Below are positions 1 to 51,129 of a stretch of DNA of 51,129 nt, one piece after another. Position 1 is the first letter of the stretch. Every line of letters begins with the position of its first letter. The position numbers were made by a program, and so were the translations under genes. Location: positions 1-51,129 of the forward strand of contig JADGQV010000003.1 of NCBI GenBank assembly GCA_017881465.1, given 5' to 3'. The notes beneath the pieces were generated by a model. The model did not search any database. It worked only from the letters and a program-made list of their open reading frames with translations, and was not told where the DNA came from. This DNA comes from Gemmatimonadaceae bacterium. Its GTDB lineage: Bacteria; Gemmatimonadota; Gemmatimonadetes; Gemmatimonadales; Gemmatimonadaceae.

Positions 1-59
1 CACGCCCTGGCACGGCAAGCCTCGCAGCCGAGTGCTAACTCCTTACATCACGGCTCGGG

Positions 60-1127
60 TCAGCGACCCCCGCCACCGTCGTCGTGGACTCCGAGCCATT
101 CTCTCGTCATGCGGGCAACGCGTTCGGCCGCTGGCGGGTCGAGGTTCGCAAGCACGATCAGATCGTATCCGCCGGGAAGACCTCCCTCGACGATCGCGTT
201 CATCCCGCCCGAGCCGCCAGCGATTCCCAACCCCGCTGGGAGCCCATTCGGAATCCGCTGTTCGCGTAACGCCTGCACGAATTTGACAAGATCCTGCGCG
301 GTCGAATAGCCACCGCCCGCGGAGCTCCCGCGTCCGGGAAGATCTTGGCTATTCGGACGGAGCGGCGTGGTCGTGGGAGCATCCTCATCGCCACGGGTGT
401 ATCCGATCGCAGTGTTCGGCGGCAGCGAATCCACAACAAACGACCCAGTGCGGGTCATCCTTGCCGGCTTGAAGATGTGCTCGCGCACGTACGTGTAATA
501 ATCATCCGCCGACAGCCGCTCGATCACGAGGCCGAGCACGACATATCCCGCATTCGAGTAGGCGTTCCGTGTCCCCGGCTCGAACGCCAGCGGCTGATTC
601 ACAAAGAGCGGGAGATAATCCTTGAGAGTGCGGATATCGTTTCTCTTCCCACCAACCGGCGGGTCGAAGATGTTGCCTCCGATTCCGGATGTGTGGCGCA
701 TCAATTGGCGAATCGTGATCTTGCGCGCCACTTCCCTGTTGGGATAGTCCGGCCAGTACGTGGCGAGGGTCGAATCGAGATCGAGCTTCCCCGCGGCGCG
801 GAGCTGGAGAATCGCAATCTGGGTAAAGATCTTGTTGATGGAGCCGAGGTTGAAGGCCGTTTCCGGATTATTGGCAACGCCACGCTCGCGATCGGCCATC
901 CCATAGGCGCGCTGGAAAACGGGCACGCCATTCTTCGCCACCACCGCAACCCCCGAGAACTGGCCAGCTTTGGCGAGGCTGTCGAGAGAGATCGTAAGCC
1001 GCTGTACGAACTCGGCTTGAGAAATTGGCGATGGGCGAACGGGTTCGATGCCACCGGATGGCTGTTGCGCCGCTATGGAACCGCCGAGGATGGATATCGG
1101 CACGAGAAGTCGAAGAGTGGACGTCAT
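60..1127 (-). CDS. Secreted serine hydrolase, beta-lactamase family (class C/esterase-like)
   Basis: 355 aa with an N-terminal signal peptide (residues 1-20, ending SIAA). The fold family is the serine beta-lactamase/D-Ala-D-Ala carboxypeptidase/esterase group (Pfam Beta-lactamase type). The SxxK motif is S96-I-N-K99 and the second motif is Y190-S-N192. A Gly-rich stretch near residue 300 is in the place of the usual third motif. Such proteins hydrolyse esters, amides or peptides in the periplasm, and the substrate cannot be read from sequence. The stop lies at 60-62, so the gene is complete, and it diverges from the DUF5916 gene at 1213. It may be an esterase, a DD-peptidase or a peptidase rather than a drug-resistance enzyme. 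Confidence 0.88.
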   Translation of the reverse strand: MTSTLRLLVPISILGGSIAAQQPSGGIEPVRPSPISQAEFVQRLTISLDSLAKAGQFSGVAVVAKNGVPVFQRAYGMADRERGVANNPETAFNLGSINKIFTQIAILQLRAAGKLDLDSTLATYWPDYPNREVARKITIRQLMRHTSGIGGNIFDPPVGGKRNDIRTLKDYLPLFVNQPLAFEPGTRNAYSNAGYVVLGLVIERLSADDYYTYVREHIFKPARMTRTGSFVVDSLPPNTAIGYTRGDEDAPTTTPLRPNSQDLPGRGSSAGGGYSTAQDLVKFVQALREQRIPNGLPAGLGIAGGSGGMNAIVEGGLPGGYDLIVLANLDPPAAERVARMTREWLGVHDDGGGGR

Positions 1128-1212
1128 GACTCGTTAGTGTCAGGCTCCGGTCCAAAGGGTTGCTCCATCCCGCTGTCGTGTGGAAAGTCGGGCGGCGGTA
1201 GATTCTAGGCCG

Positions 1213-3549
1213 ATGCTCCTGACTTTCCTGGCTGCGGTCGCCTTACTGCAAGACTCGACGCTTGTGTATGGCGGGCGCGCCAACCGTATTCACGTCGATG
1301 TTCCGCGCATCGACGCGTCTGTCACCATCGATGGTGAGCTCAATGAGCCGGTGTGGAGTCGGGCCGCACGACTATCGGGCTTCTCCCAATATCAGCCAGT
1401 CGATGGTCGTCCGGCCGACGAGCCAACCGAGGTTCTGGTGTGGTACTCGCCCGACGCGATCTACTTCGGGATTCGGGCGCGAGAGATTCACGGCAACGTA
1501 GTGCGCGCAACGCACGCCAATCGCGACAACATCGACAGCGAGGATCAGATCCAGATCCTGCTCGACACGGACAACGCTCGACAAATCGCGTTTCTCTTCG
1601 GCGTCAATCCGTACGGCGTTCAACAGGACGGAACGCGGAGCGCACAGTTCGCGGGAGGTGCGGGAGGTCCTTCAGCAACCGGTGGAGGATTTCGAAACAT
1701 GAATCCGCTCGAGGGAAGCGTCGATCTCAATCCCGACTACTTCTTCGAGTCGAAGGGACGCCTGGTCGAGGGCGGGTATGAGGTCGAGGTGCGGATACCG
1801 TTCAAGAGTCTTCGGTATCAGGACGCGAGGGTTCAGAACTGGGGGATTCACATCCTTCGGCGAGTGCAGCACTCGGGCTTTCAGGACACGTGGGCTCCGG
1901 CGGTTCGCGCCAACGCGAATTTCCTCGCGCAATCGGGAACACTGGATGGATTGCACGACTTGAAGCGAGGGCTCGTTCTCGAAGCGACACCGACTGTGAC
2001 CGCGAAGGCAGATCGGTCACCGACGATCGGCAACGGTCGTGACTTTCAGCAGAAGGGCGAGCTGGGCGGTGATGCGCGGTGGGGGATCAGGCAGAATCTC
2101 ACGCTCAACGGGACGATCAATCCTGATTTTTCGCAGGTGGAAGCCGACGTAGGACAGGTGCTGCTCAACGAGCGATTCGCGCTGTTCTATCCGGAGAAGC
2201 GGCCGTTCTTCCTTGACGGACTCGAGCTGTTCGATTCTCCCAATCAATTGATCTACACTCGACAGATCGTCGCGCCGCTGGGTGGGCTGAAGCTCGCCGG
2301 AAAACTTGGTGGAACCAACATCGCGTCGATGCTCGTGGCCGACGATCAGCAGTATTCCTGGGCAGGCAATCACTCGCCATTGTTCGGTGTCTCGCGGATC
2401 CGATACGACTTCGGCTCCAGCAACACGCTAGGTGCCGTACTCACGACTCGCGAAGATGGCGCCAACTACTCGCGTGTCGCGGCTGGTGATTTTCGTTTTT
2501 ATCACTCGAAGCTTTACTTCGCGCAGTTCCAGGCCGCCGAGTCATGGACGGACAGCTTGCGCAATTCACGGAATGGATCGCTTCTCCAGGCGGACTGGGA
2601 TCGGACCGGCCGCGCGTGGGGCTTTCACTATACTCTGAGATCACTCGGCCCTGGCTTCAACGCCGCCGCCGGTTTCGTAAATCGCACGGGGATAATCGAG
2701 ACGAAGGCGTTCAACCGACTTAGCTTCTACGGCGCTCAGGGAGCGTTCGTGCAAACCTACGGCTCCTTCTTTGGCCTCGATCGAATCTGGAACAATGCCG
2801 GGGCGGGCCATGGCTTGGCCGAGGGCAGCGAGTCGATCCTGCCGAGCGCGACGATCAGGGGTGGGTGGCAGCTGAGTGGGGCACTCACCCACAGCTATTT
2901 TGCCTTCGATCCGTCGCTGTACACTGGACTAACGATTCAGCGCCCCGTCGGGACACTGATCGATACTACGACCTTCATCGTGCCGCCGCCGGAAAAGGAT
3001 GAACTGGGCGGGTCTCTTAGCGTGACCACGCCGACCTACCGTGTCTTCAGTGGAACAGCGAGCATCACCAAGGGTCGCGTGCCCATTTTCCGCGAAGCAG
3101 CGCCGGGCAATAGCTCACGGATCGATGCGGCGCTCGACTTGCGGCCGACCACGGCTGTTCGAAGCTCGCTTCAGATCTCGAGGCTCACGATCACGCGCAA
3201 GTCGGATGGCTCGCGGTTCTCATCGGAGACGATTCCGCGCATCAAGGTGGAATACCAGGTGAGCCCGCCGATCTTCTTGCGCCTGGTGGGCCAATACGCG
3301 GCGCGGTCGCGGTCGGCGCTTCGAGATCGGAACGGCAACCCGATCCTCGTAAATGGCGTACTCGATGCAGGAGAGACCACGAACGAATTCTCGACGGACT
3401 GGTTGTTCAGCTACCGTCCGGTGCCTGGCACGCTCGTGTATCTGGGATACGGCTCGACACTCGAGGAACCGCGCGAGTTCAGGTTCCAGAATCTGCAGCG
3501 AACGCGGGACGGATTCTTCGGCAAGATCAGCTACCTGTTCCGGCTGTAA
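1213..3549 (+). CDS. CBM9-like / DUF5916 outer-membrane protein
   Basis: 778 aa from ATG 1213. An in-frame GTG at 1180 would add 11 residues, but ATG 1213 opens directly on a signal peptide (MLLTFLAAVALL), so it is preferred. Residues about 20-220 look like a carbohydrate-binding family 9-like domain (IDGELNEPVW start, SEDQIQILLDT). The rest is a DUF5916-type beta-barrel with many aromatic-ended strands, a conserved LFYPEKRPFFLDG segment and a C-terminal Leu-Phe-Arg-Leu ending. The family is common in Bacteroidota and Gemmatimonadota and its role is not established; binding or uptake of an outer-membrane ligand is an inference. A hairpin follows the stop. Confidence 0.85.
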   Translation: MLLTFLAAVALLQDSTLVYGGRANRIHVDVPRIDASVTIDGELNEPVWSRAARLSGFSQYQPVDGRPADEPTEVLVWYSPDAIYFGIRAREIHGNVVRATHANRDNIDSEDQIQILLDTDNARQIAFLFGVNPYGVQQDGTRSAQFAGGAGGPSATGGGFRNMNPLEGSVDLNPDYFFESKGRLVEGGYEVEVRIPFKSLRYQDARVQNWGIHILRRVQHSGFQDTWAPAVRANANFLAQSGTLDGLHDLKRGLVLEATPTVTAKADRSPTIGNGRDFQQKGELGGDARWGIRQNLTLNGTINPDFSQVEADVGQVLLNERFALFYPEKRPFFLDGLELFDSPNQLIYTRQIVAPLGGLKLAGKLGGTNIASMLVADDQQYSWAGNHSPLFGVSRIRYDFGSSNTLGAVLTTREDGANYSRVAAGDFRFYHSKLYFAQFQAAESWTDSLRNSRNGSLLQADWDRTGRAWGFHYTLRSLGPGFNAAAGFVNRTGIIETKAFNRLSFYGAQGAFVQTYGSFFGLDRIWNNAGAGHGLAEGSESILPSATIRGGWQLSGALTHSYFAFDPSLYTGLTIQRPVGTLIDTTTFIVPPPEKDELGGSLSVTTPTYRVFSGTASITKGRVPIFREAAPGNSSRIDAALDLRPTTAVRSSLQISRLTITRKSDGSRFSSETIPRIKVEYQVSPPIFLRLVGQYAARSRSALRDRNGNPILVNGVLDAGETTNEFSTDWLFSYRPVPGTLVYLGYGSTLEEPREFRFQNLQRTRDGFFGKISYLFRL

Positions 3550-3556
3550 ATAGCTT

Positions 3557-3572
3557 CCAGGGGCAGCCCTGG
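3557..3572 (+). terminator. Hairpin after DUF5916 gene
   Basis: CCAGGG-GCAG-CCCTGG is a perfect 6-bp GC stem with a tetraloop, starting 7 bases after the stop codon at 3547-3549. No clear T-run follows, so termination is inferred from stem strength and position only. Confidence 0.45.
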
Positions 3573-3627
3573 CCTAGGTACCTTTCAACGTAGTCATCCC
3601 ACTCACTTCATCCATCAAGGCGCCACT

Positions 3628-4995
3628 CTGCCGTTCTCTTCATTTAAGCTTCACCCCAGTCTCCACAAAGGCCTCAAGGAGCTGGGCTTCCAGCGACCAA
3701 CACCAATTCAAATCGAAGCAATACCAGCCGCACTAGAAGGGCGTGACATTATCGCCTGTGCGATGACCGGTAGCGGCAAGACCGCCGCGTTCGTATTGCC
3801 GATTCTGCATCATCTAATCGCTAAGCCGCGCGGAAAAACCCGTGCCCTGGTCGTGACGCCGACGCGAGAGCTCGCCGCGCAGATTCTCACCGCGCTCGAC
3901 TCAATGGCGGTTCACACGCCCATTACCGCCGCCGCGATTTATGGCGGCGTGGGAATGGCGCCGCAGGAGCACGCGATGCGCGCTGGGGTCGATGTTCTGG
4001 TTGCTACTCCAGGGCGGTTGCTCGACCACCTCAACGCGCCTTACGCCAGTCTCAAGAACATCGAGTATCTGGTGCTGGATGAGGCGGACCGGATGCTGGA
4101 CATGGGATTCCTGCCCGATATCAAGCGCATTCTCAAGATGGTGCCGTCCAAGCGGCAGACTCTCCTGTTCAGCGCGACGATGCCGCCGCCAATCGCCGCA
4201 CTCACGAGAGAGATGCTGCACAATCCGCTGATGATCGACCTCGGCCGGCGCTCTCTGCCGGCGGTCGGAATCACGCAGGCCGTCTACCCGGTGAAGCAGG
4301 ATCTGAAAAAGGATCTACTGCTGGCCCTGCTCGATCGTGGCGAAATGGAGCAAGCGCTGGTGTTCACGCGCACCAAGCACCGGGCGAATCGTCTGGCCGA
4401 GCAGCTGGTGAAACGCGGCATTAAGGCGGAGCGGATTCATGGAAATCGCTCGCAAGGTCAGCGCACCGCGGCGCTCGCCGGATTCAAGAGTGGTCTATAC
4501 AAAGTTCTGGTCGCAACTGACATAGCGGCGCGAGGAATCGACATCGAGGCGCTCGGACACGTCGTCAACTTCGACGTACCGCAGGCGCCCGACGATTACA
4601 TCCACCGCGTGGGTCGCACCGCGCGCGCGGGCGAGGTCGGCGATGCCTTCACATTCGTCGCGCCGGACGAGCAGAACGATCTTCGCGCGATCGAGAAGGC
4701 GATTGGAAAGCGGCTGCCGCAGATAACGATCCCCGACTTCGACTACAACGCGCGGCCGGAGGGTCGTCTCGAAATTCCGATCGCTGAGCGAATCGCCGCA
4801 ATCAGGGGCAGGAAGTCAGAAGAGCGGGCGCGGTCGAAAGCAAAGGCCGCCCGGTCGGGAGGTTCGAACGGCTCACGTGGCTCGGGTGGCTCGCCACGGT
4901 CGGGTCGCTCAGGCGGATCGGGTTCGGGTCGCTCAGGTGGCTCAGGTGATTCGCGTCGAAGCGGTGGCCCGTATCGAAGTCGTCGCGGGCGGTAG
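3628..4995 (+). CDS. DEAD-box ATP-dependent RNA helicase (apparent CTG start)
   Basis: 455 aa if started at CTG 3628. The first in-frame ATG (3763) lies inside motif I and would remove the Q motif (GFQRPTPIQ, residues about 19-27), so the true start is upstream. The frame is open from 3550 but has no ATG, GTG or TTG before motif I. CTG 3628 is preceded by AAGG at 3617-3620 with a 7-base spacer, and gives the family-typical opening PFSSFKLHPSL. Motif I is 45-52 (AMTGSGKT), DEAD 151-154, SAT from 182, and the HRxGRTAR motif starts at 326. After about residue 395 comes a basic then Gly/Ser/Arg-rich low-complexity tail, as in RhlE-type helicases. Likely role is RNA or ribosome remodelling. The start codon is the uncertain part. 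Confidence 0.9.
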   Translation: MPFSSFKLHPSLHKGLKELGFQRPTPIQIEAIPAALEGRDIIACAMTGSGKTAAFVLPILHHLIAKPRGKTRALVVTPTRELAAQILTALDSMAVHTPITAAAIYGGVGMAPQEHAMRAGVDVLVATPGRLLDHLNAPYASLKNIEYLVLDEADRMLDMGFLPDIKRILKMVPSKRQTLLFSATMPPPIAALTREMLHNPLMIDLGRRSLPAVGITQAVYPVKQDLKKDLLLALLDRGEMEQALVFTRTKHRANRLAEQLVKRGIKAERIHGNRSQGQRTAALAGFKSGLYKVLVATDIAARGIDIEALGHVVNFDVPQAPDDYIHRVGRTARAGEVGDAFTFVAPDEQNDLRAIEKAIGKRLPQITIPDFDYNARPEGRLEIPIAERIAAIRGRKSEERARSKAKAARSGGSNGSRGSGGSPRSGRSGGSGSGRSGGSGDSRRSGGPYRSRRGR

Positions 4996-5022
4996 GCTCT
5001 AACGCAAAACCGCGTTCCGCCC
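4987..5022. terminator. Nested hairpin between convergent genes
   Basis: GGGCGG (4987-4992) pairs with CCGCCC (5017-5022), enclosing a smaller stem AACGC/GCGTT with loop AAAACC (5001-5016). It sits between the stops of the helicase (+) and the aldo/keto reductase (-), so it could end transcription from both sides. No long T-run is present. Confidence 0.5.
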
Positions 5023-5026
5023 CTTG

Positions 5027-6031
5027 CTACAGATTGACGCTCTTCATCCCTCCTTCCGCATAACGCTCGCCCGCGGCGACCCCCTTTGGCGCCGCTGTGT
5101 CGATGCGTCTAAGATCAGACTCGGATAGCACGACGCTCAAGGCACCGACATTCTCCTCGACCCGCTCGGGATGCCTGGTTCCCGGAATCGGCACGATGTC
5201 GTCTCCCTGGGCTAGCACCCACGCCAACGCCAGCTGTGCGGGCGTGCACTTGTGCTCCCTGGCGATCTCCTCGACCCTCGCGACCAGCTCGAGATTCTTC
5301 TTGAAATTCTCTCCCTGAAAGCGCGGGTTCTGTCTCCTGAAATCGTCCTGCGCCAGATCTTCGATTTTCTTGATCTGTCCCGTAAGAAATCCGCGGCCGA
5401 GCGGACTGTATGCTACGAAGCCAACGTCCAGAAGCCGTAGCGCATCGAGCAGTCCCTCCTCGGGATCGCGCGTCCAGAGCGAGTATTCCGTCTGCACCAC
5501 GCTGATCGGGTGAACCTTGTGCGCTTTACGAATTGTGCTGACCGATGCTTCGGATAGTCCGATGTAGCGCACTTTGCCCTCGCGAACGAGCTTGGCCATC
5601 GCTCCGACGGTGTCCTCTATCGGCGTGCTCTTGTCGACGCGGTGCTGATAGTAGAGGTCGATCGTCTCGACGCCCAGTCTCTTGAGCGATCCTTCGCACG
5701 CCTGGCGGACGTACTCGGGACGGCCATTGATGCTCCGTATGGTCGGATCTTTGGGATCGCGCACGTTGCCGAACTTGGTCGCGATGATGACGCGGTCGCG
5801 CTTTCCCTTGATCGCCCGGCCGAGGAGCTCTTCGTTCTTGAACGGGCCGTACATGTCTGCGGTGTCGAGCATGTTGACGCCGAGCTCGAGCGCGCGATGG
5901 ATAGTGGCGATGGATTCCTTCTCGTTGCTCGGCCCGTAGAACTCCGACATGCCCATACAGCCCAGGCCGATGGCAGATGTCTGCAGGCCCTGGGAGCCGA
6001 GGCGGCGTGTCTTCGGGGTGGCAGGACTCAT
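5027..6031 (-). CDS. Aldo/keto reductase
   Basis: 334 aa, NADPH-dependent TIM-barrel oxidoreductase of the aldo/keto reductase superfamily (AKR13-like, YajO/IolS/Tas type). The catalytic tetrad can be read: Asp and Tyr in LDTADMYGP, Lys in VIIATKFG, His in DLYYQHRVD. The C-terminal [16 protein letters not shown] segment is the NADP-binding signature. ATG 6029-6031 is chosen over an upstream in-frame start because AGGA lies about 7 bases before it and the N terminus ([18 protein letters not shown]) then matches the family. It is divergent from the ABC importer. The physiological aldehyde or ketone substrate is unknown. Confidence 0.93.
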
Positions 6032-6339
6032 TTGAATTCCTGAAAGTAGTACGTGAGCAGAAGGGATCACCGCAACAGATACGCCGAAACGCCGCGAATG
6101 CAAGTTCTTGCGACTGATGATTGTTCACGACGATCCGCCGAACCGGTTCCGCCGGCCCAGTAACGGCCCGAGGAGTGCTACAACTCTGCTGACGCAAGAG
6201 TTTGAAACCCTCAACGCAGAGCTCGATCATGGCCAGTTCTCCTTCCGCGGGCCCCGGATTCGCGGATCCCGAGTTCGACCTGCCGGTGAAGTGGCTCGAG
6301 TGATAGCGGTTGCCCGGCGACGCTATCACTCTTAAGGCC
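6032..6339 (+). other. 308-bp divergent intergenic region with tiny ORF
   Basis: No established gene. It contains the promoters of the aldo/keto reductase (-) and ABC importer (+), a possible 24-codon ORF (ATG 6229 to TGA 6301-6303, peptide ending FDLPVKWLE) and a 10-bp perfect inverted repeat listed separately. The tiny ORF ends inside the left arm of that repeat. Whether it is translated is unknown. Confidence 0.4.
6299..6330 (+). promoter_or_regulatory. 10-bp perfect inverted repeat upstream of ABC importer
   Basis: AGTGATAGCG (6299-6308) and CGCTATCACT (6321-6330) are exact reverse complements separated by 12 bases. The repeat ends 9 bases before the importer ATG at 6340. No T-run follows on either strand, so an operator or a leader hairpin that could affect ribosome access is more likely than a terminator. 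Both roles are inference. Confidence 0.5.
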
Positions 6340-7089
6340 ATGCCGATCTCTCTCGCCGCGCGCAACGTCTTGCACCGTTTCGGCAACGTCGTCGCTCTGG
6401 ACGACGTGAGCATCGACATTCCAGCGGGACGTGCGACAGCGCTCGTCGGGGAAAGCGGCTCCGGAAAGACGACACTCCTTCGCTGCTTCAACCGGCTGGT
6501 AGAGCCGGATCGTGGGCAGGTGATGGTAGGCGACAAGGATGTTCGAACACAGTCGCCGGTGTCTCTGCGGCGCGGAATCGGGTACGTGCAGCAGCACGGC
6601 GGGCTGCTTCCGCACTGGCGAGTGCTGCGGAACGTCGAACTCGTGCCGACGCTTCAGCACATGCCTGATTCCGCCGACGCAGCTCGGCGCGCGCTCGAGC
6701 TCGTTGGACTTTCCTCGTCGCAATTCGGCTCGCGTTTCCCTCACGAGCTATCGGGTGGCCAGCGCCAGCGTGTGGCACTGGCGCGGAGCATCGCGGCCCG
6801 GCCCGGTGTGATTCTGCTCGACGAGCCGTTCGGAGCACTGGACGCAATCTCGCGCGCGGAGCTACAGGAAAGCTTCGACAATCTGCGCCACGATCTCGCC
6901 GTCACCACGCTGCTGGTCACGCATGATCTGGCCGAAGCGGGACGTCTAGCGGAAGAAGTGGTCGTGATGAGGAAGGGCAGGATCGAGCAGCGAGGGAGCA
7001 TGCGAGATTTGATTCGTGCACCGGCCACGGATTACGTCGCGCGGCTGATAGACCGGGCGCGAGCCGGACTAGAGGCGTTGCGCGCATGA
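6340..7089 (+). CDS. ABC importer ATPase, glycine betaine/choline/proline (OpuCA/YehX-like)
   Basis: 249 aa from ATG 6340; an in-frame TTG at 6310 is an alternative that would start inside the inverted repeat. Walker A is at residues 37-44 (GESGSGKT), the LSGGQRQRVALARS signature starts at 137, and the Walker B catalytic Glu is E162 in LLDEPFGALD. There is no C-terminal CBS pair, unlike OpuA/ProV, so it resembles the shorter YehX/OpuCA-type ATPases. It powers the fused binding protein-permease encoded next, with which it overlaps by 4 bases (ATGA). Compatible-solute uptake is inferred from the partner. Confidence 0.9.
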   Translation: MPISLAARNVLHRFGNVVALDDVSIDIPAGRATALVGESGSGKTTLLRCFNRLVEPDRGQVMVGDKDVRTQSPVSLRRGIGYVQQHGGLLPHWRVLRNVELVPTLQHMPDSADAARRALELVGLSSSQFGSRFPHELSGGQRQRVALARSIAARPGVILLDEPFGALDAISRAELQESFDNLRHDLAVTTLLVTHDLAEAGRLAEEVVVMRKGRIEQRGSMRDLIRAPATDYVARLIDRARAGLEALRA

Positions 7090-8723
7090 GATGCAGGCTA
7101 CGAATCCGCATCTTGTTGATCGCCACGATGACCGTCCCCGCAATACCCATCGTACTTGCTGCCCAACGGCAGAATCGTCCAGTGGTCATCGCGTCGAAGC
7201 CGTTCGGCGAGTCGTATCTGCTGGCGGAGATGTTCTCGCAGCTGCTCGAATCCCGCGGATTCAGAGTGGATCGGAAGCCCGGACTTGGCGCAACCGAGAT
7301 CGCGTTTGGTGCGCTCCGTACCGACGCGATCGATGCCTATCCCGAGTACACGGGGACAGGACTGATCGCGATCCTGCACGACACGTTGCCCGACTCGGTC
7401 GCCGCCGATCCGCGGGCAGTGTTTGCGCACGTCGCGCGTCGGTTTGCGAATCTGTACCGCGTACGCTGGCTCCCGCCACTTGGCTTTCAGAACACGTACG
7501 CGATCGCCGTCACGCGATCGACGTCAAGCCGCTACCATCTTCGCACGCTCAGCGACCTCGCGCGCGAGAGTTCGCATCTGACGGCTGGGTTCACCGCTGA
7601 TTTCATCGGGAGAAGCGATGGACTCGTCGGCCTGTCTCGCGTCTATGGATTGAGACCTCGCGCTGTCAGGCCGCTAGCGCCGGCGGTGAAATACCAGGCG
7701 CTCGCGTCGGGCGCGGTGGATGTCATCGATGGCTATTCGACGGATGGGCTGCTTGCCCGCTACGATCTGGTCACCCTGATCGACGACAAGCACTTCTTTC
7801 CTCCGTACGAAGCGGCCGCGCTCGTATCCAGTCGGCTCGACAGCCAGGTGCCTGGCGCAATCGCGGCGCTCACGCTTCTGAGCGGGCGTCTGGATGAGAA
7901 GACAATGCGACAGCTCAATCGCCGGGTAGAAGTGGATGGCGAAGATGTCCGCCGCGTGGCAGGTGATGAGCTAGTCGCGCTTGGGCTCACTGGCGCCGCG
8001 CACGATGCGCAGGCTGCACCATCGGCGTGGAAGTCGGGATTCGTGGAGTATTTGTGGGATCGCCGGGCAACGATAGCCGCACTCACGGTGCGGCATCTCG
8101 AGCTCGTCGCATTCGCTCTCTTCGCCGCTGTGATCATTGCCGTTCCACTCGGACTTGGACTCGAACGGACTCGACGAATTGCGGAGCCGACGATCGGCGC
8201 ACTCGGAGTACTGCAGACGATTCCAAGCATCGCTCTGCTCGCGTTCATGATTCCACTCCTCGGCGTCGGTGTCGCGCCAGCACTGGTGGCACTCGGGCTC
8301 TACGCGCTGTATCCGATTGCGCGCGGGACATATACGGGGGTGCGCGACGCCGATCCCGACGCGGTCGCTGCCGCTGAAGCGCTTGGCACTACTCCCACGC
8401 AACGATTGCTATGGGTGCGCCTTCCACTGGCGGCACCGGTGATCATGGCGGGGATCCGCACTGCCGCCGTCATCACTGTGGGAGCAGCAACGCTCGCCGC
8501 GTTCATCGGAGCTGGAGGTCTGGGCGAGCCCATAGTGGCGGGTCTCGCTCTCGCGGACACGCGGATGATTCTTTCCGGAGCGCTACCGGCCGCGGCGCTC
8601 GCTCTTGCCGTGGACGGCATCCTTGCGATCGTGGAACTGCTCGTCACTCCGGCCCACCGGCGTAAACGATTCTGGCGAAGGCGAACCGAAGGTCCGGATG
8701 TGACAATCGCTCCAGCGGTCTAG
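7086..8723 (+). CDS. Fused substrate-binding protein and permease of osmolyte/choline-type ABC importer
   Basis: 545 aa. The N terminus is a signal or membrane segment (residues 1-25). Residues about 30-290 form an OpuAC-type binding domain: IASKPFGESYLLAEM, KPGLGATEIAFGAL and the AYPEYTGTG loop are family hallmarks. Residues about 315-530 form a six-helix BPD_transp_1 permease with the EAA-like loop DADPDAVAAAEALGTTPTQRLLWVRLP. It is co-transcribed and overlaps the ATPase start-to-stop by 4 bases, so two genes make the whole importer. In described fusions such as lactococcal OpuABC and Helicobacter ProWX the permease comes first; here the binding domain comes first. Substrate (betaine, choline, carnitine or similar) is not determined. 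Confidence 0.9.
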   Translation: MRCRLRIRILLIATMTVPAIPIVLAAQRQNRPVVIASKPFGESYLLAEMFSQLLESRGFRVDRKPGLGATEIAFGALRTDAIDAYPEYTGTGLIAILHDTLPDSVAADPRAVFAHVARRFANLYRVRWLPPLGFQNTYAIAVTRSTSSRYHLRTLSDLARESSHLTAGFTADFIGRSDGLVGLSRVYGLRPRAVRPLAPAVKYQALASGAVDVIDGYSTDGLLARYDLVTLIDDKHFFPPYEAAALVSSRLDSQVPGAIAALTLLSGRLDEKTMRQLNRRVEVDGEDVRRVAGDELVALGLTGAAHDAQAAPSAWKSGFVEYLWDRRATIAALTVRHLELVAFALFAAVIIAVPLGLGLERTRRIAEPTIGALGVLQTIPSIALLAFMIPLLGVGVAPALVALGLYALYPIARGTYTGVRDADPDAVAAAEALGTTPTQRLLWVRLPLAAPVIMAGIRTAAVITVGAATLAAFIGAGGLGEPIVAGLALADTRMILSGALPAAALALAVDGILAIVELLVTPAHRRKRFWRRRTEGPDVTIAPAV

Positions 8724-8738
8724 CTCTGTGTAACAGCG

Positions 8739-8752
8739 CGCGGCAGGCCGCG
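8739..8752 (+). terminator. Short GC hairpin after importer operon
   Basis: CGCGG-CAGG-CCGCG, a 5-bp GC stem with tetraloop, 15 bases after the stop at 8721-8723. No T-run follows, so it is weak evidence for termination. Confidence 0.3.
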
Positions 8753-8880
8753 GTGGTTAAATCGAGAAACTCGCGGACCTGCCGCTCCTGAGCAGATGCG
8801 GCGCCGAACCGGGGATTCGGGGAGAACCGCTCCAACCCATTCATTGGTGTGCCAAAGTGCCGCTTCCCTTGGATGCGGCA

Positions 8881-8890
8881 TTGTATACAA
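8881..8890. promoter_or_regulatory. Predicted GntR/FadR-type operator
   Basis: TTGTATACAA is a perfect 10-bp palindrome with the core GTATAC. It fits the published FadR-subfamily half-site pattern (GTM..KAC with tight spacing) and lies 53 bases before the GTG of a GntR/FCD regulator. Autoregulation is therefore likely but inferred. Confidence 0.55.
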
Positions 8891-8943
8891 AGGACCGTGC
8901 CTAGAATAACCGGGACGGGCAGGAGGCGCAAGAAGGCGACGTC

Positions 8944-9720
8944 GTGCGCGCCGGGCGTCGTTATATTGGCGGCATCGTGCAGAGACGAGCTGCTACCAAA
9001 CCGCGCTCCTCGCCGGAGCGGGGACGACGCGTCACAGGTGCCACTGAGCGGGCGAACAAACTCTACGACTCGCTGCGGAATCTCATTGTCCGTGGGCAGC
9101 TGGCCCCGGGGGCGCGGATCGTGGAAACCGAAGTCGCTGAGCGTTTTGGCGTCAGCCGGACACCGGTTCGCGCCGCGTTTCAGCGGCTCGAGCGAGAGGG
9201 CTACGTCGTCGCATCGGCCACGCACCAGGCGCGCATGACCGTCGCGCCGCTCACGCGCGAGGACGTTGGAGAGCTGCTCGAGATCGTCGGCGAGCTCGAG
9301 GGTCTCGCCGCCCGGAGTGCGGCACGTTTAGGCGAAGCCCAGCGGGAGACGCTGGCGAAGGAACTGGCGACGCTCAACGCCGAGTTCCGACGCGCCGCAT
9401 CGGCCAAGGGCGCGCAGCCGGGAAAATTGTACGAGCTCGACGAGAAATTTCACCGGCGCTACGTCGAAGCTGGCGCGGGGGCGCGACTGCGCTCGCTGCA
9501 CGACGCAGTGAAACCGCAGGCCGAGCGCTACATCAGGATGTATATCGCGCTGCTGCTCGACACGGTGCCGACCGCCGGGACCGAACATGATGTGATCGTC
9601 GATGCGATCCGCACCGGCAACTCCGGAGCGGCTCAACGTGCCGTCCAGACGAACTGGCGTCACGCGGCGGACCGATTGGTGCGCGCGATCGAGGTGATGG
9701 GAGAGCAGGGGAACTGGTAA
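8944..9720 (+). CDS. GntR-family transcriptional regulator, FadR/FCD subfamily
   Basis: 258 aa from GTG 8944, which has GAAGG at 8932-8936 with a 7-base spacer; GTG 8977 is an alternative. Residues about 35-100 form the winged helix-turn-helix (LYDSLRNLIVRGQLAPG, VAERFGVSRTPVRAAFQRLEREGYV). The C-terminal half (about 105-245) is an all-alpha FCD ligand-binding domain with the usual ELLEIVGELEGLAARSAA start and EHDVIVDAI helix. Such proteins are ligand-responsive repressors of carbon catabolism or transport. The 8881-8890 palindrome suggests autoregulation. No catabolic gene is adjacent, so the ligand is unknown. Confidence 0.9.
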   Translation: MRAGRRYIGGIVQRRAATKPRSSPERGRRVTGATERANKLYDSLRNLIVRGQLAPGARIVETEVAERFGVSRTPVRAAFQRLEREGYVVASATHQARMTVAPLTREDVGELLEIVGELEGLAARSAARLGEAQRETLAKELATLNAEFRRAASAKGAQPGKLYELDEKFHRRYVEAGAGARLRSLHDAVKPQAERYIRMYIALLLDTVPTAGTEHDVIVDAIRTGNSGAAQRAVQTNWRHAADRLVRAIEVMGEQGNW

Positions 9721-9766
9721 GAATTGCCGCCGATCTTGTGTCAACGGTGGCGGACGACCGACGGAA

Positions 9767-9793
9767 GGAGCCATCCTGGTTTAAGACGGCTCC
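9767..9793. terminator. Weak inverted repeat between convergent genes
   Basis: GGAGCC (9767-9772) and GGCTCC (9788-9793) are separated by 15 bases, between the stop of the GntR gene (+) and that of the coiled-coil protein (-). The large loop and lack of a T-run make this tentative. Confidence 0.25.
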
Positions 9794-9797
9794 TCGT

Positions 9798-10463
9798 TTA
9801 TGGAAGTCGCTCCGGCGCCTTCACTGATTTGCGCTCGAGCGGCTGCACCGCGCCAGCACCCAGAGACCGCGCACCTTCTCCTTCGGTGAAAAGCCGGGTG
9901 AGAAAGCGCTGGCCTTCTCCGATTCGCTCGACTTCGACGGCGGTGGCCTCGAGCGCCTGCTCCATGCGAAGCAATCTTTCGCCAATCTCCCGCGGGAATG
10001 CCGCGACGGCGGCGGCGCTTCGACGCCAGATCCTGCGCGCGAATGCAACCGATATGGGGAGCAGCACGACCAGCATGAATATTCCGCCGAGAGCGTAGGC
10101 CTCCTGGGGCGGGCCCTCGTTTATGACGCGCGGCGGCTCGACCACTGCTCCCGGAATGGCAGCGGCTTTCGAAATATCCGTCGCGTTGGAGGCGAGCATC
10201 TGGTCCACAGTCGTAATTCTCGAGTCGATATCGGTCATCCGAGTCTCGAGCGGCTTTCGCTCCGGCGACCCGGCTGACACGTCTTCGAGCTGACTGGTGA
10301 TTTCCCTGCGCGTGCTCTCGAGCTTGTCGAGCTGGTTATTCAGCTCTCGGCGCTGCGCTCTGAAACCCTCATAAATGGCGCTCGCGCTCGGCGCGCTGCG
10401 CGCGGCAGCGCTCGGTGCGAGCGCTGGAGTCGTGGGATTATTCTGGACTTGAACCTGGATCAA
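9798..10463 (-). CDS. Hypothetical single-pass membrane protein with coiled coil
   Basis: 221 aa starting at TTG 10461-10463, with GAGG five bases upstream; no ATG or GTG start fits. The N terminus is Ala/Pro-rich. Residues about 30-90 are a charged heptad-like coiled coil (QRRELNNQLDKLESTRREITSQLED). One membrane helix lies near residues 123-145 (ALGGIFMLVVLLPISVAFA), followed by basic RRIWRRS. A second amphipathic helix follows at about 155-195. No known family was recognised. The layout (coiled coil, membrane anchor, coiled coil) suggests a scaffold or partner protein, which is inference. It is divergent from cysK. Confidence 0.7.
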   Translation of the reverse strand: MIQVQVQNNPTTPALAPSAAARSAPSASAIYEGFRAQRRELNNQLDKLESTRREITSQLEDVSAGSPERKPLETRMTDIDSRITTVDQMLASNATDISKAAAIPGAVVEPPRVINEGPPQEAYALGGIFMLVVLLPISVAFARRIWRRSAAAVAAFPREIGERLLRMEQALEATAVEVERIGEGQRFLTRLFTEGEGARSLGAGAVQPLERKSVKAPERLP

Positions 10464-10517
10464 TCGGGCCTCGCGATACGATGCGACGGTCGTCGGGAGT
10501 GGACCTGATGGTAATCT

Positions 10518-10551
10518 ACGGTTTCAGAGTGGGTACGGATTCAGAGTGGGA
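10518..10551 (+). repeat. Tandem 17-bp direct repeat upstream of cysK
   Basis: Two adjacent 17-base units, 10518-10534 and 10535-10551, match at 15 of 17 positions: ACGG, T or A, TTCAGAGTGGG, T or A. They lie 54-88 bases before the cysK start. Same-face tandem sites spaced by 17 bases could bind a regulator, or this may be a slippage duplication. Confidence 0.6.
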
Positions 10552-10605
10552 ATTTGCCGGGCGCGCATTGATGGTGCTATTTACAATTCGACCGAAGGAG
10601 GAATT

Positions 10606-11583
10606 GTGGCACAGCGTCGGATATACCGCGACATAACGGAGACCATGGGCGAGACTCCGCTCATCCAGCTCAATCGCGTTGGGGCGGGCTTGCCGGCGCG
10701 CATCGTCGTGAAGCACGAAGGATTCAATCCGTTCAGTTCCGTGAAGGATCGCATCGGCGCGGCAATGATCGACGACGCGATCGGCGACAAATCGCTGCGT
10801 CCTGGAATGTTCATCGTCGAGCCGACCAGCGGAAACACCGGCATCGGCCTCGCCTACGCGGCGGCGGCTCGCGGATTTCGTTGCGTGTTCACGATGCCGG
10901 AGACGATGACAATCGAACGACGGAACATTCTGCGTGCTCTGGGTTGTCGCGTCCTGCTGACCGAGGGTCCGAAGGGGATGAAGGGAGCCATCGCTCGCGC
11001 GGAAGAAATCCTGGCGCGGCTTGGCGACCGGGCGTGGATGCCGAGGCAATTCGACAATCCATCGAATCCGGCGGTGCATTACAGAACGACTGGGCCCGAG
11101 ATCTGGGAAGGGACGAACGGAACGGTGGACATCTTCGTTGCCGGTGTTGGAACGGGCGGTACGATCACCGGCGCGGGGCGATTTCTCCGCGAGAAGAAAC
11201 CGGGGATCAAAATCATCGCGGTCGAGCCCGCGGAGAGCCCGGTGCTGTCGGGCGGTGAGCCTGCTTCGCACAAACAGCAGGGGATCGGCGCGGGCTTCAT
11301 CCCTGGCAACCTCGACAGAAAAGTCTACCAGGAAGTGATCCAGGTGACGAACGACAACGCTATCGCCACGGCCCGCCGGCTTGCGCGCGAGGAAGCGATC
11401 TTCGCGGGAATCTCCTCGGGCTCGATTACATGGGCAGCCCTGCAGGTGGCGGCGCGGCCGGAGAACAAGGGCAAGCTGATCGTGTCCGTGATCTGCGATT
11501 TCGGGGAGCGTTACCTCTCCAACCCGGTGTACGCCGATCTTCCCGATCCGGATTATTCGGACATAGAGAAGGCTTTGGTCTGA
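10606..11583 (+). CDS. cysK: Cysteine synthase A (O-acetylserine sulfhydrylase)
   Basis: 325 aa PLP enzyme converting O-acetylserine and sulfide to cysteine in the cytoplasm. The PLP lysine is K47 in NPFSSVKDR, the phosphate/substrate loop is SGNTG at 75-79, and the cofactor phosphate loop GTGGTITG follows near 180. The start is GTG 10606 because AAGGAGG lies 4 bases upstream and the N terminus then matches the family; a longer in-frame start at 10546 is unlikely. Length fits CysK, without the CBS extension of cystathionine beta-synthase. The C terminus (NPVYADLPDPDYSDI) may carry an extra tail relative to short CysK forms. It is followed by a methyltransferase 7 bases after the stop. Confidence 0.93.
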   Translation: MAQRRIYRDITETMGETPLIQLNRVGAGLPARIVVKHEGFNPFSSVKDRIGAAMIDDAIGDKSLRPGMFIVEPTSGNTGIGLAYAAAARGFRCVFTMPETMTIERRNILRALGCRVLLTEGPKGMKGAIARAEEILARLGDRAWMPRQFDNPSNPAVHYRTTGPEIWEGTNGTVDIFVAGVGTGGTITGAGRFLREKKPGIKIIAVEPAESPVLSGGEPASHKQQGIGAGFIPGNLDRKVYQEVIQVTNDNAIATARRLAREEAIFAGISSGSITWAALQVAARPENKGKLIVSVICDFGERYLSNPVYADLPDPDYSDIEKALV

Positions 11584-11590
11584 ACCGGCC

Positions 11591-12421
11591 ATGAGTAATA
11601 AGACGGTCTCTGAAGAGAGCACGCGGTTCGACGGCTCCATTCCGGAGATGTACGACCAGCACCTCGGAGAACTTCTCTTCGAACCGTACGCGGCGGATAT
11701 CGCCGACCGAGTCGCAAAGCGGCGACCCCGGAAAGTTCTCGAGATTGCGGCAGGGACCGGGATAGCTTCGCGTCGGCTACTCGAGGCGCTGCCGCGGGGA
11801 ACCGCGCTGACGGTCACCGATCTCAATACGCCGATGCTCGAATACGCCCAGCATAAGATTGGAGCGGACGGGCGCGGTGCCGAGTGGCGGCAGGCAGACG
11901 CACAGGACCTCCCTTTTCCGGACGAGTCGTTCGACGCCGTCGTCTGTCAATTCGGCGTGATGTTCTTTCCCGACAAGCACAAGGGACTGCGCGAGTTCAA
12001 TCGCGTGCTCGAGAAAGGCGGGGCTCTCATCTTCAACGTTTGGGATTCGCTTGAGCGGAATCCAGTCGGGATGATCACGCACTCGACGATCGGAAAGTTC
12101 TTCCGGACGGACGCACCGGACTTTTATCAGATACCGTTCGGACTGGGGGACGTGAGTGAAGTGCGGCGCCTGGTGGAAGAGGCAGGATTCAAGGAGATCG
12201 TGATCGAAACTCTCTCACTCACGGGGAGCAGCGAATCGCCTGAGAGCGCCGCACTGGGACTGGTGAGAGGAAATCCAGTGATCAATACGATCAGGGAGCG
12301 CGGGACCGCCAATATCGACGAGATCGTGCGAGCCGTAGCTCGTGCCGTGGAGGAACGGTTCGGCGCGCGGCCTCTTCGCGTGCCACTTCGCGCGCATGTC
12401 GTGAGTGCGGTTAAGCCGTGA
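11591..12421 (+). CDS. Class I SAM-dependent methyltransferase (UbiE/Methyltransf_11 type)
   Basis: 276 aa. The SAM-binding motif I is VLEIAAGTGIASRRL (about residues 46-60), followed by acidic VTDLNTPML and the post-motif DAQDLPFPDESFDAVVCQFGVMFFPD. This is the small-molecule methyltransferase fold of the UbiE/Methyltransf_11/25 group. The substrate cannot be deduced. It starts 7 bases after cysK and is followed after 10 bases by an ICMT-like membrane protein, so the three probably share a transcript. Linkage of cysteine synthesis and methylation is suggestive but not informative on its own. Confidence 0.88.
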   Translation: MSNKTVSEESTRFDGSIPEMYDQHLGELLFEPYAADIADRVAKRRPRKVLEIAAGTGIASRRLLEALPRGTALTVTDLNTPMLEYAQHKIGADGRGAEWRQADAQDLPFPDESFDAVVCQFGVMFFPDKHKGLREFNRVLEKGGALIFNVWDSLERNPVGMITHSTIGKFFRTDAPDFYQIPFGLGDVSEVRRLVEEAGFKEIVIETLSLTGSSESPESAALGLVRGNPVINTIRERGTANIDEIVRAVARAVEERFGARPLRVPLRAHVVSAVKP

Positions 12422-12431
12422 TGGAGCGCGC

Positions 12432-13025
12432 ATGAGACCGTTGCCTTTTGTCTGGCCTCATGCCCTAGTCTTCTGGGCAGTTTACATCTGGGCATTCCTG
12501 CCAGAGTGGAAGGTCGTGCAGGGCGGCGTCGAAGGCGCGAAGCGCGCGGACTCCAGGGACAGTGGTTCATTGAGAGTGCTGCTCGGCGGAATGTGGATCG
12601 CCCTTTTTCTGGCATTTCCCCTTTCGTTCGTCCGGGCGTGGTCTTTTCCGCGAAGTGTGCAGCTGTCGCTGTTTGCGGTCGGCGTAGCCTTGATACTTCT
12701 CGGCAGCTTGCTGCGACGCTATTGCTGGCGCACGCTCGGTCAGTATTTCACTGGAGACGTGAGGGCGAGACCCGATCAGCCGGTGATTCGCGCCGGTCCC
12801 TACCACCTGGTGCGGCATCCGTCGTATACGGCGGGCATGATGATGTTCATCGGAATCGGACTCGCGCTGGGAAGCTGGTTCAGTTTCGCGCTTCTCACGA
12901 TCGTCACGATCGCGACCTACGGCTATCGCGTAGTGATCGAGGAGCGAGCGCTGCTCGACACCATTGGCGAAGCCTACCGTTCCTACACGAGGGAGACGAA
13001 GCGCTTCATTCCGTATATCGTGTGA
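12432..13025 (+). CDS. Isoprenylcysteine carboxyl methyltransferase (ICMT)/PEMT-like membrane protein
   Basis: 197 aa from ATG 12432, with GGAGC upstream; GTG 12405 would overlap the preceding gene. There are about four hydrophobic helices (residues 8-25, 50-70, 78-98, 135-165). The C-terminal half holds the ICMT-family signature GPYHLVRHPSYTAGMM, which binds SAM, and the EERALLDTIGEAYRSYTRETKRFIP ending. Bacterial members methylate lipids or unknown small molecules. It ends TGATG-fashion against a possible 32-codon ORF (13024-13122) that I do not consider established. Confidence 0.85.
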   Translation: MRPLPFVWPHALVFWAVYIWAFLPEWKVVQGGVEGAKRADSRDSGSLRVLLGGMWIALFLAFPLSFVRAWSFPRSVQLSLFAVGVALILLGSLLRRYCWRTLGQYFTGDVRARPDQPVIRAGPYHLVRHPSYTAGMMMFIGIGLALGSWFSFALLTIVTIATYGYRVVIEERALLDTIGEAYRSYTRETKRFIPYIV

Positions 13026-13138
13026 TGGTAACGCCAACGGCAAGACCAACGGCAACAGAACAGGATGTCAGCCGGAGGCTTGCAGCCGAACCGCGGATGT
13101 TGCACTTAAGTGAACGGCTCTGACCGAGGAGAATACTG

Positions 13139-13645
13139 ATGAGACGCTCGTCGACTGCATTCCTTTTGCTGTCTCTTTGCTCGGCGCCGCTTTGCGGCCA
13201 GGCCAGTCGTAACCCGCCACCAAAACCGACGCCGATTCCGAATATTCCGGGCACTGTTCCGGCGACCACCTCGCGCACCCAGGCTCGGCTCCTTCCCCCG
13301 ATCAAGCTCGAGGATGAGTGGACGGTGGCGCTGGTCAAACGCGATACGCGCACGTTCGATCGTCTTCTCGCATCGAACTTCGTGTACACCGAAAATGCGT
13401 CCGTCATGGATCGCAATGATGTGATTAAGAGCGTGACAGGCCCCGATCGCGTCGAATGGGCGCGCAACGAGGGAATGAAGGCTCATAATTTCGGGGATGT
13501 GCAGGTCATTACTGGTGTACTGCATCTCAGAGGGAAGGGAAAGCAGGGTCCGTTCGACCGGCGATATCAATTCACCGACACCTGGCAGCGCCGCAATGAT
13601 CGCTGGCAGATCATAGCGGCTCAGGATTATCTGATTCCGAAGTAG
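13139..13645 (+). CDS. Secreted NTF2-like (SnoaL/DUF4440) protein
   Basis: 168 aa with a signal peptide (residues 1-20, ending LCG-QA) and a Pro-rich linker (about 25-40). Residues 55-165 fit the NTF2/DUF4440 cone fold: EDEWTVALVKRDTRTFDRLLASNFVYT at the start and WQRRNDRWQIIAAQDY at the end. A strong ribosome site (GAGGAG) precedes the ATG. Such domains bind small molecules or act as isomerase-like or partner proteins. It lies 22 bases upstream of the PQQ dehydrogenase and is probably in the same operon. Confidence 0.85.
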   Translation: MRRSSTAFLLLSLCSAPLCGQASRNPPPKPTPIPNIPGTVPATTSRTQARLLPPIKLEDEWTVALVKRDTRTFDRLLASNFVYTENASVMDRNDVIKSVTGPDRVEWARNEGMKAHNFGDVQVITGVLHLRGKGKQGPFDRRYQFTDTWQRRNDRWQIIAAQDYLIPK

Positions 13646-13667
13646 TCCGCAGCACAGAGGAGAGGAG

Positions 13668-15536
13668 ATGAAGCGAGTCTTACGCGGGCGCGCCGCGATT
13701 CTGCCGCTGATCGCCCTGGCGGCCTGCAGCGGTGGGGACAAGAGCGCGGCCGCCGACAGCACTTCCAGCTCGGGTCCGCAGGCGACGTCGAGCGCCGCAA
13801 CGGGGACTGGGTCCGTGTCGGGCGCGCGAATCGCCGTCGCGCACGCCGGCCCTCCTGGTGAATGGCAGATGCCTGCGGGCGATTACGCGAGCTCGCGCTA
13901 CAGCGAGCTCGCTTCGATCACTCCGCAAAACGCGGCGAGTCTCCACGTGGCGTGGGCGTTCTCGACTGGCGTGCTGCGCGGGCACGAGGGACAGCCGCTC
14001 GTCGTGGGCAACACGATGTACGTCGTCACGCCGTATCCCAACGTCGCGTACGCGATCGACCTCGCGCAGACCGGACAGCCGCTCAAGTGGAAGTTCCGTC
14101 CCGAGAACTCCCAGCAGGCGATCGGCAGAGCGTGTTGCGACGTGGTGAATCGCGGCGCCGCCTACGCCGATGGAAAGATCTTCTACAACCTGCTGGACGG
14201 ACACACCATCGCCGTCGACGCGTCGACGGGCAATCAGGTATGGCGCGCGAAGATGGGTGATCTCTCGCGTGGCGAGACGATCACGATGGCGCCGATAGTG
14301 GTGAAAGGGAAAGTCATCGTAGGGTCGAGCGGTGGCGAGATGGGAGTGCGTGGCTGGATCGCCGCGCTCGATGCAAATACTGGAAAGGAAGTCTGGCGCG
14401 CCTACAACATCGGGCCCGACAAGGACGTGAAGGTCGGTCCCAAATTCAAGACGTTCTACGCCCACGACCGGGGGAAGGACCTTGGCGCCACGTCGTGGCC
14501 GGGCGACACCTGGAAAACCGGCGGTGGCGCGGTGTGGGGATGGCTCTCATATGATCCCGCGCTCAATCTCATTTATCACGGCACCAGCAATCCCGGACCG
14601 TGGAACGAGAACCAGCGCACCGGTGACAACAAGTGGACTGCCTCGATTCTGGCGCGCGATGCGGACACGGGCGAGATGGTGTGGGCGCTTCAGGTGACGC
14701 CGCACGACATGTGGGACTACGACGCTGTCAACGAGAACATCCTCGTCGACCTACCGATCAAGGGGCAGACACGCAAGGTGCTCGTGCACTTCGATCGCAA
14801 CGGCTTCGCATACACTATCGACCGCGCTACTGGCGAAATTCTCCTGGCGGAGCCGTTCGTGCCGATGAACTGGTCCACTGGAATCGACATGGCGACCGGT
14901 CGTCCCAAGGTCGTGGAAACGAAGAAGACGGCGCAGGATAAAAACGTGAAGGACATCTGTCCGAGCCTCGAGGGCGGTAAGAATCAGCAGCCTGCTGCGT
15001 TCTCCCCGCAGACGGGCCTCTTCTACGTTCCGACGAACAATCTCTGCATGGATTTTCAGGCACGCGCGGTCACCTACATCGCCGGCACGCCATTCATCGG
15101 CGGCAACGCGCCCGAGAAGGGAGGGCCGGGCGGTTATCGCGGCGAATTCATCGCCTGGGACGCCACGACCGGCAAAAAGATATGGGGAATCAAGGAGCCA
15201 TATCCCGTGTGGGGAGGCGCGCTCGCGACAGCGGGTGGCGTCGTGTTTTACGGAACGCTCGACGGCTGGTTCAAGGCGGTGGACGCCCGGAACGGCAAGG
15301 TGCTCTGGCAGTTCAAGGTTGGCTCGGGCGTGGTCGGGAATCCGGTGACATACACCGGCCCCGACGGGAAACAGTATGTCGCGATTTATGCGGGAATAGG
15401 TGGTGACATGGGACTTCTCATCGCCGGAGATGTCGCGGCCAATCTCCCGTACGATGTTCGCGAGCGGGGAACGACTCTGCCCGACATCGCCCGATGGACG
15501 AGCTGGGGCGGCGAGCTGTTCGTGTTTTCGCTGTGA
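13668..15536 (+). CDS. PQQ-dependent alcohol dehydrogenase lipoprotein, lanthanide-type signature
   Basis: 622 aa eight-bladed quinoprotein dehydrogenase of the methanol/ethanol family. The signal ends in a lipobox (LIALAAC), so it is probably lipid-anchored, which is unusual for soluble MxaF/XoxF/ExaA. The vicinal disulfide that stacks on PQQ is C156-C157 (GRACCDVVNRG). The metal region reads TPHDMWD350-Y-D352; the second Asp two residues after the catalytic Asp is the recognised mark of lanthanide-dependent enzymes (XoxF, ExaF/PedH), whereas calcium enzymes have Ala or Ser or Thr. Tryptophan-docking-like repeats (ALDANTGKEVWR, AVDARNGKVLWQF) define the blades. A strong AGGAG site precedes the ATG. 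A cytochrome c lipoprotein follows. The alcohol substrate is unknown. Confidence 0.92.
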   Translation: MKRVLRGRAAILPLIALAACSGGDKSAAADSTSSSGPQATSSAATGTGSVSGARIAVAHAGPPGEWQMPAGDYASSRYSELASITPQNAASLHVAWAFSTGVLRGHEGQPLVVGNTMYVVTPYPNVAYAIDLAQTGQPLKWKFRPENSQQAIGRACCDVVNRGAAYADGKIFYNLLDGHTIAVDASTGNQVWRAKMGDLSRGETITMAPIVVKGKVIVGSSGGEMGVRGWIAALDANTGKEVWRAYNIGPDKDVKVGPKFKTFYAHDRGKDLGATSWPGDTWKTGGGAVWGWLSYDPALNLIYHGTSNPGPWNENQRTGDNKWTASILARDADTGEMVWALQVTPHDMWDYDAVNENILVDLPIKGQTRKVLVHFDRNGFAYTIDRATGEILLAEPFVPMNWSTGIDMATGRPKVVETKKTAQDKNVKDICPSLEGGKNQQPAAFSPQTGLFYVPTNNLCMDFQARAVTYIAGTPFIGGNAPEKGGPGGYRGEFIAWDATTGKKIWGIKEPYPVWGGALATAGGVVFYGTLDGWFKAVDARNGKVLWQFKVGSGVVGNPVTYTGPDGKQYVAIYAGIGGDMGLLIAGDVAANLPYDVRERGTTLPDIARWTSWGGELFVFSL

Positions 15537-15574
15537 TGGCTAATGCAACCCTAGATCTTCGCGGAGGTATTTGT

Positions 15575-15706
15575 ATGCGTCCTGCTATGTCTGCCTTGTG
15601 TCTGGCTTTTGTGGCGGTTGCAGCGGCTTGCTCTGAGACTACGGCTACGATGGTGACGTCGCCGCTTGTGGGAGAGTGGATGTTCACGCGCCTCGGCCCT
15701 GATTAG
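15575..15706 (+). CDS. Tiny lipoprotein (43 aa)
   Basis: ATG 15575 is preceded by GGAGG with an ideal 9-base spacing. The peptide has a hydrophobic signal and a lipobox (AVAAAC, Cys19), leaving a mature part of only 25 residues ending LVGEWMFTRLGPD. It lies between the PQQ dehydrogenase and the cytochrome c on the same strand. LVGEW is a common first strand of lipocalin-like lipoproteins, so this may be the start of a truncated larger gene; equally it may be a genuine small subunit. No family was recognised. Confidence 0.55.
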   Translation: MRPAMSALCLAFVAVAAACSETTATMVTSPLVGEWMFTRLGPD

Positions 15707-15729
15707 TCGCTAAACTCGAGAATCCCAAG

Positions 15730-16299
15730 ATGCCTCGCTGTCTTCCGCAGCATTTGCTGATCCTCCTCATGTCGATCTCCTGTAGCTCACAGCGGAGTCA
15801 CGAGACAGCAGGAGCTGCGGGAGACACATCTTCGCGGAGAACGGGTACGACATCGGCAGCTGGTGCAGATAGCGCAACCAGCAACTACTTCGTTGCCGGC
15901 GACAGCCTGCGCTTCATCGAGCACACGGAAATCCTGCCGGCGGGATTTCCGTTGCAGATAAAGCCGCTGCCGATAAAGAATCTCTACGAGGGGGACAAAG
16001 GGGCAATTGCGACCGGCGCGAAACTGTACGTGGGATACAATTGCCTCGACTGCCATGGGGCGGACGGATCCGGCGCGATGGGCCCGAGCTTTCAGGACGG
16101 GCGGTGGCACTTCGGCGGATCGCCCGGTGATGTGTTCGAATCGATCTATGAGGGAAGGCCCGACGGGATGCCGGCGTGGGGAGGACGCATCTCCAACGAT
16201 CAGATCTGGATGCTGACAGCGTACGTGCGCTCGCTATCATCCAAGGATCTGAGCACCGAGAACTTCACCGGTAAAACGGTAGAACGCACCGGTCACTGA
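15730..16299 (+). CDS. Cytochrome c class I lipoprotein
   Basis: 189 aa. The signal ends in a lipobox (LMSISC, about Cys18), followed by a Ser/Thr/Ala-rich linker to about residue 50. The haem site is C105-L-D-C108-H109, with M147 in GMPAWG as the distal ligand. The GADGSGAMGPSF segment resembles cytochromes that take electrons from PQQ dehydrogenases (XoxG/c-L and cbb3-associated types). It lies 24 bases after the tiny lipoprotein and about 190 after the dehydrogenase, so it is the likely electron acceptor at the membrane. Confidence 0.9.
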   Translation: MPRCLPQHLLILLMSISCSSQRSHETAGAAGDTSSRRTGTTSAAGADSATSNYFVAGDSLRFIEHTEILPAGFPLQIKPLPIKNLYEGDKGAIATGAKLYVGYNCLDCHGADGSGAMGPSFQDGRWHFGGSPGDVFESIYEGRPDGMPAWGGRISNDQIWMLTAYVRSLSSKDLSTENFTGKTVERTGH

Positions 16300-16495
16300 G
16301 GATCAAAATGCATCAGCCGCGTCATCGCGAGGTCGCCGGTGCTTCTCAGATACACACTACCTCATGCGCCGAGCCAATTCTGTGCGAGTGGGCAGCGCGG
16401 TGGCTGGGTTCTTGACGCGTCAACTACGCGTCGGAGATGGCAAGTAGCGAAATTAAGGGAAGAAAAATGACGGGAAGGACAATGAGGTGCACAGT

Positions 16496-16855
16496 ATGAT
16501 CAGCAGAATCTGGCACGGCTGGACGACAACGGAGAACGCGGATAAATACGAGTCTCTGCTTCGCGCGGAGGTTTTGCTCGGAATTCATCGAGTCAGGGGC
16601 TACAACGGCGCTTATCTATTGCGACGCGAGGCCGCCAACAACGAGATCGAATTCCTTACGATCACGCAGTTCACCGACATGGTGGCGGTGAAGGCATTCG
16701 CCGGTAACGATTACGAGCGGGCAGTGATCGCGCCGGGGGCCGGAAAGTTCCTGACCCACCATGATGAGCGCTCCGCCCACTACGAGACGCTGCTCACGCC
16801 AGCGGATGTGAGAGCGCTAGCTGCGCGCGCGAGCGGAAGGCACAGAGTAATCTAG
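16496..16855 (+). CDS. Antibiotic biosynthesis monooxygenase-like (ABM) domain protein
   Basis: 119 aa from ATG 16496 (GAGG at 16484-16487, 8-base spacer); a GTG at 16487 adds only three residues. It is a single dimeric alpha/beta ferredoxin-like ABM domain: ISRIWHGWTTTENADKYESLL at the start, GYNGAYLLRREAANNEIEFLTITQF in the core. Members range from quinol and haem-degrading monooxygenases to proteins with no known activity. No neighbour points to a substrate. The region before it (16300-16495) holds nothing recognisable. Confidence 0.8.
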   Translation: MISRIWHGWTTTENADKYESLLRAEVLLGIHRVRGYNGAYLLRREAANNEIEFLTITQFTDMVAVKAFAGNDYERAVIAPGAGKFLTHHDERSAHYETLLTPADVRALAARASGRHRVI

Positions 16856-17008
16856 GTCTTGTCGACTCCGTCGTGACCGCAGCGCCGGTTACCGTTCGAA
16901 TCTCGGAATCTCCGCGAACGGATGGGCATGGCCGCTGGTGGAGAAGCATTTTCTGCGGCTGAAGCGCTTTTCCCCCTATCGGGCCCGGACAGTTCTGGCG
17001 GCGTCGCC

Positions 17009-17968
17009 CTAGGACGAGGGCGGTGCCGGTGGCACTCCTCCGAAAGCGTTGATAATCGCGAGCCCCATGTTGGCGAGTGTGAGCTGTGGCTCGTTGTCGA
17101 GAACCCAGCGCTGATCCTTGTTCTCCTTGGTCATCACGCAAGCCACGACGCGGTTGCGAAGGTACCAGAGCGTACACTCGGTTCGAACAGCGTCCGTCTC
17201 GCCATCCTTGTGGGCGGCGCGCGCTCCCTCGATGTAGCGCTGAAGCATGTAGTCCGTCGTGTTGTGCTCCAGGATGTCGAGCATAGCGGAATCGGCAGTG
17301 GGGTTCACCGCCTTGCCCTGCGCCATCAGCTCGAACAGATGCGCCATCTCGTTCGGAGTCGTCACACCCAGTCCGTACTTCACCGAGCTGTCCATCGCGA
17401 CGCTCGAGCTGCGGAGGAAACTCTTCGAATGAACGCGCGTGTGCTGGAGCCCGAGTGAATCCATCTTCGCCCAGACACGCCGGATGATGATCCGGTCGAG
17501 CAGAAGATTTGTCGCGGTGTTGTCGCTGATCGTGGACATGAGCCACACCGCGTCGTGGACGGTGAGCACCGTTCCGTTGTGAAGGAACTGGGTGACCCCC
17601 GAGCCCGGCACCTGGTCGATCTTGAGCACAGTGAGCGGATCGTCGAGCGAGAGCTGGCCCTTCGCCACGAGATCGTATACCGTCACGAGAATCGCAACCT
17701 TGATCAGGCTGGCGGTGGGAAAGGTCTCGTCTCCGCGCCGGTTGATGCGCGCGCCAGTCTCGAGATCGATGACGCTGTAACCGACGACGCCGTGATGCGC
17801 GTCCGCGATCGAGTCGAGCTTTCGGCGAAGAGCAGCGGTATCAGCGCGAACAATCTGTAGGCGGCCCACTCCTGTTTGGCCGACGCGTGCGGCAGCGCAG
17901 GCGATCACACCCGCGAGAAGGATCGCGGCGTAAGTGGCAACTACGCGTAGTGTGCGGGATCGAGTCAT
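17009..17968 (-). CDS. Class A beta-lactamase-fold serine hydrolase, atypical active site
   Basis: 319 aa with an N-terminal signal or membrane segment (residues 8-28). The nucleophile motif is S87-L-I-K90 and the second motif is S148-D-N150, both typical of class A. The third motif, normally K-T/S-G, reads K254-D-G256. The omega-loop stretch between residues 180 and 203 (SKSFLRSS to GVTTP) has no ExxxN-type glutamate where class A enzymes place the deacylating Glu166. It may therefore be slow at deacylation, acting as a DD-peptidase-like or ligand-binding protein rather than as a beta-lactamase. It is 11 bases downstream of the S9 peptidase on the same strand. Confidence 0.88.
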   Translation of the reverse strand: MTRSRTLRVVATYAAILLAGVIACAAARVGQTGVGRLQIVRADTAALRRKLDSIADAHHGVVGYSVIDLETGARINRRGDETFPTASLIKVAILVTVYDLVAKGQLSLDDPLTVLKIDQVPGSGVTQFLHNGTVLTVHDAVWLMSTISDNTATNLLLDRIIIRRVWAKMDSLGLQHTRVHSKSFLRSSSVAMDSSVKYGLGVTTPNEMAHLFELMAQGKAVNPTADSAMLDILEHNTTDYMLQRYIEGARAAHKDGETDAVRTECTLWYLRNRVVACVMTKENKDQRWVLDNEPQLTLANMGLAIINAFGGVPPAPPSS

Positions 17969-17979
17969 TGGCCTGATGT

Positions 17980-20274
17980 TTAGTTCGAGGTTGCTGTCGC
18001 TGTGGCGACAGAACCTTCAGGGTCGAGCGTCTTCAGCACTTCACGCCACGCGAACTTCTTCCCGCTTCCCCTCACCCAGTAGTCCATCCACGCCATCTCA
18101 GCGACCGACTTGAGAAGCTGATTGCGAGGATCCGGGATCCCGTGAGTGTTACCGGGATAGACGTACAGCTCGGTCGGAACCCCGAGACGCTTGAGCGCCA
18201 TGAACAGCTCCTCCGACTGCGGGCGCGGCACGCGGGGGTCTCCTTCGACGACGTGGATCATTGTCGGAGTCCGGGCGTTCTTGATGTACTTGAGCGGCGA
18301 CTGATTCCAGTAGGCGTCGAAGTCGTCGTACGGCAGCCTGTTGCCCAGATAGAACTGCCGGTTTCTCTGCACGTCGCTCTCAGCGTACATCGAGATCCAG
18401 TTGGACGTTCCGGCTCCGGTGCTGATCGCCTTGAACCGGTTGGTGTGGGTGAGAATCCAGTTCGACCAGTGGCCGCCGGCGCTCCAGCCGAGCACTCCCA
18501 TCTTCGTGCTGTCGACGATTCCTTGCGAGACCAGGTAGTCGACACCGGTCATGATGTCTTCGTATCCTTTCTGGAAATAGTTGCCGACGATGTCGGTCTT
18601 GTGCTTCTCGCCATAATTCGTCGAGCCACGGTAGTTGGGCATCAATACCGCGTACCCCGCGCCGGCGTATGTCTGCGCGCCGTAGCCGCCGTTGAAGCCG
18701 AGCACGTCGGCGGATGCGGGCCCGCCGTGAATCGCGACGATCAGCGGGTAGCGCGTACCGGGTTGATAACCAACGGGCTTGATGAGAATCCCGCCAACCA
18801 TCTTTCCGTCCGTCGATTTCCAGTTGATCTCCTCTTCGTCGCCGAGGGCGAAGCCGCGGACCTGCGGATTGGCGTCGGTGAGCTGGCGCCAGCTCGCGCG
18901 AACCGGGATCTGATCGACCGATGCGACCATGAACAGCGTCGGAGGAGTATGAGGATCGGCGTAGTTCAGCAGCAGGAGCCTGGAATCGTCGTCCTCGTTG
19001 GCATTGAGCGACGCGCGGACGTTCGACACCTGGCGAACGGTGTTCTTGTCGGTGTCGAGCGCCATCAGCTGGCTCGTGGTCTTGATCCCCTCGTTGAAGT
19101 AGATGGTCTTGCCATCCTTCGACCAGAAACCAATCGAGACATCACCGTCGAAAGTCCCACCCAATTTTCTGAGCTGGCCGGCCCGGTCGTCGACGCGCCG
19201 CAGGTAGACGCGATTGTTGGTCATGCTGTACTGCGTCATGTCGTCCGGCGCCGAGAAGGCGATCCACTTGCTGTCGGGCGAGAACTCGAGATGACTCTCG
19301 CCAACTTCGGTGTTGTTCGTCAGCCGCTCGATGCCGCCCGTCGAGGTGTCGAGCAGATACAGATCGGCGTAGATGTCCTGCTCGGTGATGTTCCGCATGT
19401 AGCGGTTGGCTGACGCTCCGTGGTAGCCGATCCAGCGTCCGTCGGCCGAGATGTTGAAATCGGTCACGGTGATGGTCGTGTCGCGGGTGAGTCTCGTCGC
19501 TTTCTTCGCGTCGATGTCGAGCACCCACAGGCTGGAGAGGGGAGTCGCCATGTTCCGGATGGCGACGTTGAACTTCTTCTCCATGCGGAGCTTCTCGTCC
19601 TTGTCGAGGGTGTCGGCGGTGACGAAATAGATGCGCCTGCTGTCGGGAGACCATTTCCAGAGACCTACACCCGCCTGCTGATGGGTGAGCTGCACCGGCT
19701 TCGCGGAGTCGATTCCGGCGACTGGCAGGGCGTAGAGCTGTTCCTCGTCGGACTTTCCGCTCCGGTAAACGAGCCATCTCCCATCCTTGCTGAAGTCGAG
19801 CGTCGAGACGCCCTCCTTGGCGTCGCTGATTTTTCGGGCCTCCCCGCCGTCGGGGCGCATGATGTAGATCTGATTCTGGCCCGCCGCACTTCCGCCACCA
19901 GCCGCCGCGCTTCCTCCTGAAGGCGCAGAAGGTGCGTCTCTGTTCGAGAGAAAGACAAAAAGCTTTCCATCGCGGGACCAGCGGGGCGACGTCTCGTTCT
20001 TGTCTTTCGTGTACGTCATCTGCTTCGTCGATGCGAGCCCATCCTTGACCGAAACGAGGTAGATGTCGGTCTGCCGCCTGGCCTGGTTCCAGTCCGGGGT
20101 GGAGAGCGTGTAGAGCAGCCATTTGCCGTCGGGACTCGGTGTCGGGGATCCGACATCCCGCTGGTACTGCCTGTCCAGGAATGTGATTGGCCGGAGGGCG
20201 TCTGACGAAGCTGATTTCTGCGCCAGTGCCGTGGCAGGTATCAGCGTGGCGATGAAGAGAGGATGGATGCGCAT
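17980..20274 (-). CDS. Secreted S9 family peptidase (DPP4/acylaminoacyl-peptidase type)
   Basis: 764 aa with a signal peptide ending ATALAQ. Residues about 40-480 form a beta-propeller with TolB/WD-like repeats (SPDGKWLLYT, SRDGKLFVFLS, SKDGKTIYFNE). The alpha/beta-hydrolase domain follows, with nucleophile S598 in GWSAGG, D679 in VVEGDPRVP and H711 in NTHGIPD. It cleaves short peptides in the periplasm or outside the cell. It is upstream of, and probably co-transcribed with, the beta-lactamase-fold gene. A long open frame on the opposite strand is a GC-driven shadow. Confidence 0.93.
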   Translation of the reverse strand: MRIHPLFIATLIPATALAQKSASSDALRPITFLDRQYQRDVGSPTPSPDGKWLLYTLSTPDWNQARRQTDIYLVSVKDGLASTKQMTYTKDKNETSPRWSRDGKLFVFLSNRDAPSAPSGGSAAAGGGSAAGQNQIYIMRPDGGEARKISDAKEGVSTLDFSKDGRWLVYRSGKSDEEQLYALPVAGIDSAKPVQLTHQQAGVGLWKWSPDSRRIYFVTADTLDKDEKLRMEKKFNVAIRNMATPLSSLWVLDIDAKKATRLTRDTTITVTDFNISADGRWIGYHGASANRYMRNITEQDIYADLYLLDTSTGGIERLTNNTEVGESHLEFSPDSKWIAFSAPDDMTQYSMTNNRVYLRRVDDRAGQLRKLGGTFDGDVSIGFWSKDGKTIYFNEGIKTTSQLMALDTDKNTVRQVSNVRASLNANEDDDSRLLLLNYADPHTPPTLFMVASVDQIPVRASWRQLTDANPQVRGFALGDEEEINWKSTDGKMVGGILIKPVGYQPGTRYPLIVAIHGGPASADVLGFNGGYGAQTYAGAGYAVLMPNYRGSTNYGEKHKTDIVGNYFQKGYEDIMTGVDYLVSQGIVDSTKMGVLGWSAGGHWSNWILTHTNRFKAISTGAGTSNWISMYAESDVQRNRQFYLGNRLPYDDFDAYWNQSPLKYIKNARTPTMIHVVEGDPRVPRPQSEELFMALKRLGVPTELYVYPGNTHGIPDPRNQLLKSVAEMAWMDYWVRGSGKKFAWREVLKTLDPEGSVATATATSN

Positions 20275-20570
20275 GGCCGGGGTGATGAAGAAGGAAATTG
20301 CAGCGGTTAATATAGGTTCGGAACCATGTCAGGACTCAATGCCAAACGCTCAGACTTGGGGCCAGTGCCATGACCTATGATCTGACGAAGTTCGACCTCT
20401 TCGACCAGACGCTTCTCTCCACCGTTGGTGGCGCGCGAACGCAATAGCAAGAACACGGTCGTGTGTACGGTTTTTGCCAGAGTTACCGACAAAACGAAAA
20501 ATGCTGCCTCAATTATTATCGTGCGGTTTTTTTTCTTGACCCCTGGGATGGGGAGGGGAGGGAGAGGACC
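20275..20570 (+). other. AT-richer divergent promoter region
   Basis: 296 bases between the S9 peptidase (-) and the DUF4142 gene (+). It is richer in A/T than its surroundings, with T-runs and an AATTATTAT stretch near 20509-20520. A 25-codon ORF (ATG 20370 to TAG 20445-20447) is present, but it has no convincing ribosome site and no recognised homology. Confidence 0.4.
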
Positions 20571-21182
20571 ATGTTGATGAATGGATCGAGATGTAGGGTG
20601 GCGACGCTCGCCATCGCGGCGCTGACACTTGCCGCATGCAGCAAGAAGGAGAACTACGGCACGGACACGACGGCCGCCTCGAGCACCGTGTCCGCCGACA
20701 CTTCGGCCATGGCGGCCGCCGAGCCAACGTCAGGCACCTGGACGGACGCCAACATCGTCGCGTTGCTCGATGAAGCGAACATGGCCGATAGCGTCGCGGG
20801 GGCCCTCGCGGCGACAAAGGGGACCGCCGCCGCCGTCCGCGACTTCGGAAAGCGGATGATGCTCGATCATCACCAGCTCCGTGCACAGGGTGAGGCGTTG
20901 GCGAAAAAGCTGAATGTCACACCGGCCCCAGCCGCCGACGACAATCTCGTGTCCGATGCACAGAAGCACATGGACACGCTGAACTCGACGGCCAAGGGCA
21001 AGGACTTCGACAAGGCGTACATCGATGGCGAAGTCGATGTGCACAAGCAGGTTCTCGACCTGGCCACCAAGGCCGCGGCTCAGACGCAGACCGCCGAGCT
21101 GAAAAACCTGATCCAGAAGGCCGCGCCGGTAATCCAGGGCCACCTCGACAGGGCCGAATCGATTCAGAAGACTTTGAAATAA
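20571..21182 (+). CDS. DUF4142 lipoprotein
   Basis: 203 aa from ATG 20571, preceded by GGAGAGGACC. The signal ends in a lipobox (LTLAAC). A Thr/Ser/Ala linker leads to an all-helical ferritin-like DUF4142 domain (residues about 60-200): VALLDEANMADSVAGALAA, RDFGKRMMLDHHQL and DKAYIDGEVDVHKQVLDL, with His residues in the helices. DUF4142 proteins are periplasmic, often stress-linked, and of unknown biochemistry. A CopD-like gene follows 18 bases later. Confidence 0.9.
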   Translation: MLMNGSRCRVATLAIAALTLAACSKKENYGTDTTAASSTVSADTSAMAAAEPTSGTWTDANIVALLDEANMADSVAGALAATKGTAAAVRDFGKRMMLDHHQLRAQGEALAKKLNVTPAPAADDNLVSDAQKHMDTLNSTAKGKDFDKAYIDGEVDVHKQVLDLATKAAAQTQTAELKNLIQKAAPVIQGHLDRAESIQKTLK

Positions 21183-21200
21183 CTGATTGGGAGAAAGCCA

Positions 21201-22172
21201 GTGAGAGCAGCGATAGCCCTGCTGCAAGCAGTCGCGTAGACGATTCAGGACACCGCTCCTGCCGGCGGCCAGCCCGGGGGTCCGGCCGGACCGGGCGGCC
21301 GACCGCCCGGCTTCTCCTTCACCAAAGCGTTCTTCGAGCTGCTGCAGTTCGTCGGCTACTTCCTGGCGATCGGCGCGATTGGATTCCGATTCGGGATCGT
21401 GAGGCAGATTCGCGGGATGTCGGACGAGGCGAAGGCAATCCTCCGCGCCGACAACGCCGCGCTGCTCGGCATCCTCGGCATCGTCCTTCTCGGGCTATCC
21501 TATCTCGGCGGCCCGTACATCGACTCGATCGCGCATCACAAGGCGTTCGCCGAATCACTGCCCAAGAACATGGCGCAATTCGAATTCAGGATGACTATGC
21601 TGGCTCTCGCCCTGGTGGGGTTCGCGCTCGTTCGCGCATCGTCGTCGGTCGGGTGGATGCTGGCCGCGATCGGGATTCTCGCCGCGGTACTGCAACCCGT
21701 CTACACCGGCAGATTCCCCAACAAGGTGAACGCGGTCCACATCTTCGCCGCGTCCACCTAGCTCGGCACGCTGCTGGTGCTAATGCTGATCGGAATTCGA
21801 AGGATGATCAGGAGCACGAGCACCGGCGTCCAGCGCGCGGAGCTGATCGGGGATCTCGTGAATTCCTTTTCGTCGCTCGCGCTCGTAGCGGCGGCGATCG
21901 TGGCAATCACGGGTGTCACCACGGCGTGGCTGAATCTGAAGCGGCTCTCGTCTCTCTGGACCACGAGTTACGGCATAGCGCTCGTCGGCAAGCTCATTTT
22001 CGTGGTCATCGTCGTCGTGCTGGGCGCGTGGAACTGGCGGCGCGTCCGCCCATCACTCGGCGGCGAAGGATCGGAGGAGATCATTCGCCGCTCGGCGACA
22101 ATGGAGCTGACGTTCGCCGCCTTCGTACTCGTTGCTACTTCGGTACTTGTGAGCCTCCCGTCGCCGAGGTAG
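21201..22172 (+). pseudogene. CopD-like membrane protein gene with two in-frame TAG codons
   Basis: A 324-codon frame from GTG 21201 (GGGAGAAAG upstream) to TAG 22170-22172 is open except for TAG at 21237-21239 and 21759-21761. The encoded membrane protein has about eight helices and fits the CopD/YcnJ copper-resistance family. At the second TAG the context is HIFAAST-stop-LGTLLVLML. The intact CopCD in this window reads HVLGGASWLGSLLCVML at the matching place (W327), so the TAG replaces a conserved Trp (TGG to TAG). The first TAG also falls at a plausible Trp. No ATG, GTG or TTG lies between the first TAG and 21399. The rest of the frame is well preserved, so either the mutations are recent, they are sequencing errors, or amber codons are read through. 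The 3' end overlaps the convergent S9 gene by 38 bases. Confidence 0.8.
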
Positions 22173-24768
22173 CTGGCCGCGGCGAAGCATTTTTCACGTA
22201 TTTATCGAGCCAGTTGATGTACTCCCATAGCAGGTGACGCTGCGTCTCGCGCGCGGTGTAGCCGTGCGGCTCGAGCGGGAGCTGGACGTAGCGAACATTG
22301 CCGCCGTTCCCCTTGATCGCCGCGAAGAGGCGCTCGGACTGGATCGGGAAGGTCCCCGAGTTGTCATCGCGCTGACCGTGAATCAGCAGCACCGGTGCCT
22401 TGATCTTGTTCGCGTAGTTAAACGGAGACATCGCGTTATAGATTTCCGGCGCCTCCCAGTATGTGCGCGGCTCTGACTGGAAGCCGAACGGCGTGAGCGT
22501 GCGGTTGTAAGCCCCGCTCTCCGCTATTCCGGTGCGGAAGATGTCGGAGTGCGCGAGAAGATTGACGGTCATGAAGGCGCCGTAGGAATGCCCTCCAACA
22601 GCAATGCGATCGCGATCGGCGACGCCCATGTCCACGATCTTGTCTACGGCAGCCTGAGCGCTGGCGACGAGCTGCTGGATGTAGCTGTCGTTCGGCTCCT
22701 TGCCGTTGGCACCCACGATCGGCATTGTCGGTCCGTCGAGAACGCCGTAGCCATGCATGAGCAGCATCAGATAGTTCTGCCGGCCAGGCCGCTTGAACTC
22801 ATACCGAGATCCCGCGAGCTGTGAAGCAGCATCGGCGGACTGGAACTCGCGCGGATACGCCCAGAAGAAGAAGGGGAGCCGTCCCTGCGATTTGTCGTAG
22901 CCTGGGGGAAGGTAAAGTGTCGCCGACAGCTTCACCCCATCGGGACGTGTGTAGGTGATCAGCTCGCTCTTCACGTCGGCGAAGTAAGGCGCTGGATCAC
23001 CGAGCTTCGTGATCTGAGTCAGCGATTTGTCGCTGAGATCGCGGAGGAAAATGTTTGGCGGATCAGTCGGCGACTCGCGCTGAGTGATGATGCGACCTGC
23101 ATCGCGGTCGACTACCTGAAGTGCCCGCTCGTAATTGGGAGCAGTTGATTGCCACAATCTTTCCGTCTTGCCCGTCGTCAAGTCGAAGCGATCGACGAAT
23201 GGCCGATCGCCCTCGGGTGAAGCGCCGTCTCCTCTGAGATAGAGGTAATTGCCATCGCTCGAGCGGAGCGGAACGAAACGGTCGCTCGATGGATCGAGCA
23301 CGAACACCCACATCCCCGGATTGGAATACCGATCCTCGGCGCTTCGATCCCAGATCAGTTTCGGGGTACCACCAGCAGGCGCTGAAGGATCGATCATCCA
23401 GACGCGCTGCCTGGCACCACGCGAGAGCCGGTCGGTCAGGAACGCAGTGTTGGGAGAAACCCACGTGATTCCGCCGTAGCGGTATTCGGTTTGAACGAAC
23501 GGTGTCGCCGCTCCGGTGAATGGCGCCGACAGGAGAGATACCTGGTCGCGCTTCGGAACCACCGTGCGGGGGTTTCCCTTGTCGAGCGCTTCGACCATCA
23601 CCAGCGTGGCCGGAACATCGGGACGCCAGTTGATGATCCTGATTCCGGGCACGACCGCATCGCGTGCGCTCGGCGCTTCTTCCGCGACGTGGGAGTTCCT
23701 GATCTCGCGCAGAACCTTTCCGTTCAGATTCCAGACCTCGGTGCGTGAGGGAAAGACATCCATCGGCACCTGGTAGGAATAAGGCCGCTGCACCGTTTCA
23801 ACGAGCAGATAATTTCCGTTGGGCGAGGGAGTCACACGGGCGTGGATTCCCGGCGGTCCGATGGGTGCGATCTTGCCATCGAGTCCGACAAGAGAAAGCT
23901 GATCGTCGAAGTAGTAGTCGAAGAGAGCTTCGTCGCCCGGACCCTGGAGCAGATACTCGTAGGTGCGGGCGGGAGCCGAGCGTCCGTACGATTCCTGCAC
24001 GATGACGCCGGTCGGAACTTCAGATGCTCTTGGCGTCGCGCCGTGGTTGGCGGGCCACAGTCTGCACACGAGGGGCGCCCTTCCGTTGAGCCAGTTGCAG
24101 CCCGCGTCGTCAACGATATTTCCGCGGGCGGTCGTGAAGTTGAGCGTAGGGGGAGTCAGGCGTCGCGCCGTGCCGTTGCCAACGTCGGCGGCCCAGAGCG
24201 AAGTGCCCGCTGGGGTCGTCACGGTGAACGCCAGATTCTTTCCATCGCGCGACCAGTCGAGGTCGCGGGTTCTTCCCGACAATCCCGACGCGGTGAGGTG
24301 GCGCGTGCGTCCGGTCGCCGGATCCAGAATCTCCACCGCCATTCCACCGTTGGAGACAGTCGTGTAGGCGAGCTGATCTCCGCTTATTGACCACGCCGTC
24401 GACCCAAGGCGTCCACCGGCCGGTACCTGAAGCTCGCGCTCGATCTTTCCTCCTATGCTACTTACTAGTCCAGAGCGGATGCCGATGTTCTCGATTCGGT
24501 AGTCAGGATTCGCCCTGATCTTGCTGCCGGCGAGGTAGTAGGCCGAGTCGGCCATGTCGGTGATCGTGATCGTGCGCGGGTCGCTCACCGTGACGAGAAC
24601 CCACTGTCGGTTCGGGCTGATCGAAGTGACCGGATTCGCGGGCGCCTCGAGGATCTTCACCAGATCGGCGGGCGGCGACTGGTACGTCTGCTGGGCCCAG
24701 GCTGGGATGAGCGGCGCGAGCATCAGACACGCCGTCGACAGAACGCGACGATACGAGAATCTGTTCAT
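22135..24768 (-). CDS. Secreted S9 family peptidase (glutamyl endopeptidase/POP-like)
   Basis: 877 aa with a signal peptide ending PAWAQQ. The long N-terminal beta-propeller (about residues 40-590) is followed by an alpha/beta-hydrolase domain: S728 in GGHSYGAFM, D801 in HGQRDDNSG and H835 in EPHGYTARET. The layout resembles the plant and bacterial glutamyl endopeptidase branch of S9, longer than classical DPP4 enzymes. It probably degrades peptides outside the cytoplasm. Its 3' end overlaps the CopD-like gene tail-to-tail. P450 lies upstream on the same strand, 82 bases away. Confidence 0.93.
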   Translation of the reverse strand: MNRFSYRRVLSTACLMLAPLIPAWAQQTYQSPPADLVKILEAPANPVTSISPNRQWVLVTVSDPRTITITDMADSAYYLAGSKIRANPDYRIENIGIRSGLVSSIGGKIERELQVPAGGRLGSTAWSISGDQLAYTTVSNGGMAVEILDPATGRTRHLTASGLSGRTRDLDWSRDGKNLAFTVTTPAGTSLWAADVGNGTARRLTPPTLNFTTARGNIVDDAGCNWLNGRAPLVCRLWPANHGATPRASEVPTGVIVQESYGRSAPARTYEYLLQGPGDEALFDYYFDDQLSLVGLDGKIAPIGPPGIHARVTPSPNGNYLLVETVQRPYSYQVPMDVFPSRTEVWNLNGKVLREIRNSHVAEEAPSARDAVVPGIRIINWRPDVPATLVMVEALDKGNPRTVVPKRDQVSLLSAPFTGAATPFVQTEYRYGGITWVSPNTAFLTDRLSRGARQRVWMIDPSAPAGGTPKLIWDRSAEDRYSNPGMWVFVLDPSSDRFVPLRSSDGNYLYLRGDGASPEGDRPFVDRFDLTTGKTERLWQSTAPNYERALQVVDRDAGRIITQRESPTDPPNIFLRDLSDKSLTQITKLGDPAPYFADVKSELITYTRPDGVKLSATLYLPPGYDKSQGRLPFFFWAYPREFQSADAASQLAGSRYEFKRPGRQNYLMLLMHGYGVLDGPTMPIVGANGKEPNDSYIQQLVASAQAAVDKIVDMGVADRDRIAVGGHSYGAFMTVNLLAHSDIFRTGIAESGAYNRTLTPFGFQSEPRTYWEAPEIYNAMSPFNYANKIKAPVLLIHGQRDDNSGTFPIQSERLFAAIKGNGGNVRYVQLPLEPHGYTARETQRHLLWEYINWLDKYVKNASPRPATSATGGSQVPK

Positions 24769-24850
24769 TGGATGTGTGTGGGGTGGACGGGATCATGCCG
24801 GAAAAGCTGCCTTGCTACTATGAATACTGGCTGTCTGGCTGGAGTGTTGG

Positions 24851-26200
24851 TCAACGCCCTTCGATCCGCATGCGCAGGCCCCCGCCCGGACGCAGCGTGA
24901 TCCTCGGCTCGATTGCGGGAGGAGCGCTTCCGACATAGCGCAACTTCCATTTCTGGGCGATGGTCGCGAGGATCAAAATTCCTTCCATCCAGGCGAACTG
25001 CTCTCCGATGCAAATGCGCGTCCCGCCGCCAAAAGGGAAGTAGGAAAACCTGGGACGCGCCGCCGCAACTTCCGGCAGCCATCGCTCCGGATCGAACCTC
25101 TCGGGCTCGGGGTGAAAGCGCGGATCGCGGTGCGTGATGTATTGAGACATGAGCACCATCGAGCGCGCCGGAATGTGATATCCGCCCGCCTCGAAGTCGT
25201 TGATTGCCCGCCGTCCCACCGCCCACGCCGGCGGATAGAGACGCATCGACTCGGCGAGGATCATCCGGGTGTAGGGCAAATTCGCCAAATCGTCGGGCCG
25301 CGGTAGGCTACGCCCAAGCGCGTCAACTTCCCGATGGAAGCGCGCCTCGATTTCTGGATGCTGTGACAGCAGGTACCACGTCCACGACAGCGCGTTGGCG
25401 GTCGTCTCGTGACCGGCGAGGAAGATCGTCATCGCCTCGTCGCGTACCTGCGTGTCGGTCATCCCGCCGCCGTCACCCTCCGTGTCCTGTGCGAGGAGCA
25501 GCATCGAGAGCAGATCTCCCCTGTCCTCCCCGGTCGCGCGACGCTCGTCGATGATGCGGTAGATCGTTGCATCGAGGCGCGCGCGCGCCGCCTCGAACCG
25601 CTTGATGTAGGGAAGCGGCAGCTTCTCCAGGAGCTCGCTGAACGGAAGAATACCGATGTTGAATGCCCCGAACGCGGTCGTGAGCGCTTCCCCAATCTCG
25701 GCGGCTTCCTTCTCGACATCGGCACTGAAGAGTGTCTTCGCCACGATCGCGAGTGTGAGCCTCATCATCTCGTCGTGCACGTCGAGCGAGCGTCCATCGG
25801 TCCACCGCGACCGAGTCCGATCCGCGTACTCGACCATCGATCTCCCATAGGCGGAGATTCGATCCCGATGAAACGCGGGCTGTGCGAGGCGCCGCTGGCG
25901 GAGATGAAACTCACCCTCGCTGGTGAGAAGCCCTTCCCCCAGGACACGCTTGGCGCGCACGAGTGCGCGGCTCTTGGTGAAATTCTTCTGGTTCGTGACG
26001 AGCACGTCGCGGATGAGATCCGGGTGGTTGAACAGGTAGATCCGCTCGTTGCCGACCTTGAAGAACACAATGTCGCCATACTTTTTCGCGGACTCTATCA
26101 TGAACGGGAGCCGGCGGCGCGCGAACTGGATCAGGGTATGGCCGGGGAAGCGTGCGGGTGGCCCCGGTGGCGTCCGGCTATCTGGCGCTTGGCTCGGCAT
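24851..26200 (-). CDS. Cytochrome P450
   Basis: 449 aa haem-thiolate monooxygenase. The haem ligand is C397 in [13 protein letters not shown]. The K-helix ExxR is in [10 protein letters not shown] and the I-helix oxygen motif is [12 protein letters not shown]. It is a stand-alone domain without fused reductase and has no obvious membrane anchor, and its sequence resembles the CYP102-haem-domain and CYP4-like fatty-acid oxidising group. No ferredoxin or reductase gene is adjacent, so redox partners must be elsewhere. The start overlaps the PAP2 gene by 23 bases, suggesting coupled translation. Confidence 0.93.
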
Positions 26201-26891
26201 CGTGCGAGTGCGACCAGTGCGATTGGAGCCATCTTACCGTCGCCCCGCTGACCGCGGAGCTTAGGGCAATCGTCGCTGTCACGTCGCTCGTCCAGTGCTG
26301 GTCTTCGTAGACACGATCCCAGGCGACGAGAGCGACGAGACTGCCGCAGAGAGCGGTGATGGGTCCCGAGTGAGTTTGCATGGAGATCGCCTGGGCGATG
26401 GAAGTGATGTGCGCCACGTGAGCGGATGGGAACGAATGCCAGTCACCATTGGCCGTAAAAGGGTGAAAGCGATGCGAATTCCCTTCGACGTGCGGCCGCT
26501 CACGACCGATTACCGGCTTGAGCGCTGATTCGACGAGGTCGGACGCGACGTAGGCTGCGGCGGTGTTGAGCGTTCCATCGGCGAGCAATTCGTGATGCGT
26601 CAGCAGTGCGGTGACGTAGGTGAGCACCATCGCGGGGACGAGCCGCTGCGCAGTCCCAAGAGGATTTACTGATTTCGCGAAGTGATCGAGAGAGCGAGTA
26701 TGTGTGTGGAGCGCCCACTCCCGCATCTCGGGATCGAGTGCCGCGGACGCCGCGATGCCGATAGGTACGATCCAGGCCCCCACAGGCATCCGCTCGTGGG
26801 CAGGATGCGATACGGAATCCTTCTGACCGGTTGCGGTGCTCGAGATCAGCAGCAGTTGACTGATCGCGAGCAGAACGACATTCGAGCGCAT
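26178..26891 (-). CDS. PAP2-family membrane phosphatase
   Basis: 237 aa with a signal peptide and several hydrophobic helices. All three PAP2 motifs are present: KPVIGRERP (KX6RP), FPSAH (PSGH-like, with Ala for Gly) and [11 protein letters not shown] (RX5HX3D). Such enzymes dephosphorylate lipid phosphates, undecaprenyl diphosphate or similar. It overlaps the downstream P450 start by 23 bases, so the pair likely acts on a shared lipid or isoprenoid pathway, which is inference. It is divergent from the VPS10-type gene. Confidence 0.9.
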
Positions 26892-26942
26892 GAATCAGAG
26901 TAGAGGCAGGAGCGTTTCACGGCAAGGAGCGTTCACGCGTCG

Positions 26943-26999
26943 GAGACGGGATAGCCAGTTGGCAAAAAATACGGCCGTGAATGAGATTATCCCCGTCTC
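26943..26999. promoter_or_regulatory. Spaced inverted repeat in the PAP2/VPS10 divergent region
   Basis: GAGACGGG (26943-26950) and CCCGTCTC (26992-26999) are exact reverse complements, 41 bases apart. Adjacent ATA and TTAT bases extend the match with one unpaired G. The right arm ends 16 bases before the VPS10-type ATG. It could be a looped operator pair or an untranslated-leader hairpin. Confidence 0.4.
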
Positions 27000-27015
27000 T
27001 TCACTCCACTAAACG

Positions 27016-30000
27016 ATGCCGCACGCGCTCTCGCGCCCCGTTCTCGCGATCGCCCTCCTCGCGTCTCTTCCCGCGACTCTCCTCGCTCAGGCGACTTCGA
27101 CCGCCAAGACCACGCCCGTGGTATTCGATGCGGATTCGGCGCGTCTCGCGGAATTGCCCTGGCGCTCGATCGGTCCGGCTGTCACGAGCGGGCGCGTCGT
27201 CGCTTTCGCGGTTCCCGAGGGACCCAAATCGCAAATCGGTGAGCGGCTCGGCGAGCTGTTCTATGTCGCGTCGGCGTCCGGTGGCGTGTGGAAGACGGCC
27301 AACGGCGGCACCACCTGGGAACCCATCTTCGACAGCCAAGCCTCCGCATCGATCGGTGATATCGCGGTGGCGCCGAGCAATCCGAGCATCATATGGGTGG
27401 GCACTGGTGAGGCGAACAACCAGCGAAGCTCGTCGTGGGGCGATGGCGTCTACAAGTCGGAGAACGCCGGAAAGACATGGACGAATATGGGCCTCAGGAA
27501 ATCGGAGCACATCGGCCGCGTCATTGTCCATCCGACGAATCCGGAAATCGTATTCGTCGCAGCAGCGGGGCCGCTCTGGGGAGCGGGCGGCGATCGCGGA
27601 TTGTTCCGGACAACGGACGGCGGACGCACCTGGAAGAACGTCAAGAGCATTGACGCTCACACCGGATTCACCGACGTCATCTTCGATCCGACCAATCCCG
27701 ATGTGATCTATGCCGCGTCGTTCCAGCGCGAGCGGCGTCCATACACCTACGTCGGCGGCGGTCCCGGCAGCGGACTCTGGAAGAGCATCAATGGAGGCGA
27801 CACGTGGACGAGGCTCACCGAGGGCCTGCCAAAGGTAGATGTGGGAAGAATCGGCCTCGATGTGAGCAGGTCGAATCCGAACGTCGTTTACGCCACGATC
27901 GAGACGAAGGTGACGGGGAACGGCGCAACACAAGGCAACACCGAAGCGAGCGTCTATCGCTCGGACGATCGGGGCGCCAGCTGGCAGAAGATGGGGACCG
28001 GGTTTTCCTATCCATGGTACATGGGACAAATCCGAGTCGATCCAACGAATCCAGATCGTGTGTATTTCATGGGAGTGTCGCTTCAGGTCTCGACGGATGG
28101 TGGGCGAACTTTCCGCACCACAGCAAGCGGCGCGCACTCGGACCACCACGCGATGTGGATCGACCCAGCGGATCCCAACCATCTCATCATCGGATGCGAC
28201 GGCGGAGTCTACATCAGCCACGATCGCGGCCGCACCGTCGACTTCGTCCCGAATCTCCCGATCTCCCAGTACTACGCGATCGCAACCGACATGCGCCAGC
28301 CGTTCTACTACGTGTACGGCGGGTTGCAGGACAACAGCAGCTGGGGCGGACCGAGCCAGACGCGCAACCGCCAGGGAATCACCAACGCCGACTGGATCCG
28401 CACGACCGGAGGCGACGGCTTCTATGCGCAGATCGACCCCGTCGACCCGAACACGGTGTACGGAGAATCACAGGGTGGCGACATCGTCCGCTTCGATGTT
28501 CGCACCGGTGAGCAGAAAACGATCAAGCCACTGCCGGATTTCGGCGGCAAGCCGTATCGGTGGAACTGGAGCTCGCCGATGCTCATCTCGCCGTACGATC
28601 ACAACACGATCTACTTCGGCGCGAACTATCTCTTCAAGAGCACCAACCGCGGCGATGCATGGACGCGGCTCGGTCCCGATCTCACTCGGCAGCTCAATCG
28701 CGACAGCCTGCCGGTAATGGGAAAGATCTGGCCGCGCGATGCCATCGCCAGGCACCAGGGAACGGCGGACTACGGCAATATCAGCACGATCGACGAGTCT
28801 CCGCTGAAACAGGGATTGCTCTACATCGGAACCGACGACGGTGTGATCTCCGTTTCACGCGATGGCGGCGCGACGTGGAACAGGAACACGAAACTCCCCG
28901 GCGTTCCCGACCAGACGTACGTGAGCCGAGTGGTCGCTTCACGGTTCAATGAAGGAACGGTGTACGCCACGCTCGACAATCATCGCAACAATGATTTCAA
29001 ACCGTACGTGCTGAGGAGCACTGATTACGGCGCTCATTGGACATCGATCGCCGGCAATCTCCCCGCGAACGGCTCAGTGCAGGTCATTCGCGAAGATCTC
29101 GCCGAGCCGAACCTTCTCTTCGTCGGCACGGAGTTCGGGGTGTTCTACACGGCTTTGGGTGGCGGCTGGTGGACGCAGCTCAAATACAACATTCCAACCG
29201 TGGCCGTGCACGACATTGTGATCCACCCTCGCGAGCACGACCTCGTCATCGGCACGCACGGCCGCGGCATCTACATCATCGACGACATCACACCACTTGA
29301 AAAGCTCGGCGAGGCAAACCGGGTAGGCGCCTATCTCTTCCCGGTAAAATCCGCGACGGAGTACAACCCGAACGGCTCGGTCCCCGGAGGAATCCGCGGC
29401 GCCGGTGCTACCGGCGATCGCGAGTACTCGGCCCCGAACCCGGCGTTCGGCTCGATCATCACGTACTTCCTGCGCGATTCATTGGCGAAGGGTGGAGATG
29501 TCACGCTCGGCATCTACGACGCGACGGGAAAGCGAGTGCGCGAGCTGACCGCGAACAAGAAACGCGGAATGCATCGCGTGACATGGGACCTTCGCACGGC
29601 GCCGCCCTATACCGTGCGCCGTCCGCCCAATCAGACTGGAGAGTCTCAGTTCAGGCAGCGCGATCCGGCGGGACCGTTCGTCCTTCCGGGCCGATACACG
29701 GCGCGGCTGAGCGTGAAAGGAGGATCAGGGCCGCCGGCCGTGCAAGAAGTCCCGATCGATATCCGCTCCGATCCGCTCGTGCAGATGAATGATGCCGACT
29801 ACCGGATTCTCTACGACATGCGCGTGAGCACCAGTCGACTGCAGGCGACAGTCCAAGCCGCGGTTCGAACGACCGAACAACTGAAGGAACAGATCAGTGA
29901 TGTGAAGACCGCGCTCAAGAGCAACGCTGCTCCTGACAGCGTTTCGAAGCAGGCGGAAGCGGTCGACCATGAGATCTCCGACATTCTGAAGAAATTGCGC

Positions 30001-30276
30001 GGGGATCCCGAGGGTGAGCCCGTGAGCGACGATAAGAGAGTCGAGGATCCGTCGATTCAGGAGCGCGTGAATAACGTTGCCGAAGAGATCGGGAACGTCA
30101 GCTCGCAGCCTACCGAGCTTCAGCGCGCTACTCTGGTGCTGGCGTCGTCGGACCTGCAGCGCGAGGTCGGAAGAATCAACGCGCTGCTCGAGCGCCGCAT
30201 TCCCGCGCTCAATGCGGGTCTCGATGCGGCAAAAATCCCGTGGACGATCGGGCGCCCGATCGAGTTCATGAAATGA
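27016..30276 (+). CDS. Secreted sortilin/VPS10-type beta-propeller protein with BNR repeats
   Basis: 1086 aa with a signal peptide ending TLLAQ. Residues about 45-750 hold many Asp-box/BNR-like repeats (VWKTANGGTTWEP, LWKSINGGDTWTRL, VSRDGGATWNRN), forming one or two large propellers as in VPS10/sortilin and bacterial xyloglucanase-like proteins. A FlgD/Ig-like segment follows at about 825-880 (LGIYDATGKRVREL). The last 200 residues are mostly helical and charged. Proteins of this type are abundant in Gemmatimonadota, often annotated as glycosyl hydrolases without proven activity. The stop overlaps the ATG of a DinB-like fragment. Confidence 0.9.
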   Translation: MPHALSRPVLAIALLASLPATLLAQATSTAKTTPVVFDADSARLAELPWRSIGPAVTSGRVVAFAVPEGPKSQIGERLGELFYVASASGGVWKTANGGTTWEPIFDSQASASIGDIAVAPSNPSIIWVGTGEANNQRSSSWGDGVYKSENAGKTWTNMGLRKSEHIGRVIVHPTNPEIVFVAAAGPLWGAGGDRGLFRTTDGGRTWKNVKSIDAHTGFTDVIFDPTNPDVIYAASFQRERRPYTYVGGGPGSGLWKSINGGDTWTRLTEGLPKVDVGRIGLDVSRSNPNVVYATIETKVTGNGATQGNTEASVYRSDDRGASWQKMGTGFSYPWYMGQIRVDPTNPDRVYFMGVSLQVSTDGGRTFRTTASGAHSDHHAMWIDPADPNHLIIGCDGGVYISHDRGRTVDFVPNLPISQYYAIATDMRQPFYYVYGGLQDNSSWGGPSQTRNRQGITNADWIRTTGGDGFYAQIDPVDPNTVYGESQGGDIVRFDVRTGEQKTIKPLPDFGGKPYRWNWSSPMLISPYDHNTIYFGANYLFKSTNRGDAWTRLGPDLTRQLNRDSLPVMGKIWPRDAIARHQGTADYGNISTIDESPLKQGLLYIGTDDGVISVSRDGGATWNRNTKLPGVPDQTYVSRVVASRFNEGTVYATLDNHRNNDFKPYVLRSTDYGAHWTSIAGNLPANGSVQVIREDLAEPNLLFVGTEFGVFYTALGGGWWTQLKYNIPTVAVHDIVIHPREHDLVIGTHGRGIYIIDDITPLEKLGEANRVGAYLFPVKSATEYNPNGSVPGGIRGAGATGDREYSAPNPAFGSIITYFLRDSLAKGGDVTLGIYDATGKRVRELTANKKRGMHRVTWDLRTAPPYTVRRPPNQTGESQFRQRDPAGPFVLPGRYTARLSVKGGSGPPAVQEVPIDIRSDPLVQMNDADYRILYDMRVSTSRLQATVQAAVRTTEQLKEQISDVKTALKSNAAPDSVSKQAEAVDHEISDILKKLRGDPEGEPVSDDKRVEDPSIQERVNNVAEEIGNVSSQPTELQRATLVLASSDLQREVGRINALLERRIPALNAGLDAAKIPWTIGRPIEFMK

Positions 30277-30425
30277 GCTCTCCGACCTTCAAGATCGCCG
30301 CGATGCATGCGGGTTATCATCGTGGCCAGATTGCGGCATCGCTCCGGGCCGAGGGCGACACCCCCAGCCCGACCGACTACATCGCGTTCACGCGTGGCGC
30401 GCCCACAGCGACACGCTGGGGATAG
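30273..30425 (+). pseudogene. DinB-family C-terminal fragment
   Basis: 50 codons from ATG 30273, overlapping the VPS10 stop. The stretch HAGYHRGQIAASLRAEG followed by PSPTDYIAFTRGA matches the last helix and C-terminal tail of DinB/YfiT-type four-helix proteins, including a metal-ligand-type His in HRGQ. The first three helices are missing and the sequence upstream belongs to the intact VPS10-type gene. It is therefore most likely the remnant left after a deletion or fusion, though the overlapping start means a peptide could still be made. Confidence 0.6.
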
Positions 30426-30437
30426 GCGAGCTACGGC

Positions 30438-30680
30438 TCAGTCTACGTCGACTCCCGGCTCAATCTCCAATCCGCCGCTTCCCGCCGAACCGAACTTCGG
30501 AGCCGTAAAGAACTTCCCGGTGGTCGTGCGGGGCGGATTCGGCTCAGGGCGAGAGTCCGCGACTTCGTCGGACGGATCCTCTTTCTTGCTCTTTCCACCT
30601 TCGTTCACCGCGGCATCTGCCGCCAATTCGTCGCTGTCCGTGGGGATGTCACCCTTCTTGTCGCGATTGCGGTCGATCAT
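30438..30680 (-). CDS. Small charged hypothetical protein (80 aa)
   Basis: The peptide is acidic, Pro/Ser/Asp/Lys-rich and probably disordered. No domain or signal was recognised. Its ATG overlaps the stop of a possible 21-codon upstream ORF on the same strand (MAEGMAYAASYGITPTGETSR, ATGA overlap), which would suggest coupled translation. The ribosome site is weak. It could be a shadow, but composition is unlike the high-Arg translation typical of wrong frames here. Confidence 0.4.
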   Translation of the reverse strand: MIDRNRDKKGDIPTDSDELAADAAVNEGGKSKKEDPSDEVADSRPEPNPPRTTTGKFFTAPKFGSAGSGGLEIEPGVDVD

Positions 30681-30948
30681 CGGCTCGTCTCGCCCGTTGG
30701 AGTTATTCCATACGAGGCAGCATAGGCCATGCCCTCTGCCATGAAGAACGGGCGCGACAGCAAGCTCAACGGGGTGCGGAATCAGGCGATCTTCGGCACT
30801 TCGGAATGCGGCGTCTCGCGAGCCACGGTCGGAACTGTGCCCGCGGGATGCGACACCGCCGGCAATGCCAGATACTAGCGCGCGCGGTCGAGAGCGTTGT
30901 CGAGACTGCTGAATTGCGGGCTTGGCCGCACCCCAATAGTATCCGGGG

Positions 30949-32739
30949 GTGGATCTCCTCCTTTCCTACCTGCGCAAATACCGCGGGCTGATTCTTCTCG
31001 CGCTCGTGCTGGCGGCAACCAACCAGGTGTTCTCGCTCCTGGACCCGCTCATTTTCCGGCACGTCATCGACGATTACGCGACGCGCTTCCGGGAATACCA
31101 GACGACGACGTTCATCAAGGGCGCGGGAACGCTGCTCCTCATGGCGATGGGCGTCGCATTCGTGTCGCGCGTCGCCAAGAACTTCCAGGACTATTACGTC
31201 AACGTCATCGTCCAGCGGGTGGGCGCCGAGATGTACTCGGATGGCATCAGGCACTCGCTGGAGCTGCCATACTCTGTCTTCGAGGACCAGCGCAGCGGCG
31301 AGACGCTCGGCAAGCTCCAGAAGGTTCGGTCCGACGTCGAGAAATTCATCTCGCTCTCGATCAATCTCATCTTCACGACGCTGGTCGGCGTCATCTTCGT
31401 CATCATTTACGCCTTTTCGGTGCACTGGATCATCGTGCCGGCCTTTCTGGCGACGGTCCCGTTGCTCGGCACGCTGAGCTGGATGCTGAGCGGACGCGTG
31501 AAGACCATTCAGAAAGTGATCGTCGCTGAGACGACGGCTTTGGCGGGGTCCACCACCGAGTCGCTTCGCAACATCGAGCTCGTGAAGAGCCTCGGCCTCG
31601 CCGATCAGGAAGTCGTGCGGCTCAACGCGACGACGGAGAAGATCCTCAAGCTCGAGCTGAAGAAGGTGAAGTACATCCGGAGCCTGAGCTTCATTCAGGG
31701 CACAACGGTAAACCTTCTGCGCACCTGCATCCTGTTCATGATGCTCTACCTGATCTTCACCCAGAAGATCACGGTCGGCCAGTTCTTCTCACTCCTGTTC
31801 TATTCGTTCTTCATCTTCGGCCCGATGCAGGAGCTGGGCAACATCATCAACGTCTACCGCGAGACCGAGGTATCACTCGGCAACTTCAGACAAATTCTGG
31901 AGACGCCCAAGGATCCAAAGCCGCTGGCTCCGGTTCCAGTGACGGAGATCCGTAAACTGGAATTCGAGAACGTCGGATTCATGCACCAGAGCGCCAGCAC
32001 CCCCGCTCTCACCGACATTTCGTTCGAGGTGAACCGCGGCGAGACGATCGCGTTCGTGGGACCGTCCGGCGCGGGGAAGACGACGCTCGTGAAGCTGCTG
32101 GTTGGTCTCTATCAGCCCAAGCAGGGACAGATTCTCTATAACGGAGTAGGGAGCACCGACGTCGATCTCGACCGGCTGCGCGAGCGGATCGGTCTCGTCA
32201 CCCAGGACGCGCAGCTTTTCTCGGGAACGATCCGTGAAAATCTCAAATTCGTGAATCCACACGCGACCGACGAACAGTGCCTCGACGTGCTGCACAAGGC
32301 GGCGGCGAACGCTCTGCTGGCGCGAGCTGACAAGGGCCTCGATACGCTGATCGGCGAAGGCGGCGTCAAGGTCTCGGGCGGAGAGAAGCAGCGCCTCTCA
32401 ATCGCGCGCGCATTGCTCCGCAACCCGCATCTGCTGGTGTTCGACGAAGCGACGTCGTCGCTGGATTCCCTCACCGAGGAGGAGATCAGTCGCACGATGC
32501 GGGAAGTTGCCAGCTCGCGCGAAGTGATCACGATTCTCATCGCGCACCGGCTGTCGACGGTGATGCACGCTGACCGGATCTACGTCCTCGAGCGGGGCAA
32601 GATCGTCGAAGTTGGCCAGCACGAGGATCTGGTGCAACAAACCGGACTCTACTACGCAATGTGGCGACAGCAGGTCGGCGAGCGGCGCGCGACACCGCAG
32701 CTACCCTCGGCCCGACCCGCTCAGCTCGTGTCGGCCTGA
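30949..32739 (+). CDS. ABC exporter, fused membrane and ATPase domains (type IV half-transporter)
   Basis: 596 aa from GTG 30949. Residues 1-310 form the six-helix exporter domain (YRGLILLALVLAATNQVFSLLDPLIF and following). The ATPase domain has Walker A GPSGAGKTT near residue 370, the signature VSGGEKQRLSIARALL and Walker B LLVFDEATSSLDS, then H-loop IAHRLSTV. It is an MsbA/multidrug-type half-transporter expected to act as a homodimer; the substrate (lipid, peptide or drug) is unknown. The region before it (30681-30948) has no convincing gene. A 59-aa protein follows after 30 bases. Confidence 0.92.
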   Translation: MDLLLSYLRKYRGLILLALVLAATNQVFSLLDPLIFRHVIDDYATRFREYQTTTFIKGAGTLLLMAMGVAFVSRVAKNFQDYYVNVIVQRVGAEMYSDGIRHSLELPYSVFEDQRSGETLGKLQKVRSDVEKFISLSINLIFTTLVGVIFVIIYAFSVHWIIVPAFLATVPLLGTLSWMLSGRVKTIQKVIVAETTALAGSTTESLRNIELVKSLGLADQEVVRLNATTEKILKLELKKVKYIRSLSFIQGTTVNLLRTCILFMMLYLIFTQKITVGQFFSLLFYSFFIFGPMQELGNIINVYRETEVSLGNFRQILETPKDPKPLAPVPVTEIRKLEFENVGFMHQSASTPALTDISFEVNRGETIAFVGPSGAGKTTLVKLLVGLYQPKQGQILYNGVGSTDVDLDRLRERIGLVTQDAQLFSGTIRENLKFVNPHATDEQCLDVLHKAAANALLARADKGLDTLIGEGGVKVSGGEKQRLSIARALLRNPHLLVFDEATSSLDSLTEEEISRTMREVASSREVITILIAHRLSTVMHADRIYVLERGKIVEVGQHEDLVQQTGLYYAMWRQQVGERRATPQLPSARPAQLVSA

Positions 32740-32769
32740 CGCGACATACACCCCTGACCCATCCATTCC

Positions 32770-32949
32770 ATGGCAGACGACACCGGCAAACTGAAAAAGG
32801 GAAACTTCATGCAGGCGCTGGATTCGATTCGCCAGGAGGCGGAGCGCCTGATGGCGCGACGCGATCTGCCGCCGGAAGTGAAGGCAGGTCTCGACCGCAT
32901 CATTGGTCTCACCCGCTCCAAGTTCGACCTGGGCGGCGACATCGAGTAA
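32770..32949 (+). CDS. Small helical protein (59 aa) downstream of ABC exporter
   Basis: ATG 32770 to TAA 32947-32949. The peptide opens MADDTGKLKKGNFMQALDSI and continues as a charged amphipathic helical sequence ending FDLGGDIE. There is no signal or membrane segment. It follows the ABC exporter by 30 bases on the same strand, and the balanced amino-acid composition supports a real gene. No known family was recognised; a helical partner protein is a guess. Confidence 0.6.
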   Translation: MADDTGKLKKGNFMQALDSIRQEAERLMARRDLPPEVKAGLDRIIGLTRSKFDLGGDIE

Positions 32950-32955
32950 GCGCAC

Positions 32956-32975
32956 CCCTCGAATCCTATCGAGGG
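32956..32975 (+). terminator. Hairpin after the 59-aa gene
   Basis: CCCTCGA-ATCCTA-TCGAGGG is a perfect 7-bp stem with a 6-base loop, starting 7 bases after the stop. It is followed by CTGTTAGG rather than a T-run. Position favours an end signal for the exporter operon. Confidence 0.45.
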
Positions 32976-33007
32976 CTGTTAGGACCGCGTTAAGTAGGTC
33001 TAAGTCG

Positions 33008-33106
33008 TAAGATGCGTGGAGACGGAGCTTTCACCGTCTATATCGATGGGCCTAGGAAACTCGCCCGGCTTCCGATTCCAACTCAGAAGCCCTCAGGAGC
33101 ATCTTA
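33008..33106 (+). ncRNA. Candidate structured RNA with closing stem and three inner hairpins
   Basis: TAAGATGC (33008-33015) pairs perfectly with GCATCTTA (33099-33106). Inside lie AGACGG/CCGTCT (33020-33039, loop 8), GGGC/GCCC (33048-33066, loop 11) and GGCTTC/GAAGCC (33067-33091, loop 13). Together they form a four-way-junction layout of 99 bases. It is not a tRNA: there is no GTTC-type T loop and no CCA end. No known riboswitch class was recognised. The strand is uncertain because all stems are perfect on both. Expression and conservation are unknown. Confidence 0.3.
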
Positions 33107-33175
33107 TTTCCGCCTGAGATGAAGACGAGCGCGGTGGTATCGGACACGATCGAACCGCCGAGTGGTCAAGGAGTG

Positions 33176-33205
33176 GGAAGGCCTGACGTTGGCGTCAGGT
33201 CTTCC
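33176..33205 (-). terminator. Strong terminator-like hairpin after LprI-like gene
   Basis: Two arms of 12 pairs with one mismatch: GGAAG, one base, CCTGACG, loop TTGG, CGTCAGG, one base, CTTCC. It lies immediately downstream of the LprI-like stop (33207-33209) on the minus strand. It may serve both strands. Confidence 0.6.
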
Positions 33206-33206
33206 G

Positions 33207-33932
33207 CTACTGCCCTCTCAGGTTGTTGAGATTCCGTTGAAGCTCCGTGGTTCGCTTCGTGGAATAGTCGGCCAGACAGCGAGCGCGTGCTCTTGCCCAC
33301 AGTTTGCCATTCTGGCTCTGCGTTTGCGCGGTACAATCAGTGTCGCGCTGGTTGATCCACTCCCGCTGCGACTGCTGAAACCTGTCCTCTAGTTCTGACC
33401 CACCCGATTTCCGGGCCTGGGCTTGCAGTTCCTGGTAGGTCCCATTGAGATCGGCGTCATTCGCAGCTATCGAGCGATTCAGGCAGGAACGCTGATCAAC
33501 CGGCGCGGGAGAGTTGCACGGATCGCGAGAGGATCTCTGCAAACCGGACGCGGGCGACCGATCGATTGGAACCGTAGTCGGCGCCGGCGCGTCGTTGGCC
33601 TTTGTCGGAACCGTCAGCCTCGGCCCTGACGTCAGGACCTCACTTCCGGTGGGCGATGGTCGTGGGACGACCTTGGTATCCGACGGCCGATTCTGAGTTG
33701 CCTCCCCCGTAGCGGGAACGGTTCCACCGCCGCTCGTTCTCACAGTGTTGAGACTATTATCCAGGGCCGCGGCCGCAGCCGTGTTCCTGTTCGCCTCGGC
33801 GAGATCGTGCAACAGCATCGTGTCCTGCCCGGCGTTGGCGACCTCCTTGGCGTTGGTATCCTTGCGGCAGGCGACGCTGGTCGCAAGGAAGACGAAGCAG
33901 AACGCCACTGATAGTCGGGAAAGCGCTTTCAT
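33207..33932 (-). CDS. Lipoprotein with C-terminal LprI/DUF1311 domain
   Basis: 241 aa from ATG 33930-33932; in-frame upstream ATGs would bury the signal peptide. The signal ends in a lipobox (TSVAC). Residues about 30-150 are a Thr/Pro/Ser/Ala-rich, probably disordered linker. The C-terminal 90 residues fit the LprI-like/DUF1311 family: DQRSCLNRSIAANDADLNGTY, then QQSQREWINQRDTDC with paired cysteines. The founding LprI is a lysozyme inhibitor; many homologues are uncharacterised. It is divergent from the DUF2007 gene. Confidence 0.82.
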   Translation of the reverse strand: MKALSRLSVAFCFVFLATSVACRKDTNAKEVANAGQDTMLLHDLAEANRNTAAAAALDNSLNTVRTSGGGTVPATGEATQNRPSDTKVVPRPSPTGSEVLTSGPRLTVPTKANDAPAPTTVPIDRSPASGLQRSSRDPCNSPAPVDQRSCLNRSIAANDADLNGTYQELQAQARKSGGSELEDRFQQSQREWINQRDTDCTAQTQSQNGKLWARARARCLADYSTKRTTELQRNLNNLRGQ

Positions 33933-34075
33933 ATTTTCGCCCACGGGGAGAATCATCATCATCTGTTCGGGGCAGACAGCATGCCATCCGCGAAGCAGAT
34001 TTGCAGGATGCGATGCAGTTGACGCGTCACTGATACACATTTCCAGGCAGCCACGCGCAATGCCGAGGATGGAAG

Positions 34076-34321
34076 ATGGAGAAAGAACTGCCGGAGCTCA
34101 ACACTGTGATCAGAACGTTCGCCAACGAGGCTGAGGCGCACATAGCGCAGGCAGTGCTCGACGCAAGCGGGATCGACTCCAATCTCATTCGCGACGACGC
34201 CAGCGGGATGATGCCTTGGCTCCAATGGCTTCATCCGATTCGGCTGGTAGTATGCGAAGGGGACAGCACCGAGGCGGTGGAGCTCCTGGATACGCCCCCG
34301 GGGCCCACACTCACTCCGTAA
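34076..34321 (+). CDS. DUF2007 domain protein
   Basis: 81 aa covering a single DUF2007 (putative signal-transducing) domain: VIRTFANEAEAHIAQAVLDASGIDSNLIRDDASG followed by the hydrophobic IRLVVCEGDSTEAVELL. The fold resembles PII-like alpha/beta proteins. Function is unknown. It ends 45 bases before the dipeptidase on the same strand. Confidence 0.82.
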   Translation: MEKELPELNTVIRTFANEAEAHIAQAVLDASGIDSNLIRDDASGMMPWLQWLHPIRLVVCEGDSTEAVELLDTPPGPTLTP

Positions 34322-34366
34322 GTCGAGCCTCTGCGGTCATGAGGCACGACCGTTAGTTTACGTGCC

Positions 34367-35701
34367 ATGCTCTCACACTTTCTCGCCCGAAACAAACAGC
34401 GCGCGGCAAACACAAAGTGGCCGCTCAACAAACAGCGCCAGCTCGTGATCCTCAGCAGCGCCCTCAGCTTTCTGCTGATCATCGGCGCCGTGCGTCCGCT
34501 CGACGCCCAAACGGGCTCACCAGCGACCGACGACACGTATCTGGCGCGAGCAAAGCGGATTCTCAAACAGACTCCGCTCATCGATGGGCACAACGATCTG
34601 CCCTGGCGAATCCGGGAAGATTCAGTCGCGCGCGGGAACGTCGATGCCTACGATCTCCGCCGGCGTACACCGGGCCACACCGATCTTGATCGCCTGAAGA
34701 AGGGCATGATCGGCGCACAGTTCTGGTCTGTTTACACGCCCGGCGAGTATCGCGACTCCGGTTACGCGAGAGTACAGCTGGAGCAGATCGACATCGCGCG
34801 CAGATTCATAGCGAAATATCCCGACCGGCTCGCGCTCGCCCTCAGCACGGACGACATCCGGCGCGACTTCAGGCAGGGTAGGATCGGCTCCCTCCTCGGA
34901 CTCGAGGGCGGTCACGGCATCGAGAACTCGCTAGGCGCGCTACGCGCGTATTACGACCTGGGCGTTCGCTACATGACGCTTACCCACAACGTCACGCTCG
35001 ACTGGGCCGACGCGGCCCTCGATTCCGCGAAGCACAAGGGGCTCACTCCATTCGGCGACAGCGTCGTGCGCGAGATGAACAGACTCGGCATGCTCGTGGA
35101 TCTTTCGCACGTCTCGCCGGCGACGATGAGCGCGGCGCTGAACGTGAGCCAGGCACCAGTGATATTCTCGCATTCCGGAGCACGGGCGCTCGTCGATGTT
35201 CCGCGCAACGTGCCAGACTCGATCCTCCGGCGGGTGACGACGAACGGCGGAATCGTGATGGTGCCGTTCGTCACCGGCTTCGTGTCACCGGCTGTCTTCC
35301 TGTACGACCAATCAACCCGTCCGGTGATGAAGGATCTGCAGGCAAAGTATGGCAACGACACCGCGGCGATCACGCGAGAGGTGAAGCAGTGGCGGGCGGC
35401 GCATCCCGAGCCGCGTGCTACTCTTTCCCAGGTCGCCGACCAGATTGAGTACGTCCGCAAGGTCGCCGGCGTCGATCACGTTGGCATTGGCGGCGACTTC
35501 GACGGGATTACCGAAGTGGTGCAGGGGCTCGAGGATGTCTCGACCTATCCCGCGTTGTTCGCGGAGCTGGCGAAGCGCGGCTGGTCGGACAACGATTTGC
35601 GGAAGCTGGCTGGAGAAAACCTACTGAGGGTGTTCACGCAGGCCGAAGCCGTGGCGAAGCGTTTACAGAACGGGAGTCGTGGAGCCGCGTCCCGTCGCTG
35701 A
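34367..35701 (+). CDS. Membrane dipeptidase (M19, renal dipeptidase family)
   Basis: 444 aa with an N-terminal hydrophobic segment (residues about 28-46) after a basic stretch, so it is secreted or anchored. The M19 zinc-site motifs are DGHNDLPW, the glutamate in GLEGGHGIE, His in VDLSHVS, SHSGAR and the aspartate in HVGIGGDFDG. The enzyme hydrolyses dipeptides, including D-residue and dehydro dipeptides, in the periplasm. It complements the S9 peptidases of this window in peptide use. It converges on the DMT transporter. Confidence 0.93.
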   Translation: MLSHFLARNKQRAANTKWPLNKQRQLVILSSALSFLLIIGAVRPLDAQTGSPATDDTYLARAKRILKQTPLIDGHNDLPWRIREDSVARGNVDAYDLRRRTPGHTDLDRLKKGMIGAQFWSVYTPGEYRDSGYARVQLEQIDIARRFIAKYPDRLALALSTDDIRRDFRQGRIGSLLGLEGGHGIENSLGALRAYYDLGVRYMTLTHNVTLDWADAALDSAKHKGLTPFGDSVVREMNRLGMLVDLSHVSPATMSAALNVSQAPVIFSHSGARALVDVPRNVPDSILRRVTTNGGIVMVPFVTGFVSPAVFLYDQSTRPVMKDLQAKYGNDTAAITREVKQWRAAHPEPRATLSQVADQIEYVRKVAGVDHVGIGGDFDGITEVVQGLEDVSTYPALFAELAKRGWSDNDLRKLAGENLLRVFTQAEAVAKRLQNGSRGAASRR

Positions 35702-35725
35702 GGGCAACACGCCGATGACTCGCGA

Positions 35726-36808
35726 TCAATCGTGCTCGTGTCGGTGGTGGATGTCCGGATAGTGGGGATGCGCGTGCACCATCGGCGAGTGCCAATGGTG
35801 GTGAGTGTGGGGCTTCGGGTCAGTCACCGGTGGGTCGGAAAGCGCGTGGACGTGCTGATGATGTTCGTCGTGCACGTGCGTATGGTCGTGCTCCATCGCT
35901 TTGTGCCGGTGCTCATGCTCATGCCGCTCTGTGAGATGTAGCCAGACGCCTATCGCCATCAGTGTCGCCGCGAATAGCAGAAGAGGAGTCGGGCGCTCAT
36001 GGAACATGGCGAATGAAAGCACCGCACCGACGAACGGCGCCGTGGAGAAATACGCACCCGTGCGGGCGGTGCCGAGGTGGCGCAGGGCCAGCACGAAGAA
36101 TACGAGACTGACACCGTAGCTCAGGAACCCTAGGGAGAGTGCCCCAATGATGTTTGGACCTGGTGGCCAGTTTGCTCCCAGAAGGAGCGCTATCGCCGTG
36201 TTGACGCTTCCCGCCGCGAGCCCTTTGAGCATGGCGATCTGGACGGGATCACCGGCCGAGACCTTCTGCGTCAGGTTGTTGTCGATTCCCCAGCAGAGAC
36301 ACGCTCCCGAGACCGCGAGCGGCCCCGCCAACCCGCCCCACGATAGGCGACCCTCCCACGAGAGAGCGATGCCGCCGGCGACAATGACGAGCATTCCAAG
36401 CGCGATGCGACGGTCGAAGTTCTCGCGGAACGCAAACCACGCGATGAGCGCCGTAAACACGCCCTCCAGATTGAGCAGGAGTGAGGCGCCCGATGCCGGT
36501 GTTCGTGTAAGGCCGATCATGAGTAGCAGTGGCCCGAGCACTCCGCCGACGCTGATCGCTCCCGCGAGCCACAGTACGTCGCGTCGCGCCAGCGCTGTCT
36601 CGCGAACCGCTTTAACAGAGCGCCGTCCACGCGCCCACACGAGTAGCAATCCCGCGCCGGAGCCCAGATAAAGGAGTCCGGCTAGGAGTTGTGGGGACGT
36701 ACCCTCGAGTAGAAGCTTGGCGAACGGAGTGCTCGCGCCGAACAACGCTGCAGCGGCGAGTGCGACGCCGACTCCGCGGCGCGGCTGGTGTATCGCCGGG
36801 GACATCAC
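35726..36808 (-). CDS. DMT-family (EamA) transporter with His-rich C-terminal tail
   Basis: 360 aa. Residues about 10-290 form ten membrane helices in two EamA repeats. Residues 296-360 are extraordinarily rich in histidine: 24 His in 65 residues, in HxH and HHH clusters interspersed with Asp/Glu. Such tails occur in metal transporters and chaperones (ZIP, CDF, HypB types) and bind Zn, Ni, Co or Cu. In a DMT protein the tail suggests metal export, metal sensing or metal storage, but the usual DMT substrates are metabolites, so the cargo is open. It is convergent with the dipeptidase. Confidence 0.88.
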   Translation of the reverse strand: MMSPAIHQPRRGVGVALAAAALFGASTPFAKLLLEGTSPQLLAGLLYLGSGAGLLLVWARGRRSVKAVRETALARRDVLWLAGAISVGGVLGPLLLMIGLTRTPASGASLLLNLEGVFTALIAWFAFRENFDRRIALGMLVIVAGGIALSWEGRLSWGGLAGPLAVSGACLCWGIDNNLTQKVSAGDPVQIAMLKGLAAGSVNTAIALLLGANWPPGPNIIGALSLGFLSYGVSLVFFVLALRHLGTARTGAYFSTAPFVGAVLSFAMFHERPTPLLLFAATLMAIGVWLHLTERHEHEHRHKAMEHDHTHVHDEHHQHVHALSDPPVTDPKPHTHHHWHSPMVHAHPHYPDIHHRHEHD

Positions 36809-36869
36809 CGACTTCCCGGCCGGGGCATTGACGTAAATGGCGCCATGATGTCGCGCTTGAAGAGCGCCT

Positions 36870-37637
36870 TTATCCTTCTACGGGGAGCGGCGCTGCTCCG
36901 CCCGATCTTAGGACTTCCGCGAATTCGTCGGGCAGGTCGCTGTCATGAATTGCGCGAGCGGCTTCGTCGATGTCGTACGCCACGCGCACGAACTCAACCC
37001 GCGCGCCCGATCCGTCGATGGCAAGCGACACGTAGCATGCGCGCGGGTCCCCGTCCTTCGGACGGCCAACGCTTCCGGTGTTGATGAACTGAATTCCTCC
37101 GACCACACGTTGCCACGGTTTATGGGTGTGCCCAAAGCAAATGACATCCTCTGCACGGGCGCCGAGACCCTTCGCCATCTTCTCGAGAAAGGAATCCGAT
37201 CGGTCCGCGGTCACGTAAACCGTGTTCAGCGTCTGATTGCCGTGCACGAGAGTGATCGTCGGGCCCGATACGTGGCCGCCGAACGGGCGAATGTCCAGGC
37301 GGAAGGAAAGACTCCCCAGATATTTCTTCGTCTCCGGCGTGACGTGCGAGCAGGTCCACTCGAACGAGAGGTGCGATAGCTCTTCGTCGTGCGGAGTATC
37401 AGCTCTGCACCCGCAGTGCTTGTAATCGGTCGCGACGGTCGAATCGTAATTACCGGCAATGCCCGGAATCGCCCGCTCGCGGAGCAGCGCTACCACTTCA
37501 TTCGGCCATGGCGCGTAGCCGGTGAGATCGCCGAGATGATAGATCGCGTCGACGTCCGCACGCTCATCGATTTCGGCCAGGACGGCGCGGAGCGCTGGAA
37601 GATTCGCGTGGATGTCGGAGATCAGTGCGTACCTCAT
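36870..37637 (-). CDS. Calcineurin-like metallophosphoesterase (YfcE/MJ0936-type)
   Basis: 255 aa from ATG 37635-37637 (a longer in-frame start would add an unrelated arginine-rich leader). The metal-binding motifs are SDIHANLPAL, HLGDLTGYAPWP, GNYDS, LVHGN and FGHTHKPW, with the INTGSVGRP ending. The fold fits DNA/nucleotide or cyclic-nucleotide phosphodiesterases. It lies 132 bases downstream of arsM on the same strand and could be part of the ars operon or independent. The substrate is unknown. Confidence 0.9.
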   Translation of the reverse strand: MRYALISDIHANLPALRAVLAEIDERADVDAIYHLGDLTGYAPWPNEVVALLRERAIPGIAGNYDSTVATDYKHCGCRADTPHDEELSHLSFEWTCSHVTPETKKYLGSLSFRLDIRPFGGHVSGPTITLVHGNQTLNTVYVTADRSDSFLEKMAKGLGARAEDVICFGHTHKPWQRVVGGIQFINTGSVGRPKDGDPRACYVSLAIDGSGARVEFVRVAYDIDEAARAIHDSDLPDEFAEVLRSGGAAPLPVEG

Positions 37638-37769
37638 CAGGCGCGGGCTCTGGGGGTTGCCGAGAGCAGGCTTTGTACTGCGGATAAATCCGCGTTCGTC
37701 GCATTTCTGATTCGCATGACACCTCCGCGACGGCTCGGCGTATGTGAGCACGCGATGCCGTCAAAAAAA

Positions 37770-38636
37770 TCAGCAGCAGTCAGGACCACAGCACTGTGCG
37801 AGCGGCTTCGTCGCGCGCACAAACGCGCCCATGAACTTTCCATCGATCTGGGCTGCGAATTCGGTGGCGTCGAGGCCGCTTCCACTCAGAAAGGCCGCCG
37901 CATCTTCGGCCTTGTACACCCTGGTCGGCTCGATCGACGGTTTTGCGAATCCGACTTCGCGCAGCAGATCCAGGAACTCACGCTCTTCAAGCGCGCCAGC
38001 GACACAGCCGATCCACAGCTCCATGTTCGTCTTCACGGCGGCCGGAACGTCGCCACGAACGATGACATCCGACACCGCGAATCTGCCGCCCGGCTTCAGA
38101 ACGCGAAAGGCCTCTTTCAGCACCTTACGCTTGTCCGCGGAGAGGTTGATCACGCAGTTGGAGATGATGACATCTACCGATGCGTCGGGCAGCGGGATCT
38201 GCTCGATCTCTCCCTTCAGGAACTCGACGTTCTCCGCGCCGGCTCGGCGCTTGTTCTCGTTGGCGAGCGCGAGCATCTCGTCGGTCATGTCGAGCCCGTA
38301 GGCCTTACCGGTCGGACCGACGCGTTTGGCCGAGAGAAGCACATCGATGCCGCCGCCGGAGCCGAGATCGAGAACGGTCTCACCCTCCTTCAGCGCGGCG
38401 AGCGCGGTAGGATTTCCGCAGCCGAGCGATGCGAGCACCGCTTGGATGGGGATCCCTGCCTTCTGCTTTTCGTCGTAGAGATCCGAGGTGATCGGGTCCC
38501 ACGCTTCCGTTGTTGCTCCGCAGCAGGCGCTGGAGCCGCAGCACGGCGTGGCGGTGGCGCCTTCGCTGACGCGAAGCGCTGCCTGGCCGTACTTCTCCTT
38601 GACACTGGATTTGAGTGTTGAGTCAGATACCGTCAT
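37770..38636 (-). CDS. arsM: Arsenite S-adenosylmethionine methyltransferase
   Basis: 288 aa from ATG 38634-38636 with GGAG just upstream. The enzyme methylates As(III) to volatile or less toxic forms. SAM motif I is [13 protein letters not shown] (residues 88-100). The three conserved catalytic cysteines are C73 (GCGNP), C161 (SNCVINL) and C211 (GCVAGAL). Extra cysteine pairs at 32-33 and 38-39 and the terminal CCGPDCC (282-288) probably bind arsenic. It is 45 bases downstream of arsR on the same strand. No ArsB/Acr3 efflux gene is nearby, so methylation appears to be the local detoxification route. Confidence 0.94.
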
Positions 38637-38681
38637 ATGATCTCCAAACAATATTTGTTGATGCGTGGGTGAAATAAAAAA

Positions 38682-39002
38682 TCAGGCGCAGCAGGCCTCG
38701 GAGCGACGAAGAGCACGCGGCTTCATGCCGGAAACCAGGGTCTCTACTTCCCCGAATGCCTCGGGATCCAGCTCGTAATAAACCCATCGACCGTCCTTCC
38801 GGTCGCGGACGATTCCCGCGTCCTTGAGAACGCGCAGATGGAACGACAGTCGCGACTGGGCGGCATCCAGCGTGTCGGTCAGCTCGCAGACGCACCGCTC
38901 TCCTTTCCGGAGCAGCTCGATGATCTCGAGCCTGGTCTCGTCGGAGAGGGCGTGAAAGAGCTCGATCGCGCGTTCAGTTCGGGAATGGGTTGCCACGGTC
39001 AT
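38682..39002 (-). CDS. arsR: ArsR/SmtB-family metalloregulator
   Basis: 106 aa winged-helix repressor. The metal-binding pair is C37-V-C39 in ERCVCELTDTL, the alpha3 site of As(III) sensors. The recognition helix is SRLSFHLRVLKDAGIV and the wing is DRKDGRWVYYEL. A C-terminal ACCA adds two cysteines (104-105) that may serve as the third arsenic ligand. It represses itself and arsM until As(III) binds. A palindromic site lies directly upstream. Confidence 0.93.
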   Translation of the reverse strand: MTVATHSRTERAIELFHALSDETRLEIIELLRKGERCVCELTDTLDAAQSRLSFHLRVLKDAGIVRDRKDGRWVYYELDPEAFGEVETLVSGMKPRALRRSEACCA

Positions 39003-39011
39003 GTGTCTAAT

Positions 39012-39031
39012 ATATCAAGATAACTTGTTAT
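39012..39031. promoter_or_regulatory. Predicted ArsR operator
   Basis: ATATCAAG-ATAA-CTTGTTAT is a near-perfect inverted repeat with 7 of 8 positions matching. It begins 10 bases upstream of the arsR start in an AT-rich promoter stretch. The half-site resembles the AT-rich ArsR/SmtB palindromes that overlap ars promoters. Confidence 0.6.
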
Positions 39032-39079
39032 GTCAATATGGGGGCTTCTTGACGGGGATTTTGACTGCAACTGAAGACT

Positions 39080-39103
39080 ACTCGCCAGGGTCCGTGGGCG
39101 AGT
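39080..39103 (-). terminator. Hairpin after the copper operon
   Basis: ACTCGCC and GGCGAGT form a perfect 7-bp stem with a 10-base loop, 39 bases after the stop of the His-rich outer-membrane protein. No strong T-run follows. Confidence 0.4.
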
Positions 39104-39141
39104 CGGCCGGGGGCTGCGGGTTACCTCCAGCTTCTTTTCGA

Positions 39142-39948
39142 CTAGAAATGATAGAATCCCGACAATAGGAGCGCCCGCGTTTCATGAATGGCTCCCGTGC
39201 CGAGTTCCACGCTCGCTCCGAACATGATCTGCCGGTTTTGGAATGGGAATGCCTTCAAGCCGGGTGCGATTGACGTACGTGGCAGCCCGGCATCAGGGCC
39301 GAACAGCGCACGTTCGGTTGTCAGCTCGATCAGGCCTTCCAGTCGCGACTGCAGTTGATATAGCGCTGAGAAGTCAAATGCGAGCGTGCGTTCGACTTCC
39401 TCACCAGCGCGGCGACGGAAAGTGGATGATGCTCGCGCCAATCCAACAAACTCGAGTCCGTTCCGCCTGTACCCGAGGTCCAGAAACGGCTCGAGCTCCA
39501 CGATGTGCCCGCTCCCAATTCCCTTCGAATCATTCCCCGTTGGAAGCGTGCTCGAGAGCCCGCCGCCAAGGAGGAGTCCGCGGTCGCCAAACATCAGGCT
39601 CGCAGCCTTCAGCGAAACCTCGATGTTACCAAGTCCGCTGGCTCGTGAGGCCGATGGCGCCGTTCGCCAGACGAAAGGCGTCACGACCGAGACGCTGACG
39701 CTGTGATTGAACGCGTACTCGCCTTCGAGGCGGACGACGTTTTCATGCAGACCGATCTGATCGCTAATTCGAGTTCCGATGTAGTCCAGCCTGAGCTTCG
39801 TATCAGGACTCGGCGATTCAGTCACCAGCGGATGCGAGAAATGGAGATGGTCGTGGTCGTGATCCTCCTCATGCTCCTGGGCCGTCAACTCGGCAAGCGG
39901 AAACATCAAGGCCAACACAATGAGGTTGACGGCGAAAAGGCGGCGCAT
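39142..39948 (-). CDS. Outer-membrane beta-barrel protein with His-rich N terminus (copper-linked)
   Basis: 268 aa from ATG 39946-39948; GTG and TTG a few codons upstream are alternatives. The signal ends LTA-Q. The mature N terminus is rich in His, Asp and Glu (H26, H30, H32, H34, H36, H39), a likely metal-binding segment. The remainder alternates hydrophobic and polar residues in barrel strands (KLRLDYIGTRISDQI, GLGNIEVSLKAASLMFG) and ends in Phe-Tyr-His-Phe, an outer-membrane C terminus. It follows copCD on the same strand after 86 bases. A role in copper passage or buffering at the outer membrane is inferred. Confidence 0.82.
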   Translation of the reverse strand: MRRLFAVNLIVLALMFPLAELTAQEHEEDHDHDHLHFSHPLVTESPSPDTKLRLDYIGTRISDQIGLHENVVRLEGEYAFNHSVSVSVVTPFVWRTAPSASRASGLGNIEVSLKAASLMFGDRGLLLGGGLSSTLPTGNDSKGIGSGHIVELEPFLDLGYRRNGLEFVGLARASSTFRRRAGEEVERTLAFDFSALYQLQSRLEGLIELTTERALFGPDAGLPRTSIAPGLKAFPFQNRQIMFGASVELGTGAIHETRALLLSGFYHF

Positions 39949-40034
39949 CACGGCTGGCAATCTACGCGCGTCAGATTCGTGTTCGGGCCAGGGAGTGAGA
40001 GGACACGGTCCCGCTGACTTTGGTACCCGCGCGC

Positions 40035-41414
40035 TCAGGGCGAAATGCCCGTCAGGAATCCTGTGACGAGAAGGATCAGAAAACCGAGGCTAAGCTCGAG
40101 CGCTGCTGATTGCCGAAGCCGGCTCGTTCCCTCCTGCCTGACGAGCTGGGGCTGCACTCGGCGAAAGTTGTAAGCTCCCATCATCAGGGTGAGCGCAACC
40201 AGAGCCAGTTTCACGAGCAGAACCTGCCCATACGCAGTTCGCCAAAGGGCGGTGAGATGCTGAACATGCACCCACGACGCGATGACGCCGCTGACGACAA
40301 CGATGCTCGCGGAAAACAGGGCAACGGGAGAGAAAGCGTTGACGAGCGCGGCTACGGACTGCCATCGCTCTGTTCCTTCGAATGTGAACGATATCGGAAC
40401 GCCGATCAGCATCACGCAGAGGAGACTGCCCAGCCAGCTGGCTCCGCCAAGTACGTGAAGGAAATCGCTGGCGATCAGGAGTGAGGTGAACCTCGGACTC
40501 GCCGCGGCGTGTCCGGCCAGTGCCGGCGTAACCGCGAGTACGATCGCCGAGAAGCTCGCCACCGACCACGCGCCGCGAAACCGCCGCGTGGCGAAAGCAA
40601 AGGAGACGAGCGCTACGAGAGCGGCTCCAAGCTCCAGCAGGAGCGCGAATCCCCACCGGGTGTGCATCGTCATATCCGTCATGCTCATCGCCTGCATGCC
40701 GGGAACCACGCTCATCATCTCCGACTCGAGAAGTATTCTGGCAAATGCCGTCAAGATGACGAGAACGCTCGCAGCGAGCCCGAGGATCGCCGCGCGCCCT
40801 TCCATGCGTGCAGCCAGGCCCGGGTCGATCCCCCTCGCTCGCGGGACGACCAAGGTTCTGAAAGTCGTTGCGCCGATAAGGACCAGAAGACCGACAAACG
40901 AAAACGCGCGAGCCAGGGAATTGGACAGCGAGGAAGCGGCATCGGTTTCTTCCTCCCCCCCGTCTCTCGTCGATGAAGCCATCCCATTGGGGGAGACGGT
41001 CGTGCCTGCGCCGCCCTGCGGCGTGGGTCGATCTGCTGAAGCGGGTGCTTCAGTCAAAACGAGGAATTCAAAGCTTCCGCGGGACAGATGCCCATCTGAC
41101 GCGGCGGTTCTCCATGTAACGGTATACCGCCCCGGCGGAAGAAAGTCGGTGACGCGAAAAGAAACCGCGAGCGGATCGCCTTGCTCGTTGGCCGGTGTTC
41201 CCAATGCGAACGCTCTCCCAGTCGCGTCCTTGATGGAAACGAACGTCATCGTCAGCTCTGGCCGCTCGGAGAACCAAAGCCGGATTAGTGGTGGTGAGAC
41301 GGTGATCCGGGATCCAGCTGCAGGCTCACTGCGCCTCAGGTGAGCGTGCGCCCATGCACGCACCGGATACAACAGCAATCCAAGCGCGAGAGCGAGGCGC
41401 AAATTTCTAGTCAC
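40035..41414 (-). CDS. CopC-CopD fusion copper-resistance protein
   Basis: 459 aa from GTG 41412-41414. The signal ends AWA, giving a mature N terminus H23-A-H25, the CopC copper ligand position. The beta-sandwich CopC domain spans 23-120, with D107 and H109 in SDGHLSRGSF completing a Cu(II) site. A Gly/Ser linker leads to the eight-helix CopD domain (about 170-455), which contains W327 in HVLGGASWLG. A Met-rich loop at 233-250 has seven methionines in 18 residues, suggesting Cu(I) handling. It imports or relays copper across the inner membrane. Downstream is the His-rich barrel protein and upstream a decayed gene. Confidence 0.93.
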   Translation of the reverse strand: MTRNLRLALALGLLLYPVRAWAHAHLRRSEPAAGSRITVSPPLIRLWFSERPELTMTFVSIKDATGRAFALGTPANEQGDPLAVSFRVTDFLPPGRYTVTWRTAASDGHLSRGSFEFLVLTEAPASADRPTPQGGAGTTVSPNGMASSTRDGGEEETDAASSLSNSLARAFSFVGLLVLIGATTFRTLVVPRARGIDPGLAARMEGRAAILGLAASVLVILTAFARILLESEMMSVVPGMQAMSMTDMTMHTRWGFALLLELGAALVALVSFAFATRRFRGAWSVASFSAIVLAVTPALAGHAAASPRFTSLLIASDFLHVLGGASWLGSLLCVMLIGVPISFTFEGTERWQSVAALVNAFSPVALFSASIVVVSGVIASWVHVQHLTALWRTAYGQVLLVKLALVALTLMMGAYNFRRVQPQLVRQEGTSRLRQSAALELSLGFLILLVTGFLTGISP

Positions 41415-41438
41415 GGTCTCGCTTCATCTGCGTTCCAC

Positions 41439-41690
41439 TCATGTTGTCCATGCGCACCGTGGCTTAGCTGAATGAAAAGGACGCAGCCTCAGAAAGATGA
41501 ACGTACCAGCTGGATGCCATCGAACCGTAGTATGGCTCCAGTGGCGCGGGGACGAAATTGAGGGTACCGGCCGTTCCGAGTCCAATGGTCGCCCAGTGCG
41601 TTCTTGCCAATTCCCGGACGTAGCCGAACTGCAGCGCGCGGCATCAAATGCGGATTCAAGCTCAGCAGTAGTGGCCAACGCTATTTCTCG
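41439..41690 (-). pseudogene. Frameshifted relic of a copper-operon outer-membrane protein
   Basis: The minus strand reads LQFGYVRELARTHW, then IGLGTAGTLNFVPAPLEPYYG in one frame; the sequence HPAGTFIFLRLRPFHS continues one base out of phase near 41510-41520. Removing a single A there yields PYYGSWHPAGTFIFLRLRP, the typical C-terminal pattern of barrel proteins in cop operons. Upstream the phase changes again near 41645 (ELESAFDAA is in the other frame). At least two frameshifts are therefore needed. It lies directly upstream of copCD on the same strand. The 5' limit is approximate, and the family match is from memory of pattern only. Confidence 0.5.
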
Positions 41691-41721
41691 GGCATCGAAT
41701 TGTGGAAACGGCTGTGTAAGT

Positions 41722-41733
41722 AAGTGGATACTT
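41722..41733. promoter_or_regulatory. Predicted TetR-type operator
   Basis: AAGT-GGAT-ACTT is a perfect short inverted repeat within GTAAGTAAGTGGATACTTGC. It ends 36 bases before the ATG of the TetR-family gene. AAGTAAGT half-sites are common in TetR operators of RND pumps. Autoregulation of the efflux operon is inferred. Confidence 0.4.
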
Positions 41734-41769
41734 GCATTTTCTCGATCGCTATTTTTGATTTCCCTGGCC

Positions 41770-42396
41770 ATGAATCACCGAGACGCAATCCTCGCCGCCG
41801 CTGCTGGAGTCTTCGCGCAGCATGGCTTCCGCGGCTCTACCACCCGTCGCATCGCAGATGCCGCGGGGGTAAACGAGATCACGATCTTCCGCCAGTTCGG
41901 GTCAAAGGAAGTGCTGATTCGCGCTGCAATGCAACACCTGACGCAATCGGCTGGCGTTGCGGTCCTGCCGGACATCCCGTCCGACCCCGAGCGGGAGCTG
42001 ACGGTGTGGAGCGAGTCGTTCATCCAGCATTTGAGACTTCGGAGCTCGATTATCCGTAAGACGATGAGTGAGATCGAGGAGCGACCGGAAATGGGCGAGT
42101 GCGCCAGCGATGTCCCTAGACGGGCGTCGAACGATCTGTGCCACTACCTCGCCGCGCTGAAGCGGCAGGGGAGGGTCACTGGAAAATTCGAGCCGAGGAC
42201 AGCTGCCGCAATGCTCATGGGGGCGATCTTCGCCGACGCTATGGGACGCGAAATGATGCCCGAGGTCTATCCGCAACCAAAGGAGAAGGCGGCGCACATG
42301 TACACACAGTTCCTGCTTCGCGCTCTGGGTGTCAAAAACGGCTCGCGCAAAACGACAAGTAAGCGCACCAAACGATCGAAACAACTTTCCTCCTGA
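41770..42396 (+). CDS. TetR-family transcriptional regulator of efflux operon
   Basis: 208 aa from ATG 41770. The N-terminal helix-turn-helix is textbook TetR: RDAILAAAAGVFAQHGFRGSTTRRIADAAGVNEITIFRQFGSKEVL. The C-terminal half is the helical ligand domain and ends in a basic Lys/Arg/Ser tail (GSRKTTSKRTKRSKQ), which is unusual. It is the first gene of a TetR-TolC-adaptor-RND operon, 3 bases before tolC-like, so it likely represses its own operon until an efflux substrate binds. An in-frame upstream extension lacks a ribosome site. Confidence 0.9.
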   Translation: MNHRDAILAAAAGVFAQHGFRGSTTRRIADAAGVNEITIFRQFGSKEVLIRAAMQHLTQSAGVAVLPDIPSDPERELTVWSESFIQHLRLRSSIIRKTMSEIEERPEMGECASDVPRRASNDLCHYLAALKRQGRVTGKFEPRTAAAMLMGAIFADAMGREMMPEVYPQPKEKAAHMYTQFLLRALGVKNGSRKTTSKRTKRSKQLSS

Positions 42397-42399
42397 AAA

Positions 42400-44064
42400 G
42401 TGTCTTCCAGAAAAGCCCAACTCCGCGCCCGCAGGCTCGGCAGAATCCTGAAGGTGTCCCTCGCCGCCGCGGCTCTACTCCCACCGGCGATCGCACCGGC
42501 GCAGGTGACCACTCCGCCCGCCGTCACGATGACAGCGACGGCCCCTCGCACTCTCTCGCTCGACGAAGCCGTTCGCATGGCTGAATCGCAGAGCGAGGCG
42601 ATCCGCATCGCGCGCGCCGGAGTCCAGCGCGCCGAAGGCCAGCAATACCAGGCGCGCAGCCAGAGGCTGCCGCAGCTCGCGGGATCGGCCAGCTACACCC
42701 GCACCCTGGCGTCGCAGTTCTCCATCGCTGCCGGGCCGGCGGTCGATACGACGAAGCCAGTGCCGCCCCCGGCTCCGTGCGACCAATACCTTCTCGACGC
42801 GACGGCCACCACCGCCGACCGGCTGGCGGGGCTCGAGGACGCGTCCCGCTGCGCAATCGGCGGGAACCCGTTCTCGTCGTTCGGAAGCCTCGGATTCGGC
42901 GCGAAGAACCAGTACAACGTGGGCCTCGCCTTCTCGCAGAACCTGTTTGCGGGCGGACGCATTTCGGCGCAGAACGCGGTCGCGAATGCGGGGCGTCGCT
43001 CGGCTGACATTGAGCTGACCGCACAGCGCGCGCAACTCCGTCTCGACGTGACGCAGGCGTACTTCGATGCGACGCTCGCCGACAGGCTGGTCGCGCTCGC
43101 CGAGTCGTCCGCCGTTCAGACGGACAACGTTCTGAAGCAGACCAAGCTGGCCCGCACAGTGGGCAATGTTTCCGAGTTCGAGCTGCTGCGCGCCCAGGTT
43201 TCGAGCGCGAATCAACGACCGATCGTAATCCAGCGTCAGAGCGATCGCGAAGTCGCGTATCTGAGGCTCAAGCAGCTCCTGAATATTCCGCTCGATTCTC
43301 CGGTGGAGCTGACGACCGCCGTCGATGATTCCGCGGCGACAAATGTCGCTCTCGAGAGCATCGGAATCACCAGCGACACGGCTGCAATCGATCGGGCAAC
43401 TGTCAAGCAGGCGGCCGAGGCGATCGACGCGCAGCGGGGACTTCTCAAAGTCGCGAAAGCGCAGAGGCTTCCCACGCTCTCGCTGACGTCGCAGTATGGT
43501 AAAGTCGCGTTTCCGCTGACCGGGCTTCCCCAGTCGGGCAGTTTCCGGACAAACTGGACGATCGGCGTGGCATCGCAGGTCCCGCTCTTCACCGGGGGCC
43601 GTATCAAGGGCGATCAGCTGGTGGCGGAAGCCAACGTGCGTGAAGCGCAGGCGCGGTACGACCAGCTGCGCGAATTCGCCGCGCTCGATTCCCGGGTGAC
43701 GATCAACAATCTCCTCCAGGCTCGCGCGGCGTGGCAGGCAAGTCTGGGCACGGCCGAGCAGGCAGCGCGCGCGTACTCAATCGCCGAAGTTCGTTACAAG
43801 GAGGGCATCTCGACGCAGATCGAGCTGAACGACTCGAGAATTCTGCTCGAGCAGGCAGTCACGAATCGTGCTTTGGCAGCGAGGAATCTGCAGGTCGCGC
43901 GCGTGAAGCTGGCGCTCTTGGCTGATCTTCCACTCCAGAGTACCGGAGCCACGCAGGCCCAGGCGCAGACCCAGGCAACGGCAGCGCAGCAGAGCAGTCA
44001 GCCGGCACAAGCCGCGCAACAGCAGGTGCAGGGACAGCAGCAGACCGCCATTCCACCCCAGTAA
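42400..44064 (+). CDS. TolC-family outer-membrane efflux protein
   Basis: 554 aa from GTG 42400, with signal peptide ending APAQ. Two outer-membrane efflux (OEP) repeats make long alpha-helical hairpins (LSLDEAVRMAESQSEAIRIARAGVQRAEGQ; second repeat near 365-500). It forms the trimeric exit duct for the RND pump. The last about 40 residues are a Gln/Ala-rich low-complexity tail (QAQAQTQATAAQQSSQPAQ and on), longer than in most TolC proteins. It lies 3 bases after the regulator gene. Confidence 0.93.
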   Translation: MSSRKAQLRARRLGRILKVSLAAAALLPPAIAPAQVTTPPAVTMTATAPRTLSLDEAVRMAESQSEAIRIARAGVQRAEGQQYQARSQRLPQLAGSASYTRTLASQFSIAAGPAVDTTKPVPPPAPCDQYLLDATATTADRLAGLEDASRCAIGGNPFSSFGSLGFGAKNQYNVGLAFSQNLFAGGRISAQNAVANAGRRSADIELTAQRAQLRLDVTQAYFDATLADRLVALAESSAVQTDNVLKQTKLARTVGNVSEFELLRAQVSSANQRPIVIQRQSDREVAYLRLKQLLNIPLDSPVELTTAVDDSAATNVALESIGITSDTAAIDRATVKQAAEAIDAQRGLLKVAKAQRLPTLSLTSQYGKVAFPLTGLPQSGSFRTNWTIGVASQVPLFTGGRIKGDQLVAEANVREAQARYDQLREFAALDSRVTINNLLQARAAWQASLGTAEQAARAYSIAEVRYKEGISTQIELNDSRILLEQAVTNRALAARNLQVARVKLALLADLPLQSTGATQAQAQTQATAAQQSSQPAQAAQQQVQGQQQTAIPPQ

Positions 44065-44084
44065 GCATTTAGAAGAGAGTCATT

Positions 44085-45239
44085 ATGAAGCTAGATCGGA
44101 GTATTTTGAGAAAGAGCGGCGCTGTTCTGCTGAGTCTTTCCGCTCTCTCCGGCGTCAACGCGTGCAGCAAAGGCGACAAGGCTTCCGCGGCGGAGACGGC
44201 GAAGGCGGAAACGATGGTAGTGGGGCCCGAGAACATCGCAGTGGCCGCCAACGGATCGATCATGACCGGGCCATCGATCTCCGGAACGCTCGAGCCTGAC
44301 CGCGAAGCCGTGCTTCGCGCGCAGGTCTCCGGCAGCGTTCTCCAGACCTACGCGGATCAAGGTCAGGCCGTGAACGCCGGTACCGTGCTCGCGCGAATAG
44401 ACGCGACGGGAATCCAGGACGCGTACACCTCGGCGCGCGCCGGTCTCGTCTCGGCGCGCAACGCGGCGGATGTGGCGGCGAAAGACCTTGCCCGAAACGA
44501 GAAGCTCCTCGCCGCCGGCGCGATCGCCGAACGGGACATCGACCAGTCGCGTCGGACGTCAATCGCTGCGCAGGCGGCTCTCGAAGATGCGAACTCCAGG
44601 CTGGCGAGTGCCGAGAAGGCGTACCGCAGCACGACCGTCACGGCGCCCTTCAGCGGAGTCGTGAGCGAGCGTCCTGTCTCGGCGGGTGATGTCGTTCAGC
44701 CGGGTTCTGCTCTGTTCACCGTCGTCGATCCGTCGAGCATGAGGCTCGAAGCGTCGGTGCCGGCTGAGCAGCTCGCATCGATCCGTATTGGTGTTCCGGT
44801 CGATTTCACAGTCAGCGGTTATCCTGGCCGCCAATTTGTGGGACGTATCACTCGCATCAACCCGACCGCTGATCCGACGACACGCCAGGTGCGCATCTAC
44901 GTCTCGATTCCGAACGAGGGTCGCGCGCTCATCGGCGGGCTGTTTGCGAACGGGAGGATGTCCACCGCGACGAAGATGGGACTGGTGGTTCCGGCGTCGG
45001 CGGTCGATGTGCGCGGAACGACTCCGTCCGTGATGCGGGTGAAGCAGGGGAAGGTGGAGAAAGTTCAGGTGCAGATCGGCCTGACGGACAAGACTTCGGA
45101 GACGATCGAGGTATTGTCAGGTCTGCAGGCGGGCGACACGCTGCTACTGGGCGCGGCGCAGGGAATTACTCCGGGGACTCTCATACGCATCATGGCGCCG
45201 GCGACGCAGCCGGCGGTGAATAGCGGTCGGGGAAGTTGA
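44085..45239 (+). CDS. RND efflux periplasmic adaptor (membrane fusion protein)
   Basis: 384 aa lipoprotein (lipobox GVNAC near residue 25). The lipoyl/barrel-sandwich region begins SGTLEPDREAVLRAQVSGSVLQTYADQGQAVNAGTVLARID; a helical hairpin spans about 105-170 and the beta-barrel follows (STTVTAPFSGVVSERPVSAGDVVQPGSALFTV). It links the RND pump to TolC. The operon places it 20 bases after the TolC-like gene and 3 before the pump. Absence of metal-binding His/Met clusters points to drug or organic-compound efflux rather than metal efflux. Confidence 0.93.
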   Translation: MKLDRSILRKSGAVLLSLSALSGVNACSKGDKASAAETAKAETMVVGPENIAVAANGSIMTGPSISGTLEPDREAVLRAQVSGSVLQTYADQGQAVNAGTVLARIDATGIQDAYTSARAGLVSARNAADVAAKDLARNEKLLAAGAIAERDIDQSRRTSIAAQAALEDANSRLASAEKAYRSTTVTAPFSGVVSERPVSAGDVVQPGSALFTVVDPSSMRLEASVPAEQLASIRIGVPVDFTVSGYPGRQFVGRITRINPTADPTTRQVRIYVSIPNEGRALIGGLFANGRMSTATKMGLVVPASAVDVRGTTPSVMRVKQGKVEKVQVQIGLTDKTSETIEVLSGLQAGDTLLLGAAQGITPGTLIRIMAPATQPAVNSGRGS

Positions 45240-45242
45240 TCT

Positions 45243-48200
45243 ATGGTCATTTCAGATTTTGCCATCAAGCGTCCAATGATCACCGTCGTCACTATGGTGG
45301 CGCTGGTGGTGTTCGGATTGTTCGCGCTCTGGCGTCTGCAGACCGACGAGTTCCCGGACATTCAGCAGCCCGTCGTGCTGACTCTTATTCCTTATCCGGG
45401 TGCATCTCCCGAGGGCGTTGAGAGAGAGATTCTCAAGCCGGTCGAGGATGCGATCAAGGGAATCTCCGGTGTCGACAAGATCTTCGGCACCGCCGGAGAC
45501 GGTTACGCGCAGATCATCACGCTCTTCGTGTTCGAGAAGGATCCGCAGGTCGGCACTCAGGACATTCGCGATGCGATCTCCGGGATCCGGGCGGACCTTC
45601 CTGTCGAGATGAAAGAACCGGTTCTACAGAGATTCGACCCGTCAGATCTGCCGATCGTCTCGATGACGATCGCTTCTACGACGATGACTCCGGCGCAGCT
45701 CACCCGGCTCGCTGATCCAGACATCATGAGCAAGCTGAGAGGCATTCCCGGCATCGCACAGGTTCAGCTGGTCGGCGGCGTGAAACGCGAGATGACGATT
45801 CAGCTCAAGCCCCAGGAGCTGCAGGCGGCCGGGATCGGCGTCGGTCAGGTCGTACAGGCGCTGCAGGCTCAGAACCTTGCCGCACCGGTAGGACGCCTCA
45901 ACGGAAACCTCGACGAGCGCACCATTCGTCTTCAGGGGCGCCTCGAAGGTCCGGAGGATTTCACGAACCTGGTAGTCGCCGAGCGGAACGGTCAGATCGT
46001 GCGGCTGGGTCAGGTCGCTGATGCAATCGATGGGACCCAGGAGCAGCGGTCGCTCGCTTTGTACAACGGTGTCGAGGCGGTTGGCATCAACATTGTGAAG
46101 TCGAAGGGCTACAGCACGACCGATGTCAGCGCCAAGGTTCGCCAGAAAGTTAGCGATATCCAATCAACGCTCCCTGCCGGAGTGAAGATCGACATCGTGA
46201 AAGACGCCGGTCAACGGGTAAAGGCGTCGGTGCGCAACGTCGAGGAGGCGCTGCTCATCGGAGCCATGCTCACGGTGCTGGTCGTGTTCGTGTTCCTAAA
46301 CTCGTGGAGATCCACGGTAATCACCGGACTGGCGCTGCCGGTCTCCGTGCTGGCGTCGTTCATCGTGGTTTGGGCCTTCGGATTCACGCTCAACACGATG
46401 TCGTTGCTCGGATTGTCGCTCGCGATCGGAATTCTGATCGACGACGCCATCGTGGTGCGCGAGAACATCGTGCGCCACATCGAGATGGGTAAGGACCACA
46501 TGACGGCATCGCACGAGGGCACCGACGAGATCGGCCTCGCCGTGGCGGCGACCACGTTCTCGATCGTCGCGGTGTTCGTTCCGGTTGCGTTCATGTACGG
46601 AGTGGCTGGGCAGTGGTTCAAGCCGTTCGCGCTTACGATCGCCGCGTCAGTGCTTGTGTCGCTGTTCGTCTCCTTCTCGCTCGATCCGATGCTTTCGGCC
46701 TACTGGGCCGATCCGCAGATCGAGTCTGGCGAGAGGCGCAATCCGATTGCTCACGCGCTCGAGAAGTTCAACAACTGGTTCAACCGTATGGCCCAGCGCT
46801 ACAAGGGGCTGATCGCTTGGGCGCTCGATCACAGGGTGGCAATGGTTCTGATCGCGATCGGATCGTTCATCGGCGCACTGGCGCTCCCCGCCGTTGGGCT
46901 CGTCGGCGCGAGCTTCTTCGGAACGGAGGACCAGTCAGAGCTCAATATTGCGATTGAGACTCCTCCAGGCTCGAACCTCGCCTACACGCGCATCAAGGCT
47001 GAAGAAGCAGCGCGAATCGCGCGAGCGCACACCAAGGAAGTCAAGTTCACCTACACAACACTCGGCGGAACTACCGGGGACGTGAACGTCGGCAACATCT
47101 ACGTTCGACTCATACCCAAGGCCGATCGCAGCATCGACGCCGAGGATTTCGGACGACAGCTCCGCGAGGAAGTCGGCCACATCGCTGGGGCCACGATGTC
47201 CGTCTTCACCAGCGACTTCTGGGGCGCGCAGAAGCAGATACAGATCGAGCTGCGTGGCGGCACGGCGCAACAGCTCGGAGCAGTTGCTGAAGCAATCGGG
47301 GAGCAGGTAAAGCAGGTGAAGGGCGCAGTAGATGTTGGGCTGTCGACGAAAGGCCAGAAGCCAGAGCTCAACGTCGAGCTGAATCGTGGGCTCGCTGGAA
47401 CTCTCGGAGTTACGGTCGGCCAAGTCGCGCAGGCACTGCGTCCTGCATTCGCCGGAATCAAGGCTGGCGACTGGGTTGATCCGACCGATCAGACACGAGA
47501 AGTAAACGTGCGTCTTGCACCCGCAGCCAGACAGCGTGCAGCGGATCTCGAGCAACTGCCGCTGGTGGTCACTGGTCCCGATGGTCAGCCCCGCACGCTG
47601 CCGCTTGGTCAGATCGCAACGATCACGGAATCACTCGGCCCGGCCCAGATCAGCCACCTCGATGCAGATCTGGTGGTAACAGTCCAGGCGAACACGTCCG
47701 GGCGTCCACTCACCGAAGTGATGAAGGACATCAACGCCCGGATCGCGAAGATCACGCTTCCGCCCGGTGTTCACATCACGCAAGGCGGTGAAGTCGACAG
47801 CCAGAACGAGGTGTTCGGCCGCATCTTCTCCGCGCTCGGTATTGCGGTGATGCTCATGTACCTGATTCTCGTCATGCAGTTCGGCTCCTTCCTCGAGCCG
47901 CTGGCGATCATGATCTCGCTGCCGCTGTCCCTCATCGGCGTCATGCTAGCGCTCATGATCACCGGCACGACGATCAACATCATGAGCCTGATCGGAGTGA
48001 TCCTGTTGATGGGAATCGTGGCTAAGAACGCCATTCTTCTCATCGACTTCGCGAAATGGGCACGCGAGAGGGACGGACTGTCGAGACGTGACGCGATTAT
48101 TCAGGCTGGCGCGATTCGTCTGCGCCCGATCATGATGACGACGCTGGCGCTGATCGCGGGCATGCTTCCGGTTGCTCTCGGCATCGGCGAAGGCGCCGAG

Positions 48201-48419
48201 TTTCGTGCGCCGTTGGGACGCGCGGTGATCGGCGGCGTGATCACGTCAACGCTGTTGACGCTCGTCGTGATTCCGACGTTCTACGAGATTCTCGACGAGT
48301 GGCGAGAGTGGATGCTAGGCAAGTTTGGCCTCGTGAAGCACACCGAGGCCAAGCATTCAGAGAAGCCGACGGGACAGCAGCCGGTCAGCGCGAGCGAGCG
48401 ACTCGAAAAACTCGCCTGA
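45243..48419 (+). CDS. RND multidrug-type efflux pump (HAE-1/AcrB-like)
   Basis: 1058 aa inner-membrane proton antiporter with twelve helices and two large periplasmic loops. The proton-relay aspartates are in SLAIGILIDDAIVVREN (TM4). Other RND landmarks are FPDIQQPVVLTLIPYPGASPEGVER at the first porter loop and the paired MQFGSFLEPLAIM/LIGVILLMGIVAKNAILLIDF in the second half. It pumps organic toxicants with the preceding adaptor and TolC. The gene begins 3 bases after the adaptor and ends the operon. Confidence 0.95.
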   Translation: MVISDFAIKRPMITVVTMVALVVFGLFALWRLQTDEFPDIQQPVVLTLIPYPGASPEGVEREILKPVEDAIKGISGVDKIFGTAGDGYAQIITLFVFEKDPQVGTQDIRDAISGIRADLPVEMKEPVLQRFDPSDLPIVSMTIASTTMTPAQLTRLADPDIMSKLRGIPGIAQVQLVGGVKREMTIQLKPQELQAAGIGVGQVVQALQAQNLAAPVGRLNGNLDERTIRLQGRLEGPEDFTNLVVAERNGQIVRLGQVADAIDGTQEQRSLALYNGVEAVGINIVKSKGYSTTDVSAKVRQKVSDIQSTLPAGVKIDIVKDAGQRVKASVRNVEEALLIGAMLTVLVVFVFLNSWRSTVITGLALPVSVLASFIVVWAFGFTLNTMSLLGLSLAIGILIDDAIVVRENIVRHIEMGKDHMTASHEGTDEIGLAVAATTFSIVAVFVPVAFMYGVAGQWFKPFALTIAASVLVSLFVSFSLDPMLSAYWADPQIESGERRNPIAHALEKFNNWFNRMAQRYKGLIAWALDHRVAMVLIAIGSFIGALALPAVGLVGASFFGTEDQSELNIAIETPPGSNLAYTRIKAEEAARIARAHTKEVKFTYTTLGGTTGDVNVGNIYVRLIPKADRSIDAEDFGRQLREEVGHIAGATMSVFTSDFWGAQKQIQIELRGGTAQQLGAVAEAIGEQVKQVKGAVDVGLSTKGQKPELNVELNRGLAGTLGVTVGQVAQALRPAFAGIKAGDWVDPTDQTREVNVRLAPAARQRAADLEQLPLVVTGPDGQPRTLPLGQIATITESLGPAQISHLDADLVVTVQANTSGRPLTEVMKDINARIAKITLPPGVHITQGGEVDSQNEVFGRIFSALGIAVMLMYLILVMQFGSFLEPLAIMISLPLSLIGVMLALMITGTTINIMSLIGVILLMGIVAKNAILLIDFAKWARERDGLSRRDAIIQAGAIRLRPIMMTTLALIAGMLPVALGIGEGAEFRAPLGRAVIGGVITSTLLTLVVIPTFYEILDEWREWMLGKFGLVKHTEAKHSEKPTGQQPVSASERLEKLA

Positions 48420-48436
48420 CCCAGGTTCTGGCTGTG

Positions 48437-49357
48437 CTAACCGGTTTGTGTGGTTGTCGTGCTCCGCGCCGTCGTGATGAGAGCGACTGCGCAAATGACG
48501 ATCGCGGCGGCGACTCCAGTGCGAATGGACAACCGCTCACCCGCGATCGCCCAGCCGAGCAGGACGGCCACGATTGGATTGACGTACGCGTATGTACCAA
48601 GACGCGCAAGGGAGACTCTGTCGAGCAGCCAGATGTACGACGTGAAGCCGAGCAGCGACCCGAAAGTGATGAGATAGAGCAGGCCCACGGCCGATGCGTT
48701 CGAGATGCGATGAATGTCGATGTGAGCGAGCTCGCCCGTGATTGCCCCAACGATCAGCAACAGTGCGCCGCCACCGAGCATCTCCATGCCTGTGGTGAGC
48801 AGTCCGGATTCAGGCAGCTGTGCGTCGCGCGACCAGAAGGAGCCGATCGCCCACGACAAGGAGCCGAGTATCAGCACCAGAGCGCCAATGGGACTCACGC
48901 CTCCGTGACCGCCGACATCGGACGGCCCCACGAGCACGACGATCCCAATGAAACCGAGGACCAGTCCAACCAGGACTGCACCGCTTGGACGTTTGCGCGG
49001 GGGCCTGACCCACTCGATGATCACCAGCCAGAAGGGAAGAATCGACACAAGCAGGGCGGTGAGGCCCGACGGAACGAACTGCTCCGCCCATACGACTGCT
49101 CCATTCCCACCGAGGAGGAGGAAGCCACCTGCGACGATTGCGTTGCGCCAGTGGAGACGCGTCGGCTTTGGCGCTCCACGATATCGCGCCCACAGGTAGA
49201 GCATCGCTCCGGAAACCACGAAACGAATCCCGCCCATGATGAACGGTGGAATCGTCTCGACGGCGTAGCTGATTGCGAGGTATGTCGATCCCCAGATCAG
49301 ATAGATCGAAGCAAACGCGGCGATTATCTGCGCGCGCGAAGCGCGTTTATATGTCAC
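48437..49357 (-). CDS. EamA/DMT-family transporter
   Basis: 306 aa with ten predicted helices in two EamA repeats, including IYLIWGSTYLAISYAVETIPPF at the first helix pair and YAYVNPIVAVLLGWAIAGERL near the end. Typical DMT exporters of the YedA/RhaT-like group move amino acids or metabolites. It lacks the His tail of the other DMT protein at 35726-36808. Start GTG 49355-49357 overlaps the stop of the ArfB-type gene by 4 bases (GTGA), so translation is coupled. Confidence 0.9.
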   Translation of the reverse strand: MTYKRASRAQIIAAFASIYLIWGSTYLAISYAVETIPPFIMGGIRFVVSGAMLYLWARYRGAPKPTRLHWRNAIVAGGFLLLGGNGAVVWAEQFVPSGLTALLVSILPFWLVIIEWVRPPRKRPSGAVLVGLVLGFIGIVVLVGPSDVGGHGGVSPIGALVLILGSLSWAIGSFWSRDAQLPESGLLTTGMEMLGGGALLLIVGAITGELAHIDIHRISNASAVGLLYLITFGSLLGFTSYIWLLDRVSLARLGTYAYVNPIVAVLLGWAIAGERLSIRTGVAAAIVICAVALITTARSTTTTQTG

Positions 49358-49803
49358 TCGGGGAGGTTCCGCCTCTCGCGCTTCTTGTGCGACAGTCGCT
49401 TTTTTCCCTCGAGCCGTGCTTCCTTTGAAGCCCGTGTGGGTCGTGTCGGTCGTCTTTTCTTTGGAATCAGCAGCGCACGACGCACGAGGTCGGCGAGTCG
49501 CTCCTCCGCGAGATCGCGATTGCGGCTCTGGCTCCGCATGTCGCTCGCGACGACGCGGATGCTCCCCTCGGTTGTGAGCCGAGACGCGAGCTTCTCACGA
49601 AGGCGCGCCCGTTGCTCCTCGGTGAGTGCGCGCGATCCGAGAACGTTCCAGAAGATCTCCACGCGCGACGATGTCTTGTTCACGTGCTGTCCGCCGGCGC
49701 CCGACGACCTCGACACCCGCATGTCGAGCTCGCTTCGCGGAATCGAGAGCGCCTCGTTGACCGCGAGGAGATTCCGGGGGGCGGTCCCCGAGGTGTCGCT
49801 CAC
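49354..49803 (-). CDS. arfB: Peptidyl-tRNA hydrolase ArfB-type ribosome rescue factor
   Basis: 149 aa from GTG 49801-49803. The catalytic GGQ is at 37-39 (SSGAGGQHVNKTSSRVE), as in release factors, but the codon-recognition domain is absent. The C terminus is a long basic tail rich in Lys and Arg (KKRRPTRPTRASKEARLEGKK and following), which in ArfB inserts into the empty mRNA channel. It frees ribosomes stalled without a stop codon. It lies 4 bases after the ABC-2 permease and overlaps the EamA gene start. Confidence 0.92.
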   Translation of the reverse strand: MSDTSGTAPRNLLAVNEALSIPRSELDMRVSRSSGAGGQHVNKTSSRVEIFWNVLGSRALTEEQRARLREKLASRLTTEGSIRVVASDMRSQSRNRDLAEERLADLVRRALLIPKKRRPTRPTRASKEARLEGKKRLSHKKRERRNLPE

Positions 49804-49807
49804 GACA

Positions 49808-50953
49808 TCAACGCCAGCGGAACAGCTTGAGCGCGGCGAAGAACGTGACTACTCCCCAGACGATAATGACGAGCATTTGGGGAGTGACCGCGGCGAACGA
49901 TGCTCCTTCGAGCATGTTGGCGCGGAGTGCATCGTTTACAGCCGTGAGCGGGAGCAGCTTGATGAAAGGCTGAATGGCGCGCGGAAAGTTTGCGGACGAG
50001 AAGAATACACCCGAGAAGATCCACATCGGCAGCATGATGAAGTTCATGATTCCCGAGACGGCTTCCGTCGTGCGTGCCCGTGATGCCGTAAGCAGCCCCA
50101 AGCCGCCAAAGGAGACCGCCGCGAGCAGACAGATCAGAAACAGCGTCGCGAGTGAGCCGCGCAGCGGAACTCCAAACGCCCAGTGTCCGAAGCCAACGAG
50201 AGTCACGACTTCCAGGATCAGGAAAACGAGTCGCGAGCACAGGTACGAAAGTAGATACTGCACGCGCGACATCGGCGTCGCCATCAGCCGCTTGAGCAGC
50301 TTCTTGCTGCGCGCCGTGACAATCGAGAAACCCAGGCCCCAGATGCTGCTCCCCATGAGATTCATGCCGAGCAAGCCGGGAATGAGGAAGTCGATGTAGC
50401 GTGAGCCGGCTTCCGTTACGTAAGTATCGGTCGCGCGAACCGCATCCACTCTACCAGCTCCAGTCTGGACGGCGCGGTCCACCATTAAGCGCGCGCTCAC
50501 CGCTTCACTGCGTCCGCGATCGTAGACATACCGGACGCTGTCCTTTGCCGATCCCGGAACAACGAGCAGCGCAACCCTTCCCGTGCGAAGAGCGCGTGCC
50601 GCGGAGCTGTCGTCGTACATCGCAACTACGAGCGTGGAATCCCTGGCGAGAGATTGGACTACCCCGGCGCTTCCCGCGGTACCCGAAACGACGCCGACCT
50701 GGATCTTGTCCGGCCCGCGCTGTCTGAAGGCGATTCCCAACCCTGCCGCGAGGAGGATGGGAAAGATGAACGTCCAGAAAACTGCCTCGGGCTCGCGAAT
50801 GAACTCACGGAACCGGACGAGGGTGAGCTGCACCATCGAGCTGCGCGTGAATCCGCGCCGGGCGGGCGGGTGGGACGTTCCACCTCCGGCCGCCGTCGGT
50901 TGTCGCTGGCTCGGCCGCTCCTCTGATTCGCGGATCACGACGGTCTCACTCAT
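49808..50953 (-). CDS. ABC-2 type transporter permease
   Basis: 381 aa starting at ATG 50951-50953, which overlaps the ATPase stop. After a Pro/Gly-rich cytoplasmic leader comes the first helix, then an extracytoplasmic domain of about 150 residues (about 70-210) and five further helices of the ABC2_membrane_3 type (NLMGSSIWGLGFSIVTARSKKLLKRLMATPMSR). Members export drugs, lipids or polysaccharides or bear NatB/YadH-like roles. The FFSSANFPRAIQPFIKLLPLTAVNDALRA ending is a family signature. Confidence 0.9.
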   Translation of the reverse strand: MSETVVIRESEERPSQRQPTAAGGGTSHPPARRGFTRSSMVQLTLVRFREFIREPEAVFWTFIFPILLAAGLGIAFRQRGPDKIQVGVVSGTAGSAGVVQSLARDSTLVVAMYDDSSAARALRTGRVALLVVPGSAKDSVRYVYDRGRSEAVSARLMVDRAVQTGAGRVDAVRATDTYVTEAGSRYIDFLIPGLLGMNLMGSSIWGLGFSIVTARSKKLLKRLMATPMSRVQYLLSYLCSRLVFLILEVVTLVGFGHWAFGVPLRGSLATLFLICLLAAVSFGGLGLLTASRARTTEAVSGIMNFIMLPMWIFSGVFFSSANFPRAIQPFIKLLPLTAVNDALRANMLEGASFAAVTPQMLVIIVWGVVTFFAALKLFRWR

Positions 50954-51129
50954 CGCGCAGAGTCCTGCCCGTAAGAGAAACGAATACATCCTCGAGCGTC
51001 ACGGACGTGGTTCGAGGCTCGGGCGGCGGAAGATGCGAGACATCCACGGACTCTATCAGATCGCGTGGCGTCCCCAGAGCTATCACATGACCGTGATCCA
51101 CGATCGCCACGCGATCGCAAAGCCGCTCG
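50946..51129 (-). CDS. ABC transporter ATPase, C-terminal part (cut by window end)
   Basis: Reading inward from the window end, the frame gives ERLCDRVAIVDHGHVIALGTP, then DLIESVDVSHLPPPEPRTTSV and TLEDVFVSLTGRTLRDE, ending in TGA at 50946-50948. This is the tail of an ABC-2-type ATPase: the region after the H-loop plus the LEDVFL-like C-terminal motif. Its stop overlaps the permease ATG (ATGAGTGA), so the two are coupled. The Walker motifs lie outside this window. Confidence 0.85.
   Translation of the reverse strand, partial: ERLCDRVAIVDHGHVIALGTPRDLIESVDVSHLPPPEPRTTSVTLEDVFVSLTGRTLRDE

Follow-up and report, generated by a model that had tools for sequence, protein, structure and literature searches.

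The window, a stretch of 51,129 nucleotides from a Gemmatimonadaceae genome, encodes an XoxF-type PQQ alcohol dehydrogenase that carries a lipoprotein signal conserved across its clade. We consider it probable that the enzyme is a lipid-anchored, stand-alone alcohol oxidase, which would work with scavenged PQQ and a lanthanide, pass its electrons to the cytochrome encoded next to it, and operate outside any recognisable methylotrophic pathway. XoxF as such is already known from Gemmatimonadota, as accessible passages of three studies report (PMC5103831, PMC6784897, PMC10875860). What deserves attention is the conserved lipoprotein signal together with a host that, judging by its gene content, apparently imports PQQ and is not methylotrophic. 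The features of the locus are listed in Table 1. Loci of relatives are numbered L001, L002 and so on, and genomes are given G numbers, G000 being the window genome.

Table 1. Features of the dehydrogenase locus, in window positions.
Feature	Position	Strand	Basis
XoxF-type (lanthanide-type) PQQ alcohol dehydrogenase, 622 aa	13668..15536	+	TIGR03075, 4mae match, conserved residues, dN/dS
Lipoprotein signal peptide, lipobox LAA-C, predicted acylated Cys20	13668..13727	+	sequence, lipobox rules
Low-complexity linker, ~40 codons, from the predicted acylated Cys to the propeller domain	13728..13850	+	sequence
Codons of D350-Y-D352, the catalytic Asp and the extra Asp of the lanthanide type	14715..14723	+	sequence, alignment
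Lipoprotein gene remnant retaining 43 of ~162 codons, without a working role	15575..15706	+	alignment with L033
Single-haem c-type cytochrome, probable electron acceptor, weak lipobox SIS-C18	15730..16299	+	PF13442, CxxCH, adjacency

Family and active site of the dehydrogenase

The reading frame of the dehydrogenase is preceded by a strong ribosome-binding site, AGAGGAGAGGAG. Its product scores 671.5 bits against TIGR03075, the model for PQQ-dependent dehydrogenases of the methanol/ethanol family, above the curated cut-off of 480.05. The best PDB matches are 4mae (697 bits, 54.5% identity), which we take to be the SolV XoxF, followed by the lanthanide XoxF structures 6oc5 (51.6% identity), presumably XoxF1 of M. 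extorquens, and 6dam. A 97-row alignment located the PQQ, metal and catalytic positions at C156-C157, E224, N308, D350, D352 and R377, whose roles as PQQ or metal ligands, catalytic residues and vicinal Cys pair we presume from structural work. All of them are kept in 30/30 clade rows; position 377, Arg throughout the clade, is Lys in 19 of the 62 other loci rows. The D350-Y-D352 motif, which the initial annotation singled out as the mark of lanthanide-dependent enzymes, is present exactly as numbered there. The column of the extra Asp (D352) holds Asp in the lanthanide-type chains 4mae, 6oc5, 6dam and 7o6z as well as in 92/92 loci rows (30 from the clade and 62 others), and Ala in the MxaF chain 4tqo.

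The catalytic part of the gene is under strong purifying selection, and the leader is far freer to vary. In comparisons of the window gene with three relatives (L002, L003 and L004), dN/dS was 0.034-0.040 over codons 61-622 and 0.28-0.87 over codons 1-60, and the first 60 codons held 12-16 of the 31-34 amino-acid differences. By these sequence criteria the window gene is a genuine, selected PQQ dehydrogenase of the known lanthanide type, with a predicted use of the metal. We know of no assayed member of its clade.

A lipoprotein signal conserved in the clade

The window protein starts with MKRVLRGRAAILPLIALAAC20, comprising a charged n-region, a hydrophobic h-region and a lipobox, and thereby satisfies a PROSITE-like rule, in which the lipobox follows such regions and the Cys lies within about 15-35. 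Among the distinct N-termini of the window clade (at least 70% identity), 27/32 pass this rule, identical sequences having been collapsed first; L046, which has a truncated N-terminus, was left out of the lipobox counts. A separate hydropathy rule is also passed by 27/32, and by 0.8% of shuffled sequences. With 29 of the 32 passing at least one of the two rules against about 1% of shuffled sequences, the dehydrogenase lipobox proposed in the initial annotation (LAA-C20) is real, lipidation itself being predicted. Neither rule is passed by L013, L024 and L025, which nonetheless have a Cys at the expected place. In the clade, 25-45 residues separate the Cys from the folded domain.

By the hydropathy rule, lipoboxes were found in 2/19 members of the sister branch (Gemmatimonadales f2 and Gammaproteobacteria), in 10/30 of a branch whose neighbouring genes we read as cox-like from their haem motifs, in 6/8 of an eight-row branch, and in 0/5 of a set made up of Binatota/Myxococcota and L105. 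Thus defined, the predicted anchor signal is not confined to the window genus; L077, a lipobox-positive relative at 55% identity, comes from the cultured Phenylobacterium deserti YIM 73061. For parsimony on the tree, the rows were labelled with a hand-made union of the two lipobox rules, L013, L024, L025, L069 and L098 being set to unknown. The anchor state changed 8 times over the 92 labelled rows, whereas 100 shuffles gave 30.7 changes on average and never fewer than 25, which argues that the anchor was inherited by whole branches and did not arise by chance.

An Asp directly after the lipobox Cys was found in 0 of the 27 rule-positive clade sequences. In E. coli, lipoproteins that have no Asp after the lipid Cys are sorted to the outer membrane, a rule that is not general; by this rule the clade enzymes would reside in the outer membrane. 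Within the PMC literature, which covers few subscription papers, our searches listed nothing on a lipid-anchored XoxF, and PMC10260701, retrieved for XoxF and lipoprotein, concerns another lipoprotein.

The adjacent cytochrome

The cytochrome matches PF13442 at 1.7e-12, and its closest solved relatives are CcoP subunits, followed by cytochrome cL structures (about 1e-8). It shares a single CxxCH domain with cytochrome cL/XoxG and with class I cytochromes of the CcoP type. It stays under the cut-off of the MoxG model (1.3e-11, 44.7 bits; cut-off 147.8), has a CcoP as its nearest PDB sequence and belongs to a clade where part of the cytochromes bear a lipobox. The linkage to the dehydrogenase is well conserved: a CxxCH cytochrome lies 3' of the dehydrogenase in 27 of the 28 assessable clade members, a count that includes L026 and leaves out four relatives with too little downstream sequence. 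L013 has no cytochrome within 1.5 kb of its dehydrogenase.

The initial annotation gave the cytochrome a lipobox as well. The gene and its CxxCH motif were borne out, and the lipobox proved variable, with 14/26 positive by rule in the clade; the window version, SISC, is weak (Ser at -3), albeit present in close relatives. An operon extending beyond the dehydrogenase and the cytochrome was considered and discarded, as neighbour clustering, dominated by out-of-frame ORFs, yielded no reliable further neighbour conserved in the clade among the clusters listed.

PQQ synthesis and import

Searches for pqqB, pqqC and pqqE gave no match in G000, and the same searches recovered all three genes in G026 and G104. 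At the level of the family, pqqC (TIGR02111) was found in 11/49 genomes and pqqB in 10/49, and pqqE was above its cut-off in 7/59, G000 not being among them. A window-clade enzyme, defined at no less than 70% identity, is encoded in 27 genomes, only three of which have pqqB and pqqC, the same three for both genes (G026, G104 and G107, all of one genus); within the window's own genus the count is 0/13 for either gene. The window assembly comprises 2.58 Mb in 198 contigs and is 93% complete, so that a gene's absence from G000 alone is weak evidence; the genus-wide pattern is stronger. The non-producers include the near-complete genomes G079, G212 and G254 (100%), G143 (99%) and G010 (98%).

A homologue of E. 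coli PqqU (YncD) is encoded in G000 at C184:3435-5384, apart from the dehydrogenase, with 33% identity over residues 39-695 (E 6e-78). It carries F99, K274, R304, R365 and R536, and hence shares with the E. coli protein the signature described in the accessible part of PMC12124388, namely an aromatic residue at 99, R304 and R365; PQQ transport by this protein is predicted. Eighteen of the 24 non-producing clade genomes have a PqqU match at E <1e-60, and the signature is present in 18/18; the remaining six contain fragments or weaker matches, none full-length at this threshold. Altogether, the signature was found in 28/29 aligned homologues, the exception being L161, while L157, with an in-frame stop, was left out of the table. 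Two of the producers, G026 and G107, gave no PqqU match at 1e-30, and G104 has one. Since genus members devoid of the window-clade enzyme (G093, G126, G246 and G306) also encode PqqU, the importer belongs to the group generally and is not specific to the enzyme.

As far as the available text of PMC12124388 goes, 183 Gemmatimonadetes genomes encode PqqU, only 23% of PqqU producers overall have the biosynthesis genes, and non-producers are known to scavenge PQQ. Scavenging by the present hosts would therefore fit a known pattern. The initial annotation regarded a lack of pqq genes as evidence against the enzyme. The lack was confirmed for pqqB, pqqC and pqqE. Activity is not refuted by it, given the PqqU-type importer homologue and the established scavenging; we accordingly dropped the equation of missing pqq genes with missing activity after checking the PqqU signature.

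C1 metabolism of the hosts

Fae was detected in 3/33 genomes, exactly the three with pqqB and pqqC, and in 0/13 of the genus. At 1e-100, Fdh-alpha matched in 11/28 genomes including the three producers, one match lying above the family cut-off, and in 0/8 genus genomes tested. The class III (GSH-linked) formaldehyde dehydrogenase adh_III gave no match at 1e-100 in any of 16 genomes, the 13 of the genus and the three producers. G000 itself has no Fae, and neither adh_III nor Fdh-alpha at 1e-100. Given that these three were not detected, the enzyme most likely would supply additional electrons or act in detoxification rather than being the entry to C1 assimilation.

In the genus, the dehydrogenase family has a member at 1e-100 in 8/13 genomes sampled and a window-clade copy in 7/13; the family member of G332 is 56% identical and has an in-frame stop. 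In the tree, the enzymes of the three producers branch off first within the clade. The simplest history would be that an enzyme originally linked to methylotrophy later persisted in, or spread to, PQQ importers, acting there as a stand-alone oxidase.

Alternative explanations and proposed mechanism

Could the protein be an ordinary soluble periplasmic XoxF, cleaved by signal peptidase I, with a Cys that is incidental? The characterised XoxF enzymes known to us are soluble, and the sister branch mostly bears ordinary signal peptides, only two of its 19 members being lipobox-positive. However, the Cys of the window clade persists in a leader that otherwise changes fast, with a flexible linker behind it, which counts against an incidental residue and makes this explanation improbable. 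A true methylotrophy module, in which the host grows on methanol and the enzyme feeds C1 assimilation, appears about as improbable. It would agree with the pqq, Fae and Fdh-like genes of the first-branching G026, G104 and G107, and with the joint occurrence of XoxF and H4MPT genes on one Gemmatimonadetes contig and the high expression described in the accessible part of PMC5103831. Against it stand the genus-wide lack of Fae, Fdh-alpha, adh_III and pqqB/C in the genomes searched, and the presence of the window-clade copy in little more than half of the genus genomes sampled.

The metal and the cofactor leave room for two further readings. A calcium-dependent or metal-promiscuous PQQ methanol/ethanol dehydrogenase is conceivable inasmuch as the metal cannot be fixed by sequence alone, but we give it little credence: D352 is invariant, is absent from MxaF 4tqo, and the best PDB matches include lanthanide-dependent XoxF chains. 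Still less credible is an apo-enzyme or relic that lost its quinoprotein function in hosts that do not synthesise PQQ. The missing pqqB, pqqC and pqqE and the existence of an 'acido-empty-quinoprotein' family (TIGR04528, to which the window protein has a sub-threshold match) speak for it, whereas the catalytic, metal and disulfide residues are intact in every clade row, dN/dS is about 0.04 and G000 has an importer gene with the PqqU signature. Moreover, the TIGR04528 score is 349 bits (cut-off 650), compared with a score for TIGR03075 well above that model's cut-off.

We favour the lipid-anchored, stand-alone alcohol oxidase. After export, the dehydrogenase would receive a lipid on Cys20 and stay attached to a membrane via the flexible linker of ~40 residues. 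PQQ and a lanthanide would be bound through E224, N308, D350 and D352, and methanol, another short alcohol or an aldehyde would be oxidised in the periplasm. The neighbouring c-type cytochrome would then take up the electrons and hand them to the respiratory chain. The cell would not make PQQ but take it up via the PqqU-type TonB transporter. The membrane-tethered form of rare-earth alcohol oxidation suggested in the initial annotation has support from sequence in the lanthanide-type active site and the conserved anchor signal of the dehydrogenase; the suggestion was too generous for the cytochrome, with its variable anchor, and for the tiny lipoprotein discussed below.

A wider proposal is possible, albeit doubtful: a broad, so far unrecognised class of lipoprotein XoxF enzymes in Gemmatimonadota and parts of Acidobacteriota and Pseudomonadota, held at a membrane, possibly the outer one, and using imported PQQ and environmental lanthanide. 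Such enzymes might support stand-alone alcohol respiration in PQQ-auxotrophic non-methylotrophs, and the tether might keep the enzyme and its scarce cofactor by the cytochrome and the importer. If many of these enzymes were indeed lipid-anchored, dependent on scavenged PQQ and free of a C1 pathway, xoxF genes and proteins from soil could not simply be taken as markers of methylotrophy. If true, rare-earth use in soil would also depend on cross-feeding of PQQ.

Relation to published XoxF systems

In the tree, the window clade (30 rows, support 99) groups with the branch of f2 and Gammaproteobacteria (49 rows together, support 100), separately from both 4mae and 6oc5/6dam. The tree was rooted on one MxaF row, and the window enzyme is nearest to the lanthanide-type chains by score and identity; L001, L023 and L072, being a window duplicate or partial, were left out. 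With the SolV and M. extorquens enzymes (4mae and 6oc5), the window enzyme has in common the family, the vicinal Cys pair, the PQQ and metal ligands and the extra Asp. It differs in being a predicted lipoprotein with a linker and in belonging to a separate, well-supported branch. The label XoxF3, which published work gives to Gemmatimonadetes sequences, was not adopted for the window gene: the window branch is separate from the 30-row branch that has cox-like neighbours, and the tree contains no named XoxF3 references. A search of plasmids returned only relatives below 60% identity.

According to the passages at hand, an XoxF from Gemmatimonadota was the most abundant protein of a grassland soil proteome (PMC5103831), methanol dehydrogenase genes are abundant in Gemmatimonadetes (PMC6784897), and XoxF3 systems occur with XoxG, PQQ synthesis being possible in only 16/38 XoxF-containing genomes (PMC10875860). 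The initial annotation had placed the enzyme in a group not known for methylotrophy; with XoxF documented in the phylum by these three sources, as far as their accessible text goes, this surprise was overstated. The soil systems of these sources, in the parts seen, share with the window locus the phylum, the lanthanide Asp and mostly the XoxG cytochrome, but no counterpart of the cox, ctaG and NRAMP neighbours published for Gemmatimonadetes was recognised beside the window gene. A lipid anchor on XoxF goes unmentioned in the same passages, and those of the ocean survey PMC11996626 mention neither the phylum nor lipoproteins.

The ORF between the two genes

The tiny lipoprotein that the initial annotation counted as a component is a deletion remnant. 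When aligned with L033, where a lipoprotein gene for 162 aa is intact, the 43-codon ORF retains the first 35 and the last ~seven codons, which rules it out as a partner lipoprotein. The 162-aa gene is absent from L031, L032 and the other aligned close relatives whose sequence reaches past the dehydrogenase. For the intact copy in L033, Pfam gives Lipocalin_4 only, at a sub-threshold score.

A decayed lipoprotein gene in the dehydrogenase locus

Alignment with close relatives shows that the segment between the dehydrogenase and cytochrome genes is a decayed gene, left by a deletion (see table). The lipoprotein gene is whole in the related locus L033, where it encodes 162 aa with a weak match to Lipocalin_4 (Pfam); the gene is missing from the other aligned close relatives.

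Features around the cytochrome gene
Feature	Position	Strand	Location	Evidence
Lipoprotein-gene deletion remnant	15575-15706		Between dehydrogenase and cytochrome genes	Alignment with close relatives
Class A beta-lactamase-like serine hydrolase	17009-17968	-	Downstream of cytochrome gene	PF13354, 9e-55

PQQ supply and lipoboxes among relatives

Three loci within the enzyme's clade (L024, L025 and L026, from genomes G026, G104 and G107) belong to one genus, which retains the dehydrogenase alongside pqq biosynthesis, Fae and Fdh-like genes and offers a natural comparison for studying the loss of both methylotrophy and PQQ synthesis. In four genomes of the window's own genus (G093, G126, G246 and G306), homologues of the PqqU-type transporter were present (E < 1e-70), and genome searches found neither the window-type dehydrogenase nor pqqB/C.

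Lipobox-positive XoxF relatives of about 53-56% identity (L056, L060, L061, L076, L077, L078, L083 and L100, among others) occur in other Gemmatimonadota, in Acidobacteriota and in the isolate Phenylobacterium deserti. The cytochromes adjoining the dehydrogenases in this region of the tree, as judged by eye, often appeared lipobox-positive too.

Follow-up and report, generated by a model that had tools for sequence, protein, structure and literature searches.

We identified an interrupted gene of the CopD family of membrane proteins at positions 21201-22172 (+ strand) of the window, by which we mean the whole 51,129-nucleotide stretch of DNA analysed here. Very probably, this is an ordinary nonsense pseudogene that was recently inactivated in the source lineage. 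The source is a soil Gemmatimonadaceae genome assembled in draft form (2.58 Mb, 198 contigs, 93% complete), and its near relatives are Gemmatimonadaceae/Gemmatimonadales metagenome genomes. Read from the GTG at 21201, the frame is unbroken save for two TAG codons at 21237-21239 (codon 13, premature stop 1) and 21759-21761 (codon 187, premature stop 2); its read-through length is 323 codons, and it ends at a terminal TAG (22170-22172). The read-through frame matched the Pfam CopD domain (PF05425) over residues 219-316 with 69.8 bits, above the curated gathering cut-off of 32.1 bits, and this domain (21855-22148, + strand) lies in full 3′ of both stops. These data bear out the description of the locus in an earlier note, made from the letters of the window, as a CopD-like gene with a frame continuous but for two TAGs. 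Orthologues from the same genus (eight, of which the one in G017 is partial) match the read-through frame over its full length and share its terminal stop; therefore the frame is not a product of chance. All eight carry the CopD frame uninterrupted.

The evidence is clearest at stop 2 (21759-21761, + strand). All eight same-genus orthologues have TGG at this codon, and Trp occupies the position in each of 33 distinct CopD homologues, including the CopCD protein encoded in the window itself (of the 38 rows in the homologue alignment, five are second copies of a gene that had come in from more than one collection). The proposal that this TAG falls at a conserved Trp was thus confirmed. Stop 1 (21237-21239, + strand) had also been placed at a plausible Trp, but the orthologues have Gln there in seven of the seven same-genus sequences that cover the site (six with CAA, the seventh with CAG). 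The suggested check, an alignment of orthologues at both TAGs, therefore found Trp at stop 2 and Gln, not Trp, at stop 1, and the idea that both stops were TGG-to-TAG changes holds for stop 2 and fails for stop 1. Judging from the orthologue codons, stop 1 is not a TGG-to-TAG change, and the ancestral codon would have been one for Gln. As CAA and TAG are two bases apart, stop 1 probably arose in two steps. Neither site carries a TAG in any of the relatives searched. The CopD gene of G026, a member of another genus, was considered as a further interrupted copy and rejected; the single TAG recorded for it is upstream of its own Met start and does not interrupt the gene.

Downstream of stop 1, the first possible in-frame start is the GTG at 21399-21401 (+ strand), with none before codon 67; therefore, the ordinary product of the gene would be 12 residues long. 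Use of this GTG would lose the first predicted membrane helix, according to a low-confidence structure model (mean pLDDT 60) that served for approximate helix positions only. A split gene, in which internal starts at GTG 21399 and GTG 21777 yield two shorter functional proteins, can draw on two open stretches, 120 and 131 codons long, but is extremely improbable, because the first piece would lack that first predicted helix and the second would start within the helix bearing stop 2 (both by the low-confidence model), the CopD gene is split in no relative, and the piece with the Pfam CopD domain lacks the invariant His.

Decay of the gene is also visible outside the two stops. His245, present in all 33 homologues, is replaced by Asn (AAT, 21933-21935, + strand; motif TTAWLHLKR), and Pro225, present in 31 of the 33, is replaced by Ser (TCG, 21873-21875, + strand; motif SFSPLAL). 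Together with the stop at W187, these substitutions make up three alterations among 63 strongly conserved positions. In a leave-one-out count at the 28 columns that are invariant in the 33 other CopD sequences, the window copy departs at two (the W187 stop and H245N), whereas the other CopD sequences show no or one departure each and the distant CopCD paralogue shows three, which are conservative. At the sequence level, H245N and P225S support a putative relaxation of selection on the CopD gene. When a codon model was fitted to nine species, omega was 0.38 for the window branch and 0.126 for the background (LRT 4.4 relative to a single ratio), and three control branches gave 0.075-0.125; the value of 0.38 did not differ significantly from 1 (LRT 1.5). 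The neighbouring genes rose 1.1- to 4.4-fold in omega on the same branch, compared with 2.8-fold for the CopD gene, showing that the excess is not gene-specific. The rate test is weak by itself because these neighbours rise too, and the losses at invariant sites weigh more as evidence of decay.

Could the true gene be intact, with the stops stemming from a mistake in sequencing or assembly, or from a minor strain variant in the metagenome assembly? This explanation is unlikely, although it is the strongest of the alternatives. It gains some ground from the fragmentation of the draft into 198 contigs, with a contig edge near the expected site of the gene for release factor 1 (RF1), and from a frame that is otherwise without frameshifts. 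Moreover, since about 0.023 (2.3%) of random substitutions in the CopD gene are nonsense (slightly more than half of these giving TAG), two stops with few other scars are mildly surprising. Against it, both stops fall in one gene while the other window genes with orthologues have no internal stop; H245N and P225S are further conserved-site substitutions in the same gene; and stop 1 is two bases away from the codon of nearly all relatives (CAA versus TAG). Two TAGs would be unremarkable once the gene had drifted freely for a modest part of the branch. No frameshifts or out-of-frame indels have accumulated in 21201-22172; their absence speaks against decay but would be consistent with an inactivation that is recent.

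The use of TAG in the rest of the window bears on whether the two codons might be decoded. Among the 35 window genes with an orthologue in the sister genome G003, 12 end in TAG, the gene at 21201-22172 being one of them; all 12 stop at the orthologous position in G003, which also has TAG there, and apart from the gene at 21201-22172 none of the 35 has an internal stop. TAG functions as a normal terminator in the source genome. A general reassignment of TAG was ruled out on these grounds, in agreement with the earlier judgement that a general recoding was unlikely. A search for an amber suppressor found no CUA anticodon among 44 tRNA-like matches (ARAGORN run on their loci), although one could be missing from an assembly that is 93% complete; this result is in line with the pseudogene reading. 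Two weak tRNA-like sequences, L074 (G000:C184:12476-12542) and L075 (G000:C176:15401-15462), received no call from ARAGORN. Their anticodon loops, read by eye, have GGG and TGG, which are Pro-like and not CTA, and the two are possibly degenerate tRNA copies.

RF1 was not found in the source assembly, where the sole strong match scored 266 bits, short of the cut-off at 423. This match scores like the below-cut-off, RF2-like second matches of sister genomes that also have RF1. Because contig C121 (G000, L130) starts about 1.2 kb from the position of RF1 in the close relative G003, the absence most likely reflects a contig gap and not a loss, and loss of RF1 was set aside. A short protein with an RF-1 domain (149 aa, PF00472) is encoded at 49354-49803 (- strand) of the window; it is of ArfB-like size and is possibly a ribosome-rescue hydrolase.

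Functional amber read-through, in which a near-cognate or suppressor tRNA decodes both TAGs and allows a small amount of full-length protein to be made, is quite improbable given these data. In its favour, most of the CopD gene still looks constrained (pairwise dN/dS of about 0.24-0.29), and a survey of bacterial in-frame stops argues that many of them are not pseudogenes (PMC7918605). However, the stops are private to the source genome, as neither TAG occurs in any relative searched; the two sites require different residues; no tRNA with a CUA anticodon was among the 44 tRNA-like matches; TAG is an ordinary terminator here; and the product would remain without the invariant His245. A more specific form, in which near-cognate tRNAs read both TAGs inefficiently and the resulting trace of full-length CopD amounts to down-regulation in the source species, is slightly less probable still.

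Recent inactivation, which the earlier note also favoured, thus accounts best for the loss of the invariant His, the raised dN/dS on the branch, the lack of an amber suppressor tRNA among the matches and the privacy of the stops. The ancestor would have had an intact CopD-type gene of the YebZ/YcnJ-like copper uptake family, as sister species do. In the window copy, TAG has replaced the Gln codon 13 and the invariant Trp187 codon, and His245 and the near-invariant Pro225 are lost. Translation would now halt after 12 residues, and presumably no functional product is made. The sole other CopD match in the assembly, a CopC-CopD fusion gene that lies 18 kb away (40035-41414, - strand) and is intact, may ease tolerance of the loss. 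For annotation, one of the two CopD-type genes in the assembly calls for a pseudogene label, and its two internal TAGs are no evidence for recoding or for a UAG-encoded residue in Gemmatimonadaceae.

In the sister genome G003, the CopD gene and the CopC-CopD fusion are both intact. Outside the window, contig C101 (77 kb) of the source assembly matched none of the G003 stretches compared. Elsewhere in the window, the ORFs at 10516-11826 (- strand) and 11591-12421 (+ strand) have no counterpart in G003 or G002, although the regions are otherwise syntenic, and 10516-12421 is a possible insertion or lineage-specific segment. The gene at 17009-17968 (- strand), which encodes a protein with a Beta-lactamase2 domain (PF13354), is kept in sister genomes.

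The window gene shares the PF05425 domain, above the cut-off, with members of the CopD family such as E. coli YebZ and the CopD part of B. subtilis YcnJ. An H-x6-W motif (H180 and W187 in read-through numbering) is common to all 33 homologues and E. coli YebZ; the window copy keeps His180, but its Trp187 is a TAG. As the motif is broken, we filed the gene as a broken member of the CopD family and not as a working one. His245 is invariant in the Gemmatimonadaceae homologues compared but not in YebZ, and is Asn in the window copy. In B. subtilis YcnJ, a conserved His in the CopD domain is required for function under copper limitation (PMC13344008). The in-frame stops surveyed in PMC7918605, which centres on those common to two or more species, are similar in that an internal TAG lies in a frame that is mostly constrained; the stops in the window copy differ in being unshared between species, and an invariant residue has been lost as well. 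Set beside bacterial nonsense pseudogenes, the window CopD gene, in which frameshifts are still absent, has nothing unusual about it, and it resembles them in its lineage-specific stops, substitutions at invariant sites and raised dN/dS.
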